From Apostichopus japonicus (Eukaryota > Echinodermata > Holothuroidea > Aspidochirotida > Stichopodidae), in NCBI RefSeq assembly GCF_037975245.1, contig NC_092568.1:20305001-20369000 (forward strand): 64,000 nt of DNA, given 5' to 3'. Shown here piece after piece: positions 1 through 64,000 of this stretch. Under the pieces are notes generated by a model, which saw nothing but the letters and a program-made list of their open reading frames with translations, did no database searches and was not told where the DNA came from. The position numbers and the translations under genes were made by a program. Position 1 is the stretch's first letter. Each line of letters starts with the position of its first letter.

Positions 1-1780
1 CCACTCCATCCTCCTCCCTCCCCCTCTCAGTCCATAAATTTATCAATTTTTTTATCAAATTTATAAATTTATCCACAGTCATGCACCTATTTGCCACAAG
101 TCCCCTTCCTTATTTCAAAACCAAGAACACTAATTCAGTGCATTTGAAATGCAAGTGGGTATGATCTTCAAATGTGCCAACTTAACTTTGGAAATTGCTC
201 ATGCGAATGACACTAAATCTATTATGCTTTTCATTCTGTTCTTATTCGAAGGGCAAGCCTTTATTAACTTCAAATTGGACATTTTAGCAGTTGGCTTTTT
301 GTGTCAAAAAACACATAAAAAAAAAAACAACTTGAAATTGAACTCTTAAGGGGTTAGGTGCAGTGCTCATCACACTACATCAGATATAGTTGGTATATTG
401 GGTTGAAATATAGCTGTAGGTCCAAATATATAAAATTTTCATACCAATAAAATCTTACCCGAGATGTCAACTAAATGTGGCATTTCTTCACTACAATCAT
501 CAAGGTTGGTACTAATTCTGTTTAAACCTTTCTTGATTCACAGACGACTGTTGCTTACATGGCCCATCTTGCCCTCTCAAAATAACAAACACACACTGTC
601 AGGTGTTTCTTACTATTGTCCATCCTATTGACCCGACATAATAACAATTAAAGATTCAAAGGGTTTCTCACACTCGGCTGATAATAGTTTCTGTTATCAT
701 TTATATGAAGTTGAGACGTTTTCCTCCCATCTCTTCGATAATTCCACTAAAATAATTGCCAAATAATTTTTTTTAAATGGTTGTTAATGACCACTTTTTT
801 ATATCAAATAATTTGTAATGTATCACCTTTTTTATAGCTGTTTATTTGACATTTGGTGAATCTATTTACAGACTCAGTAATGATTAGTACAGTTTTATAT
901 GTAACACCTGGGATGCAAGCCTTCTATATGATACTGTACAGTATAATACACACTCACACAGATAAGAACAGCACTGATCAAAATCAATCAATCAATAACC
1001 AGGGATCAATATTTTTGAACCCTCTGGACAATAAAATCTCATCCGATTTGAGGAAGAGTTTACTCTAAATAGTCACCGCCTGTGTGTTTAGGTATATTCA
1101 CACAGTTATAAGCTGAAAGCAACCCACTTATGCAGTAATCTGCATTATATGGCTTGCCAATGACGATCACTGTTGGTTGTCCCTGTCTGGTCAACCAATT
1201 AGACAAATTCTTTCGATTTTATCCAAAACGACAAAGCTGGTTGTCAACAAAACTAACATACTGAAAGAAATCTATGACTAATTCTAGATGTGTTACAATT
1301 TATCGTTCTGACTTACTGTTTACTCATACGTGGAGCTACTGTCTGATATACATTGCCATGGTAACATTGCAAAATATTTTGTTTCTTGGTAAATTCCAAC
1401 GTTCTGCCTCCTGTTTCAGCACTTTCTAAAGCTGCTCACAGCTGTTACAACCCCAAGGTCAGTGTTTAAACAGTGGGTAATATCAAAGTAAAATGCGGAG
1501 GGGAGGAGAGGGGAGAGAGGGTGGGTGGGGAAGGCATTACACTATCTGAAACCTGCCATATAAAGGACGGAGATTAAGTAGATGGTTTGACGTTGTAATC
1601 AAAGCAACGACGACAAAAGAATGCAGAAAAAACTCTGCATAAATTGGAAATGAAATTAGCCCTGTTAATCGATTCTTGAATTGTTAAGCGAGTTGCTATG
1701 AAAATGTGATCGCACAATGGCCACCGACAATTAAAGTTGTGTTGTCATGTGATAAAAAAAAAATATATGCCTCTCCATCA
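1..1780. other. Non-coding stretch, likely intron/intergenic
   Basis: No convincing exon is seen on either strand. The stretch holds AT-rich sequence, a short G/A-rich tract near 1496-1535 and an RFX-type X-box-like palindrome (ttgccatggtaac) near 1352-1364. If the synaptotagmin-like locus continues leftward, this is intron between its 5' exons and the C2-domain exons beyond the window. Confidence 0.5.
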
Positions 1781-1804
1781 TTTAGAAAGCAACAGCGATT
1801 ATAC

Positions 1805-2039
1805 CTCCGTCAAAATCCGTCTGACAAGACACATCAGAAAAGCTCGCACGGAGGAAAGAGATGCGAGATGGTCTTGATATATTATGAACTCTCACGACAC
1901 CAGGACCATCGTCGGACTCGGACTCGTCCGAGGATATGATGTAGTATTCATCGTTATCCAACGACTCTGATTTGTCTGTCTTGACGCGATCCCCGATGCA
2001 AGAATTACCGCAAAGAAACAGATCAGCAAAACTGCCCAT
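1805..2039 (-). CDS. Candidate first coding exon, N-terminus MGSFADLF, phase-1 donor
   Basis: The frame starts at ATG 2039 (A at -3, G at +4). It encodes about 78 residues: an N-terminal MGSFADLFLCGNSC, an acidic Ser/Asp/Glu stretch (SSDESESDDG), a basic patch and VSCQTDFDG. It stops at a donor, GGAG then GTATAA at 1804. Gly2 with nearby cysteines could suit myristoylation and palmitoylation, but that is only an inference. The exon ends in phase 1, like the synaptotagmin-like exons upstream, so it may be an alternative first exon of that locus with C2 domains left of the window. No family was recognised. An independent gene, or a chance ORF, remains possible. Confidence 0.4.
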
Positions 2040-2059
2040 GTTACTGTTTGTGCTCAAGG

Positions 2060-3840
2060 TGCAAAAAATACAAAATCTGACAGCTAGGGGAACTTTATAA
2101 GACGAGTGGGTTCAAGATGGCTCCTTTGTAAATTCATAGCTTTTGCAAAACCCATAAAAAGAGACCTTTGTGTTTCTTGTACGGCCAGCAGTTTGTACTC
2201 TTTTGAGTGTCGAAGATGGTATTTCCTTCGACAACTCTGTTTACTCTAGCTGTATGAAACACAATGGAATATACCACTGTCTCAAAGGTGTTGTAGCATG
2301 GTCTCAAGACAATCTGACAACAGAGAACCGATATATAAAGGCCAATATCACAATAATGTTTCTATCTAAGAAAGTTTATGTTTTACTGGGTCTCGTCAAT
2401 ATCTCTTGAACGTGGCTGCTTTGTACTGAGTGAATCTTGGGGAGGGGGGGTACTAGGGTCCACTAGCAACTTCTTCCAAACTGTTCCATTAATTTTAATA
2501 ACTAGCAACTCAAAATCCCCATTTAATTCCATTAACTATGTTCTGTAATTACAAATGCAACAGATCCAGATAGAAACTCTCAGAACTGGGACTAAAACAA
2601 AACTGAAAAATACATCACTTCACTTCTGTCAATGAATCCAACAACCAAAGGCAATCAAAATAGCTAGATCAAAAAGAGACAAGAAAAAAAAGGTGAACCA
2701 TTCTTGTCAATGTTATACCTCAGGCCACCATCATCAAAGAAATCCATTCCTTAAGGAAAAAGTCAACTGGAAGCAACTATTTTATCAAATTTCCACTTGA
2801 TTCAAGACCAGAAGTTGATCCTTTTACTGTAGTTTTAAACACTAAATACAGCAATAGAGGCCAGGTGTACTATTTTTGGATGATTATACCTTTCTGCACA
2901 GAGGTAATGTTTCCATAAATTTAGTCAAAATGGCCATACAAAACTGCACAAGTTTATATCCGCCACAGAAAAATATATGCTGGGCATATGAAACATGGTA
3001 CTGTTAAATCGTGATATGAATATATATATATATATATATACATATATTACACCTAGTTATAACCTGCAAATGTAAGAGTTGATCAGATAAACGTCTTGTT
3101 AGCATCGACTCTTTTCGGTTACACAATAGGTTAACACGCACACCCATCTGCTCTATAGGAGCTAGGTTCCTCATGCAGACAACCAATAAGGATGTACAAG
3201 GGTTTAGTTCGTAGTCTAATCAGAGGATTTTTAACCATTCAAAGCTTCTGCCAGCAACAAAGATCTCAACCTTAGCATTTTTCTACTTGCCTTGGAAGGA
3301 TGCTGGTTGCATCAACAACATGAAATTTTGCATCCACATGGTAGAGCAAACTGTTAGATATTTGCATATATACACAGGTGTCAATATGCAGATGATTTTT
3401 CTTTTCTCGTTCTTGCATCTGCGGACCTCAAACTAGCATGTCACAGCTGGTAGTAAACAGAAGAACTCTTAATTATTAGGTTAGGAATTTACATTAATTT
3501 AAATTTCTAGCTGTCTCGCGCTGTGAAGGAAGGGAGAGGGAGAGGGATGACATTGGAAGAGGTATACTGGGGTGGGGAGGGGGGTGTGGGAAGGACTGGA
3601 GGAACTCCTGAAAATGTTCTTGCCCCATTTAAATTTTTCAGGTATCATGCAAGAAAGAGTAGAGGCAAAAACAACTGCCTGATGATGATAACTGCAATAA
3701 AGTTGCATAGTTTGTGTATATTGCATTTAGATCTCCTCCCCCATCCCCTAAACCTCAAATTTCATACTTTCCCAGATCAAGCCTAATTACTATTGGATGC
3801 AAAAATCACCTACTGTTAACGATGCTAACACCAATATAAA
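2060..3840. other. Non-coding stretch with short simple repeats
   Basis: No supported exon is seen. There is a (TA)n run near 3020-3041 and a G-rich tract near 3525-3600 that generates overlapping ORFs on both strands without splice or codon support. Confidence 0.5.
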
Positions 3841-3914
3841 TCATTCCTAAACTTTTGAAAACTGACAGGGATAGACCTTCTGGTCACTAATTAGATGGCT
3901 TATATGTTTCCTAC

Positions 3915-4806
3915 CATCATCGGAGAAGGCGCTTCCCTCGACATCTTCTTCGTCTTCGTATTCTTCTTCTTCCTCGTAATATTCCTCGTCCTCGTAATAC
4001 TCCTCGTCCCCGGTGTAGACATCGTCATCGTAGTAATCGTCTTCGTCGTAGTAATTTTCGTCATCTTCGTGAATGGTCTCAAGGTTTGTCTCCACGGCAG
4101 ATCCGTGGCTTCCATAGCTGGCCCGCAGGTTTCTCTTGGATACTCCGCTGGGGCCGGGCTGGTCTCTCTCATCATTGTCATCATCTTCATACTCTTCGCT
4201 ATCGTCAGTTTTGAAAGCACCCATGATATTCGACAGCTGTCCCATGAAAAATCTCCCGGCTCCTAACGAGGACTCACCATCCTCCTCCTTATCATCGTCA
4301 CCGTTGGAAAGGAATTTCTTCTCTAAATCAATGTTTCTTATTTTGCTTATTAAGGATAACATCCCACCTTCCTCCGAGCTGCTGCCTAGACTGTCTTCTC
4401 CGCCTTTGACAAGCTCATCCTTCTCCTCCGCCTCCTCCTCGTCGTAAATTTCGTCTTCGTAATAGTCGTCCCTTTCGTCTTCGTAATAACCATCCTCTTC
4501 GTCGTAATATTCATCGTCGTCGTAACCGTCCCCGTAATCGCTGCCCCCGTTTCCTCCCTCTAATAGTTCGGTACCTTCGTCTTTACCTTCATCGTTACCG
4601 CCACTGACCTCTTTTATTTTAGCTCTGAAGTCTGTCTCGAGATTCCTGAATTTTTCGATCAGAGAGGAGACTTTGAATTCCTCCTCCGGTTCGACGCTGT
4701 CCTCGTCCTTCTCCTCCTCGTTTGTGACCAGCTGTTCTTTCACGCTCTGCACCGTGTTGTCCACTTTCTGTAAAAGTTTCCCAAAGTAACCATTCGATGA
4801 ATCCAT
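3915..4806 (-). CDS. Candidate first exon: highly acidic Asp/Glu/Tyr-rich protein
   Basis: The ATG at 4806 has G at -3 and +4, and an in-frame TAA lies 6 nt upstream. About 297 codons follow to a donor, GATGATG then GTAGGA at 3914, in phase 1. The N-terminus (MDSSNGYFGKLLQKVDNTVQ) and three further short amphipathic segments (SLIEKFRNLETDF, LSLISKIRNIDLEKKF, FFMGQLSNIMGAF) are separated by long D/E/Y runs such as YYDEEDGYYEDERDDYYED. The composition and codon order suggest a genuine intrinsically disordered acidic protein rather than a simple repeat. No family was recognised. Its phase-1 end matches the synaptotagmin-14/16-like exons on the same strand, so it may be an alternative 5' exon of that locus. 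Without splicing the ORF would run to 3847, adding about 22 residues. Confidence 0.55.
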
Positions 4807-4809
4807 GAC

Positions 4810-5565
4810 GGATTATTTTTCAAATAGTTCCAGACCTCTAAAACCGAGAGGAAAAAACCTCACACACAACGAGGTAAAGGAGTAAAACCGCCTCTGATGG
4901 AAACATCCGGTTTCACTAGTATTAACCCTACCGTTAAAACTGCGTTGGCATCGACACTCCAGACAATTCTTCTAAACTCGAATCAAATGTCCCACCTTGA
5001 AAAAAGCTCATAATCTGATGCATCCATTGTCTTTAGTTCATGTAGCATGCAAATCTATGCCACGTTAAACAGAGCAAAAAGAAGGAAAAAAACTTCGGAA
5101 GCTCAAAACTGTATGCACCAATGTCCAAAGAGAAAACAAGCACCCGAGTGTATGTACTGCAGATGCTTGGCAGAAAACAAAAACAGGCCTGATGTAATAT
5201 CTAAATCATTACATTTCATACTGATTGGTGTTTTTCTCTGAAAAGTACGTCAAAACTAAAATATGAGCACGCGATAGCAGTAGCTACACTGTACGAATAC
5301 AAGGGCATTGCGGTGGAAACAATACAGACTTGTCAATATCTATTGTTCTCCGATGAAATGCTGTGTTTCACTTCACCTACAACATGTGTGTACATCATAC
5401 AGACACAGCAGTGACTGGAATATGAAAATGTTGGGTGTTGTCTCTATAGGTCACACCTGTTGTGAATCTAATTTTTAAATGCAATGACCTTTAACATAGA
5501 GATATATGATTATTCAGATCATTTCACACTGTCCATCAATAAAAAGATATATATAAAGAAACCAA
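4810..5565. other. Upstream region of acidic exon; otherwise non-coding
   Basis: The first 150 bases upstream (minus-strand sense) of the acidic ORF would be its 5' UTR and promoter. No TATA box or other element can be assigned with confidence, and the rest shows no exon. Confidence 0.35.
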
Positions 5566-5566
5566 C

Positions 5567-6165
5567 GGCTAAATTTGCATTTCACTTTGTGGACACAGTT
5601 CTATACATGCAATTGTTATTTTATCTAATAGATGGAAGCTGCACCACTGATGCATGAGGAGATACCAGGAAATAGCGAGTTCAATATTATACTTTCTCAG
5701 ATAATTAGGTAAATAATTGTTGTGAACACCAATGAAATTCTAGTAGATAGAGCTTTGCACAATTTTAGAAGTAAATTATGTGCAACCTTAGATTTTACAA
5801 ATTTAATTAACCTGATAAATTGGTAACATTCAATTTGCCAAGGAAATGGCAAAATGCCTCAACACTAACAGCTAAATTTGCATTTCAATTTGTGGACACA
5901 GTTCTATAATGCAATTGTTATTTTATTTAATAGATGGAAGCTGTACCACTGATGCATGAGGAGATACCAGGAAATTGCAAGTTCAAAACTATACTTTCTC
6001 AGAAAATTAGGTAAATAATTGTTGTGAACACCACTGAAATTCTAGTTGATAGAGCTTTGCACAATTTTAGAAGTAAATTATGTGCGACCATAATTGTATC
6101 AAATTTAATTAACCTGATAAATTGGTAACATTCAATTCGCCAAAGAAATGGCAGAATGGCTCAAG
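5567..6165. repeat. Tandem duplication, period about 303 bp, two copies
   Basis: The segment beginning gctaaatttgcatttca at 5568 recurs at 5871 with the same downstream order (atggaagctg, gatgcatgaggagatacc, attaggtaaataattgttgt). The two copies differ by a few substitutions and a small indel. There is no coding potential. Confidence 0.85.
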
Positions 6166-6189
6166 TCTGGAGGCAGAATGTTAATATAT

Positions 6190-7260
6190 TCAGGAGGAAA
6201 ATAATATTTCTAAAAAAAAAAAATTTCATTTTAATGAATTATCTAATATAAACAAACCACGACAGGTTAGCAATCATTCCAAACGTATTAGGTTACTAGG
6301 ATAAATCAACAAGCAGATAATAATGGGTATATAAAGCTTGTGAAGACCAGTGTTACCTCACAGGCCACCTGCTGTGATCGGCTGCCCGGAAAAAAGGGTT
6401 TTAGCCAGTCAAACTAGGTTTTCTTAATATTATTGTTTATTATTCACCAGGAAAATAAGATTTCTAAAACAAAACTTCACTTTGATGAATTGCTAAATAC
6501 AAAGAAGTATGACAGGTTAGCTAACATTCCAAATGTATCAGGTTTACTAGGATGAATCAACAATCAGATACTAATGGGAAAGTAAAGCTATTGACTACCA
6601 TTTACCATCAGGCGCGTAGCCAGGGGGGCAAAGGGGGTGACTGCCCCCCCCTTGAGCATACTTTTGTTGTATGTTTTTATGATATCGCTAGTAATTTCAA
6701 GCTTAGATGCAACTTACAAGGCCTGGGAAGTGCCATTTCCAGCAATCTGGGAGGCATTTTCAGCCAAAATTTTCATTTACGCGTAGCGCCAACTCATGCT
6801 GGCGCTATGCTTATAAGATAGTTTTCAATGCAGAATCTACGGCTCTGATAATTTGCCTACAGGTTTGCCCCTCCCTTGGCAAATTCCTGACTATGCGCCT
6901 GTTTTCCATTATGACATCACAGGCCACCTTCTGAGAGCCACTGCCTGGAAAGAGGGTTTAAGCAAGTCAAAGTAGGCTTTCTTAATATTACTTGCTTATT
7001 CACCAGGAAAATAATATTTCTACATAATAAAAAATTTAAAAAAATCATTTTGATGAATTTTTAAATACAAAGAATCATGAAAGGTAAGCAAACAAATGTT
7101 TCCAGGTTTTCTAGGATGAATGATCGAACAAGCAGATTGTAAAAGGAAAGTAAAGCATTTGAAGACCAATTTTGCCATTATGACATCCCAGACCAGCCAC
7201 TGTGGTCCACTGCCTTGAAGAGTACAGAGTTTTAGCCAGTCAAACTAGGTTACATACAAT
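6190..7260. repeat. Tandem repeat, period about 254 bp, three copies, middle one interrupted
   Basis: Copies start near 6193, 6447 and 7001 with the shared motif caggaaaataa, followed later by gccagtcaaactaggtt. The distance from the second to the third copy is 554 bp. This equals one 254-bp period plus the 293-bp element at 6609-6901 and its 8-bp duplication, so the MITE inserted after the tandem array formed. Confidence 0.8.
6609..6901. mobile_element. hAT-like MITE with imperfect TIRs
   Basis: The left end CAGGCGCGTAGCCAGG mirrors the right end ctgactatgcgcctg. The flanks are tttaccat (6601-6608) and ttttccat (6902-6909), an 8-bp target duplication with one mismatch. An 8-bp duplication with CAG-start TIRs is typical of the hAT superfamily. 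There is no transposase; the short ORFs inside are not convincing. Confidence 0.75.
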
Positions 7261-7261
7261 C

Positions 7262-7930
7262 AACCATGCCTTGAGTTATATATACAAGATGTTGGCAGGG
7301 GGGGTGGGGGTTTAACTACCAGTGTAGACTGTTGTTTTTCTTTCCCACATAAGTGTCACACATTGTCTACCACCCTAAAATTAACATATTCAAATAAGAG
7401 GGCAGCGTTAACAATATAGCAATAATCATTACTTGAGCTGCAGTCCTTCTCTATAGCTCTTACCCAAAGAAGGCCAAAGCACCACAAAAACATGTGTCTA
7501 TTTAATAATTACAGATCAGATCAGACTAAACTCTGATGGAGGTCCTACTACAATAGAAGGAATATTTTTAATCAAACTTAAATGCCGAAAAGCCACCCAA
7601 AAATATTAATATATGTTCCGCCTCAGAGAATTTCTGTTTGGTACTTTTACGTGACTTTTGACCTTAATTCAGGGTTTTCTCCACCTCACCTTGTAGTAAA
7701 CTTTCAAAGGTCAGTTATAAAACAAGGGTAATGATGAGACTGTGTATAGACACAATATCAAGGACAAAAAAACCATATATACATGTAAAAGTACAGTGTT
7801 GCAAAATCTATGAAGGCAATGAAAGTAAATGCTGGAGTGCTCCACAAAAACGATATATGCTCATCTTTGTCAATTCAAGACAAGGAACACACTTAACATG
7901 CTGGATGCATAGATCCACACATGCATGCAA
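7262..7930. other. Non-coding stretch
   Basis: No exon, RNA gene or organised repeat is seen; only a short G-rich run near 7300-7310. Confidence 0.5.
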
Positions 7931-7933
7931 GGC

Positions 7934-8384
7934 CAGGGACGTAGCCAAGGGGGAGCAATGGGAGGGATAGCTCTCCCCTCCCCCAACCCCTTTGAGTATC
8001 CCTTAAAATAAATTTTAACTAAAAGCAAGAAATATCATTAAAGCCCTCTACTCAGGTTGAAGGAAGCTAAGCGACCCATCCTCAATCTTTCCCCTGAAAG
8101 TTTTTCTGCTACGTACGGTGGCTTAATAGGGACATAGGAAAGGAAATAAAGTTCCCTCAAATCTCAAAATTTTGACTTTTTAGCTCAAAATTTTGACATT
8201 TTATCTCAAAATTGTGGACTTTTTTATCTCAAAAATGCAACGTGGGAGGCATTTTGGGCAAAATTTTCTTTGTATGTCATTGCGATCTGTTTAGTGTAAT
8301 AATGCTCCCTTTGTGAGAAGTGCCACTTTTAAATTTCTGCTCCCCTCCCCCCCCCCCCCTTTCAAATTTCTGGCTACGTCCCTG
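7934..8384. mobile_element. hAT-like MITE, 451 bp
   Basis: The terminal inverted repeats are CAGGGACGTAGCCA on the left and TGGCTACGTCCCTG on the right, an exact 14-bp match. The flanks tgcaaggc (7926-7933) and tgcatggc (8385-8392) form an 8-bp duplication with one mismatch. The interior has C-rich runs and repeated tctcaaaattttgac units. No transposase is encoded. Confidence 0.8.
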
Positions 8385-8696
8385 TGCATGGCAAGTGGTA
8401 TATGCAGTAGTATTAACCAGGCGAGTACTCAGGGCTAAGCCCCTAACAGAGAAGCACACAGAACAATGCTTAAAAGTGAAAGATGCTTGATTTCCATCAT
8501 TAAGTACACCATAATTAGTCAGAGGCAACGCTTTCTAGCTGTCACACGTCTGAGTTCTGTTGTCGTGACACACATATAGTCTGGAGATGAGTACAGGTAC
8601 AAGTACCACCTGATGGTAAATATCCAGGGCCAGGTAGACCCAACTGGGTTAACGAGCTAGCCCCTTTAAGAAGTCACCACTGACAATACTGAAGGT
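8385..8696. other. Non-coding stretch
   Basis: No exon is supported. The minus-strand ORF reaching into this stretch is mostly MITE sequence. Confidence 0.45.
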
Positions 8697-8713
8697 GACA
8701 GAGGACGATATAT
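8697..8713. repeat. Target-site duplication, left copy (17 bp)
   Basis: gacagaggacgatatat is identical to 8902-8918 and flanks the U2-headed element. Its length and perfection are typical of LINE-mediated insertion. Confidence 0.85.
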
Positions 8714-8901
8714 ATACTTTTTTAAGAAAAGTCACCCAGGAAAGAACCTGGTCACGAAAACCAAACTATCGAACGATTGATCCGCTCTCAACCCCAGTAA
8801 CCTTGATCAGGGCTGTGACTGTGTGATCATCTTCAGGTGTGCATCACCATTCCCCTCGAAAGGGAACAGATACTACACATGATCTTAGCCAAAGGCCAAA
8901 A
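8714..8901 (-). mobile_element. SINE-like element with U2 snRNA-derived head
   Basis: Read on the minus strand, the element starts with TTTTGGCCTTTGGCTAAGAT and continues through the U2 branch-site recognition core (gtgtagtatctgttc). Over about 35 nt it differs from conserved U2 snRNA by one missing U and one substitution. It then diverges completely: a ttccctttcgaggggaa hairpin, an unrelated body, and a 3' stem-loop ccaggttctttcctgg before an A-rich end. The unit is 188 bp and is bounded by perfect 17-bp direct repeats, so it is a retrotransposed chimera rather than a functional U2 gene, which would need the Sm site and stems III/IV. snRNA-headed SINEs (SINEU) are known from crocodilians; whether this family is related is unknown. 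Confidence 0.75.
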
Positions 8902-8918
8902 GACAGAGGACGATATAT
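8902..8918. repeat. Target-site duplication, right copy (17 bp)
   Basis: A perfect copy of 8697-8713 immediately adjoining the U2-like 5' head on the other side of the element. Confidence 0.85.
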
Positions 8919-9670
8919 GCAGGTTAACAACTTAAGTCATAAGGGTAAAATGTTTCTGAAACTTTTCTAGGAAGGTCTGCAATTTCCTGTCTGGCTATCG
9001 AGACTTACTGAGATAATAAGCCTTTAAAGCTCTAAACGATAAATCCCCACTGTCCATGAGTCACTTTTATAGGCTTGAGAGCACATATTGTTGTCATGTA
9101 CTAAGCTATACCAGTAGTGTGTTATTTGGAGGAGGAAATGTAGTCTACCTATTGTCACCATTGTGCATTGCATTCCAGATCTATGTTACTCAGCTGAGCA
9201 TATACCACAAGACAAGAGCCTCATTTTGTGCTTTCTGAGTTCTTGTCTGCAATAAGTCAATCCTGCTACCATTGGTTAATATTCAATAACAAAATACTTT
9301 AGCTCTTTAAGCTACTTCAGCTAGTAGAAATACTTTTAGCTCCTCTTTCGGCGATTATGAGTTAAATCTGTCCCCTAGCCTAACCCGAAGAATTTCAATG
9401 CAGTAAGTCAATCCTACTAGCATTAGCAAACATAAATAACAGAATACTTTTGTCATTTTAAGCTCCTCTTTTGATTCAGACTTAAAATTTGTCCCGGTTT
9501 AACCCCAAGAAATTTCAATACAGAGTTTATTGCTGCACAGCCATGAATTGGACTGTTATATCAGTTCACATACTACATTTATAACAATGCCTACATATAC
9601 AAGCCTTTGATTGACTAAATTATTTACCAATTATACACATGTGTGAAAAGATACCATCCCAAAGAGCTGA
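8919..9670. other. Non-coding stretch, probably intron
   Basis: No exon is seen. Short imperfect duplications occur at about 9250-9345 and 9395-9490 (agtcaatcctgctaccatt / agtcaatcctactagcatt). Confidence 0.4.
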
Positions 9671-9681
9671 TTAGTACTCAC

Positions 9682-12157
9682 GAGATGAAGTGAGTTGATC
9701 TGTTCCATCAACTAATTGGAGGTCCTGCAGACTCGGTACAACCGATGACGATTCGGTACCCTCACTTTCTGCCGGTTCCAAAAACGTGGGAAGCTCAGGA
9801 CCACTCTGAAAAAACTCTGTCAACATACTTGTGATTTTTTCCTCCGGTAACCTACGTGACAGAGTGTACAGATTCCCATCAATGACCCTCTGAAATGTAT
9901 GAAGTTTGCTCATCGGCCAGGAAGTGGGGCGATTCCTTACCTTGAGACCGATATTCACGGTCTGAGTGGATTTGCACTTCGATGTCGACTTCTCATAATA
10001 TTTGCGAACTTGGAGGATGTTCTCCAGGGCTATCTGAACTTGTCTGGTGGGGATCAGGTTTGATTTCTGTGGGTTACCAAGGTACTTGCCTTTATGGCTA
10101 CCCCTTGATGGAAAGTCTCTCCTAAATGTCTGAGTGGAAACATTCCTCTGGACTTCGTTGACTATCCCTAACGTATCTGTGACGACGATCCTGATGTCCA
10201 TCTCACGAGGGTCGACTTCGTCTGTAGCTGAAATGTGGTTCCGACCTTTCGAATGAATTTTCTGTAACTTCGTACCAGATGTTCTGCTTGGACTTCCCCT
10301 GTGATTCCATGTCGGTGAATATCTGTACATTGACCCTCTGGTGGAGCTTGGTCCCTGCGAGTTGTTGTGGTTTGGTGACCCTCCGTCCCACTGCTCTTTG
10401 CTGAGTGTCTCCGCGATATGATTTCCAGCAGTCTTACTTGATATCTTGTACACCTTTCCATCAAAGACCCCGACCTGATACGGTCGTCTGTTCAGCCAAC
10501 CCCCACGAGCATCCTTCCTTTTCGTATTTTTCAAACTGACTCTGAAGGGGCCAAATTTTGATTTCTTTACCTTGTTATGGATACCAATATTGAACATGAG
10601 AAGGTCTTTCCTAAGCCTCTCTCTAAGTTCTTCCATGGACAGTTCGTCATCGCCAGAAGGTGAGAAGCTACCGTTATCTTCACCAGTTTTGGCACTCCTA
10701 TTAGCTTCCGTCTTTCTCAGCAGTCGAAGATAGAGGGCCCTTCCTCCTCTCACACTTCCTGCAGGTTGAGACCTCCGGGGTGGCTTTGGAGGTGCCCGTT
10801 TCCCTGTACTGCTACGTGAGCTGTAACTCTGTGCAATTGGGGAATTTCTCAACAGTTTAACATTGTCAGAGTCATGATCAACGTCTGATGATGAACCTTC
10901 AGATTTTGAAGACCTACCAAAATTTGTGATCTTCTGGAGCATCTTATCGTCTGCTTGGGACCTCAAGGAACCAACTTCCTCATATGGATGATCAGGAAGG
11001 AGAGGACCATGTGATGAAGATCTCTTTCTCCTTGCATCTGATTGTTCCTGTGATGAGTCACCAATTGCCTCACTCTGATGATGAACAACTGCGGTGGTAG
11101 TAAAAGTTGATTTTCCATGCTCGACGGCACTACCAACGTCATTCCTATCTAGATTCAAAGAACCTCCTTGGTTTCTTGAAGATTGTGCCTCGACAGCACT
11201 ACCAACGTCATTCCTATCTAGAATCAAAGAATTTCGTTGCTTTCTGAAAGATTGTGCATTTGTTTCACTCTTTGTTCCATTTGCATATAACTTATTAGCA
11301 CTCGACTTAAACTCTGAACCTTCATTAGTATGGTGGGCCATTGTATCGGTGTTATCCTTAATACTGTTTGAGGTCATACTGCCATGAAACCGATCACAAG
11401 GCGACGGACCAGCCGTGCGTAGCCCTTCATGGCCCCCATTTGTTCCCCTTTGCTTTGCCCCATGTCCTATAGTAACCCCTCTACCTTTACCATGTCTCTT
11501 TGCATCTAAATTGCTGTCGTTTCCTAAGTGAGTCCTCTCATCTGAAAATGTATTTCTTTTCCTGAACTCTTGCTGAATCAAAGTTTGAAATGAACCTGGC
11601 AAATTTACCTGGGGTGACTCTTGTTTCTTTCTCTCCATCTCAAAAGGCGGTCTTGCTGCTATCTGTCTTTCTAACTTCACATTCCTCCTTGTGTCATCAA
11701 GGTTGTCATATTTCATATCGTTCGAGACACCAGTTCTTTTCCCCTTATCCGTGCGATTTGTGTCAGAGTGATTATATTTGCTGGGTTCACCGTTGCCCTT
11801 AGAAATAGCTGCCGATGCAAACTCAACTTGCCTTGTCTCTCCTTCCTCCAACGACTTCTTCATGTTGGTTCCCTCGTCACTCTTCCTCACCACAGGAATG
11901 GATGTTGCCTCTTCCACACTTTGTTCTTTACCGACGATACTTGTTTGCTTATTTGACTTGTCTTGAGGTTGATGTAATGTTGCCTTTCTGTCAGTGGATT
12001 GAACTATGCCCTTAGGTTCCTCCCTTTGGGAATTACTGTGCAAAGTATCATCTTCAGCGATGTGTTCTTGTGAATCTTGGCCACCATTTTCTCGATTCAT
12101 AGAGAACCTTCCATTGAAGGTCGTTTCCTCTTGGACAGGCACCACTTGATTTTCCAT
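9682..12157 (-). CDS. Large 5' coding exon: 825-residue disordered Ser/Arg/Lys-rich protein
   Basis: The ATG at 12157 sits in a strong context (A at -3, G at +4) with an in-frame TGA 15 nt upstream. The frame stays open for 825 codons to a donor, TCTC then GTGAGT at 9681, in phase 1. Features: low-complexity polar N-terminal half; a direct 20-residue-type duplication (SLILDRNDVGSAVE / SLNLDRNDVGSAVE); a proline-rich SH3-ligand-like KRAPPKPPRR near residue 460; two related short motifs (VGVFDGKVYKISS, QRVIDGNLYTLSR); and two STQT motifs (NVSTQTF, CKSTQTV), recalled by SCQTDF in the exon at 1805-2039. No known family was recognised. The phase-1 end allows it to be an alternative first exon of the synaptotagmin-14/16-like locus. 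Read without splicing it would end three codons later at 9671. Confidence 0.75.
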
Positions 12158-12815
12158 CTTTCTCTCCCAAATTCAATCAAAACTCTTCACAACTGCATTT
12201 GCAACTTTCACAACCATTTGGTTATCACCTGTCTGTGAGAGCCAGACATTCCCAAACATCCATCTTTCAAAGTTGAAAGACCAAAACTCATACATGTTAC
12301 AAAAGATGCAGAGAGAACAACTCCCCAAAAATATGCTTCCCCATTAAAAAGAGTTACATGCCAAAAGAAGTAAGCAGTTTACAATGATCCAATTGCCAAT
12401 ATCTGATCCAATGATCCATTATCTGGTGGGGTGTAGTCCTCCAATCTTCCTCGGACTATCGATATCTATTAATCCATAATTGGATACTTCAGCGATGATT
12501 AATACATGGCTGCCGTTGGAAATGTTCCTCACGGCGATAATTAAAGTACACATTATCGTATACGTACATGGCATATGATGAATACCATGACAAACAGACA
12601 ATTATAGCCATGGAAACTTTTAATCGGTGATCATGAGAAAGAATGGCCTTGGTGATTTAATTGATTTCTAAGAGCTGTCAGATTTGGCATCTCAGCAAAG
12701 GACAGCTTATATCAATGTTGATACAGTCGTCATAATAGAGGCTTCCTACGTAAAAACCTGAATGGAAATCATTAAATGATCAAAATGTGCTACTGCACTA
12801 AATACCGACTGTTCT
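12158..12815. other. Upstream region of the 825-residue exon
   Basis: This is the presumptive 5' UTR and promoter side of the minus-strand exon at 12157. No core promoter element is clear. No exon is seen. Confidence 0.35.
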
Positions 12816-12820
12816 GGAGG

Positions 12821-13155
12821 GTCAAAGGATATAACAGGGGATAATGAGAAACATCAGAATTCTCAGAAAAGACAAAAAAAAATTTTAAATAATATTACAA
12901 TACATCTTCTCAGAAAGAAAATTTGTCCAGTCAAAGGATATAACAGGGGATGAGAAACATGAGAATTCTCAGAAAAGACAATTTTTTTATTGTTTTATCA
13001 TATTACAATACATCTTCTCAGAAAGAAAAGTTGTCCAAGCAAAGGATATAACAGGGGATGAGAAACATGAGAATTCTCAGAAAAAACAATTTTTTAAATT
13101 TTTTTTCTATAATATTACAATACATCTTCTCTGAAAGAAAAGTTGTCCAGTCATT
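12821..13155. repeat. Tandem repeat, period about 109 bp, three copies
   Basis: Copies begin near 12821, 12930 and 13038 with caaaggatataacagggga, each followed by gaattctcagaaaa and an A/T run and then tacaatacatcttctc. Confidence 0.85.
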
Positions 13156-14497
13156 TAATCATGTACCTAGAATACACATTGATCATTCACACTTTCTGGA
13201 AACTGTATACACTAGTAACACTACTAAGTTGTAATTTGTGTAACTCCGAAAAAGACATGTTCTATTTTCACATAGTTAGATGCTGTCTCGATGTAGCTAC
13301 TAAATGGACATATCGGTGATCAAAACAACATGGCTGCCACTAATATACAGCTTATTATCTGCGATACAAACAAAAACAAATTGAAACGTGATACTTCTAT
13401 ATGTCATTGACAAATTGCACAAAAGTGTGGTTTCCACTCAGGATACCCCTGTTCTGTTCCTCACCCCTCCCTCTCTTAATTCCCATTCTTCTTGTCTACC
13501 GTGATATTTACTGTGAGCCAGAAACTATACATGTTGTTGACAGAAATTTTAGACCGTACTTAATTACGGTACGTATCTGACTGGTAATAACTCTATAGCA
13601 GTGAAAGGTATTATTGTTGAGCGGCCCCTAGTTCAAAAAATAAACAAAATCTTTTTACAGTGGAGACAAAGGAACTAGATACCCAAATACCAAATTCAAC
13701 CAGGCGTAACTAACAGGAAAGCGACTGATGGTTAGAACGATAATTTAGTGAAGGCTGCGTTGTCGCGAGGTGAACTTGAATAAACCATAAAATATTATAT
13801 AAGTTATTCCAGTCCACAACTTACTCCAATATACAAAACTATTGCAAGTCATTTGTAGTGTAATGGCCAAATCAGAATATTTAGCTTACAGCCTGGAAAC
13901 TTCATAAGTACCAAACATGGTATATAGGCCTATGGAAGTGTCTTATATTCTGAAAGTGTCCGGTGACAAAGTACCTAGGGGGAAAAGTTAGCTTTCAGAA
14001 ATTAAAAATGGATCGGAGTACATATGAAAGGGAGGCAGTTGGAATGCACCTCAGAGACAATGGTTGCGGACAAATGTCCTCCACACCTCGACCATATGGA
14101 TAGGCTATTCAATAATACTAGCAATCCAGTCCAAAGCATACACCTATAATATAGGTGTACTAAATGGTTGCTTACATATAGTCAAAGTAGGCCTTTAGCA
14201 TTTGCTGTTACCTACCAGTAAATTACAAACAATGGGGAAACCATTATATATTTATGTTCATTAAAACTCTTTCAGTGGTCCTTTATCTGACAAAGAGCAC
14301 CAACTGTTCGAGTTTTAGAGTCACAGCAAAAATTAAAACTATGTGAACATACAAGAATATCAATTTCCCTGATCAGTATAATATTGTAAAGTATTTTGCT
14401 TTTGGAATACAGAATAATTGACACTGTCATTATTGTGTACATGCTTCTAGTAGCATGGTTCTCCATGCTGATCCATTAATCCTGATTCCTGCTTTAT
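13156..14497. other. Non-coding stretch
   Basis: No exon or organised repeat is supported on either strand. Confidence 0.45.
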
Positions 14498-14686
14498 AAG
14501 CTCTTATTACATGTTGAAAGCTCTTATTACATGATGAAAGCTCTTATTACATGATGAAAGCTCTCATTACATGATGAAAGCTCTTATTACATGATGAAAG
14601 CTCTTATTACATGATCAAAGCTCTCATTACATGATGAAAGCTCTCATTACATGATGAAAGCTCTTATTACATGATCAAAGCTCTCA
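14498..14686. repeat. 20-bp minisatellite, nine copies plus a partial
   Basis: The unit aagctcttattacatgatga is repeated head to tail without spacers, with c/t and g/c variants at two positions. The absence of spacers rules out a CRISPR array. Confidence 0.95.
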
Positions 14687-14689
14687 AGG

Positions 14690-15730
14690 AGCGGTATTTG
14701 AGGGGTAGTTGTTGATAATCCTAATATTGAACCATTTTGGTCTCTGATTAGTCAAGAATTCTTTACTTTGACCAGACTGGTTTTTCCCTCCTTTGTCAGC
14801 TACGGACTGGTAAAAGGCTGAATGGTTCAAAAGCATGAGCTTAGTGTAAGGGCAAAGACAGTCTTTATTTTTTTCAACCATGCTCAGTCTGCAAATCAGT
14901 CTGATAGATATGTGTCTGTTTGTGTTGTCACAAACGGTGTGGAAGGGATGGCCAGAGGGCAGAACGTATAAATGGGGAAGCAACTGACATGATTCCAACC
15001 AATGCATCAATGCATGGAACAATACAAATCAGAACACAAGAACAGATTTTTGAAATTTTTAAGTCAAGGTAGAATTGAAAAGGAATATATACAACAATGA
15101 TCCTTTGAGATTAGCAGATCATAAGACCAAAAATATCTTTCTGATTGTTGACAGCAAGCAGGATAAAACTTAGACTAAAAGTGAATCCTCTTGTGACATA
15201 AGACTCTAAGCAGAGAATTTCTTACTTACAAATTACTTGGTGTGTGTCTCATAGATACAAAAAAATAATTGATTTTTACTGCAAATATCAGATCTATCTT
15301 TAATACCATAGTAAATCTAATAAGAAGCAAAAGGCAACACAGCACTGCAAACACGGAAAACCTGATTGGAAGGAAGGGTAGTCAAGGAGAGAGACCATTA
15401 TAGGACACTAGGAAGGATTCGTAATATCTTGAAATCAAAGAAAACCTTGAAGAACTGCACAAAAATCGGAAAAGGAGAATGGGGTGGTGAGGTTGCCAGA
15501 GTGTGATAGGACAGGTAGGAAGAAACAGATCATAGGAGTCGGGATTTTAACATCGTTTTAAAGGAATTAAAATGACAATGAAAATCCACAGCACGGTGCA
15601 AAATCTGGGAGAAAATTGGCAAATTGTGGCTTTCTCTGAGAGAGAATATTGTTCAAAGTAGACATTGCGGAAGTGGAGTTAGATACGTCACCACAGAATG
15701 CAAAACTTGTTGACACCAGTCGAATGGTCT
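14690..15730. other. Non-coding stretch, probably intron
   Basis: No convincing exon is seen. The minus-strand ORF around 14684-15022 has no splice support. Confidence 0.4.
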
Positions 15731-15733
15731 TAC

Positions 15734-16078
15734 CTTCTGTAGTATTCGCTTTACCCTCTTCCTCCTCCTCCTCTCCCTCCACTTTGCCTCTTTCCTTTCC
15801 CTCAATTTTAATCCCATCAATCCCATTTACAAATTCCCTTTTCATCAGAGGTTCGTCCTCATTGTCAAACAAGTCATCGTTACAATAATCTTCCAGAGAT
15901 TCAAACTGGGGAATCTCCAACTGAATGTCAATTGGAGGAACCTCTCGCATGTTTGGGAATGGAGGGAGGGAGCCCTCGCTGTCAGAGGGTGCCAGCATTT
16001 CATCCTCGTCGATGTAATTAACATCGTGGACGATGTAACCGTCCTCATTCATCTCCCCTCCGTCGTGTTCCAATTCCT
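15734..16078 (-). CDS. Synaptotagmin-14/16-like gene: acidic cytoplasmic linker exon
   Basis: The acceptor is ...aaaaaaacag before 16078 and the donor is GAAG then GTAAGA at 15733. The 345-nt exon is phase 1 to phase 1 and encodes EELEHDGGEMNEDGYIVHDV, then DEDEMLAPSDSEGSLPPF, a hydrophobic/acidic mix and a Glu run (GEEEEEEGK). Such an acidic, disordered stretch fits the linker between the membrane anchor and the C2 domains of synaptotagmin-14-type proteins. Sequence identity to vertebrate linkers is not evident. It is in frame with the exon at 23432-23572. The acceptor polypyrimidine tract is poor, which is the main doubt. Confidence 0.6.
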
Positions 16079-16079
16079 C

Positions 16080-18275
16080 TGTTTTTTTGTGGTAGGCATG
16101 CAGTAATCATAATGACAAATAATTATCACCTCCATGTTCGTTAATAAAAAAATGTTCAAACATGCAGAGTTAAGCCACCAACACATTCAAATATTTAATG
16201 AACTCAAAGGCGACGTTGCTTCGGCATCCACTTTGACACAGATACAACAGCTTTCAAAGAGAGCAGTTATGTTGGCTTTTGTAAGGTGTTTGAAAAATTT
16301 GTTTGCCATAGATGTGTAAATATACTTAAAAATTCTGTGTACTTAACCTGAAATGTTTCCTTTTGTGTTGAGCCAAGTTGACAAACTTGCTCGTACTATG
16401 GCAATGGCTTTGTGGTGAAATGGCAGGTTTATATTCAGTTTTGAAGGCAGATCTGAACTTTTCACCTTATAAAATACTACCCTTCGTGTGTGAAGAACTT
16501 GCGACACAACTTTGGACTAATATAGCAATTTGACCATTTTGTTTAATATTTTGTGATACATTGTGATACTGGAAAAATTATTCCACCGGGTTTATATTGT
16601 AATGGAACCATTTATGTGGGTCTCAAAAGCATGTTACAGAGATCGCAAAAACGTCAAATCGCAAAAACATAGCGAATAACAAAATTTCTATACATATCTT
16701 GCAAAATAAATCTGCAATTTGGATTGGAATGTAACATATTTAACGTCTGACCAAAACATTTAATAATTACACAAAATTTAGCCCTTAATTATTAAAGAGA
16801 TCTATGCTATAATAACTCCTTTCAACATGTTCTATTGCACACTTTCAAATGTTAGATAACAGCTCAAACCTTTTAAACCTTGATACAGAATGTATTGCTT
16901 GTGTATGCTATTCAGCATATATATATAAATATGTACCTGAACAGCAGAACCTCTCATATTTCAAGTAGCCAAATAATAATTGCAAGGCATGGCGAGGCTT
17001 TGTTGTGAATGCTACACAAGTTAGTGCATTTTAAATAAATCTTCTTAAAATCTTGCTTTATTGAACACTCATAACAAAATCACAGCATAACTTACCTGCC
17101 GATGTATAAGAATTTCACTTAGACCTATTCTAAAAAGTACATCTCAGCATCTAGCGATTGACCATAGCAAACAAGGACATATTCGATAGTCTTGTTTTGA
17201 ATATGTAGAAGTCACAGAAAATATTGAGGAAAGTCATTTCAGAATTATTAGAACATGCAAGGGGGACGGGTCATGAAGTCAAAGGATGGGTCTATTTGTT
17301 ATGGTTTCCCTGCAGCTTTAAGATCTCTACTATTCCCCACTAATTAAGATCTTTCAAAAACATCAATGATTGTTAAAGATTAATTATGTCAGCAGATGAA
17401 ACAACTGTAGGGAACTACCACATACAAGTTTGGAAAGGGGGGGGAAAATCCTGACAAGAGGGACAAGTCAGTCACACAAATAAAGTGTCCCATGATCCAT
17501 CTTTGATTATAGCATGTATGAAATGGCACTAGCAGCTCCATATGAGTGCAGTTTAAGGGTTTTATAGAATCTACCGTAAATAATATACCCTGGGTGCACA
17601 GATTAAATGCAGAATAAAACACCCAATCCCCATTTTTTCCTCAAACATTTTCTAGCGTAAACATACTATCTATGTGAAACGGAGCTAGCAGCTCCATACA
17701 ACTGCAATATAAGTGTTAATGGAATTTCATGAAAGACAAAGATGAACAGGTTACATGTGCACTACAATAAAATGAGGTTTGTAGGAGGACAATACTAGTA
17801 ATTAGTTAATGTCATTAAAGCACAACAGCAGATCTACAACTAACTACATCCCCTTTTTAGCACTTTGTATTTAAACCAGCAGGCATTCGTTTGTTTTGCT
17901 TGCAAACAGAAATTGCATGCATTTCATCTTTTCTACTTTCAAATAATGTTTCAAACATTACATCTACAAGCAACTGAAAGATTTTGAAACCATTTTGCTT
18001 GGTTTTGGAAGTTAATTTTCTTACACTACAATGAAACTTTCTCTTCTAAAACTTTTTTTTTTCCATGCTTAATGCTATATAATTAATTGCATGTTTAAAA
18101 GCTGTATTTTGCATTGGTAGAAACTGTTCATAGTATTTTTGAAGTGTTATGACAATCAGTGAGCTAACTACACTAGTAATATGAAGTATTCATAAAATAT
18201 TGTCAGCAAAAATTTAGGTCACAAAAACTTTGCTCTCCTTTGTAAACCTCGGAAATAAATGAAAATTTGTTGTCA
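16080..18275. other. Intron-like stretch
   Basis: No exon is supported. AT-rich sequence with a short (TA)n near 16915-16930. This is part of the intron between the 16.0 kb and 23.5 kb exons if those are spliced directly. Confidence 0.4.
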
Positions 18276-18277
18276 TT

Positions 18278-18640
18278 CCTGATACATGGTTTGTAGAATG
18301 ACACACTTAATTAAAGTAACTAAACCTGACTGTGACAAAATTACTATGGTCATTGAGAGAGATATGGTATAGCCCCCTCTATTTGCTTTGACTTGCAGGG
18401 TATCGATAACTGTTGTTTGTTTTACTTCTCTGTTTTCTGTTTCTGTCCGTTTTTTTTGTTTGCTTCCTAATACATGGTTCGTAGAATGACACATCAATTA
18501 AAGTAATATAAACCTGACTGTGACAAAATACCTATAGGTCATTTAGAGAGATATGGTATAGCCCCCTCTATTTTGCTCTGACTTGCAGGGTATCGATAAC
18601 TGTTTTTTTTTTTACTTCTCTGCTGTTTTCTGTTATGTCG
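18278..18640. repeat. Tandem duplication, period about 188 bp, two copies
   Basis: cctgatacatggtttgtag at 18278 recurs as cctaatacatggttcgtag at 18466. The same downstream blocks follow: acctgactgtgacaaaat, gatatggtatagccccctct and agggtatcgataactgtt. Confidence 0.85.
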
Positions 18641-19427
18641 TGATTGCTTCGTTGGTCTTGTTTAAGCATGCAAGTGTTCATCCCGAGAACCTTATCTTAT
18701 CAAATTACAAGTTATATCAGTTTTATTTTCTAACAAGTGAAATGGTAGAATTGTCAGGCATTCATAGGAGTATATTAAAATGAAAATGAATTCAGGATGG
18801 AAATGGTTGGAAACCGAACATCAATTTTTTTGGGGCAAATTCTTTCAATGCCACAATTAAGCTATTCACACAGAGAGACAGATTGACAAACAGACATTCA
18901 AAATCTAGTCTAAAAGTCTAAAACAATACTTGTAAGAGTTTAATAGTGTGGGAAAGTAATCAAGAGACAGATGAAGGAATTTCAGCAAATAAAGTCAGAA
19001 TGTAAAGACACCAGAGAGAGTGAGAGAGAAACTTTTCATTTTAAATTTGCACTTGAACCTACTTTCCTTGTGGCACTTCTTAATGGTTTTTCACCTCTTC
19101 ATTTTCAATACAATTATTTTTTTTCCATTGGTTATCTTATCACAGTTGTTAGAATGTTATAAATGGAATTGTAAGTAGAAGTTTTCTAATTGGCAATAGA
19201 AATGGAGTTGTGAGCAACTTGAGAGAAAGAGAAGTTTGTGAGAAATTAATGAACTTTAAAATGGAAAGTTACCTAAGGTTTTCATTGGACCAGTTGAACC
19301 ATACTTCGAACCTGAAAATTAATAAAATTGTGCTCCAAATATTGTATGTTACTTCTTCCACAGAATTTTTGAAAAGTAACTCTATACCTTTGAAGCATTC
19401 TCGAGACTGCGGAAAGTAAGACCTAAA

Positions 19428-19690
19428 CTTTGTGAAGCAATATTGTCAGATATGCTAACATGTCCAAAAATTGCCACTTCTCATTTGCTTATTGATAAAC
19501 TTTTATTATTTCCATTTGCTGTGCAATCAGATATAAACTGTGTGAAGCAATATTGTCAGAGAAGCCAACATGTCCAAATGTTGCCACTTCTCATTCGCTA
19601 AATGTTAAACTATTATTATTTCCTTTTGTTGTGCAATCAAATATAAACTGTGTGAAGCAATGTCAGATATGATGACATGTACAAAAATTT
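19428..19690. repeat. Tandem repeat, period about 108 bp, two and a half copies
   Basis: tgtgaagcaatattgtcaga occurs near 19431 and 19540. A third, shortened copy (tgtgaagcaatgtcagat) lies near 19650. Between them are the shared acatgtccaaa and gttgccacttctcatt blocks. Confidence 0.8.
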
Positions 19691-19932
19691 TCCTTTGCAC
19701 CTCCACACCTCTCATTTGAAAAATTCTTCATCTGCCTGTAACCTGTCCATAAAGGATGTGTATTACCAATATTATCAGCAACTGCAGTGTATTTGGTATG
19801 AACACAAAACATGGATGCAGTAAATTAATCTTGTAAGTGTAACAATATATATATATAAGAATTGAATGTGTAGCAAGTGGTATGACAGATATATAGTAAA
19901 TCAATAAAGAATAACACACCAGAAAAATTCCA

Positions 19933-19975
19933 CTTCACGACCGGTTTCGTCATTTTGGGACTCATCAGGCGAAAG
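19933..19975 (-). ncRNA. Hammerhead ribozyme, type I, slightly degraded copy
   Basis: On the minus strand the order is stem I, CTGATGA, stem II GTCC-CAAAA-TGAC, GAA, ACCGGT, C, then the GTGAAG side of stem I. All catalytic core residues are intact. Stem II has one C-U mismatch next to the loop and stem I one extra wobble, so activity may be lowered. Upstream on the same strand is a remnant tRNA-like B box (ggtttgattcc). Confidence 0.8.
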
Positions 19976-20011
19976 TAGGAATCAAACCCTGGATCTTCGT
20001 GTAAAGAATAC

Positions 20012-20053
20012 CTTCGCCTGATGAGTCCCAAAAGGACGAAACCGGTCGTGAAG
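20012..20053 (+). ncRNA. Hammerhead ribozyme, type I, intact consensus
   Basis: The parts are CTTCGC (stem I), CTGATGA, GTCC-CAAAA-GGAC (stem II, 4 bp), GAA, ACCGGT (stem III, palindromic with no loop), cleavage-site C at 20047, and GTGAAG (stem I return, six pairs with one G-U). Every invariant core base of the hammerhead is present. With a 3-bp loop-less stem III, cleavage is expected mainly as a dimer, as in the minimal type I hammerheads known from animal retroelements. Confidence 0.9.
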
Positions 20054-20299
20054 TGGAATTTTTCTGGTGTGTTATTCTTTATTGATTTACTATATATCTG
20101 TCATACCACTTGCTACACATTCAATTCTTATTTACGGCTTGGCTTGCCTATAAAGAGTGGTTATTCTGTGTAACATTGTGTAAAAAATTGTCAGACTCAA
20201 AGCGCCAGGGGTGCATTCTGTACAATCATAATACTTGTGTAATACGCCCTTAATGACAGTTAGTCAAAGCCAATTTATACGCTTTAACACATCAGTAGA

Positions 20300-20441
20300 A
20301 TCACTGTGGTCGAGTGGTACAGGCTTAGGTTCGTGACACGAAGATCCAGGGTTCGATTCCTACCTTCGCCTGATGAGTCCCAAAAGGACGAAACCGGTCG
20401 TGAAGTGGAATTTTTCTGGTGTGTTATTCTTTATTGATTTA

Positions 20442-20445
<4 letters not shown>
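20300..20445 (+). mobile_element. tRNA-derived SINE carrying a hammerhead ribozyme
   Basis: The 5' part is tRNA-like: A box TGGTCGAGTGG at 20307-20317 and B box GGTTCGATTCC at 20350-20360. The hammerhead follows immediately at 20364-20405, and then a short tail (ggaatttttctggtgtgtta ... tttattgatttac) shared by all three copies. It is bounded by a (TA)n microsatellite on the right. The A/B boxes imply RNA polymerase III transcription. The unit is only about 140 bp. The layout (Pol III promoter plus hammerhead) resembles Schistosoma Sm-alpha elements; relatedness is inference. Confidence 0.8.
20364..20405 (+). ncRNA. Hammerhead ribozyme in the tRNA-SINE, intact consensus
   Basis: The core is identical to that at 20012-20053: stem I CTTCGC/GTGAAG, CTGATGA, stem II GTCC/GGAC with loop CAAAA, GAA, palindromic ACCGGT stem III and cleavage after C at 20399. 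Four bases separate its start from the B box, so ribozyme and tRNA-like promoter form one transcript unit. Confidence 0.92.

Positions 20446-20476
<31 letters not shown>
20446..20476. repeat. (TA)n microsatellite
   Basis: A dinucleotide run directly at the 3' end of the hammerhead SINE, consistent with a simple-repeat tail. Confidence 0.9.
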
Positions 20477-20479
<3 letters not shown>

Positions 20480-21299
20480 TTGTGGGTGATGGGTGCATCA
20501 GATCTAAACGTATTTATATATACTGTGCCAGTTTCTCAGCAGCTCCCTGATCATTGGGCAATAATGCAGATTCTAGTTTGATAAAAGCAATAACATTTTC
20601 ATAGAAATCTCACATATACACACACACAAAAAAAATTAGAAACCTCCCACCCCAAGTATCTCTCCTCAATGATCTAATTAATGGTGTTAGTTGGACCCTC
20701 CACAATGTCTCAAACTACTTTGGAATAGGTGCTATATACAGATATATAGGGAATATTTGCATGCATTATTGGTGATGATGCATGATATATAAATATTACT
20801 CTGTGTAAAAAAGATGTTTTTGATTGATTAAATTATTTTCTTTGTTTTTTTTGGGGGGGAGGGATTCAAAACAAAAAATCCTGTTGTAGTATTTTAGATG
20901 TAAGAAGCCAACTATAACTTAGTTTAACTTCTGAGCAGGTTAATTATTCGATACAAAACCCAAACCTACTCTTGGCATGCTCTGATTGCCCCCTTCATGC
21001 TATAAGCAAAATAAATCAGCTGGAATATCAAACCTGTTAAAAACACTGACTGCAAAGCTTGATAGCCTAGAGTATGAAGTAATATGAAGAGTAGATGTCA
21101 AAGGTGTTGTATTACAATAAAGTAGCCATATTCCACTTAAATCTGACAAATACAGTTGTTATCATGTGCTAGCTTTTTATGTTAAGATCACAACAAAACC
21201 TAAGGAAGTCTACTACTTTTCAAATCCAACATCAACACCTGGCCTAGTGTTAAAGGCCCACAGCATAGTAGATGTAGAAAATTTACTAAAGATACTATT

Positions 21300-21600
21300 A
21301 GGCCTATTGCTAGTCTACCGTAGGGGCATATCATATATGCACCTAGCCTAGCTACAGGCCTACCGTGTAGTAGATTTTATACACCTAGCCTATATCTATA
21401 AGCATACTATGATAGTATATCTAGCCTAGCTATTGGTCTACTGAGTAGTAGATCATATGCACCTAGCCTACATCTATATGCCTACAGCATAGTATGGCAG
21501 TATACCTAGAATAGCTATAGGTCTACTCCATAATATGATAGTACAATACAGGCACCTAGCCGACAAATACTGTAGTTAGACCTACAGCCAAGGGGGAGCG
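21300..21600. repeat. Degenerate CCTAGCCTA-type repeat tract
   Basis: Recurring blocks such as cacctagcct, tatagcctac and gtctactg with atagtat spacers indicate a decayed minisatellite. It is non-coding. Confidence 0.5.
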
Positions 21601-22826
21601 GAAGAGGGTTTGGAGGGGCACAAGCATCTAGGGGCAGTGGGACATGTGACTTTGATTAAGTGGGTAATTAAATATTACATCAAAACTTTCGAACAAAATG
21701 AAATGTCTGTGCATTACATACCATAAAAGCCAGTATTTGAATTTTAATAACAATCATCCTTATTTTATCATAATTTTGAACAACTGAGCAGTTTCTATTA
21801 TCATTTTTAATTTTCAACAAAAGAACCACTTTATAAATAACAAAAACTTTCACTTTAAAACAAAAATGGTAAAGGAAGAAACAGGATACTTTCTTACCAA
21901 AGAGAGGCATGTGTACATTTTTAAAATAGACATTTTTGAGGGTTTTTTACAGAACTAGGAGGGCATATGATCCCTGTTATAATCTAAATTAATCTAAAAT
22001 ATAGTGAAGAATAAAGAGCTGTTAAGTAACTTTGTCACTGTTTCATATTCCTACTTTTCTATAGTTTTTTATATATTTTTATTTGCTTCTTTCCAGCTTC
22101 TTCCGATTTAGATCATTCATGAAATTGCTCTTAAACTTGCACAAGTATTTGCTTCAGTTACAATCTCAATTCAGAGGTGTAGTCGGGTACTACTTAGAAC
22201 TGATTGGAAACAGATTGTTATTAGGGGTTCAAGGGACGCCGAAGGTGGAAGAGGTCTGAGAGATACAGAATAGCTGCAACATCTGCAGACGTTTTCTGTT
22301 AATATATCAATCAATTGTATTTCACAACTGATCATGTGATGGCAGCCAATAGGAACTTAACAGATATAAATATGCAAGTGCTGGAAATGTTATCTAGAAT
22401 TAACTTTCCTGTCACTGTCTTCCAAAGCCAGCGAGAATGTATCCAATCAATGTTCCCTCACACAAGTGAGAGCCTTCTTTCTTTCTTTTTTTCAGCTCCA
22501 AACTCTTGTAGAGTATTAAGTCAAATCCCAACTTTAAATGCCAAATTTTGGGAGGCGACCTGTCGATCTGACCTACATTATGATTGTCTTGTTCTTTGAA
22601 AAAAGCTGTAAATTCATCAGATGATCTTTAATTTTGTGAAAATGCACCTGACGGAACAAGCTGCTTTAATGATTCCAGCTGTGCTCCCGCTGTATTGCGG
22701 GAGGTTGCATGATACAGGCATGTATATGATCTTTGTACATGTGTGGTACAGCAGCCAGAGTGCTACTGTTATGAAGTGACAGGTACTTGGGAGGAAGGCA
22801 AGTATTTTTTTAATAACTTTGTACAT
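21601..22826. other. Non-coding stretch
   Basis: Several short ORFs on both strands lack splice sites or recognisable motifs. No exon is supported. Confidence 0.4.
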
Positions 22827-22834
22827 GATACCAT

Positions 22835-23181
22835 CAGTGGCGGAGCGTCCATACAGTGAGGGGGAGCGGATGCCCACCCTGACAGACTCAAATGGACTGC
22901 TGGTGCCCTTTGCAGCTTTTTGCCACTTTTTACTTATTCGCGATTATTTACTTTTTTATTGCGCTCTCATCTACCTATTGACATTTGTCACGTTTTGTTG
23001 GCGATGACACCTATTTATTCTTTGTTTATCTGCAAATTAGCAAGGCAAGGAGAGGGTCATTTCTGGCGTCTAGGAAGTATCTTTACTCAAACAAATTCTG
23101 TACGCTCCGCTTAGATAGTGTCGAAAGCGCCCCGACAGACCATTCTCGCCCCCTTGACCAATACCCCTAGCTCCGCCACTG
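22835..23181. mobile_element. hAT-like MITE with perfect 8-bp TSD
   Basis: Left terminus CAGTGGCGGAGC and right terminus GCTCCGCCACTG are exact inverted copies. Both flanks read gataccat (22827-22834 and 23182-23189). The element is 347 bp and has no transposase. This is the best-preserved of the five hAT-type elements in the window. Confidence 0.88.
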
Positions 23182-23431
23182 GATACCATGTGCTGTGTAA
23201 CTAGCCTGACATTGTTGCTCTCATGTTTTGTGTTTGCTACGAGCGATCTGCTCGACTTCACATCCAAAGTCATCTCGTCGATACGAAAGATGTGACACTT
23301 CATAAATTTGGAGAGAAAGAACAAGTTTGTAGAGCGATTGTAAAGGCATATGTATTCTAATCTAACCAAGGATTTTGTTGTCATAGCTCCTTCAGGGGGT
23401 TATTTCCAATAAGGTCAAGGGTCAGGCTTAC

Positions 23432-23572
23432 CTCCATTACCGATCGATTTTGGCGGTCTCCTCATGATACTGGGTTGACGAGGAAGCTGAGGATGAAGAG
23501 ACGCTTGGTATCTCAATATCAACTCGTCTTCACTGTCCGATGAGCTCTCATCGTCGTAGCCAAAACTCTGAT
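23432..23572 (-). CDS. Synaptotagmin-14/16-like gene: SSSDSEDE juxtamembrane exon
   Basis: The acceptor is cattcctaaag before 23572 and the donor is GGAG then GTAAGC at 23431. The 141-nt exon is phase 1-1 and encodes DQSFGYDDESSSDSEDELIL followed by RYQASLHPQLPRQPSIMRRP. Vertebrate synaptotagmin-14 has the equivalent order just after its membrane anchor (an acidic SSSESEDE-type motif, a KYH/RYQ segment, then LP). The match is by recollection, not by search. The exon joins in frame with the transmembrane exon at 24619-24783. Confidence 0.75.
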
Positions 23573-24185
23573 CTTTAGGAATGATAGGTCAAGATTTTAT
23601 TGGTTCATAAAAATAAGAAGAAAACCCCAAATGCATTTCATTTACAGATAATCAAAATTAATGAGTACCATATAATTGTATACATAGTATTGGTGCTTAC
23701 AATGCTGATTTGAGATGTATATTAATCACTTACAACAGCAATGACAACACTCAACAATAACAACAACAACACAATCACAATGGATATAATTTGTTACAAA
23801 ACTAACCATCAGTATTTCATGGATTTTCATTCATAGTAAATCTTGACACAAGGCCAGTGTCTAACAGTCACAAACTTCCACAGAATAGGAAATATGTAAC
23901 AACTATCAGCATTGGCAGAAAATAAAATACAACATTCTAAGAAAATGGAACGAGTAATAGTCACAGTCATGTAAAAGCTTTCACTAAATCAAAATATTAC
24001 AAGTTTTGAAGAAATGATATATTTACTGTGATTATTATTATTATTTTTTTGGTGGTAAATATTTTAATACATAACCTCCTGTTGAATGTGCCTTTGCATT
24101 GAGAAAAGTAGCTTTTAGCTATTGGCTACAGTATTAACAACTATAACATGAGAAATTGCTATGAAAAGACATTGTATGTATGTAT
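23573..24185. other. Intron of the synaptotagmin-14/16-like gene
   Basis: An AT-rich stretch between two confidently joined exons, with a short (AAC)n run near 23750-23770. The SINE at 24190-24433 lies in the same intron. Confidence 0.6.
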
Positions 24186-24189
24186 ATGT

Positions 24190-24433
24190 GATCTTCCCGC
24201 AAGCAGGAACTCGCGAAAGAAGCCATGGAGGCTTTTAGACTCGCAAGCTGACCGAAGCCAATCTCTCGGCACACATCCATTTAACGTCCATGTCGGGAAG
24301 TTGTTATTGAACAACACCCTTGCCAGACAACACACATTGCCGTCGGCTGGGAATCGAACCGGGGATCTAATGACTGGGAGACGCCGGCGTTAACCACTAG
24401 GCTATACACTCCGCCTAGGCTATACACTCCGCC
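24190..24433 (-). mobile_element. tRNA-derived SINE
   Basis: On the minus strand: A box TAGCCTAGTGG (24394-24404), B box GGTTCGATTCC (24350-24360), an unrelated body of about 150 bp and a catatacatacata simple-repeat tail near 24170-24190. The first 18-20 bp of the head are duplicated (aggctatacactccgcc twice). It lies in an intron in the sense orientation of the host gene. No clear target duplication was found. Confidence 0.75.
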
Positions 24434-24618
24434 TATTGAATACCCTAAACCACTCAGTTTTCCTAATGTTATGTCCTGAAGACCTGTTCATTTTTTTTTC
24501 TTCGGAAAATACACACAGAATAGTTTTAGATAGCCATTATAAGGCATTGGTACACCACGTAAACCCAGAAGGGCAACAGTTTCTTCTCTTGAAAGGTCGA
24601 TCTTTGTGTTGGTCTTAC

Positions 24619-24783
24619 CTAGCTTAGCCTTCTCCTTGTTCGCTACTGGTTTGTCACTCTCCAGACACGGAAAGCCACCGCAGTTTGCAAAACACATGGC
24701 TTTGTTGAGGTAGAGGAAGAATAGAACCAGGAGCAACAACAGGAAGAAGATGACGCCCATAAAAACAATGGCTTGGGCAGGAA
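24619..24783 (-). CDS. Synaptotagmin-14/16-like gene: transmembrane exon
   Basis: The acceptor is ccatcattctgcacag before 24783 and the donor is CTAG then GTAAGA at 24618. The 165-nt exon is phase 1-1. It encodes a strongly hydrophobic helix (IVFMGVIFFLLLLLVLFFLY) followed by LNKAMCFANCGGFPCLESDK. The block N-K-x-x-C-F-x-N-x-G-G-F-P right after the helix is the characteristic membrane-proximal sequence of synaptotagmin-14 in vertebrates. These proteins are Ca2+-independent, C2-domain membrane-trafficking proteins. The C2A and C2B exons are not in this window, so the call rests on the anchor region only. Confidence 0.8.
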
Positions 24784-25301
24784 CTGTGCAGAATGATGGA
24801 AGTAAAGAATTAGCCACTTCAAAAACAATACAGCTATAATCAGAGACACTTTGGATGACCAGAATAATAATAATAATGTAACATTACACTTTATGTGGCA
24901 CTATAATGACACTGAACAAAACTTAAACAGTGCCCTCATGAACTTGGGAGAAGAATTTGATGGAATATATTACAAAGTGTATGTTGTTCAAGTATGTGAT
25001 AAATACTATATAATAATAAATAACATGCCACACTGACGGTTTTTTTCTTCTTCTTCTTAAATTTGATCAATGTATTTAAAAGGGTTTTCCTCTAATAACA
25101 AAATATATCTACACAGTATAAAGCACAATGCATGCTTATACTATCATAGTACCTCTCATTTTACCATAAGTCAAAAACACTTGTTCCTTTAGAAGATTTT
25201 TTCCTCTTTCTGTTTTGTTGCTCTTGTTATTTTGACAAAATTTTATCCTCAGAATGTTAAAAGACCTTGAATCACAAAGATTCATTTAAAGTTGATCTTA
25301 C

Positions 25302-25317
25302 CCTGTGACATCATCTC
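25302..25317 (-). CDS. Candidate start exon of the synaptotagmin-14/16-like gene (MMSQ)
   Basis: Just before a good donor (ACAGG then GTAAGATC) is a short frame, GAG ATG ATG TCA CAG G, ending in phase 1, exactly what the transmembrane exon needs. Either it is the end of a first exon that starts translation at one of the two ATGs, giving a short extracellular MMSQ before VPAQAIVF, or it is a 16-nt microexon after the acceptor aataacag. The first reading is closer to normal synaptotagmin topology. Confidence 0.4.
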
Positions 25318-25339
25318 CTGTTATTAATTATTGTGCATC

Positions 25340-26045
25340 CAGGTAACTAAATTTCCATTTTTTCCTTTTTAGCTCAGAAAAATATTAGCCATAAAATTAT
25401 TCATTTGGGGAACTCAAACGCAATTACATATATTTATTTTGCAAGCACGCTCTGATGTGATAACCAAAATTGGAAAGATTTTGCTATTAAACCAGTTTAT
25501 CAATTTTTGCTCATAATTTAATCAAAATTGTGGAGGTTGTGCCTTTTGGAGGTTACCTTAAATAATCAAAAATTCAAAACATAACGCAATCACTTCCCGT
25601 TTTCTGGCTCACTTTTTTTGTGCCTCTTAAGCAATGATACAATATTCAGTTATGTACAGACAGTGTATTGTGATGAAACAGTGTAGTAAATGTGTGGAGT
25701 AAACATGTGTGGCAGTGAGCACAGTGTCTTCTGAACTACAACTACAGATTCAGCCTCCTTTTTTTTAGAGTTGTTTACTGTTATCAGGTCCAGCTGGAAG
25801 TTTAAGGATTGGGAAATGAACATTAATCTTGTTTTCTTTTGTACCTTTACAATTGTTTTCAAATAAACCATAGCTGAATCATGAATTTCTTTGTATGTTG
25901 AGTTATCTTCAGTAGGTCCTTATATAAATTAATGCTAGTATTTTGTCTCAATGCAAAAGTTTCAAAACCTGTCTTCTAAAGCTAAAACTAATGTCATCAT
26001 TAACAAAAATGATGAATATATTCTCTTCAAATAAAACGTAGCAGA
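25340..26045. other. Non-coding stretch, possible promoter side of the TM isoform
   Basis: No exon is supported and no core promoter element is clear. If translation starts at about 25314, the promoter would lie here. Confidence 0.3.
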
Positions 26046-26049
26046 TTCC

Positions 26050-26600
26050 TTCAACACCTTTCCAACCCACCCACTCATCCCTTCCACATCCCATCCCATC
26101 TGACCCACCCACCCTCTCATTCCTTCCTCACCCAATCCAACACCACCCAACCCAACCCACTCATTCCTTTCACACGCCACGCCACCCAATCATTCTTTTC
26201 ACATCCCACTCCGACCCACCCATTCATTCCACTTCCATCCCACCCCACTACAACCCACCCACTCATTCCTTGCACATCCCACCCACCCCCCCCTCATTCC
26301 TTCCACACCACATCCCATGCCACCCCAACCCACTCATTCCCTCCACATCTCATCCCATGCCATCTGGACCCACCCACCCACTGATTCCTTCCATACCCCA
26401 CCCGACCCACCCACTCATTCCTTCCTCACCCCATACTGAAAGTGACCCACCCACTCACTCACTCTTTCCAAATCCCATCCAACACTCATTTCTTCCTCAT
26501 CCCATGCCATCCCAACCCACCCACTCATTCCTTCCACACCCCATCTTGACCCACACACTCATTCCTTCCACATCCCACCCCAACGAACCAACTCATTTCT
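26050..26600. repeat. C-rich minisatellite (cccacccactcattccttcc units)
   Basis: Variable units of about 22-45 bp built from acccactcattcctt, ccacatcccatcccat and similar blocks. One strand is almost pure pyrimidine. The 135-residue plus-strand frame (HPTHPLIPS...) and its minus-strand mirror are products of the repeat and are not called as genes. Confidence 0.9.
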
Positions 26601-26604
26601 GCAT

Positions 26605-28730
26605 GTCCACTTTCAGATCTCATTATTTATCATCATCAGTCAACTCCAGGAAGCCATATGACAGCTTATATCGATAAAGTAGTACTACTTATATCGATTA
26701 AAAAAAAATCCTACTGTACACAATTGCAGCACTCTTGTTCATTCCCCTTAATTAGTTGTTCAAGTCAAGGACCCTCATTTCATTATCAGTGAAGGACTTG
26801 AAGGACGAAACAAAAATAAGGGTTGTAGCATAATCAAGGACCATCTGATGTTTTTTGACATTTACACATTAGGGGTATTAAAAGTTTGGCTCTGATATCA
26901 TGAAAAACACTAAAATAATGCGATCAATTTAACACTTTTTTCAGCAAATTCCAATTGATTCAGTTTTGGTTTCTAATTAGATACTGAGTCTTATTCCAAT
27001 CTCTCTTGTAGATACTGTACTACTAATGCAGACACAAACCACCCAACCATCATTGCTTATATGACAGAGATAATCTTTGAGAAGAACAACTCTTGCAGAC
27101 TCAGATAATTTGCTAGTAGTCATGACAGGTGTTGCCAGTGATCCAACAATTAGAAGAAAAACATCACTCAAAAGGATTTTTATCCTGAAAGTTTACACGT
27201 ACTAAATCGTCTTACGACGATCCAGCCATGGACGCCGACTCACTTTGGGGTCGTGATTTGTTCAGAGTTTGGAAAAGCATGGCCGTTGACTATAAGAATT
27301 GCTGTGTATGGTTTTATTGAAGGAATAATTTCAGGGTGGCAGCTACTCAGTACTAACATCCCATAATAACTTAGGTTATTATTTAAAATTATTTGATCAT
27401 GGGCAAGTTTTCTTTTAATAATTTACCATAACACAAAAAAGGGGGAATTTTGGGGGGAATTTTTTTCAAATTTGCCATTTACATAATTTTTACATAAAAA
27501 TTCTCTGAGCTACGAAATGTTGATGAAAAGGTTTAGGAAGCTGTCTAATAAACATTCATTATTCTTTATAGTTTATACCAGTTTTTGCTTTGTTTTGTTA
27601 AACACTGTTAATTGGGCCTTTTCAAATTACTGGCCAAACTCAAACAGCTGTTTTAACCAGGGCAAAATGTTACAATGACCAAGCACAGGACATTTTTTTG
27701 TTCCTACAATCTATGATAGTTTGCAGAAATTTAGTGTCCTTATTGCATAGATCAGAACTTGTACATAGCATTTGTACTGTACTTTGTACATAGTACTTGT
27801 GCATGTACATAGTACATAGAACTTGTACATCAGTACATAGTATCAGAACATACATCAGATCTAATCGATCCTATATCGTACTTACTTTCATCAATAATTG
27901 GATAATTGTTGATATTGCTAATTAATAAACCACACATACACATAAAATATAATTGGCATGCAATGAAAGAGAGTGTAATTAATACACAAATTAATTTGCA
28001 TACACAGTGACTTTGTAACCAGGGTGCTCGAGTATATGGTATTAGAGTGTTTCATACCACATGTTGATTGGACGAAAAGATAAACAACGTGATGCTCTGA
28101 GTTTGTTCACCATAAAATGCATACACCGTATGGGATTATCATACCGGCGGCATATTATAAATGAGAAAGGGGAAAAAATTAGATTCAATTTATTTTACTG
28201 AGGGAATGGACAGCTGTCAATTAATACAATAATTCAAGTCACCGAATATGGGTACATATGATTACTGATGAAACTAAATACAAATGCCCCCAAAATTATA
28301 ATAACAGAGAATATGAAAATTGCTCCCATTTTGAGTGATCACCAAATCTAATGTATTTATGAATGCAACGTACCAGTTAAAAAGTGTAATGAACTATTAT
28401 CAGTGTGTGTTGATGGATTGAAGTTGCATTTGATGAATATGGTACATCTGTGACCCCACCACCTTGATAGCACTTCAAGTATTTACATCAATATTAGCTG
28501 CTAAGAGCAGCAGCACACTACCCATCGTGACTATAACTTTCGTAACTTAAAAGGGATATTCTGGTGACAGACAATATGACACCTATTACTGTGGAAGAGA
28601 AAATAATATTCCACACTGTTGTCAAAACCACCATCTCAATATATTCTTCCTATCACTCAAGATATGTCAGGTTCAATGTTTGCTATTCGGACTGATTGAA
28701 CCCTCCATACTCCCAAAACAGTGGACCACA
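26605..28730. other. Non-coding stretch
   Basis: No exon was accepted. A run of gtacatagtac-type short repeats occurs at 27770-27850. Confidence 0.4.
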
Positions 28731-28734
28731 GCAG

Positions 28735-28914
28735 ATGGTCTGTGATGTCATCACAGTAGCTGGTCTGTGATGTCATCACAGTAGGTGGTCTGTGATGTCA
28801 TCACAGTATGTGATCTGTGATGTCATCACAGTAGGTGGTCTCTGATGTCATCACAGTAGGTGATCTGTGATGTCATCACAGTATGTGGTCTGTGATGTCA
28901 CCACAGGTAGATGT
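28735..28914. repeat. 25-bp tandem repeat centred on a palindrome
   Basis: Seven copies of a 25-bp unit whose core TGTGATGTCATCACA is a perfect inverted repeat around one central base and contains the CRE/AP-1-like TGATGTCA. The variable part is only the gtaggtgg/gtatgtga linker. Confidence 0.92.
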
Positions 28915-29514
28915 GTGTCCTTTGTAAGCTTTACTTCCCTTTATAATCCTTTTGATGATTTATCCTTGAAATGTGGTAGTTTGAAAATTGTTTGAAATTT
29001 GATAATACTGCAAAACAAATTTTGGTGTAGGTATATTAGTTTCCTCTTTGAATAAATTTGTTTACTAAAACAAAGAGAATCAAAAGTGCTTTCAGCTGAT
29101 TTGCCGGGTGATATCACTCACTCGGCAGTTGCCAGATGCCTTCACAGAATACTACCAAATTGGAGGTAAACTTGCATCTTTGCCATACAAAATGCTATGA
29201 AGATGTGGTTTTAACCTGAAAGATGCAGACAATTTCCAGCATTTTTAATTTATTTCATCAATGAACTTTAACAAGAAGAAGATCCCTTTAATAAGATGAT
29301 TGTGCTCATCTATAGCTTGTTACCAGCACATGACTTTATGACCTTTTCCTGAAGTGGACACTGACACCGACTCCTCGATTTCTAACCAAGAATATTTTTA
29401 ACTTCGATTTCAAACACATTGCATTTAAAAATCATATCTAGCAAAATTTCATCTTTCACAGCTCTTATATAAAAAAAAATCATCCTTTTCATCTAATTTA
29501 AACTAAAGTGTGTT

Positions 29515-29707
29515 TTAAAGTTTGACATTAACTGACTCAAATAATAAAATTGATATCAAAGAGCAATAATTACTGTACTTATTACTACATATATTAACGT
29601 TGATTTCAATCTGATTCCCATTAATTCCTAACAATTCTTGAAAGGTCTCCTCTGGTGACCTCCTTACGTTCTCTCCTACCAAAAGCGCGCCAACAACCCG
29701 CAACACA
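29515..29707 (-). CDS. Candidate exon of an unrecognised gene (VLRVVGALLVGEN...)
   Basis: After acceptor gacactgctgcag the frame reads VLRVVGALLVGEN, then VRRSPEETFQELLGINGNQ before decaying to AT-rich codons and a stop at 29515. A donor (GAGAAC then GTAAGG) at 29667 offers a shorter 40-nt exon, 29668-29707. Either way, the 1-nt start matches the 2-nt end of the exon at 33892-34046. No family was recognised. Confidence 0.35.
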
Positions 29708-29709
29708 CT

Positions 29710-31750
29710 GCAGCAGTGTCAAAATATTTTTCTATTTGCAGTTTGTGCTGGTGAAAATTTGCATGCAAATTCCTAGCTACTGTATTTTATTTTATCGTCT
29801 CATTATTGATTCTGTAGTTTAACTTGTCACAGTGTGTTTATACTGTACCTGCTGTACTAGTAAAGCTGTAGTAAACATGTTAACAAAATTAGAGCCACAA
29901 GTTATCAGAATTGGGGAGTTAAAAATAGCTGTCAACACCAATATACACTGTCAACAATTAAAGCAACAAATAAGAGTTCTTCTGCCTATTTAACATAGCA
30001 TGTTTATCTAATTTATTGTTGGGATGATTCACATTAGGATGTTGAACAAAAGTTTCCGAGACCCCCCCACCTCACCTCTCCCAGAGATGCTCACCCCCTT
30101 CAGTGTGACAAACCAGTTAGCCCCTCTCATAGAGAATGAAATCCCAGGGGAAATCCTGTACGTGGGATATATGGTACAGTAGTTGCTACTACCTTCCAAT
30201 ATATTTTTGTTTATGCTGATTCACCATTGAATATATTTTTCATTTTAATTTTATTCTTTTGCATTATTTTCCTCTTAGGATCAACGATTTTAATATCTTT
30301 TTTTAAACAAAACCAAATCGCCGTTGCCATCTGCATTCACAAAATATCAGCAAATTTAACGATTCATACAGTATCTTTGCCATATGAAATGTTATGGGGA
30401 CGCCGTTAAATTGACCTACCAGGTAGTTAAAGATCATGCAGTTACGGTCCAAGCAATTTTGTGAAAAGTAAATTATCTATTCTAACAATGGAGTAACTCT
30501 TAATGTCTGCTATAAGACTGTTTTGACTGAACAGCGACAGAAAATTTTGTTTAAAAAAGTAACAATTTAAGGCAGAGTATTTATTTGATTTTCTAGCACA
30601 TTTTCTAGCAGCAATATAGATCATGACCTTTAACCTTATTTGAATGCAGCAGGTCTACTTGACTTCATGCCAGCAATTGCATCATTAATCTAATTGTAGA
30701 AGCATAATCCACAAGTCACATCCGCCTCACATATCACAGAGAGTAGCGTTATTCATTCCGCAAACAATCTCAGCGCTATTACAGAGTAACTTCCAGTAGA
30801 CAACAACTGTAAGTTTCTCCCTTGATTTCCTGCTCACCTAAGAATAAATCCAATAAATAACACAAATAACAAAAACACATGGCAAGGAAAAATTGTCCAA
30901 ACATTTTACCTTTCTGCTGAGTTTTAGACCCCCCATTTTCAAGAGTAAGTAAATTATGCTTCCAAGCTTGGGATTGTCATGTTTCGAATTGCCAATTTTT
31001 TTTATTTTTAGTTTTTTTAGTTTTTTATTTCCCGAAAAAAAGGAAGAAGAATATTTTTAAACAATGACAAAAACATTCTTAAAGAACAACCAGAAGAAAC
31101 GGTGCAGAAAAGAAAGAAACAAAAGCATTGTGCAAAAAATGATGAAATTGAGCAGAATGATGATACTGTAATTACAATCGGGCGGATCAGTGCGTGACCA
31201 AAACAGGAAACTAACTCAGACAAGAACGATCACAGTTTAATAGATCTCCAAGCCATACATGTAAGGTTAACAGATAACTGACAAATAATATAAACAAAAT
31301 AACAACCAAACTATACCAAGATCCCCCCCTCCCTCCCCAATTAACAACAGCTCCCACAGAGAGCACTCAGGTAAATTAAGTGCCAATGAAGGGTTGACAT
31401 GGAAGCAAGGCAGAAAGTGCAGTTACTTACTCGAATTTGCTGTGCGTGTGGATTTGTTTCGCCATTGACGTATTAACAAACGTGTAGCAAAGAAAGTTGG
31501 GGAAAACAGGGAGGAAAGAGAAAATAAAGGCAAAAAAGACAAAAAAAACAAGTAAGCAAACGTTTGCAGGAGAGAGAAGATGAGAAGTAAACCAGAATGC
31601 AAAAGTGCATTGTGGTTTCGATGATGAAACATGAGCAGTTTTCTTCATGAATCTGACGTAATGTATAGTGAGGGTGTACAACATACTTGATCTTAGTAAA
31701 ACAGTGAAAAGCAGTGTGATGTGACAAACAATAAATTCATAAAGTGACAC
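29710..31750. other. Non-coding stretch
   Basis: No exon was accepted. A minus-strand acceptor-like site (ttattcttag at about 30842-30851) opens into two short frames that both end within 40 codons. Confidence 0.35.
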
Positions 31751-31754
31751 AGGC

Positions 31755-32285
31755 TGTCCTGAAATGATCATTGACCTCAACAACAGGCTTCTTTTACTAA
31801 ATGTGATACATCAACATACTAAATATGACATCTGTCCTGTTGAAATCTGAAGTAAATGTTTGGCGTTTGACTTCAAATGACCTTTGACCTCCACCAAAGC
31901 AATAATAGGCTCCTTAAATTTGATATGGTATATCTACTCACCAATTATGAGATCTGTCCAAGGTTCCCTTCTTGCAATATCATGTTTACAAGGATTTCAC
32001 AATTTGACCTGTTGTCCCCAAATGACCATTGACCTCCATCAAAAACAATAGGCTTCTTGTACTAAATTTGGTATTTCTACACACTAAATATGAGGTCTGC
32101 CCATGCTTCCCTTCTTGAGATATCGTGTTTACAAGGTTTTCACAATATGACCACTGGTGACCCCAAATGACCTTTGACCTCCACCAAAACAATAGGCTTC
32201 TTGTACTTAATGTGGTACTTCTACACACCAAATATCAAATTGGTCCGACTATCTCTTCTTGAGATATCGTGTTTACAAGCTGGGC
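31755..32285. repeat. Tandem repeat, period about 143 bp, with TGACCTTTGACCT cores
   Basis: Near 31765, 31880, 32024 and 32167 the sequence repeats as tgacc(t/a)ttgacctcca followed by caataggcttctt; the last copies add gagatatcgtgtttacaag. The two best copies are 143 bp apart; the first is shorter and more diverged. The minus-strand ORFs here are made of the repeat. Confidence 0.8.
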
Positions 32286-32289
32286 ATCA

Positions 32290-33885
32290 CAAAAGCACTG
32301 ATGTACAGTATCCTTATTGATATGTTTTATTCTGTATGTAAGTAAGATGTTGGTGTTGGTTATCACACAAAGAAAGCAAAACCCAGTATAAATGCCAATC
32401 ACAATGTTACTCCCAGGTAGCTGATAGCATTCTCTGGAAGCAAATTTCACTCGCCTGTTGTGGGAAACATAAATAACCCGGCCCTAGTTAAAAAAGTCCT
32501 CAACAAACTTCTTTAGTATCTACTTAACAGATGCCTTTGTAAGTTAATTTGCATAATGACATGAGAACCTGCAGGCTTGATGCTCTCAAGAAGTAAAATA
32601 AGTAAAATGATGGATCCCTATTTGTCTTTAATGGAGGTTTCTAAAAATACTGAACACCTGTTCTTCTGTATCTACAGTAGCTCGTAATATTTACACAGGT
32701 CAAAACTTTGTTACTCCATTACTCAACACAGCTATTAAAGAAATAGTATGTGGTATCTAGTAGCCCTTTGTAAAATCCTAACACCAACTACCAGGACTTC
32801 ATCTCATTCATGAAAACAATTTAGTCATCACCTCCCCACTACCTACTGTATCTCTCTCAAAAAGTGCAGGAAAATATTTTTTTTTTAAAACAGAAATAAA
32901 GAGGCATCAAGGAGATGAAAAAAAAACTGCTTTATGGCAATTATGTCAAGTGCACACATTGTTACATTAGCAAACTTTTTAAGCTGTATGAGGTTCAACA
33001 ATGACCTGTGGAATGTCAGTGATAGGATGAGCTACTTCTAGTGATACTATAGATCTGTGGTTTTCATAAGCTGCAGGGAATATTTAAGCTTCAACATTGA
33101 TGTAGCTCTCAAAAGATTCTTTTTATCTGCCAAAGCTGTGAGAAGTAATTTTTATTGACAATTTTTGGGACACTTGCCAATTAGAGCCTGGTTTTGTTCA
33201 TTTTGGTATTCCTCAGGAGACATTAAAACAGGTAACATAAATGAGACAAGGAAAAGATGAAGAAAGAATGCTACCCAAAGACATCCATAGAAACAAATAA
33301 TAAACTAGCAATGTGTAGAAGGTAATAGAAACATCATATACAGTCATTATTAATCTGATAAATGCAGATATGTAACAAAGTCGACAAATTGAAAGTGTCT
33401 TACAATGATATTGAAGCAAACAAACAACACATGTCTCACAATATTAGCATATTTATTTTTTCATAAATCTTTGTATTTTTCCATGAATCAAAGTCACCTG
33501 ACTGCAAATTCAATTAACATTTTTTTTTTCTCCAACTGTAAGTAGTGAAGTGTTTATCTCTGTATTTAATGCTAAATTCAAGGTTCAATTTAGCTTTACT
33601 AAGAGTGGTTGGTACACAGTATTCTAACTAACCGAAAAATAGTTCTATTGTATGTGCCCAGACTCTATCGCCCATCACTACTACTCTCCGTCCCCCCTCC
33701 ATTTGGAAATTTTTGATGTTGATCAGGCAAAATATCCTAATTCCTGGTGAAGTTTTGATGGACTAGCAAAGGTATCCCACCAAACTTTTCCAGACATCTC
33801 TGTTTTGTTTAGAGGTCTGGTACAGGAATATCACCAAATTGTGACAGATGCAGCAACCCAAACTGCGCCGCATTAAACAACAAGT
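32290..33885. other. Non-coding stretch
   Basis: No exon or organised repeat is supported. Confidence 0.4.
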
Positions 33886-33891
33886 ACTTAC

Positions 33892-34046
33892 ATCCTGCTG
33901 CCATCTTGGATTCCCTTCTTGTGATTAACCGGGATAAAGGTTATTCTGAGATGATGTCTCTCTCCTAATCCTTCTCTGGAATAATCTACTATTGTAGTCT
34001 CACAATTACTCTCTAACACTGCAAATCCAGCATCATTAAAATGTAT
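33892..34046 (-). CDS. Exon of an unrecognised gene (IHFNDAGFAVLES...)
   Basis: A strong acceptor (tttctcagcctgcag) and a strong donor (AGGAT then GTAAGTAC) bound 155 nt, phase 0 to phase 2. The exon encodes IHFNDAGFAVLESNCETTIV, then DYSREGLGERHHLRITFIPV, then NHKKGIQDGSR. Alternating hydrophobic residues suggest beta strands. I do not recognise the family. It can join in frame to the candidates at 35370-35432 (before) and 29.7 kb (after). Confidence 0.55.
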
Positions 34047-34049
34047 CTG

Positions 34050-35365
34050 CAGGCTGAGAAAGATGGGGAGGAAACAGAACAAAGCAAAATAAGTTGGGAG
34101 AGGGGTGGAACTTAAAAGCTTATAATTTTTGGGACCAATTTTTTTTTTAACAATACGTTAAAGATCCCCTGCTACGTCATGACTGGTTCTGAAGGAGTAC
34201 ATTTTTTTTAAATTACAACCTGCTGAAAGAGAAGTTTACGTGAAATGTGATTGGATGTAATGAATAGTCAACACTAACCTCTCCTTGACAACTAAAAGAC
34301 TAGTAAATGTAAATAGTAAAGAAACTTGTTTGATCATCTGCAACAATTTATACCGTTCACAAGTTCTTTCAACAGCAGTTTATCAACTTTGAATTCTTCC
34401 ATGATGAACCAACCATTCTTAATATTTTGAGTTTAGTCTGCAATAAGGCAATAAAGAAGAAGACTGAGTGTTTGCAACAGCATGTGAACATGTACAGACA
34501 ATGGAGTCTAGATATTCACTTTATTCTGTGATTTGTGAAATAATTTTGTTACAACTTTCAAGTGCACTCCTATATGGTGTTTTTCAAATATATTTATTTT
34601 GCAACTTTTTTTTTTTTTTGCAGCTGACTTTGATTATGTTGACACGGGCTGTAAACTGTCTGATATACCGTTTTTCTCAATTAGTTATAGCAATATTACT
34701 CCCAAAATATTACTCCCAAAAAAGTAATATTACTCCCAAAATAAATCCAACTATACATGCTCCATTAAACTTATTAAAATGATCAATGATTTTGAAAGAA
34801 AAAGGAATGTGATAGGTTTGCAAAAGTTAACTAGTAAAAGTAAATTACACCAAAGCACAATGTTGCATAATTTTAGCAACATTACTGAAAGTCACACATG
34901 ATTTTTTTTTTCTTTTCCATCTCATTTATTCAGATTGATCATGTATATATGGTACAGAGTTTTATTTACAATTAATTTTCACCTTTTCTTTGGTTTTAAT
35001 CGATGATGCATCATTGACAACACCTCTTTTGAATTATTTACAATTTTTTTCACATTTTCATATGCATAAATGCAGTACAAAGTTAATTTACAGTTCATTT
35101 TCATTCATTTACTACGATTTGGAACTGGTAATACATTATATACATATTTGCAAGAGTTGTGTTGTATTGAACACTCTTTTATACAAATAGAGGTCCTTAT
35201 ACATCTTTGTTTGAAGTTTTTTTGAAACATATATGAACGTGATTCTTTGTTATTTTCACATCTGCTTTAAGACTCGATTCAATGGAGGCATAAAGGCAAA
35301 AAAATGTGCTTGTTATTGTGCAGACAGTAGTTTTTAGAGATTAATATTTGGTTTGCTTTCTTCAC
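34050..35365. other. Non-coding stretch, intron-like
   Basis: AT-rich with T homopolymers. No exon is seen; a short tandem tattactcccaaaa repeat lies at 34694-34742. Confidence 0.4.
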
Positions 35366-35369
35366 CGAC

Positions 35370-35432
35370 CTTGTTCACTTCCTTTGCTGTAAATTTACTC
35401 AAGCAGCTCCCTGGCTTATCTCCACTTGAAAC
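35370..35432 (-). CDS. Candidate exon of an unrecognised gene (VSSGDKPGSCLSK...)
   Basis: An excellent acceptor (gtctttttttctccag) opens VSSGDKPGSCLSKFTAKEVN K. A weak donor (AACAAG then GTCGGT) would close it at 35370, phase 0-0, in frame with the exon at 33892-34046. Without the donor the frame stops after KVGEESKPNINL at about 35334, so it could be a terminal exon. Confidence 0.35.
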
Positions 35433-35779
35433 CTGGAGAAAAAAAAGACAATAAATGACCTTAAATTAAAAGGGACTTTGAATTAAGTCATAAAAGAGAT
35501 GAAATCATGCATACAGTGTCTGGAAACCTACAAAAACTACAGGACTAACTGTACAATGCAGTACAGAATTAAGCTACAGACACATCTATGGGAAATGTGT
35601 GTATTTGTGGTGAAGTAAATCTAGATCCCATAGTCAGCATAATAACAAGCATGTCCAGAAATGTAAGGTTCCATATTGCAGTGAACAATTTAACCAGTAG
35701 CGCAAAATGCCCGATCCTACACAAGGTAGCGGTATTTTACATATGAAGCATACAGTAGTATTTAATAACTGACTAACTG

Positions 35780-35835
35780 ACAGACAGACAGACAGACAGA
35801 CAAGACAGAGAGAGAGAGAGAGGTGGAGAGAGAGA
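35780..35835. repeat. (GACA)n/(GA)n microsatellite
   Basis: gacagacagacagacagaca followed by gagagagagagag. Confidence 0.9.
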
Positions 35836-36939
35836 AGTTTAGAACCTTCAAAAGTGACCACTAAAATATGCGCCATCTTTGCAGTGCCAGAATTTAGCTT
35901 ACTTTATCAGTCCTGCCCCTGTGAATGGTTTCGAGAACCATGCAAAAGTAACAAAACAAATGCCAAAATAATTTGCTCTTTGAACATGTTTTGATACATT
36001 GCATGACACATTGATTCAGTAAGTTTTATTGTCCTGGAGACAGTCACAAATTTGTCTCAATTGTAATCTGAACATTTAAACCATGATATATTGCCTCATG
36101 GGGTTCATAAATAAAGTTAACTGGCATGTGTGTTGTATGCAGCGGTACCCTGAAACAGTGTAGAGAGAGGTACACTCGATGAGAAAAATGTTTTAACCAA
36201 ATAAAACTTCAACAAGCTGTGATTTGCTTCATTCTCCTCCAATTTAGGGTATGTTGAACGATAAATTGTGAACTGTTTATATATTGCAATAACTTACTGA
36301 GTTGTGACCAGTAATTGGATAATATGTTGCAGCTGACATTAACAAAGTTGTATACATGTTTTACAGCTTACAATAACTTTTCAGATGCAACAATTTCAGA
36401 ATTTTGGTTTTAGAACCTACAGTGCTATACACGCATATATATTTGACGACCAAGATTCATTCTGGTCAAAGCACACTGGTCCCTAATTATAAGCCATACA
36501 ACTTGAAAATTTCAATTTCTACAGGTATGCACGTTGCACAACTTCACAATAGACAGGACAGTCCGGAATTTGTATACTGATTTTTCAACACTACATATGT
36601 ATATTTCAGTGTGTTATAAATGTACTGTAGTCTTATTATGGCATGCAGCTAGCTAGCTTCAATCACCAGCAATGACCTTGCCCCATGTGTCAAAGTGAGC
36701 TAAATGATGCTGTGCAAGAAGAATAAATGTGAATGCCAAAACAATTTCACTAAAAAAATGCCTAATATAGAGTTTGTGTCGTCAGTGATGAATTATTTAG
36801 CAAACAATTAAAGCCTGACCTACACTGTGTATATACTGTAGCGAAGTTAAAGAGACTCTGTGCTGTATGTATTACATTGAATTTAACTGTTTTTGATTTT
36901 GTTTGTTTGTTGTTTTGTTTTGACATCATGAACAAGGCA

Positions 36940-38617
36940 TGACCTTAAAAGTATGTACGCCATTCCCTCAAAGCTGCAGGCTCTGTTAGTATAAACCACT
37001 GATGTATATGATTTTGTTTATTTGTTGTTTTGTGTTTGTTCTTGTGCATGTAAATAATGGAGTATATATTGCTCATGAACACGTAAGGGATGATGTTACA
37101 TTAAGTCTGCCATTCCCTCAAAGCTGCAGGCTCTATTAGTCAAAACAACTTATGTACAAAGAGCTTGTTTGCTGTTTTGTGGTTGCTTAGTTTTGGTTTT
37201 GGCATGTAAATAATTGAGCTTTTCCCCATGAAGAAGGAATAATCTTACATTAAGTCTGCCATTCCATCAAAGCTGAAGTCTCAATGGTCTAAACCACTTA
37301 TGTACATGGATTTTGTCTGTTTTTTTGCTGTTTTGTAGTTGATTAGTTTTTGTTATGGCATGTAAATAATTTAGCATTAATAAGCATTATCTCATGAAGG
37401 AGGAATAATCTTACATTAAGTCTGCCATTCCATCAAAGCTGAAGTCTCAATGGTCTAAACCACTTATGTACATGGATTTTGTCTGTTTTTTTGCTGTTTT
37501 GTAGTTGATTAGTTTTTGTTATGGCATGTAAATAATTTAGCATTAATAAGCATTATCTCATGAAGGAGGAATAATCTTACATTAAGTCTGCCATTGCATC
37601 AAAGCTGAAGTCTCAATGGTCTAAACCACTTATGTACATGGATTTTGTCTGTTTTTTTGCTGTTTTGTAGTTGATTAGTTTTTGTTATGGCATGTAAATA
37701 ATTTAGCATTAATAAGCATTAACTCATAAAGGAGGAATGATCTTACATTAAGTCTGCCATTGCATCAAAGCTGAAGTCTCAATGGTCTAAACCACTTATG
37801 TACAGTACATGGATTTTGTCTGTTTTTGGCTGTTTTCTTGTTGATTAGTTTTTGTTATGGCATGTAAATAATTTAGCATTATTAAGCATTATCTCATGAA
37901 GGAGGAATGATCTTACATTAAGTCTGCCATTGCACCAAAGCTGAAGTCTCAATGGTCTAAACCACTTATGTACAGTACATGGATTTTGTCTGTTTTTTGC
38001 TGTTTTCTTGTTGATTAGTTTTTGTTATGGCATGTAAATAATTTAGCATTAATAAGCATTATCTCATGAAGGAGGAATAATCTTACATTAAGTCTGCCAT
38101 TGCATCAAAGCTGAAGTCTCAATGGTCTAAACCACTTATGTACATGGATTTTGTCTGTTTTTTTGCTGTTTTGTAGTTGATTAGTTTTTGTTATGGCATG
38201 TAAATAATTTAGCATTAATAAGCATTATCTCATGAAGGAGGAATAATCTTACATTAAGTCTGCCATTGCATCAAAGCTGAAGTCTCAATGGTCTAAACCA
38301 CTTATGTACATGGATTTTGTCTGTTTTTTTGCTGTTTTGTAGTTGATTAGTTTTTGTTATGGCATGTAAATAATTTAGCATTAATAAGCATTATCTCATG
38401 AAGGAGGAATAATCTTACATTAAGTCTGCCATTGCATCAAAGCTGAAGTCTCAATGGTCTAAACCACTTATGTACATGGATTTTGTCTGTTTTTTTGCTG
38501 TTTTCTTGTTGATTAGTTTTTGTTATGGCATGTAAATAATTTAACATTAATAAGCATTATCTCATGAAGGAGGAATGATCTTACATTAAGTCTGCCATTG
38601 CATCAAAGCTGAAGTCT
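36940..38617. repeat. Satellite array, monomer 166-170 bp, about ten copies
   Basis: The anchor gtctgccattgcatcaaagc recurs at 37254, 37420, 37586, 37752, 37922, 38092, 38258, 38424 and 38590. The spacings are 166,166,166,170,170,166,166,166 bp; the 170-bp monomers carry a tacagtacatgg insertion. Two more diverged monomers precede them at about 36960 and 37108. Inner copies are almost identical and the left edge is more diverged, as expected of unequal exchange. Confidence 0.95.
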
Positions 38618-38629
38618 CTAAAAAAACAC

Positions 38630-39335
38630 TTTGCTCATTACAGTAGAGTATCTCGACATAATGTAAACAGTTATTATTATACTCAAGATTAAGATAATAG
38701 ATTACATAATTCAAGATGGACAAACCACTTAAATAGTTGATCCAATTCTATGATATGTGAGTTCTTTAGATTGTGGTACAAATTGAAGAGCAAAAACAAT
38801 GGAAATTAGCTGAAAATTAACCAAGTTAAATCTTACTTTTGAGCAGTCAAGTTGCCAGATTTAGAATGGTTATTCTTACATTATTCTTTAATATTTGGGC
38901 ATTTTCTCTCCATTTTATTAAATCAAATGAAATATGAAATCTCTTTGAGATTACATTCAATATTTCTTTAAATGGTACAAATTTGTAACCAAACTAATTC
39001 AGATTAACACACAGCACCAACTTTGGACTACTGTAAGTACAGTAGAAAACAGACACATTCCACAAACTGTTCATGCATCGTGATATAAACATAATTAAAG
39101 CACTTTACAAATTCCAATTCAATCAAGCACCTCTCCCTTCTGTCTCAAGGCCAAACACAATACTGTATGTATGTTGTACAGTATTACAATGTGTACTGTA
39201 CATGTAGAAGCTGCAGTATGTAGAAAAGTTTTCAACATGGAGTACTGTACAGTAGGCAAGTCTGTTCATGGCCTCTTTGATCACATGTGATATTTCAAAG
39301 ATTGCCCGATTAGTAGAGAACTGACTGTACAGCTT
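38630..39335. other. Non-coding stretch
   Basis: No exon is supported. Scattered gtactgtaca motifs occur. Confidence 0.4.
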
Positions 39336-39337
39336 AC

Positions 39338-39408
39338 CTTTCCTGTAGATCAATTGCTTCCACACACATAAACAATTTTACTTGGTTGAATCCACATTCA
39401 GAACAACC
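39338..39408 (-). CDS. Candidate exon of an unrecognised gene (GCSECGFNQVKLF...)
   Basis: Acceptor ccacctccctctacag and donor GGAAAG then GTAAGC bound 71 nt, the only fully open frame reading GCSECGFNQVKLFMCVEAID LQE (phase 0 to 2). An internal donor after AACCAA would give a different short frame (VVLNVDST). It has good splice sites but no family match and no certain partner exon. Confidence 0.25.
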
Positions 39409-39411
39409 CTG

Positions 39412-42400
39412 TAGAGGGAGGTGGAAAGATGAAACAAATTGATCGATAACTTTTAAGAGAGAACTTATTATATTATCAACAAAATAATATCAATCTAAAG
39501 GCATGGATACCACCAAAAGGCCCCAAAACTTTGGCAGTCCATGAAAAAGGCCCTACTGTACAGCATTTGTACATCTATTTACAGGAAAGTGCCACGGGAA
39601 GACACTTAAGACTGAATAAACATGAGATTAAAAAAACACAAAGAAATCATGTTTACAATTGATCCTGCAATCAAAATGAATGGTGAAAGTTTGCAAATAA
39701 GGTGATGATCTCTTTACACTGGTAGGATTTACACATACCAGCAAATCTAATAGAAACCAAGACCAAGAACAGACTTGAGACACTGGCATCATTTACCAAA
39801 GTGTTTGTATAATACACTAATGTCATAGAGCATAATACTAACACAGGTATAGACTAAGGCATAGCCCACTGTAGTCCCTGAGTATGATCGGAGAAACGTG
39901 CGGTCTTATTAAATGAATCAATTAAACTAGTCATGCTAAAAAATATACTAAATGCTGCAAAACCATAGCCAGTTAACAAAGTCAGTTCATTTGGTCACAT
40001 GAGAAATGTTTAATTAAAGCACTGGTACATCCTGGTATCTGTTGTTAAGTGTATGACTTCACAGGACAGTACCACCAGGGACTCATTTATGCAGTATCAC
40101 TATTCGAATATTTATGTCGCAAAATGTTAAGCAAAATGGTCAAATTGATATTCAAGTATGAAGATGCTTATTATATCCTTCTTTTTTTTTACTTTCGTAA
40201 TGACAACAAAATGGGTACATAAATTTGAACAATATAAAGTATTCCCTGCTATTTCAAAGGAGAAGCAAACCAAAAAATCATCTTATAATGCTTTAAATAT
40301 CATGACCACTGTATTCGATGAAACCTCTTCTAAACTGCTTTAAAGAAATCAATCTTGCTTAAAAGGGTTTAATTGAAGGTACTGCGATATGTCAGTTCCT
40401 TGATGTTAATTTTATGTCAGGGAGATGCCATGTTGATGATGTATGATGTGGTGCTAAGAGAGTTAAATAATTTTGATTTCTTCTTGGTATGCATTTCATA
40501 TTTCATAATTGTGATCTAGCAAATCCCTACTATCTTACTGTCAGAATTTGCCATTCTTGAAGCAACTTCATGTGCAAACACAACCCACTACTATTTAAGT
40601 AATTTATGTCAAGAATTCTTGGATGCATTAATCCTTGGAACATCACCTTTGATCCAAGAAGAGAAAAAACCTCAATACTCCTATTCATTCCTCGATTGGT
40701 CCAATTTTATCGTGCACCCATCTGTCTAGATTAAATGAGTCCCGAGTCTGTTTTCTTTTCGGTTTGCAATTGAAGAAGATTCTGCTAGGATTTGAAACAT
40801 CAGGCCCTCTAACCTAAATACATTTAAACTACAGTAGATCTACACATGTTTTTTTTCAGTAGATTAGCAGTTTTGTCAACATTTTTCTCTCTCTTTGATT
40901 TAAGAAACTAAGCAAAGTAATGAATCAAGAATAACATGAAATATTGGAAGAATTAACCTACTCTGTGATGTCATTTTCAGAATCTTCAGTCTAGATGTTG
41001 TTGACATTTCATCATTTCTATAAAGTTTGTCACTTTAGTGAATGATGATGCTTGTAATTGTCCATATCCACCCTTTAAATACAGTTACTTAGGTCCATAA
41101 CTTCTATTTGTCCCTATTCACGGTGAGGGGGGGGGGTCAAGTAATTGGAACCCATCAATTGTCACTTTATTTGGTAGGAAACACATATTTCACTTGCCAG
41201 ACGATCGATAAACTACAATTTGTAAATATTTCTATTTTCTACACATGAGTTTGCATTACCTGCCTGAGTCTCTTTCAAGAATCTACAAGAATCCTACAAG
41301 AATCTACTTGTAAGAAATTTAGAATCCATCTACATTACAAGAATCCTATGTATTACATCCTTCAAAGAATTTTACTCCTGATCAGGAAATAATTTAATAT
41401 TCAAATTTTGTGTACATACAGTAGCAGTTTTGAAACTCTAAAGTCTGCCTCTTTACAGTACAGGTAATAAAAGGTGCTATTGTTCCTGTGTACAATTAGT
41501 TCCTGTGTTCAAAACTAAGCTTGCACAAAGTTTGTAAGTATCTAGCAAATTGGCCCATTTTGAATATATATAGCAGTTTGCGATGTGATACTGGATAAAA
41601 AATATTTCCCTTACTAATACTATTAAAGTATGAAGAAAACATGCAAATGAGCTACTTCATACTCCAATCTATGGACATTTTTTATCACTTACAAGCCTAT
41701 ACTTGTAAGTGAACATTATTAACATGATAGTTGACAATTATACAGTAGTTATAGTCCAACATGATAAGAAAGATCATGCAAAAAAACAAACAGGTGACAC
41801 AGCTCCTAAATTATTTTGCAAAAGTATCAAAGCTTGTCAGGTAATTCACGTTAGAACAACAGTGTTACTGTACCTTAAGATATTGACATATCTTTTTGAT
41901 CCAATATCAGCAGAATTAGTAATTATCCACAGATACTGTACCTACTGTAGCTTACTGTAGCTTTGAACAGTGGATATAAAAAAAGTAATATATAGTGCCA
42001 AGGTATGACAGCTCCAGTGAAATTTCTGATAACAAGCTTCCAGTCTCCGCTGTGGACTTTTACACAGAATATAAAGCTATATATCGTTCATACCAGTATA
42101 CTGCATAACCAGATTCACGTTGATAATGATACTGAATATTTTGAGTATACTCAACGATGACTTTATATTGCATGCAACTGTGTAAAATGTTCACTTTGCG
42201 CTCACGGTGTCGATGAGCATACCAGCAAAAAAACAAGAAAACCAGAGGAAACCAAACCTCCAATCTGATGAAAGATGTGTGTAGCTTAAGCATACATTTA
42301 TATTGCAACAGGATACCACGCTAAAGAAGGTTTTAGAGATAATGTGGTGTACCACACTATCTTACAGAACATAATTAAAACTAAGAGAGAAAAAAACAAA

Positions 42401-42635
42401 GAGTTACATGCAATAGCTTTTCTAAAATTCCAACCGCCTGGTTCGTGTTCACATATTCAGTGAATGATAACTGATACTATGAGCTACAACAACTAAATGT
42501 TTCATGGAATCGGTTCGTGTTCCATGCATCGATTGAACATTGAACATAAATTTGTGATCAGTAACTGTTTTACAAACTATCAGTATTTTTAACCCATTGA
42601 GTGAACAATGCTAGATAACAAGAAGAGGAAAGCAG
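39412..42635. other. Non-coding stretch
   Basis: No exon is supported. AT-rich, with agaatctacaagaatcctac short repeats at about 41275-41345. Confidence 0.4.
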
Positions 42636-42639
42636 GAAA

Positions 42640-42955
42640 GAAAGGGGAATGGAGGAGAGGACAATGGAGGGGAAGACAATGGGTGGGGAAGACAATGGGA
42701 GGGAAAGACAATGGGATGGGAAGACAGTGGGTGGGGAAGACAATGGGTGGGGAAGACAATGGAAGGGAAGACAATGGAGGGGAAGACAATGGGAGGGGAG
42801 ACAATGGGAGGGGAAGAAAGTGGGATGGGAAGACAATGGGTGGGGAAGACAATGGAGGGGAAGACAATGGGAGGGGAAGACAATGGGAGGGGAGACAATG
42901 GGAGGGGAAGAAAGTTGGAGGGGAAGACAATAGAGGGAAGACAACTTGGTGGGGA
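42640..42955. repeat. Purine-strand minisatellite (gggaagacaatgggt/agg)
   Basis: About twenty units of 14-17 bp. The plus strand is almost pure purine with many G3-G4 runs, so G-quadruplex or triplex formation is plausible. All six overlapping ORFs here are products of the repeat and are not called. Confidence 0.95.
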
Positions 42956-42959
42956 AGAG

Positions 42960-44985
42960 AATCACCCACTTCACAGGATTAATTTGGTGTCCACATTTTG
43001 CATAGTGAGGTTTTATCATTTTGTATTCTCATGAAACACTAAAAGTAACTGTTCCAATGTGATACCAAAAACTGTACATACTACATTCTACAACTCAATG
43101 ACAATCCAGAAGTGAGTTTTGTTCCACCTTTAAATACAAATGTTACACAAACCTATACAACTATTCTAATTGACCAACTTCATAGCGAGTTCTTCACATT
43201 TCAAATTTTGTAGATATAATTACTGAACATTCAATATCACATTTGCCAAGATATTGATATTATCGGGCTGTATTGCTAGAACACAATAGAATAATAATAC
43301 CAGTTTCCACCTATAAATCTGAGCCTGTGTTATTGTATACTTATTAAAACAAACAGCATCTATACCGTACAGTGTAGTTCTATGCAAGTTATGGTCACTA
43401 TACTGTATGAATTTTTCTGTTTTCTAGTGTACCCTAAGTTCATTTGTTATTTTAGTTCCGCAGTATTGTGTGGTTTTTGTTAACACACAGTGTATGAAAA
43501 CTTAACAAATTTTGAAAACTGAATTGAATTACAGTATATAAGTTATTCATTTACCTCCAGCTAGAGTATTTACACAATGAAAGATGACCCCATCCTCATA
43601 ACTTGATATTTTTTGATATTATTATAAAAGTGCTTTTGGGTTAGCCAATTAGTTTCGTCACACATTTCAATCGACTAGGCTACTATCTTGTAAGAATCTT
43701 GAATCTAGGAAACATGCTTTTAGTTCATCCTCTACACATTCAATGACTGAAAATGTACAGTAATCTACGGTATAGAGGAAATTAATTAGATCTTCTAAGG
43801 TACACCAAAACCAACTTTTCAACCAAAATCTCATTCAAATTTATTTGAAGTCAATGTATGAAGCTTCAAATAACGTCTGGAAGAATACTAGTTAACGTTT
43901 CTAGAAAAAGTTAACGTGCATTGAGGTGCTATCAAACTCCATGGTGCAAACTGTACAGCATATCAACAGCTGAATTGTACATGTGACTCATGTACTCTGT
44001 GGTAATGTGTACAATATTATTGTGTACTGTAAACACATTCCATGACCAATAAGATATGCAAGCATGTACTGTATACTTTACCTATTGTACTGAACGTACT
44101 TGCTCAACATATGGTACCGAAATTTAAAAACTCAACCAAGCAAATCCCTGCACGGGATTACACTTGGCTGTCAGTGAAATCGTTGTGGTTTGGGGCTGCA
44201 GGCAGTGTGTAATTAATGCATGCACATACGCCAAACCAGCAGAGTTGAAGGAAAACGGTCACAGCCAAATGCATTTTATTTTGACTGGTTGATCAAGCAT
44301 CAGTTGGCAAAAAGAAAGACTCGAGCAACTCCATACTGTAAAAATTAAAGCCTTAAACAAGTTCAGTGTGGAATGTAGACTATATGAAACTTACAGAATT
44401 ACTGTAGTATACGTTACAGATCAATGCACAGGATTAGTACATGCAGTAGAAATCATATACGATCATAGACTTGATGTGCATAGGTATATGACATGTAATG
44501 TTTTACATACTAGTTCAGTTTATGGACACATAGACACAAAATTATTTCATATGGAGCAAGAGTGAGGGGCTAATGACAGGGTGGCTGCTTGTTGAGATAA
44601 GGGGGGTGGGAGATGAGGATTGTAAAAAGTTCAATATATCTGAAACTGGTTGTGTATTTTAAAACCATTTCCAAGCAGTTTCCATTCCTCAATTTGTTAC
44701 CTAAGTGGTCATTTCCATGCACGATGTCAAAAAGATGTTCACATTTTGTAAGCTTTGTGACATCGGAATATAGAGAGCACATGTAGAGACCAAATGTACA
44801 GTATGTACATCAATTACAGATGATATGCATCAATTTTATATCAATGCACAGCACTTAACACAATGCAGATATATAGATCTCTATTTTGACAGATCGGAGA
44901 AAAGTGTTGTAAGATTCATCAACAATTTCTAATTTTGCCCATTGTTATCCACATACGAGACAAAAGTTTGTGTATATATGTTATA
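42960..44985. other. Non-coding stretch with one weak exon-like frame
   Basis: At about 43558-43604 on the minus strand a frame YEDGVIFHCVNTLAG ends at a donor (GGAG then GTAAAT), but its acceptor side (aaaaaatatcaag) lacks a pyrimidine tract, so it was not called. Otherwise nothing is seen. Confidence 0.3.
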
Positions 44986-44990
44986 CTCAC

Positions 44991-45051
44991 ATAGAGATGA
45001 TACTGGTCGTTAGGGAAGAGAGAGTAACATATGAAAACATCACTTTCAGTC
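44991..45051 (-). CDS. Candidate exon of an unrecognised gene (TESDVFICYSLFP...)
   Basis: Acceptor gattatttctaag and strong donor CTCTAT then GTGAGTAT bound 61 nt encoding TESDVFICYSLFPNDQYHLY, phase 2 to 0. This is the only open frame of protein-like composition locally. It may belong to the same minus-strand gene as the 33.9 and 39.4 kb exons. No family match. Confidence 0.25.
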
Positions 45052-45054
45052 CTT

Positions 45055-47155
45055 AGAAATAATCAACCACCTTGCTGTTTGCTAAAATTAAGGTTGCAGG
45101 CAGCTCAGAACCATTTTAGCAAGTGTGCTGTTTTCCAGGGGTAGACAGTGCTCCACAGTGTATACAGCATGCAGACTTCCATGTAGGGCTTCAATATTTT
45201 GAGCAGCACTTTATTAAATTCTTTGGAAAGTTCCAAATGTTTCTGTGGGTTCTGACTTGTTGCAAGACAAAACTTTCTTTAGTGTGTCACTTTTCAACTC
45301 AATCTCACGCAACTTTTTGAATTCATACTTTGTACCTTGAGGTCTAGAAGTTCCGTAATAATTAGGACTAGTTATTTTAAAAATACACAGGATGGAATTC
45401 CTTACATACAGTGCTGGGAAATGATAGGCCAAGATACTGTAGAGAGTTCCATATGAACTACTGCACAATGTCTGACAAAATGGATGCAATGGAGGTCATG
45501 TAAGGGTAATGAAAGGCCTAAATAAATTGTTGAATGATTTCTGATTCAGTAAAATTTTGACTTGTTTTATAAATTTAAAGAAACTACGGCACTCAAACTT
45601 CAATGGATTATGAGTATTTGAAACAGAAACTTCATCTTTTGATTGTTAGCTGTCAATTTATATACAGGAATTTGAAGTTGCACATTTCTTTTATGGCCGT
45701 ACCGATGTATGATGAACTTATTGTTATGTACTGCAAGTAAAGGACTGTTCAGTTTAGCCAGTTATTAGTTTATTAAGATAATTATTTGGGGTTTTCCAAC
45801 AACAAATTTTTAGACATGGTATAAAAGTAAGGGACCAAGAGCTCCCTTTCCAGCCAACCCCATATCCCAGAGCTCTCTACCAACTTCAGGTTAAGTGATC
45901 AGAAGTCCCTGTATTTCATGTGCCGTCCCCAGATTTTATCATCTGTCTCAGAGAATATCCCAAACTTCGTAGAAAGGATTTAATTTAAGAAACGGCATGA
46001 ACATATCAAGCTTAATTATTTACGACTACAAATGCAAGCATCCAAGATCAAAACATTTGACAACTTCATAGCCTAGCTTAAATTCAGATGGAATGTTTAA
46101 CTTTTGAGAAAAAAATCATGCAACTTCTCGATTCCATAGAACCTCCAAAACTGAGAGACCCTCAAAATACTGCCTCTTCCCTTCAAACATACAGCATGCA
46201 GTTAACTGTATAAATCTTAAACATAACAATATCATGTGCCTAGTATACCTGGAAAAAATATGGCACCTTATTTAAAGGCTCCCCAGCAACAGTGAAAGAT
46301 GACCTAACCGACAAGTTTCGGGCAGGAACATGGTATTTGCCTCGCCTTTTGCCTTACTCACACATAAACAGTGCTGGTAGTACCTGACTAAGCCTAGGCC
46401 TAACTTTGGCTAGGCCTTGGCCCTAGGGCCGCCTACTTTTTCCTAGGCCTAGTTTGAAAGTCCGAATTATGCATAGTTTAACATTGTTACCATAACCAGC
46501 TTACCTTTATCAAAATATTGATTGTCTCACCTCTAATTGTCATCAACGAAATAACGTTTTTGAAACCAAAACGGAAACCAAACCATATCATTCAATGTTC
46601 ACAACTGAGTTAAACTTCGGTTTTTAGTGTTATTTCATAACATCTCTCAGTACAACTTAAAAGAACGCAAGCTGTACCGTTACAACGAGTCTACTGTTTC
46701 CATCGTTGTTGTTTGTTGAAACTTTACGGTTGAGCGCACAAAATATAAAGCCAGCTGTGAATTCTCTGATCTAACGATCATTTCAGTTGATTGTTATTGT
46801 ACGCGTGCGAAAAGAGAAAGGGGGGGGGGGTGTGAGTTGCTATAAATACGCCCAATTTGATTGTGTTGTTATATGTAGGGCCTAAATCAAAGTGGTGGTA
46901 GCGAGTAGACCGATAATCGGAAGAGAGAGGGGCTTGGGAAACTAAACTTAGACACTTGCAGAAGAACTGGGGTTAGCCTATAGTGGTGAGCAATAAAGAG
47001 GGGCCCTTCTCATTTACGAACGAGAGCGCTCTAAATGAGAGTAATATAGTGTTATTTGAGCACTTGTGAGATTTTCATGTGGCATTGGGAGACCGTGTCG
47101 CCTCGTTGGCCAATGACAACATCCTTTATAAAGATTTTATATGAAAGCTCGATCA
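45055..47155. other. Non-coding stretch; possible 5' end region near 46.5-46.8 kb
   Basis: No coding exon was accepted. On the minus strand a donor (TTAGAG then GTGAGACA at 46530) follows a relatively GC-mixed stretch that could be a 5' UTR exon of the candidate gene to the left. A ctaggcct-rich tract lies at 46390-46455. Confidence 0.25.
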
Positions 47156-47163
47156 CAAAGAGC

Positions 47164-47546
47164 CAGTGGCGTCGCCAGACATTTCAATCTTGTGGGACAC
47201 AGGGAGGGGGCACAATATTTATTGTAATGCCCATAGGCGTAAGAGCTCAATTAGATTGGGGGGGGGGGCTGTAACGACTTGCCCGAAAAATATAACCAAC
47301 ATAACAATTGGTTGGGCTGCATCTCGATATATGTGACCTTATTAATTAGTGAGAAAACAACAGGTTATTGTGATGGCCGATGGAAGAAGTTTTACTGATG
47401 AACATAATTTCGTCCTTTGTAGAAAAAGTTTTTGCTTCAGTATTTTTTAAACACTACAAATCTGCGGGACATCTGGAGGGGCACGATATTTTGGGGGAGA
47501 GGGCACGTGCCCCCCCCCCCCAGGCCACCCCTTGGCGACGCCACTG
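47164..47546. mobile_element. hAT-like MITE, 383 bp
   Basis: The left end CAGTGGCGTCGCCA and right end TTGGCGACGCCACTG are inverted copies. The flanks caaagagc and caaagagt form an 8-bp duplication with one mismatch. It shares the CAGTGGCG start with the element at 22835, suggesting related subfamilies. Confidence 0.82.
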
Positions 47547-47644
47547 CAAAGAGTTAACTTATGCAGTGAGTTGATCCAGGATAAAGAAGGGGTGTGGCTC
47601 TGGGGTCACCGAAGCCGATTCCCAGTGTGGGGCAGGTCTACAAG

Positions 47645-48005
47645 CAAATTCAATTTTGGATATCTCTAATTCGAATTCTTGATATCTCTAATTCAATTTT
47701 GGATATCTCTAATTCGATTTCTTGATAACTCTAATTCAATGTTGGGTATCTCTAATTCGAATTCTTGATATCTCGAATTCAATTTAGGATATCTCTAATC
47801 CGAATTCTTGAAAACTCGAATTCAATTTTGGATTTCTCTAATTCGAATTCTATTTTGGATATCTCGAATTCAATTCGAGATATGCAATTTCTGATATGTC
47901 AAAATTGAATTGGAGACATCTGAAATAATTAGAGATATCTTCAATTTAATTCGAGATATCTGAAATTAATTGCACATATCTCGAAATAAATCGCAGATAT
48001 CTCTC
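47645..48005. repeat. Degenerate GATATCTC/ATTCGAATT repeat that switches strand at about 47870
   Basis: Units of about 20-24 bp: ttggatatctctaattcga on the left side, and their reverse complement type (tcgagatatctgaaatta) on the right side. The tract is therefore a repeat with an internal inversion point, able to fold on itself. Confidence 0.8.
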
Positions 48006-48456
48006 ATTATTGAATAAATGTTAACATGGCGTTCCATACGTACTGCTGTTTCGTCATTCCAATATCAGAAGAGACTTTCTGAATTAGGTAAACAATGACA
48101 AAACCCGAGCAACGTCTTCTTATTTAACTGATGTATCACTTGCTTCCTATCACATTCAGGGAGCTGTTATAAGCACAAGGTTTTTGTATACTTGAGAATC
48201 AAAAGTACCCGCAAATTACTCGAAAAAAAGGAGTCGGATGAAAAAGTGCGCACAGTTGGTAATCGAATTCTCAAAACCGGACATTGGTACTCGGTATTCG
48301 AATCTTAAGAAAGAGAACTCGGACTATGGTACTCGGAAACTCAAGTATACCCGGAAGTAGTTTGTACTCGGATAAAGAATACTTGACTACAAAACTGATA
48401 AGCTCATGACTGACAATGATTACCTTCAACTTCTCCTATAACATTATGTGGAAAAC

Positions 48457-48457
<1 letters not shown>

Positions 48458-48495
<38 letters not shown>

Positions 48496-48552
48496 CAATA
48501 TATATATATATCTATATATATATATATAGGCTATATATATATATATGAATAT
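48458..48552. repeat. (TA)n microsatellite cluster
   Basis: Interrupted TA runs with small variants. Confidence 0.9.
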
Positions 48553-48794
48553 ATAAACCTTTGGTTGGTTGGCGTCTATCTTGGCACAGAGTGCTCTATG
48601 TCCGGTGGACAGAGTGAAATATATTAGTTGAGACTAGTGGAACACTAGTAGTTGTTACTCAGAGTTTACGCGCTTGAGCGATCATCAGACAACTGGTAGC
48701 TTCATGTTGTACTCCTGGAATATATGACACAAGCAAGTATAGACTCGAGGATTATCTTCGGGGATTATCGAGGATTCTCGGCATACCGTCCCTT

Positions 48795-48861
48795 CCGCTC
48801 CTTTGTCGGCGTCCAGTGGGAATACATTACTGGACGTCACTGGACGCCGACAAAGGAGCGG
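48795..48861. repeat. Perfect 24-bp hairpin with 19-nt loop, GC-rich
   Basis: The arms 48795-48818 (starting CCGCTCCTTTGTCGG) and 48838-48861 are exact reverse complements. A third partial copy (gacgccgacaaaggg) follows at 48862-48876. It lies inside a short plus-strand ORF that is not convincing as a gene. Confidence 0.9.
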
Positions 48862-48879
48862 ACGCCGACAAAGGGCGGT

Positions 48880-50300
48880 ATCTCATTAATGGGCATCCGA
48901 AGCCCTACTCAAAACGTTCAAGTCCAACTGAAACAAGTTCTTGTGATGCTAACCTCAAGTGAATAACATCACTATAATAAACAAGTGTAGAATATTCGGC
49001 TCTATACCCTAAGGTATATTTCCAAATTTTATATATCTTCAAAGTGTTGAATATTTAGCGGCGCTCAATTATTTGCTGCTCATTGGAACATTACCGAAAT
49101 GACAAGTATACGAAACACAAGCCACATATTTTAAGAACCGAAAAAGTTAACCTGCTTTTTAGAAGAAAAACTTACTGTATAGGTGGCGCTATTGTAATAT
49201 AGCATCACAGATTAATCATTTATCTACATGTGTACAGCAAGCGTTGGCTATTATCTGCAGGAGCCGCATACGTTTGGAACTTAAATGTCCGGTACTACTC
49301 AGAGTTTAAAAGAGCACTTGTTAATAAAGTTATTTATGGTACCCGTGTCAGTTTCGGTTTATCCTTAGATGCACGAATGAAATACAAGAAAATATGAAAA
49401 AAAGATGACGCAGTAATAAAACAAGTAAAGTGGAAGCCACCTAAATAATTAATGACAGCACCATCTGATTCATCGCGTGTAAAAGGGTCAAACTTTGCTA
49501 GAGATCGAGATTTGAATGCTCTCCCTCGGAGCTGAGATTTCTAAAGTGTTCTTTCATTTTCCATCTAAACAAGATGTTATTTCCAACTCTCAGCGAACTA
49601 TAAACCTTCCGGATGGGGCAGCGGAGGGGAAGGGATATTGGTGAGCCATATATATATCACTGGATAAACCACTGTAATTATTTTGTAGCAAACGCATTCT
49701 TTTTTTTTGGGGGGGGGGCAAAAAACCAACACTTTTCAATGACCGTAAAACAGAGATTTTTTTTTAAAGCAAAGATTTGAAACACACAGTTCACTTTAAA
49801 CAACCTGATTTATTGTAGCATGATAATGACAGTCGTACGTGTTTTGCATTTATGGAAGTGGCACGGCGCCGTAAAACAAAATGACGTCACATGAAAAGAA
49901 CCGACACCATTACTCGGCCATTGTATGATACATATTACATCTTTAATTCTTAAAGTAAAATGTTAATATCCACCTTGTAAACATACATCGTAATATGAAA
50001 AGATAATAAACCCTTTAAAATACCAATCTTAAAGCTTAGGAACAAACACACAAAAACCATTTCAGATATTTCAATAATTAGTTTAAAATTTATTATTAAA
50101 TCTGGATTTCTTTATCCCATCCCCCACCTACGCCGCCCCCCCCCCCCCACTCCAATAATTAATCCGTTAAAAATATTGACATTGTTAAACTGCAATATCA
50201 TAACGGTAATATTCAATGTATGGTTGTTATCACAGACTATATAGATCTTAGTTGATATGTGAATAAGGAAATATAATATTGATTATTGATTTGATGTTCT
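48880..50300. other. Region downstream of the EGF/HYR gene
   Basis: No exon is seen. For the minus-strand gene ending at 50308, a possible AATAAA poly(A) signal (tttatt on the plus strand) lies at 50089-50094, which would give a 3' UTR of about 230 nt. G/C homopolymers lie at 49710 and 50140. Confidence 0.35.
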
Positions 50301-50307
50301 ATCAGCA

Positions 50308-50579
50308 TCAACCTGAGAAAATGATCGGCTCTACATAAATCCAAAATTCACAAACAGCTTGGTTTCCGCTTCCATCTTCATAGACAAGCACTACTGTTTG
50401 GAAATGACCAGGATTGTAAACAGCTCCCGGAAGGGCATTGGCGGAGACTAACCTTGGAGTAGTGCCACTAAAGGGGTCCGTCACTATGGGCAATGCCCAA
50501 GTCACCGAGGTTGGCGTGGCACTTCTGAAGATAAGACCTTGCATTGGACAATTCAAAATAATCGGTGGCGTGATGTCGA
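50308..50579 (-). CDS. Terminal exon: HYR domain and stop codon
   Basis: The acceptor is ttctccttcaacag. It encodes [27 protein letters not shown] and a C-terminal [20 protein letters not shown], then IIFSG and TGA at 50310-50308. DITPP...CP, the TW...P strand and the D-GN--C-F-V-V end are standard HYR landmarks. A weak donor overlaps the stop (TCAG then GTTGAT), so an alternative non-terminal use cannot be excluded. Confidence 0.85.
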
Positions 50580-50921
50580 CTGTTGAAGGAGAAAAAAAAA
50601 ATTTCGTTTCGTTTCGTTTTGTTTCTTATCAAAGTCGCTATTTTTGTGTTATTTAGTTGAATGTACTTACTTGCTGGAATGTTTTCACATGTTAAACTGT
50701 TGGTGTTGAAAGGACAACTACATCTAAAATACCCACTCAGCGATGTACATACACCACCCGTCTGGCAAGGAGAACTGGCACAGGGATCTTCCGCTGTGAG
50801 TAGGGAGGAAAGTAAGAAAAAAATATTTGTAGTGGATCGCAGAGTTATATATATATAACTATATATATATATATGTATATACATGTATATATATGTATAT
50901 ATACATATAAATGTTTATGTA

Positions 50922-50961
<40 letters not shown>

Positions 50962-53900
50962 TATAAATAGATATATATATATATATATATATATACAATA
51001 GCAATATATAGCAACATGCAACAACCCCAAAAAACGAAATGTATAAACAAATCACCATGTATATGGTATGTTAGAAGTATTAACATTCGCCTATGTCATT
51101 ATAATATCATAATATATCATATATCATCATAATATATATGGTGCACGGGATATTTAGTTTGAGTGTTGCAGGTGTGAAAGATCAAAATGGTCACTAACAA
51201 TCTCATTGCAGCACTCTTTTACTCCAACAATCAGGGCTCTTTCAATCACTGAGACATTTACTTGCCCAATATGCACCACCCCTCCCCTTCACCCGTCCCC
51301 TTCACCTACCCCATTTTACCCATCATGACCCCCCTCCAAATTCTAGTAAATAGCAATAATTATGTTTGGAATGCTCCAACCAATGGCCGAATGAAATCAA
51401 CTAGATGTCATTAAAAACACATTGCAATCACCCAGCTTTAAATGATACCGTGCTTTTTTTCGTCTCCTTCAGAAAAAGTGACCAAAAGAAACAGGAGATA
51501 TTTTTTTTTAGGGTTTGTTATCAAGTAGGATTTAGAATTGAGTTTCATAGAAGTTTTGTTATAGAAGAGCATGCATGGACATGCTCGTTATGTGATGCAC
51601 AAATTGGATCAATTGAGGCAATTTTAGAGCAATTAGGCCAATAGGAAACTTGGCTTGTTTTAGAAGTGACGAATAATTGCGTTTCTCGTAGAAAATAAAT
51701 CTTCATGCTCATGATACGGAAGTTTTAAAGTGCCATGAACGGCCAACGTTTCAGCTATCCCGAATGAAAGGTATAGGGTTTCCTTCTGAAACTTAGACCA
51801 CATGACGTTGACATTTCAGTGTATAAATCAATTGGGATATTATATGGCGTATGCTACCTAAACAGTTACTACTATACTTACCCGGTCTTTCGCATCTCGA
51901 TCCTGCGAATCCTACTAAGCAGTCGCAGAAGAAGTTTTCTTCATTGTCGGGGCTGATGAACATATTTCTACAAACACCAGGATTTAGACAAGGAGAATTA
52001 TTCCCACTGTTGGTACATGGATTGCGTAGGCCTGTAAAGAGAAAGGTTGTGTAATGATGAAAGTATAGTCAGAGCCTTATATAGAGAGAGTTGCGACAAC
52101 TCGGGTCCCGGAATTTTCGATCACGTGACATCATGGCACCATTTTGGGGCCAACTAATTCTGGCCGTATGATCGACAACAACGTACGCTCGAGCAGTCAA
52201 CATCTGCGCTGCCATCACAAAATGCCTGGCTGTTCAGCGTTGGGCTGTTCAAATCGACCCGAAAACGGTTCAAAACTTTTCAGATTCCCAACAAACCTAG
52301 ATAGGAGGAAAACATGGGAGGCAAAAGTAAACAGGCTTCACTGGAAGGCGAACTCCAATCACAAACTTTGTGATGTGAGTACTTCACCTAGGCCTAGTAC
52401 AATGAACTAAGATTCGTAACACTAGGCCTAGCCTAGTCCATAACCACAGGGATGTAAATCTTCCGTATTTTTACGGAAATCCGGTTTTTTTTTTAATTCC
52501 AATAAAGTTCCACAAAATTGTACAAATATCAAATACACAACGCGGCAAAAATGCCTGGCCCGTTGCAGCAAGCTAACTTCAATTTTCACTCATCGATCAA
52601 CCAAAATACCATTTCCTGTTACACATCGCATTGCACTGTACAACATTGTGTGTGCCATGTGAACATCGTTGCGTACGTGCGAACTTCAAATCGCCATAGC
52701 TCATTTCTGTCGTTGAAAAACCTTGCCTAATTCACGTTGATTCGTAACTGCTGGTGCTCGACATAAGTTTCGGAAATAACGCTTGTGATATTTGTGAGCG
52801 GCTAAATCTACGGGATACGCATATGATAGTCGATATTCGTGATCGCTTTCAAATGTGAGACTGTTTTTTATTCCGGATTTCGCTGCGACGTATTCGTTAC
52901 TTGGAGCTAGCCTAACATAACGATAGTGTGTAAGTAGTCAGAACTAGGGGTATGATGTGTTAGAGCGCTAATACTTTTGAGCTAGCCTAACATAACGATA
53001 GTGCGTAAGTATTCAGAGCTAGGAGTAGGATGCGTTAGGACGACATTCCCCCGTTTTCTCCGAATAGTTTTCCGGGGTTTTTGTGGCTGCACTTACATCC
53101 CTGATAACCAGGACTGTGGGTTACACCACACAGTCCTTACAGCTATGTATGGTGCACTGTGCAGTGTACATACACGCATAGTTAACATCTGTGGCACAGA
53201 AAACAGAGCATAAATTTCAGGCATGAAAATGGTCTATTTTTAACAAGTTCTGATCAGGAAAGTTGCGATGTTGGGATGAGATTTTTTATCACCTGAATTA
53301 TTCTGTTCAAAAAAATCACTGCAAATTAAGTATTTTGGTGGATCAGAATTTTCTTTACCAGAGTTGACCACTTTTTGATGAAAATAATTTACTTTTATTT
53401 TGGCCTTCCATGTCCCATGTACTGTGGAATGCCCCATTTCAAAGCTGTTTAGTTTTATTTTGGTGTTATAATGTAAAACAGTTTTTAGTTTTGCTGCTAT
53501 GCAGAAATTATTAGTTTACAAAATATAGTGTTGCATGAAAATCTTCATTTGTTTTACTTTAGTATTTGTCTGTTTACTCTTTGTCTGTTTAAAATGTATT
53601 TTTTACTGGACTTATGGGTTACACATCTTAAACGTGTTAAGGCATAAATGTGTAATGCCTGGTAGGAATTGTTGATATACTTCCACAATTTTGTCCGTAT
53701 ATACTGTAAATGCCCTTCCCTTGCCCTATTTCATTGCCCTATTTCCCGGCAGAGAGTTATATTGAACAGATATGCAGAGGATTGTGCAAGTAACCACAAT
53801 GTAATCATGATTGTAATCACGATTACATTACAATGTAATCGATTACTTCAACTTTAGGCTGTAATCGTAATCATACATTCTCAAGTAATCGTAATCGATT

Positions 53901-55336
53901 ACATTCAGATGTAATCGCCCCAAGCCTGATGTGATTGGTCCATTTAGTTACCATAGCAACCAATTTTCAAAGACCTAGCTTCATGATTCTGTGCACCATG
54001 TCAGTACCAGTCACATGTCCAAATATCAACTTCATCAGCCATTGCTAGCTCAAGTTACAGTTAATCCCAATTTTGACCAATCACAGGCTTTGTTTGGTTA
54101 CCATGGCAACAATGGAAGAATGTACATTATTCCGCAACTGTGCAATATGTGTTACAATATGATATATAACCAGTCATAATACAATTTTACCGTACCAGAA
54201 TATCAACTGTTGAATTTGGACTTCCAAATGTGCCAACCTCATCCCCTTGAACTTGAGCGCAGCCAATCCCTCCCCCCCCCCTCCCGTTCGACACTCGACG
54301 CCTTACTTACACAGCCTCGGCGCCCAAAAGCACCACAACTTTATCAGGCCAAAAATAAAACCCAGAATCCCGCTCACACTTCTACAATGCCATCGAAAAA
54401 TTCCCCTATCCACCTGAACGCCCATTCCCACACATACTGTATGTTGCCCATTTGGCCCCAAAATGGCGCCCAAATTTCAGTTGTCGCAACTCTCTCTATA
54501 TAAGGCTCTGAGTATAGTCACTGTCGATGTCACACAAGTCACTTCCGGTCAAATACGGGGCTATCGTCATGCGGCTAGAGTGAAAGCACCATGTTGTGTG
54601 GACTAGAATTACACTTGTGTGTATATACAAACGGGTGAAATCAAGCTTTCGCGAATACCGTGTGCTTTCCTTCATTTATGTATACTTAATTTGGGTCTAT
54701 GGTTTTTTTTCATTAGACAAAAACTTCGATCATGTCTCACGTTATCGTTCATTCATTGATAGACGAGCAAAAGGACAACAAAATCGATGAAAAAATAGAC
54801 TAAGGTAACGTCACCACTACAATTCCTAGCCCTGCCGTCATGAAGTGTCCCCCCTCCCCCGACTCCCCCTTTTTCTGGTATTCTAATGCCTAGCGGTCTT
54901 TGTGTAGAACATTTGCCCACTTCTTTATGCGTTCTGAAAGCGTCTAGCTATCTTCATAGCTAGACAATTCACTGGTTCGCAATATCAAAGCGCAATTAGT
55001 CCTATGTGTGCACAATTTCGATAGGCGAGGAAGATTGGGGACCAAAGGCAGAAAGCTCCATTAAGTGATAAATTGTGTGGGGCCTATACCTGCTAAACGG
55101 CTGCAATCTCGTCCTGCATAACCCGGCTCGCACACACATGTATATTCCATTGAATAAGTAATGTCTGAGAATTCGATATAACTGTTGTAGCAAACAGCAC
55201 CATTCTGGCAGGTTGAGCCAAAGCATCTCCGTAACGATGGATCATTATCTGAAAAATAGACAAAACAGGATAGGTATTTGGGGAGCATATCGAAAAGTAT
55301 TAACAGATAAAGTAGAATTCACCAATATCTATATAA

Positions 55337-55435
<99 letters not shown>

Positions 55436-56028
55436 AAACTTTAACTATAGGGAATCAATGCAAATGTCATCAGGACGTTGACATATGCGTCTCTCTTCAT
55501 GGTTCAAAAATCATTTTTATTTCTCGAATATTCTTATACGGCAATGCATATGATATCTCTTACCCAATCTCTCTGCACAAAGGACTCCTCCGTATCCATC
55601 AGGACATAAACAGACAAACCCTTCGTATCTGTCTTGTATAATATTTGAGCAGACTCCCTGATTCTTGCAAGGGTAACTCAGACATCTGTCTCTAATAGGG
55701 ATTTCAATTCCACCTGAGGAAGATTAAGAGATGAAGCAATATCAATGTTATTTTATTCCAGAAGTACGGTTATCGATGCCATCATTTACTGACAAGAGAT
55801 GTTAGCACATTAAATATGTTGAATGCTTTAATGCTTAGTATTTTCAATCCGAATTCTTCCTATAGACAACGAGGAGCATGTTTTGTTTTTATGGCGGAAA
55901 AGACGGTACGAAGTCTCAGCGAAAAAACTATACATTGGAGCTGAAAGTAAACTGATTAGTAACATTTCCAAATTGTTTGATTTGTACCTGTACTGATACA
56001 ATAACTGAGGTTTAGAACTTCCGCGAAC

Positions 56029-56119
<91 letters not shown>

Positions 56120-59100
56120 GTAACTTTTAACAATATTTAGCACGTCATAGAGAATAAACATGGTCACGTAGTGGGCAATTATCATTGAAAAGACTATAAG
56201 GCGCCTAGTGGACGTCTTATGGAAACTTGTAAAATTAGTGAACATGACAAATCGTCTGTTTATACCTGAGACACAAGAGGGATCGGACTGCGATGACTCG
56301 CAGATGTATCCGGAACAGTCGTCCACATTTCTCACGCATGTAAAACCCGAGACACATAGGCTGGAATCACACGGATTAGGAATGGCTATATGAGAAAGCA
56401 AACAATTATTATTGATCTTGCAATAACATAAGTCTTCGATAATTCTATGTACGATACAGGTCTATCGTTGTCGATCACGTATAAATGCTGCGTCAATAAC
56501 GGCAGTACCTAAAGTAAACTGTACGAATTGACCAAAACTGCTGTCAGTAGGAAGGTTTGGTCTTTGTGTAATTTCCACACACACATACACACCCATGTTT
56601 GTATTACATTCAGACCGAGGACCCCATCGTATTTTCCATTGTTCAAACCCACGAACCCTAACCTTAACAATACCCCATGTATAGAATTCTTGAGGACGTG
56701 GTGATTCTTTAGAAATCACAACCGAGGACATGGAATTCTTTTGTTCACGTCCTCGGTCAGATAGCAAAACAAACGCACCCGCGCGCACACGCACACACGA
56801 CTGTGTTTTACATTCAGACCGAGGACCCATTGTTTTTTCCATTGTTCAAATCCACGAACGCTAACCTTAATAATACCTGTTTAAAAATATAATTCTTGGG
56901 AGGACATGGGGTGATTCTTTCGAAATCACAACCGAGGACCTGGAATTCTTCTGTTCAAGTCCTCGGTCAGCATAAAAAACAAACACACAAACACACACAC
57001 ACCAAAAACAAGAAAACGTGACTTGTCTTATACCCAAGACAATACTTACCGAATTCACAAAAGGCTCCATAGACGCACTCGCCGCATTCACACTTGTACC
57101 TATCGCATGAAGACCAGCCACCAGCAGCTATGCATGTTGATCCTGCTTTGCAGAGACTGTTAGAACATGGGTCGAGGGCTAGAGACAAACAACAACAAAA
57201 AGAAGAAGAAGTAGTAGAAGAGAAAGTTGTTCACAGTAAGAATCAGCCAAGCGAAGGTCATGATCGCTCTTGAGTTTATGTTGTCCAGTATGAAAGAATG
57301 TGCCATTATGTTGCTTAACATATACAGGAAAGACATCGGCATAAGCAGTTTGCCCTAGAATTTCTTAATTGCCATTGTTTAGCAGTACACTAACGTCATA
57401 AATGATGTCTTTCTGTTTGGGAAGGGTAATATATTTGAATATTAAACATGTTTTTTGTTTCCTTGCAAATGGAATCCTTTTCTTTTTCATATTAAATTTT
57501 GTTTTAAGTTTAAGACACCCCAGTGTTTGAATTAACAACTTCTCAGATCATAATAGAAAACCCTTATAATTGAGGTCGGGGAGATTTAACATTTTGGAAA
57601 GCAATGTTAGGATCCGCCATTTTGATATACGCTATATGATGTCAAGATGTGAGGGCAAACTTGCATTTTGGTAGTTTACTTTATTGTCTGTTTATATTTT
57701 CTCCGATAGAAATTAAATATTGATGGAACTGAAAACATTGTCATTAGTAGCTTCTTGCTTTTTTTGCTGTCAACAACCCTAGGACAAATCATTGCAGGCT
57801 CCAACTATGAAAAAATGTTTAGAAACATAGAAGAAAATAGTAACAACTACAGTAACTATAGTAACAACTGGTAACTAATAACAACTAGTAACAACTCAGT
57901 AACTATATATAGTAACAACTAGTAACTAGTAGAAATAAGTCGCAACTAGTAACTTGTCGCAATGTGGGATGGTCATTTTTAAACTTGCTGAAGTCTTTGG
58001 GATATATATAGAGAGAACGCTGCCCCCAAATCAAGATATCTCCATACGGATGCTAATTGTTCTTATCTGCTAATTCGAGCAAGTTGTTCAAAAGACGCAT
58101 TTCTGTCAAAATAATATATGGCATATGTCTCTAATGAGAGTGTGGTTGCTCCTCTTTTGAGGGCCAATAACTGATCAATTATGAACAAATTCTGAAAGGA
58201 TCAAGTTTGACAGAACTGTGTGATACACTGCAGGGGTTGATTCTCGTCATGTGAGGACAAGTGAACAGATGTGGTCGTACTTACGCGTTTCACACCTTGG
58301 CCCATGATAACACGGAGGACATTCGCAGCGGTACACAGTACAGGATCCTTCGAAGAGTTCACATGTGCCCCCATTTGCACATGGGGCACCGCTACAAGCA
58401 TTGATAGCTATAAAAACAAACCAAAAATGTTGTATTATACTGTTTCACTATTAGAACAACTCTTGTAGCTTGATTCTATATCCCACAAGTGAAGAACACA
58501 CCGAATAACTCATAACGTCCGTGAAATAAACTGGTTGGACAACATTTATTGCTTAAGAACATGTTCTTCCTTCAAGAACAGCATATACAATAAAACCAGT
58601 ATGACGTCATATGGCAAAATAAGATCATACGGTAGTAGAATTATGTTTGTCTAATGTTTGTAATTTTTTTCCCCTGAATACAAAATTATATTTGAGGTGA
58701 TCAGAAATCCTCTGAGTTGTTTGTGAAATAGGCTGGTGCATTTTTAGAGGTTTCTTCCGTTTCTCGAAAGGCCTTTTTGTATAACCAGAATACAAATTTA
58801 TGCGAATGAGATGCATAAATGTCATATGTGAAGAAGTGGGAATGTGGGTTATAACCACATATATAAGGATTACCTTCCGAAACCAGTATTCTGCACGAGA
58901 CAGGTTCAATGTTTGTCTAATGTTTGTATTTGTTGTTTTCCTGGAAACAAATTTTTATATTTGAGGTGATCAGAAGTCCTCTCATCCACCAGGTCAACAT
59001 AAGCTCATAGTCCATCACTTCCTATACAGTACAATTTAAAAAATAATAGAAACTTACATATTTCACAAAAAGTTCCGAAGTAGCAACCATCAGTACAGAT

Positions 59101-61556
59101 ACACTGGAATAAACTCGCTGAGGTTGCCAAACACCTCCCATTGTTATTACACGGCAGATCGTCGCATGGATTAACTGAAATTGAATGTGAGGAAGGATTG
59201 TATCATGATGTTAAATTGGATTTATTCCAACATGAAATTATGGGGTTTTTTTCTGTTTCTGTGCCTGTGTAAGGTGAGGGAAGGGGTAAGTGGGGGGGGG
59301 GTACGTTATGTAAGATATCAAAACATTCGTATTTTCACATTGCAAAAAACTACACTGAATTTCAGCTAAGAAGAAGGTCTGGTAAGAAAACGTCATAAAA
59401 AGGGTGAATGCCCCATTATAGCCACATCATCATTTATTGTCAGCTTGGCGTGCCATCATTTCGAGTAGAATTTTTAACTCACGACTGAATCAACATCACG
59501 AATTATCAGGGAAATGACCACGGCAGACTGATATTGATGAAATTGGGTAATGATTGGATTACAAAGAAGACACCAATTTCATCCAAAACATTCTTCTTCT
59601 TTTTTTCCTTCAAATTTGGTCTTTTCAAAAATCGCCATAGAGTCACTTGACCTTTAATAGCGAAAGTTTTGTGATGACGGATTTATGTGCTTAACTTGAA
59701 ACTTGTGACTTGATTTCAGACAAATGACACGTGACTTGACTTAACTTGAATATACTTGTTAATAGGCTTTTGACTTTGGTATACTACAATGCTTTCCAAC
59801 TTGTCGATACAATATTGAAGGAATATTAAAGGTGTAATCGACACACACGTTCAAGTTTTGTTTTCTCTCAATATCACATTCCACTTGCAAAAGGGGACGC
59901 AATTGAGGCAGTTTACTGCAAGGGCGTGCGATTGCAAAGGTTATAGTATTCTGTTTCTAGTATCGTTGAAGCATATATTCTGTCTTATTTTGTCTGATTT
60001 CAATTTTGACATTGAACTCACACGGCCAAACTATACTCTCATCACACGTGTGTGTGTGATGGACTGTGATATGACGTCACAGACAAAACGGTGCCAGCTA
60101 GTAGAGAGATTTTGCCAAAGACGACACAGTGCATCGTCAATACTTTAAAAAACATAACAATATTGATATTTTTGGCCATTCTGTGTTGTGATGGTTCGTT
60201 GACTGGTTAGTTACGTGCTATATTATTATATAATTTTAACATGAAAATCCATGAACAAATTTATTATCCTTTTTTTTGGGGGGGGGGGGGCATATACATA
60301 GTGTTTGTAAAGCCTTGTGAAAATTTGTGCAGTGAGTTGCATAGTTAACTTTGTCTGAACAGTAAACGCGCTGGTAACCAAAATTATTTCGTTAACCATT
60401 TCAATACGGAATCTGTAAAATACCGGTAGTAAACAAATGATACACACACGGAATTTATCTGTAACACTGTGGAACATTTTCCTCGTTGTTGTATCCATAA
60501 TTTGGATGTAACCTTCTCACCTTCAACAACCTCGATTGTAAATGTACACGACTCAGCAACGTCGAAAGTGTTGTTATACAAGTATGAGACGCAAGTGATT
60601 CCCGGAGGTAAGAAAGTTCCAGATGGGACCGCAGGGGTGGTAAGGAAACGATTACTTGCAGTTGGTTCATCCCACGTGACGATGGTTCCACCACTACCAC
60701 GGAGAATGTAAACGACCATGTCTTGTGTGCATGGGGTTGGATCAGGTCCTGTTAATAACACACACAAAAATAGCATAGTATTTGTAAAAACCAAGGTTTC
60801 ACTGCGGACAACCCGAACGAATTTTGTCGGAGGCTATATTACTTGGGAGCAGATAGTTTATAATGCATCAAATCCCTGAATATTCTATCAATGGTAAATG
60901 AATTACTTTCTAAGTTAATATTTCCGATGTATTTTATACTTATCATAATAATGTGAAAATGAACACCACGAATTGCAAAAGCCTTTGGAAATGCTCAAAC
61001 GGAATCACTCAAATCTCAAATGCTCAAATCGAATAATAGCATTGGCGATAATATTATATGTTATTTTACAGTAAAAATAAAAGTCCTGAAATATGACTCG
61101 ATTGTATGAGCACAACGTTGGTCGGCGTTTTAATCATGCAAAAAATGACTTTAAATAGACATCCCAACTCTTTGCTGTTTGAATTCGTTGATTCGCGGGA
61201 GGTATGGTCGACTATTTTGGGAAAGCCCAAGGTTAGGCGAAATGAAACCTTGTTTGATGATGGTTATGATTGTGCTGACATTACAAGAGTTCATGACCAT
61301 TTCAACTATGTATTACACTTTTTTCACTTGGAATACTTACCGACTATAATAGTAAATGTGCATTTGTAGTCATCTGTTCCGTTGTTAAATATATAACGTA
61401 TCGTAGTGTTCGTCCCGACGGGGTAAAACCTCTGGCTAAACGATGGACCTGCGATGCGTTGAAAGCCTGGTCCTGGATTCGGGACACTCCAACTTACCAA
61501 AGCCGTCCTCTGATTAAAAGGTAAGTCCATGATTATATCATCAGGACACGGTGCAC
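50308..61556 (-). CDS. Modular HYR/EGF protein gene, 11 exons in window, 5' end missing
   Basis: Joined exons (minus strand): 61556-61341, 60748-60521, 59174-59058, 58407-58285, 57178-57050, 56385-56266, 55713-55564, 55248-55090, 52031-51882, 50793-50671, 50579-50308. Domain order is HYR, HYR, eight EGF-like, HYR, then stop. All internal exons are phase 1-1 and each holds exactly one domain, the signature of exon shuffling in extracellular proteins. HYR domains (hyalin repeat, Ig-like) act in cell adhesion and matrix; EGF modules provide rods and binding surfaces. No membrane segment follows the last HYR, so the C-terminal end suggests a secreted or matrix protein. More exons, including the signal peptide, must lie beyond 61556; none was found up to 64000. 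The specific orthologue is not recognised. Confidence 0.85.
50671..50793 (-). CDS. EGF-like exon
   Basis: Acceptor ccctactcacag, donor CAGCAA then GTAAGT. It encodes [20 protein letters not shown], then [17 protein letters not shown]; six cysteines in EGF spacing. 123 nt, phase 1-1. Confidence 0.88.
50846..51000. repeat. (TA)n-rich microsatellite in intron
   Basis: Interrupted TA/TG runs. The long Tyr/Ile ORFs on the minus strand come from this tract. Confidence 0.9.
51010..51875. other. Intron of the EGF/HYR gene
   Basis: No exon or mobile element is recognised here. Confidence 0.5.
51882..52031 (-). CDS. EGF-like exon
   Basis: Acceptor aacctttctctttacag, donor CCGG then GTAAGT. It encodes [20 protein letters not shown], then [17 protein letters not shown]; six cysteines with the G-F-x-G-x-x-C EGF ending. 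150 nt, phase 1-1. Confidence 0.9.
52222..52375 (+). CDS. THAP-domain exon (transposon-encoded)
   Basis: From ATG 52222 the frame reads [20 protein letters not shown], then [22 protein letters not shown] and LCD, then a donor (TGTGAT then GTGAGT). C-x4-C, FRFP, W and a late C that would be completed by H-F in the next exon are the THAP zinc-finger (C2CH) signature, a DNA-binding module shared with P-element transposase. The following exons are not recognisable within the element. Confidence 0.75.
52447..53103. mobile_element. hAT-like MITE nested in the P-like element
   Basis: Left end CAGGGATGTAAATCTTCCG, right end gcacttacatccctg. The flanks share ataacca (7 of 8 bp). The interior has a tandem duplication of about 80 bp beginning gagctagcctaacataacg. 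Confidence 0.65.
53790..53930. repeat. GTAATCGATTAC-type palindromic repeat tract
   Basis: Repeated gtaatcgattac and variants over about 130 bp, ending in gccccaagcctg, which looks like one terminus of an old hAT-type element. No matching left terminus was found. Confidence 0.6.
54519..55085. other. Intron of the EGF/HYR gene
   Basis: No exon or recognisable element is seen. Confidence 0.5.
55090..55248 (-). CDS. EGF-like exon
   Basis: Acceptor cctattttgtctatttttcag, donor GCAG then GTATAG. It encodes [20 protein letters not shown], a longer loop with [20 protein letters not shown], then DCSRLA; six cysteines. 159 nt, phase 1-1. Confidence 0.9.
55340..55432. repeat. (TA)n microsatellite in intron
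   Basis: An almost uninterrupted run of about 90 bp. Confidence 0.95.
55564..55713 (-). CDS. EGF-like exon
   Basis: Acceptor tcttaatcttcctcag, donor TTGG then GTAAGA. It encodes [17 protein letters not shown], then [19 protein letters not shown]; six cysteines. 150 nt, phase 1-1. Confidence 0.9.
56034..56118. repeat. (TA)n microsatellite in intron
   Basis: A pure TA run of about 85 bp, a second long run in the same gene. Confidence 0.95.
56266..56385 (-). CDS. EGF-like exon, atypical
   Basis: Acceptor tgctttctcatatag, donor CTCAG then GTATAA. It encodes [20 protein letters not shown], then [19 protein letters not shown]. There are six cysteines, but the usual G-x-x-C end is replaced by Q-S-D-P-S-C, so the fold may deviate. 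120 nt, phase 1-1. Confidence 0.8.
56605..56985. repeat. Two tandem copies of a CAGACCGAGGAC foldback element
   Basis: Copies at about 56605-56762 and 56810-56971 (period about 205 bp). Each begins cattcagaccgaggacc and ends gtcctcggtca, i.e. with inverted ends. Shared inner blocks include tttccattgttcaaa and tttcgaaatcacaaccgagg. Intronic. Confidence 0.75.
57050..57178 (-). CDS. EGF-like exon with eight cysteines
   Basis: Acceptor ttgttgtttgtctctag, donor TTCG then GTAAGT. It encodes [20 protein letters not shown], then [22 protein letters not shown]. Besides the six EGF cysteines it has an extra pair giving C-x-C-x-x-C-x-x-G-x-x-C at the end. 129 nt, phase 1-1. Confidence 0.87.
57182..58280. 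other. Intron of the EGF/HYR gene with an agtaacaact minisatellite
   Basis: No exon is seen. Between about 57838 and 57962 the units agtaacaact and agtaacta repeat irregularly. Confidence 0.6.
58285..58407 (-). CDS. EGF-like exon with eight cysteines
   Basis: Acceptor tttttggtttgtttttatag, donor AACGC then GTAAGT. It encodes [20 protein letters not shown], then [20 protein letters not shown]. It has the same extra cysteine pair as the neighbouring exon at 57050. 123 nt, phase 1-1. Confidence 0.9.
59058..59174 (-). CDS. EGF-like exon with seven cysteines
   Basis: Acceptor ccttcctcacattcaatttcag, donor ATAT then GTAAGT. It encodes [20 protein letters not shown], then [18 protein letters not shown]. 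The odd cysteine in TDGC corresponds to one of the extra pair in the next two exons. 117 nt, phase 1-1. Confidence 0.88.
59180..60515. other. Intron of the EGF/HYR gene
   Basis: No exon or recognisable mobile element; G homopolymers near 59290 and 60278. Confidence 0.5.
60521..60748 (-). CDS. HYR domain exon
   Basis: Acceptor tttgtgtgtgttattaacag, donor GAAG then GTGAGA. It encodes [52 protein letters not shown] and [11 protein letters not shown]. It shows the HYR strands T-x-V-x-W-x-x-P, P-G-x-T-x-V-x-Y and C-x-F-x-I-x-V. 228 nt, phase 1-1. Confidence 0.9.
60752..61338. other. Intron of the EGF/HYR gene
   Basis: Nothing recognisable is seen. Confidence 0.5.
61341..61556 (-). CDS. HYR domain exon, first in window
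   Basis: Acceptor gcatcatttcctcgattag, donor GTCG then GTAAGT. It encodes [54 protein letters not shown] and YKCTFTIIV, a clear HYR pattern ([29 protein letters not shown]). 216 nt, phase 1-1. It needs an upstream exon ending in phase 1, not seen within the window. Confidence 0.9.
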
Positions 61557-61559
61557 CTA

Positions 61560-62485
61560 ATCGAGGAAATGATGCCACATTTGGGGTGGGGGGAAAAACA
61601 GATACAAGGGTTCAGTTGACGTTTTTAATGAGATGTGCTCTTTTTCATATAACACATCTTAATCACAAAATATTTAGCAACATTGTATGAATGAATATGC
61701 TGCAACGCAGGCACGCGCGCTCGCAATTAAATAGTTTCCATTCACTCACTCAAGCAACAACATTTTTAACACCTTTTAACATCAGTGGACCTACTTAAAA
61801 GAATATGTATCATTATAGCTAAGCTTACTTAGATGTGATTGTTAACAAACTTGTAAAAGGCTCGTCGCCAAGCTAATTGCACATTTTGGGAGGCCAGAAA
61901 AGAACTCCTGATAATTACCTCCCTGTGAAGACTAGAATTTGCACTGCAGTTAGCTGACTAAGCTCGATAAAATGCTATAATCACGGCTATGGCAATAGTA
62001 CCACTGGAACGAAGCAAGCCAGTACTTCAAATAAGACGAATTGCAGGATATAAGTATAGCTCTCTCAACTCAAAAATTAGTATACATTGGCTTGGCTATT
62101 ATCGTGCGAATTCCGTTGACAAGCGGTTATTGGCGGTTCCATCAAAATGACCGGTGTTTAGAGAGATAAGGTGACAGAAACCGAACGTTTAAATGGTTCA
62201 TATAGACCGTGGGCCGAAGTCCAAAATCGTTTAAGTTCGTTGCAACACAGAGAGGACTACCAACAAATGCTATTATAATTATGAAAATAATATGAAATCA
62301 CCATTATCAATTGTTCCCAGTTGTCTAACGTGCACATTTTTGCAGTTGTTATTAATAACCGTTACCATTTTAATCAAATTTGGAGAGAGTTTATAAGGCG
62401 AAAATACAGCGTATGATGTCACGAGTAACCAATCACAATCGCGTCTACAGGCTTGCGCAATACTTTTTAACATCTGGCAACATTT
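61560..62485. other. Non-coding stretch
   Basis: No exon is seen. A CCAAT box in ccaatcacaatcgcg lies at about 62428-62442, just upstream of the plus-strand pseudogene, and might be its old promoter. Confidence 0.35.
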
Positions 62486-62490
62486 GAACA

Positions 62491-62808
62491 TGGCGTCAAC
62501 TAGTGATAAGGCGGCCTGCCGAACGAAAATGAAATTATAATGCATTATCCATGTTTCAAAGACAGCCTCAGGGAAAATGACTGCATTTACCAATGTCTCC
62601 AAAGCTTAAGTAATCAGATGTGCTAAGGAATGGAAGGCTTTAGGTGGAGAATTAGGGGATATTGCCAATACTATTTTGTCTGACAATGCAGAACTCAACT
62701 TGACGTTGGACACAACAACGTGCGGGTATCATCGGCAATGTTATATGAAGTTTACCGACGTTTCCAAAATCTCCAGGGCTATATCTAAACTTACACAATC
62801 AGTTGGTG
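62491..62808 (+). pseudogene. Gene fragment with two in-frame TAA codons (GYHRQCYMKFTD motif)
   Basis: From ATG 62491 one frame reads MASTSDKAACRTKMKL, stop, CIIHVSKTASGKMTAFTNVS KA, stop, VIRCAKEWKALGGELGDIAN, TILSDNAEL, GYHRQCYMKFTDVSKISRAI, and reaches a donor (GTTG then GTGAGT). The C-I-I-H, F-T-x-x-S, C-A-x-x-W and Y-H-R-x-C-Y-x-x-F-T layout matches N-termini of a large uncharacterised family seen in cnidarians, molluscs and echinoderms. This is from memory; no function is claimed. Two premature stops argue for a decayed copy. A splice that skips them is conceivable. Confidence 0.5.
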
Positions 62809-62990
62809 AGTTGTATTTAAGTATTCTTGAAATATTACATTGAAAATGAATGCTCTATTCGACTGGAAACTGTGTCATTCGAGTTCGTACAGTTACAGTA
62901 ACCACAGTCGTTCTCAACTAGCCTAGGCCTACGCTGTAAAAAATGTACACAGCTCTAGCTAAGTTCTAACGTTGACTAAACCAGTGTTAT

Positions 62991-63085
62991 TCAATAGACC
63001 AGGCTATGCTGAAACAAAAGGTTGGCTGGATGTACGTTCTGTGTACAATTTGTCACGGGAACGAAGAGGGTTGCTGGTTCAGGTA
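62991..63085 (+). pseudogene. Possible second exon of the fragment
   Basis: Acceptor gtgttattcaatag and donor GGTTCAG then GTAAAA. Joined to the preceding exon in phase 1 it reads DQAMLKQKVGWMYVLCTICH, then GNEEGCWF. A further exon-like segment at 63621-63689 (tgtcttgcag ... CAATCAG then GTAAGA) does not stay open in the required frame. Confidence 0.3.
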
Positions 63086-63275
63086 AAACTTGCAATGAGT
63101 TCAAAGTTTTTTCCCCATGGTATGGTCTTTCAAATATGCTGTATTTCTTGTTGAAGATGCATTGTTTATATATTTTTTTGAACTAATGCGAGTTAAACCA
63201 ACTGAACAGTTACAACCCGTCTCTTAAATACAGGCCTTGAAGTAAATCATAATCACAAGTAAATATATGATGAAA

Positions 63276-63540
63276 GTGGCTATTCTTACGACTAGTCGTA
63301 AGAATAATTTCCGACTACGCATGCGCAGTTGCTATTTTTATGACCGGGAGTACTATTTTTACGACGAGGAGTAACAATAATTTCCGGTTAGAGTTAGGAT
63401 TAAGGTGTAGGGTTATGTTTAGGGTTACCCCTACAGTACTACATGCGCACTTGCTTTATTTACTTTACTGCGCATGAATTCGCCTTTGTCGTAAGAAAAG
63501 TTTATAAATAATTGTTACGACTAGTCGTAAGAATAGCCAC
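63276..63540. mobile_element. MITE with palindrome-containing TIRs
   Basis: The ends gtggctattcttacgactag and ctagtcgtaagaatagccac are inverted copies (about 30 bp). Each TIR contains the 18-bp perfect palindrome CTTACGACTAGTCGTAAG or a one-base variant. No convincing target duplication; internal (ttagggtt)-like motifs. It is 265 bp and non-coding. Confidence 0.8.
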
Positions 63541-64000
63541 GGCCATATATGATCGTCACCCTAGGCTCAATTCAACAAAACTGTTGTTGAAATCTCTTTC
63601 TTTATTTTCTGTCTTGCAGAGGATTTACCAGCTAAAACTGATACTGTACTGCACAGATTTTGGAGACTTCACACACAATGATCAATCAGGTAAGATTTCT
63701 GTCTGTTGCCTTCAAATAGAGTGCAAATATGTACGTGTTGGAATATAGGCCTATGCAAATACTTATGATACTGTAATGATGCAAAACATTGCTGTTTTAA
63801 CATATATACATAACTGCTTGTAGTCCCGTTCCATGTGTGAATCATTGAAAAAAAACAACAACATGGTCGGTAAGTAAACAGACATGCATACTGTCTTGCT
63901 TATTAAATGTATTTCAATGGAAATTCAGGTCCATGTTCTGTTTAAAAGTAAATAAGGGAGGGAGGAGGAGGGAGGAAATAATTGAATTGTAAAGTAAAAA
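63541..64000. other. Non-coding stretch
   Basis: Apart from the weak exon-like segment at 63621-63689 nothing is recognised. Confidence 0.35.

What the first reader, a model, noticed from the sequence alone, without database searches (positions are those of the whole stretch)
20300..20445. A 140-bp tRNA-derived SINE with a built-in, intact hammerhead ribozyme
A Pol III A box and B box are followed within four bases by a complete type I hammerhead: CTGATGA, a 4-bp stem II, GAA, the palindromic ACCGGT stem III and a 6-bp stem I. All invariant residues are present. The element would transcribe itself and cleave its RNA at C20399 to give a 5'-OH end starting GTGAAG. Ribozyme-bearing SINE-like and retrozyme elements are known in schistosomes and other animals. 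A fusion this compact, with a canonical tRNA head, may be a new family.
Basis: partly seen in the sequence, partly recalled or inferred. Interest (0 to 1): 0.88.

Follow-up and report, generated by a model that had tools for sequence, protein, structure and literature searches.

The report
Sea-cucumber ribozyme retroelement with Penelope-like ends
A repeat in what is almost certainly a sea-cucumber genome carries a self-cutting RNA motif and what looks like its own small promoter, and its ends carry the insertion signature of Penelope retrotransposons, suggesting which machinery copies such elements in animals.

Summary
The motifs are real: A box (20307-20317), B box (20350-20360) and an intact type I hammerhead (20364-20405), with a second hammerhead at 20012-20053. 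The 140-bp SINE reading is not right. The hammerheads lie 352 nt apart in a tandem unit that runs from cut site to cut site (20048-20399), with a head-to-head inverted copy at 19852-20008. This is the anatomy of an animal non-LTR retrozyme. The host is almost certainly the sea cucumber Apostichopus japonicus. The exact head-ribozyme 21-mer occurs 292 times, 0 in the reversed control.

New here: copies end at two sites, near +50 and +76-87 nt past the cut, mostly followed by (TA)n. Of 16 inverted pairs with both ends readable, 15 use one site each. That is the published "tail" signature of Penelope-like elements (PLEs). A GIY-YIG PLE of this genome ends near +50 and +81 and follows the rule in 10 of 10 pairs. 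So the retrozyme is probably moved by a PLE. Its promoter boxes are conserved, but the only T5 (Pol III stop) lies just behind the ribozyme, so a Pol III transcript should not be the retrotransposed RNA. Cleavage, circles, Pol III use and partner are inferred.

The parts
19838..19857 (.). TA-rich tract at the left end of the composite insertion
   Evidence: sequence
19852..20008 (-). head-to-head inverted partial copy (about unit 285-352 then 1-87), ending at RT start site 2
   Evidence: inverted repeats I1 and I2 (98% and 95% complementary); HSPs
19933..19974 (-). hammerhead of the inverted copy, one stem II mismatch (GGAC to TGAC)
   Evidence: no match on this strand at the Rfam gathering score
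20009..20449 (+). forward copy: unit 314-352, one whole unit, unit 1-50
20012..20053 (+). type I hammerhead, first copy; predicted cut after C20047
   Evidence: RF00163 38.8 bits
20048..20399 (+). 352-nt unit from cut site to cut site (predicted circular RNA), 40% GC
20059..20063 (+). T5 run, Pol III terminator-like, 12-16 nt after the first cut site
20090..20134 (+). internal RT start sites 1 and 2 (unit 43-50 and 76-87) and the tail between them
   Evidence: ends of copies cluster here
20307..20317 (+). A box TGGTCGAGTGG
   Evidence: box consensus recalled
20350..20360 (+). B box GGTTCGATTCC; its last five bases (20356-20360) can pair with 20407-20411 as outer stem I
   Evidence: pairing in the fold
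20364..20405 (+). type I hammerhead, second copy; predicted cut after C20399
   Evidence: in sister copies the RF02275 (HH9) model fits at up to 40 bits, under its gathering score of 52
20411..20415 (+). T5 run directly after the outer stem I
20442..20449 (+). 3' end of the insertion at RT start site 1
20445..20476 (.). (TA)16 at the right end

Best explanation
It is a non-autonomous retroelement of the animal (non-LTR) retrozyme kind. Tandem 352-nt units are transcribed; each hammerhead can cut after C17 and the unit RNA can be closed into a circle (inferred). A Penelope-like RT/GIY-YIG endonuclease then acts on a circular or uncut RNA and starts reverse transcription inside it at one of two sites, near +50 and +76-87 nt past the ribozyme cut. 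The new 3' junction mostly meets (TA)n, either the target or an added tail. When both target strands prime, one uses each site, which leaves head-to-head inverted copies with the tail on one side only. Copying goes round or along more than one unit and stops at varied points, giving fixed 3' ends, scattered 5' ends and tandem units. The A and B boxes probably recruit Pol III, but the T5 just behind the ribozyme should stop it there. The boxes then either make a short self-cutting RNA, or Pol III must read through, or Pol II makes the template. Shown here: motifs, family, unit, end sites and pairing rule. Inferred: cutting, circularisation, Pol III use, and action of a PLE in trans.
For: Two Rfam-grade hammerheads 352 nt apart; 292 exact junctions against 0 in the control. 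A probe lacking head and ribozyme (window 20120-20300: 40 rows, one the window) gave 27 further fetched loci that cover 28 of the 39 other rows; 24 of 27 run through the ribozyme to unit 351-352. In 29 of 29 aligned units of this set the cut junction has no indel within about 4 nt, and A box, B box, ribozyme and T5 columns are better conserved than the rest (0.972 against 0.946, Mann-Whitney p 0.008, 0 of 141 circular shifts as large). 3' ends: 112 of 145 non-redundant tracts from 117 loci end in two bands (unit 40-58: 72; unit 70-90: 40), and 84 of these 112 run into (TA)n, against 13 of 1599 window tiles and 290 of 4210 random stretches of the loci. Of 32 inverted pairs 16 have both ends in a band: 15 mixed, 1 site1/site1, 0 site2/site2; P 2.6e-5 from solo-copy frequencies, 2.5e-4 from frequencies within pairs. 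PLE family A of this genome (one frame with GIY-YIG over the Pfam cut-off and RVT_1 at 29.0 bits, just under its cut-off of 29.6) ends at +46-50 or +81-83 past GAAACGTC in 15 of 17 tails, and 10 of 10 head-to-head pairs found with exact end patterns are mixed. Two RT start sites, a 30-40 bp tail, AT-rich cuts on both strands and a hammerhead cut 26 nt behind the start codon are the published in vitro behaviour of an Anolis PLE (PMC11167929, parts 1-2 of 4 read); a 31-bp tail at one of the inverted pLTRs is in PMC3846280 (passages).
Against: No sequence similarity between retrozyme tail and PLE A tail beyond shuffles (181 and 330 of 1000 score as high), so PLE A as the partner is not shown. Rfam finds no hammerhead at E<=5 in 13 PLE loci; the hammerhead-like remnant of PLE A is my reading. 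The bands and the 60-nt pair rule were set after seeing the data. 16 of 32 pairs have an end outside both bands, 12 of 74 solo tracts end elsewhere, and three arms of mixed pairs are only 26-31 nt long. With exact patterns over the whole genome only two retrozyme pairs appear, one mixed, one site1/site1 (47 nt apart, too short for a ribozyme). Only 24 of 133 5' flanks are (TA)-rich, so (TA)n may be a tail rather than the target. The ends cannot tell a circle from an uncut multimer. The folds of the ribozyme region and of the unit are no better than shuffles (z -0.95 and -0.80), unlike the highly self-paired circles reported for other retrozymes. No target-site duplication was evident in a simple search of single-tract loci.
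Confidence: 0.74

Rival explanations
1. The 352-nt unit is the pseudo-LTR of an autonomous PLE family not seen here, and the copies are its solo or tandem pLTR remnants, not a separate non-autonomous element.
For: The ATG inside CUGAUGA lies 27 nt before the cut and opens a 50-codon frame over both start sites, close to the 26 nt of the Anolis PLE. The end rules fit a pLTR.
Against: Three PLE proteins find little in the 117 retrozyme loci (235 kb): 3 hits of 33-35 aa, two of them in L064 and L065, which look like one duplicated locus. In the tandems units follow each other directly. The open frame is not rare (P 0.037), and loop II length variants in several copies would shift it.
Confidence: 0.2
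2. A tRNA-derived SINE of about 140 bp with a built-in hammerhead.
For: A and B boxes 43 nt apart (start to start) and conserved, T5 just after the ribozyme, fixed junction.
Against: 9 of 112 tracts start near the A box and 26 of 112 exceed 352 nt; the main 3' ends (unit 50 and 76-87) lie 34-71 nt beyond the T5; no tRNA model match.
Confidence: 0.05
3. LINE-driven target-primed copies with twin priming; the (TA)n is a tail or target preference unrelated to PLEs.
For: Fixed 3' end, 5' truncation, inversions and a microsatellite at the 3' side also occur with LINEs (recalled).
Against: Two start sites used one each in inverted pairs (15 of 16), and the same unit part copied on both arms, are not the twin-priming pattern (recalled); a PLE of the same genome has the same rule at nearly the same distances.
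Confidence: 0.05

Closest known systems
Metazoan non-LTR retrozymes (PMC7229834, parts 1-4 of 6 read; PMC7761336, passages)
   Same: Type I hammerhead, tandem unit of 170-400 nt, low GC, co-existence with PLEs.
   Different: PMC7761336 says retrozymes seem to harbour no promoters and animal ones show no motif that names the partner; here A/B boxes are conserved in the unit and the ends carry the PLE rule. (For a plant retrozyme, abstracts in the listing do report an LTR promoter.) The unit fold is no better than shuffled.
Smalpha / Sjalpha SINE-like hammerhead elements of schistosomes (PMC2576457 and PMC8490949, passages; Ferbeyre 1998 not held; Laha 2000 seen only as a reference)
   Same: Hammerhead repeat with A and B boxes; 335 bp for the W element likened to Smalpha.
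   Different: No schistosome sequence was compared here; no end rule or PLE link was seen in the passages read.
Penelope-like elements with hammerhead pLTRs (PMC11167929, PMC3846280)
   Same: Two RT start sites giving a 30-40 bp tail, AT-rich sites, head-to-head inverted copies, tandem units, ribozyme at a similar distance before the start sites.
   Different: No RT/GIY-YIG ORF; added tRNA-like head; a hammerhead that passes the Rfam type I cut-off, where 13 PLE loci of this genome gave none.
Plant LTR retrozymes (PMC4918200 listing only; described in PMC7229834 and PMC7761336)
   Same: Non-autonomous element with hammerheads and circular RNA.
   Different: Type III hammerhead, LTRs, PBS/PPT, Gypsy machinery.

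Membership tests
Metazoan non-LTR retrozyme | Type I hammerhead | tested here: met
   RF00163 over gathering score, two in the window; 50 of 59 genome matches over cut-off
Metazoan non-LTR retrozyme | Short tandem unit, 150-450 bp, low GC | tested here: met
   352-nt period, 40% GC; tandems in other loci, e.g. L017-L019, L059, L086
Metazoan non-LTR retrozyme | Highly self-paired unit RNA | tested here: inconclusive
   z -0.80, 24 of 100 shuffles fold as well
Metazoan non-LTR retrozyme | Unit-length circular RNA in tissue | not testable with these tools
   no RNA data
Element mobilised by a PLE | Two internal RT start sites 30-40 nt apart | tested here: met
   ends at unit 40-58 and 70-90 in 112 of 145 tracts; distance between main ends 26-37 nt
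Element mobilised by a PLE | Tail on one arm only of head-to-head inverted copies | tested here: met
   15 of 16 classifiable pairs; 16 of 32 pairs not classifiable
Element mobilised by a PLE | AT-rich insertion point | tested here: inconclusive
   84 of 112 3' flanks are (TA)n but 24 of 133 5' flanks; target or tail not resolved
Element mobilised by a PLE | Shared tail sequence with a PLE of the same genome | tested here: not met
   tested for PLE A only
Autonomous Penelope-like element | RT plus GIY-YIG ORF | tested here: not met
   no room in the 352-nt unit; 3 short hits in 117 loci
tRNA-derived SINE | A and B boxes | tested here: met
   exact A in 18 of 26 and exact B in 21 of 26 copies of the ribozyme-blind set
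tRNA-derived SINE | 5' end just before the A box | tested here: not met
   9 of 112 tracts
tRNA-derived SINE | tRNA-like cloverleaf | tested here: not met
   no RF00005 match at E<=10, no ARAGORN hit
Schistosome Smalpha | Sequence relation | not tested
   no schistosome sequence in reach

The most novel reading that the evidence does not exclude
A promoter-bearing animal retrozyme whose genomic ends betray its partner: 352 nt that hold a Pol III-type internal promoter overlapping the ribozyme's outer stem, a type I hammerhead, a Pol III stop, and the two PLE reverse-transcription start sites. As far as my paper searches show, it would be the first retrozyme tied to Penelope-like machinery by insertion structure rather than by co-occurrence.
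Probability: 0.5. Interest if true: 0.76.

Novelty: new variant of a known kind. Interest (0 to 1): 0.62.

Why it matters
Which enzyme moves animal retrozymes has been open: the papers seen name PLEs as candidates because both carry hammerheads and co-exist. An end signature that is described as unique to PLEs, found in a retrozyme family with hundreds of copies, turns that guess into a test that can be run with one purified protein and one RNA. The conserved Pol III boxes, with a stop directly behind the ribozyme, also raise the question of who transcribes these elements.

Tried and rejected
Rejected: 140-bp SINE (ends do not fit). Rejected: run-off of reverse transcription at the ribozyme cut; several tracts seemed to start at unit 1, but of the 12 tracts listed all but one (L077, unclear) go on into the preceding unit end, an artefact of the query edge. 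Rejected: sequence homology of retrozyme and PLE A tails. Tried without result: target-site duplications; tRNA model on the head; coding role of the frame from the ATG in CUGAUGA (open 50 codons, P 0.037, shifted by loop variants). PLE loci L101 and L103 also run into (TA)n, while L104 and L108 show none in the stretch printed; their distances were not compared. Rfam at loose thresholds on 11 retrozyme loci gave, beside the hammerheads, matches below their cut-offs, mostly to AT repeats; on 13 PLE loci it gave one tRNA over its cut-off, sub-threshold matches, and no hammerhead. Paper searches for a tRNA SINE with a hammerhead, retrozymes with Penelope, and related terms. No listing showed a retrozyme with PLE-type ends, but only the papers named in this report were opened, and Ferbeyre 1998, Cervera 2014 and Lunse 2017 are not held (Laha 2000 was not asked for).

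Full report
What is in the window. Rfam type I scores 38.8 bits against a gathering score of 34, E 2.8e-6, for this and for a second copy at 20012-20053. The predicted fold of 20343-20418 has stems I and II, with an outer stem I in which the last bases of the B box (20356-20360) pair with 20407-20411; it does not draw the short stem III and is no more stable than shuffles (z -0.95). In sister copies the HH9 model, which has this internal loop, fits at up to 40 bits, below its own cut-off of 52. So promoter box and ribozyme appear to overlap rather than merely adjoin. Directly behind, at unit 12-16, lies the only run of four or more T on this strand of the unit.

The unit and the host. The two hammerheads are 352 nt apart. 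BLAST of the cut-to-cut unit (20048-20399) on the loci shows tandem units, partial units and inverted copies. In the window an inverted part (19852-20008) meets the forward copy (20009-20449) head to head. The genome has 671,581,487 bases in 35 contigs. The published Apostichopus japonicus assembly has 671.60 Mb, 34 scaffolds and 23 chromosomes of 18.21-46.02 Mb (PMC10344927, passages). Contig C35 (16,099 bases) holds a COX1 that reads as expected with the echinoderm code (the expected residues are recalled). I take the host as A. japonicus; this is a match of numbers, not a label.

Copy number. There are 59 hammerhead matches at E<=0.001, 50 over cut-off, with only 74 of 66,307 first-look candidates scored; the window's own two copies are not in that list, so it is a lower bound. 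The exact head-ribozyme 21-mer occurs 292 times. To avoid choosing by ribozyme, the middle of the unit (window 20120-20300) was used as probe: 40 rows, one being the window. 27 further loci (L091-L099, L120-L137), covering 28 of the 39 other rows, were used; the other 11 rows were not. 24 of 27 run on through head and ribozyme to unit 351-352 (L128, L134 and L136 do not). In 26 aligned copies of this set: exact A box 18, exact B box 21, strict ribozyme 15, relaxed ribozyme 20, T5 or T6 behind it 21. In the set chosen by ribozyme a run of T4 or more was found in 27 of 45, in the set chosen by likeness to the window in 29 of 31. Columns of boxes, ribozyme and T5 are better conserved than the others in the blind set: 0.972 against 0.946, p 0.008, and none of 141 circular shifts does as well.

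How copies end. Tracts were read from 117 loci, which were chosen by ribozyme, by likeness to the window copy or by the middle probe. Of 145 non-redundant tracts, 112 end in two bands, unit 40-58 (72) and 70-90 (40); 84 of the 112 are followed by (TA)n. Window tiles meet that bar in 13 of 1599 cases, and random stretches of the same loci in 290 of 4210. Only 24 of 133 5' flanks do, so (TA)n may be a tail rather than the target. 5' ends are scattered. 101 of 112 tracts visibly cross the cut site, and three more do so by a few bases, so the template was uncut or closed again. Exact patterns over the whole genome give 48 site-1 ends (1 in the reversed control) and 26 site-2 ends (0).

The pair rule. 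32 non-redundant head-to-head pairs were seen; in 16 both ends fall in a band. 15 of 16 use one site on each arm; the exception (L031) is diverged (parts 74-79% identical) and has no (TA)n. Three arms of mixed pairs are pieces of only 26-31 nt between the two sites. With solo frequencies of 43 to 19 the chance is 2.6e-5; with frequencies taken within the pairs it is 2.5e-4. The bands were set after looking at the data, and the other 16 pairs cannot be used.

The Penelope link. GIY-YIG matches in the genome (37) include family A. In L109 one frame holds GIY-YIG (26.9 bits, cut-off 22.6) and RVT_1 (29.0 bits, cut-off 29.6, E 1.1e-6). Of 17 family A tails, picked by their GGNTTTATACCNGAAACG stretch, (TA)n starts +46-50 nt past GAAACGTC in 7, at +60 in 1 (an interrupted run), at +81-83 in 8, and is absent in 1. 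For the retrozyme the same count gives +43 for site 1, since its unit itself reads TATATAT at 44-50. Exact family A end patterns occur 25 and 27 times. All 10 head-to-head pairs of these within 8 kb are mixed; two on C16 look like one duplicated locus. This is the PLE tail described for Anolis and bdelloid elements. In the Anolis element the cut is 26 nt behind the start codon and the most common RT start lies 111-118 nt into the ORF, i.e. 85-92 nt behind the cut (my subtraction). In the retrozyme an ATG inside CUGAUGA is 27 nt before the cut and site 2 lies 76-87 nt behind it. The tails of retrozyme and PLE A are not alike in sequence, and Rfam sees no hammerhead in 13 PLE loci, so the likeness is one of geometry and of insertion behaviour.

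Mechanism and open points. The simplest account is a retrozyme moved by a PLE. What the boxes do is open. A Pol III transcript from the head would be about 120 nt, hold the whole ribozyme and stop at T5, and so would lack both start sites. Either Pol III reads through, or Pol II supplies the template and the Pol III RNA has another role, or the boxes only mark descent from a SINE-like head. Schistosome hammerhead repeats also have A and B boxes (PMC2576457, passages), so boxes with a hammerhead are not new in themselves. A review states that retrozymes seem to lack promoters and that animal ones carry no motif that names their partner (PMC7761336, passages); this family speaks to both points.

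Noticed in passing
window 48557-48700, minus strand: A second repeat beside (TA)n with a decayed hammerhead-like core (CTGATGA ... TAAAC, G12 lost). Copies in L103 and L110 (L110: CTGACGA ... GTGAAACCCCGAGTTACAAC) look by eye like a minimal type I hammerhead of another family; Rfam did not report them at E<=5.
   Followed up: partly
L110:766-838, minus strand: tRNA-like stretch scoring 48.6 bits with RF00005 (cut-off 29); similar stretches near other loci suggest a separate tRNA-derived SINE of this genome.
   Followed up: no
window 24330-24440, minus strand: Another A-box/B-box pair with tRNA-like sequence, overlapping an 18-bp tandem.
   Followed up: no
L102, L106, L107, L109-L118: Family A PLE tails picked by GGNTTTATACCNGAAACG keep what looks like the 3' half of a hammerhead, preceded by TTGTTAAA or similar instead of CUGAUGA, yet keep the end rule.
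   Followed up: partly
L101, L103: Two further PLE loci, of other families, also end in (TA)n; long (TA)n tracts in this genome may often mark PLE-type insertions.
   Followed up: no
window 37227-38618: 166-bp tandem repeat, 8.3 copies, 97% matches.
   Followed up: no
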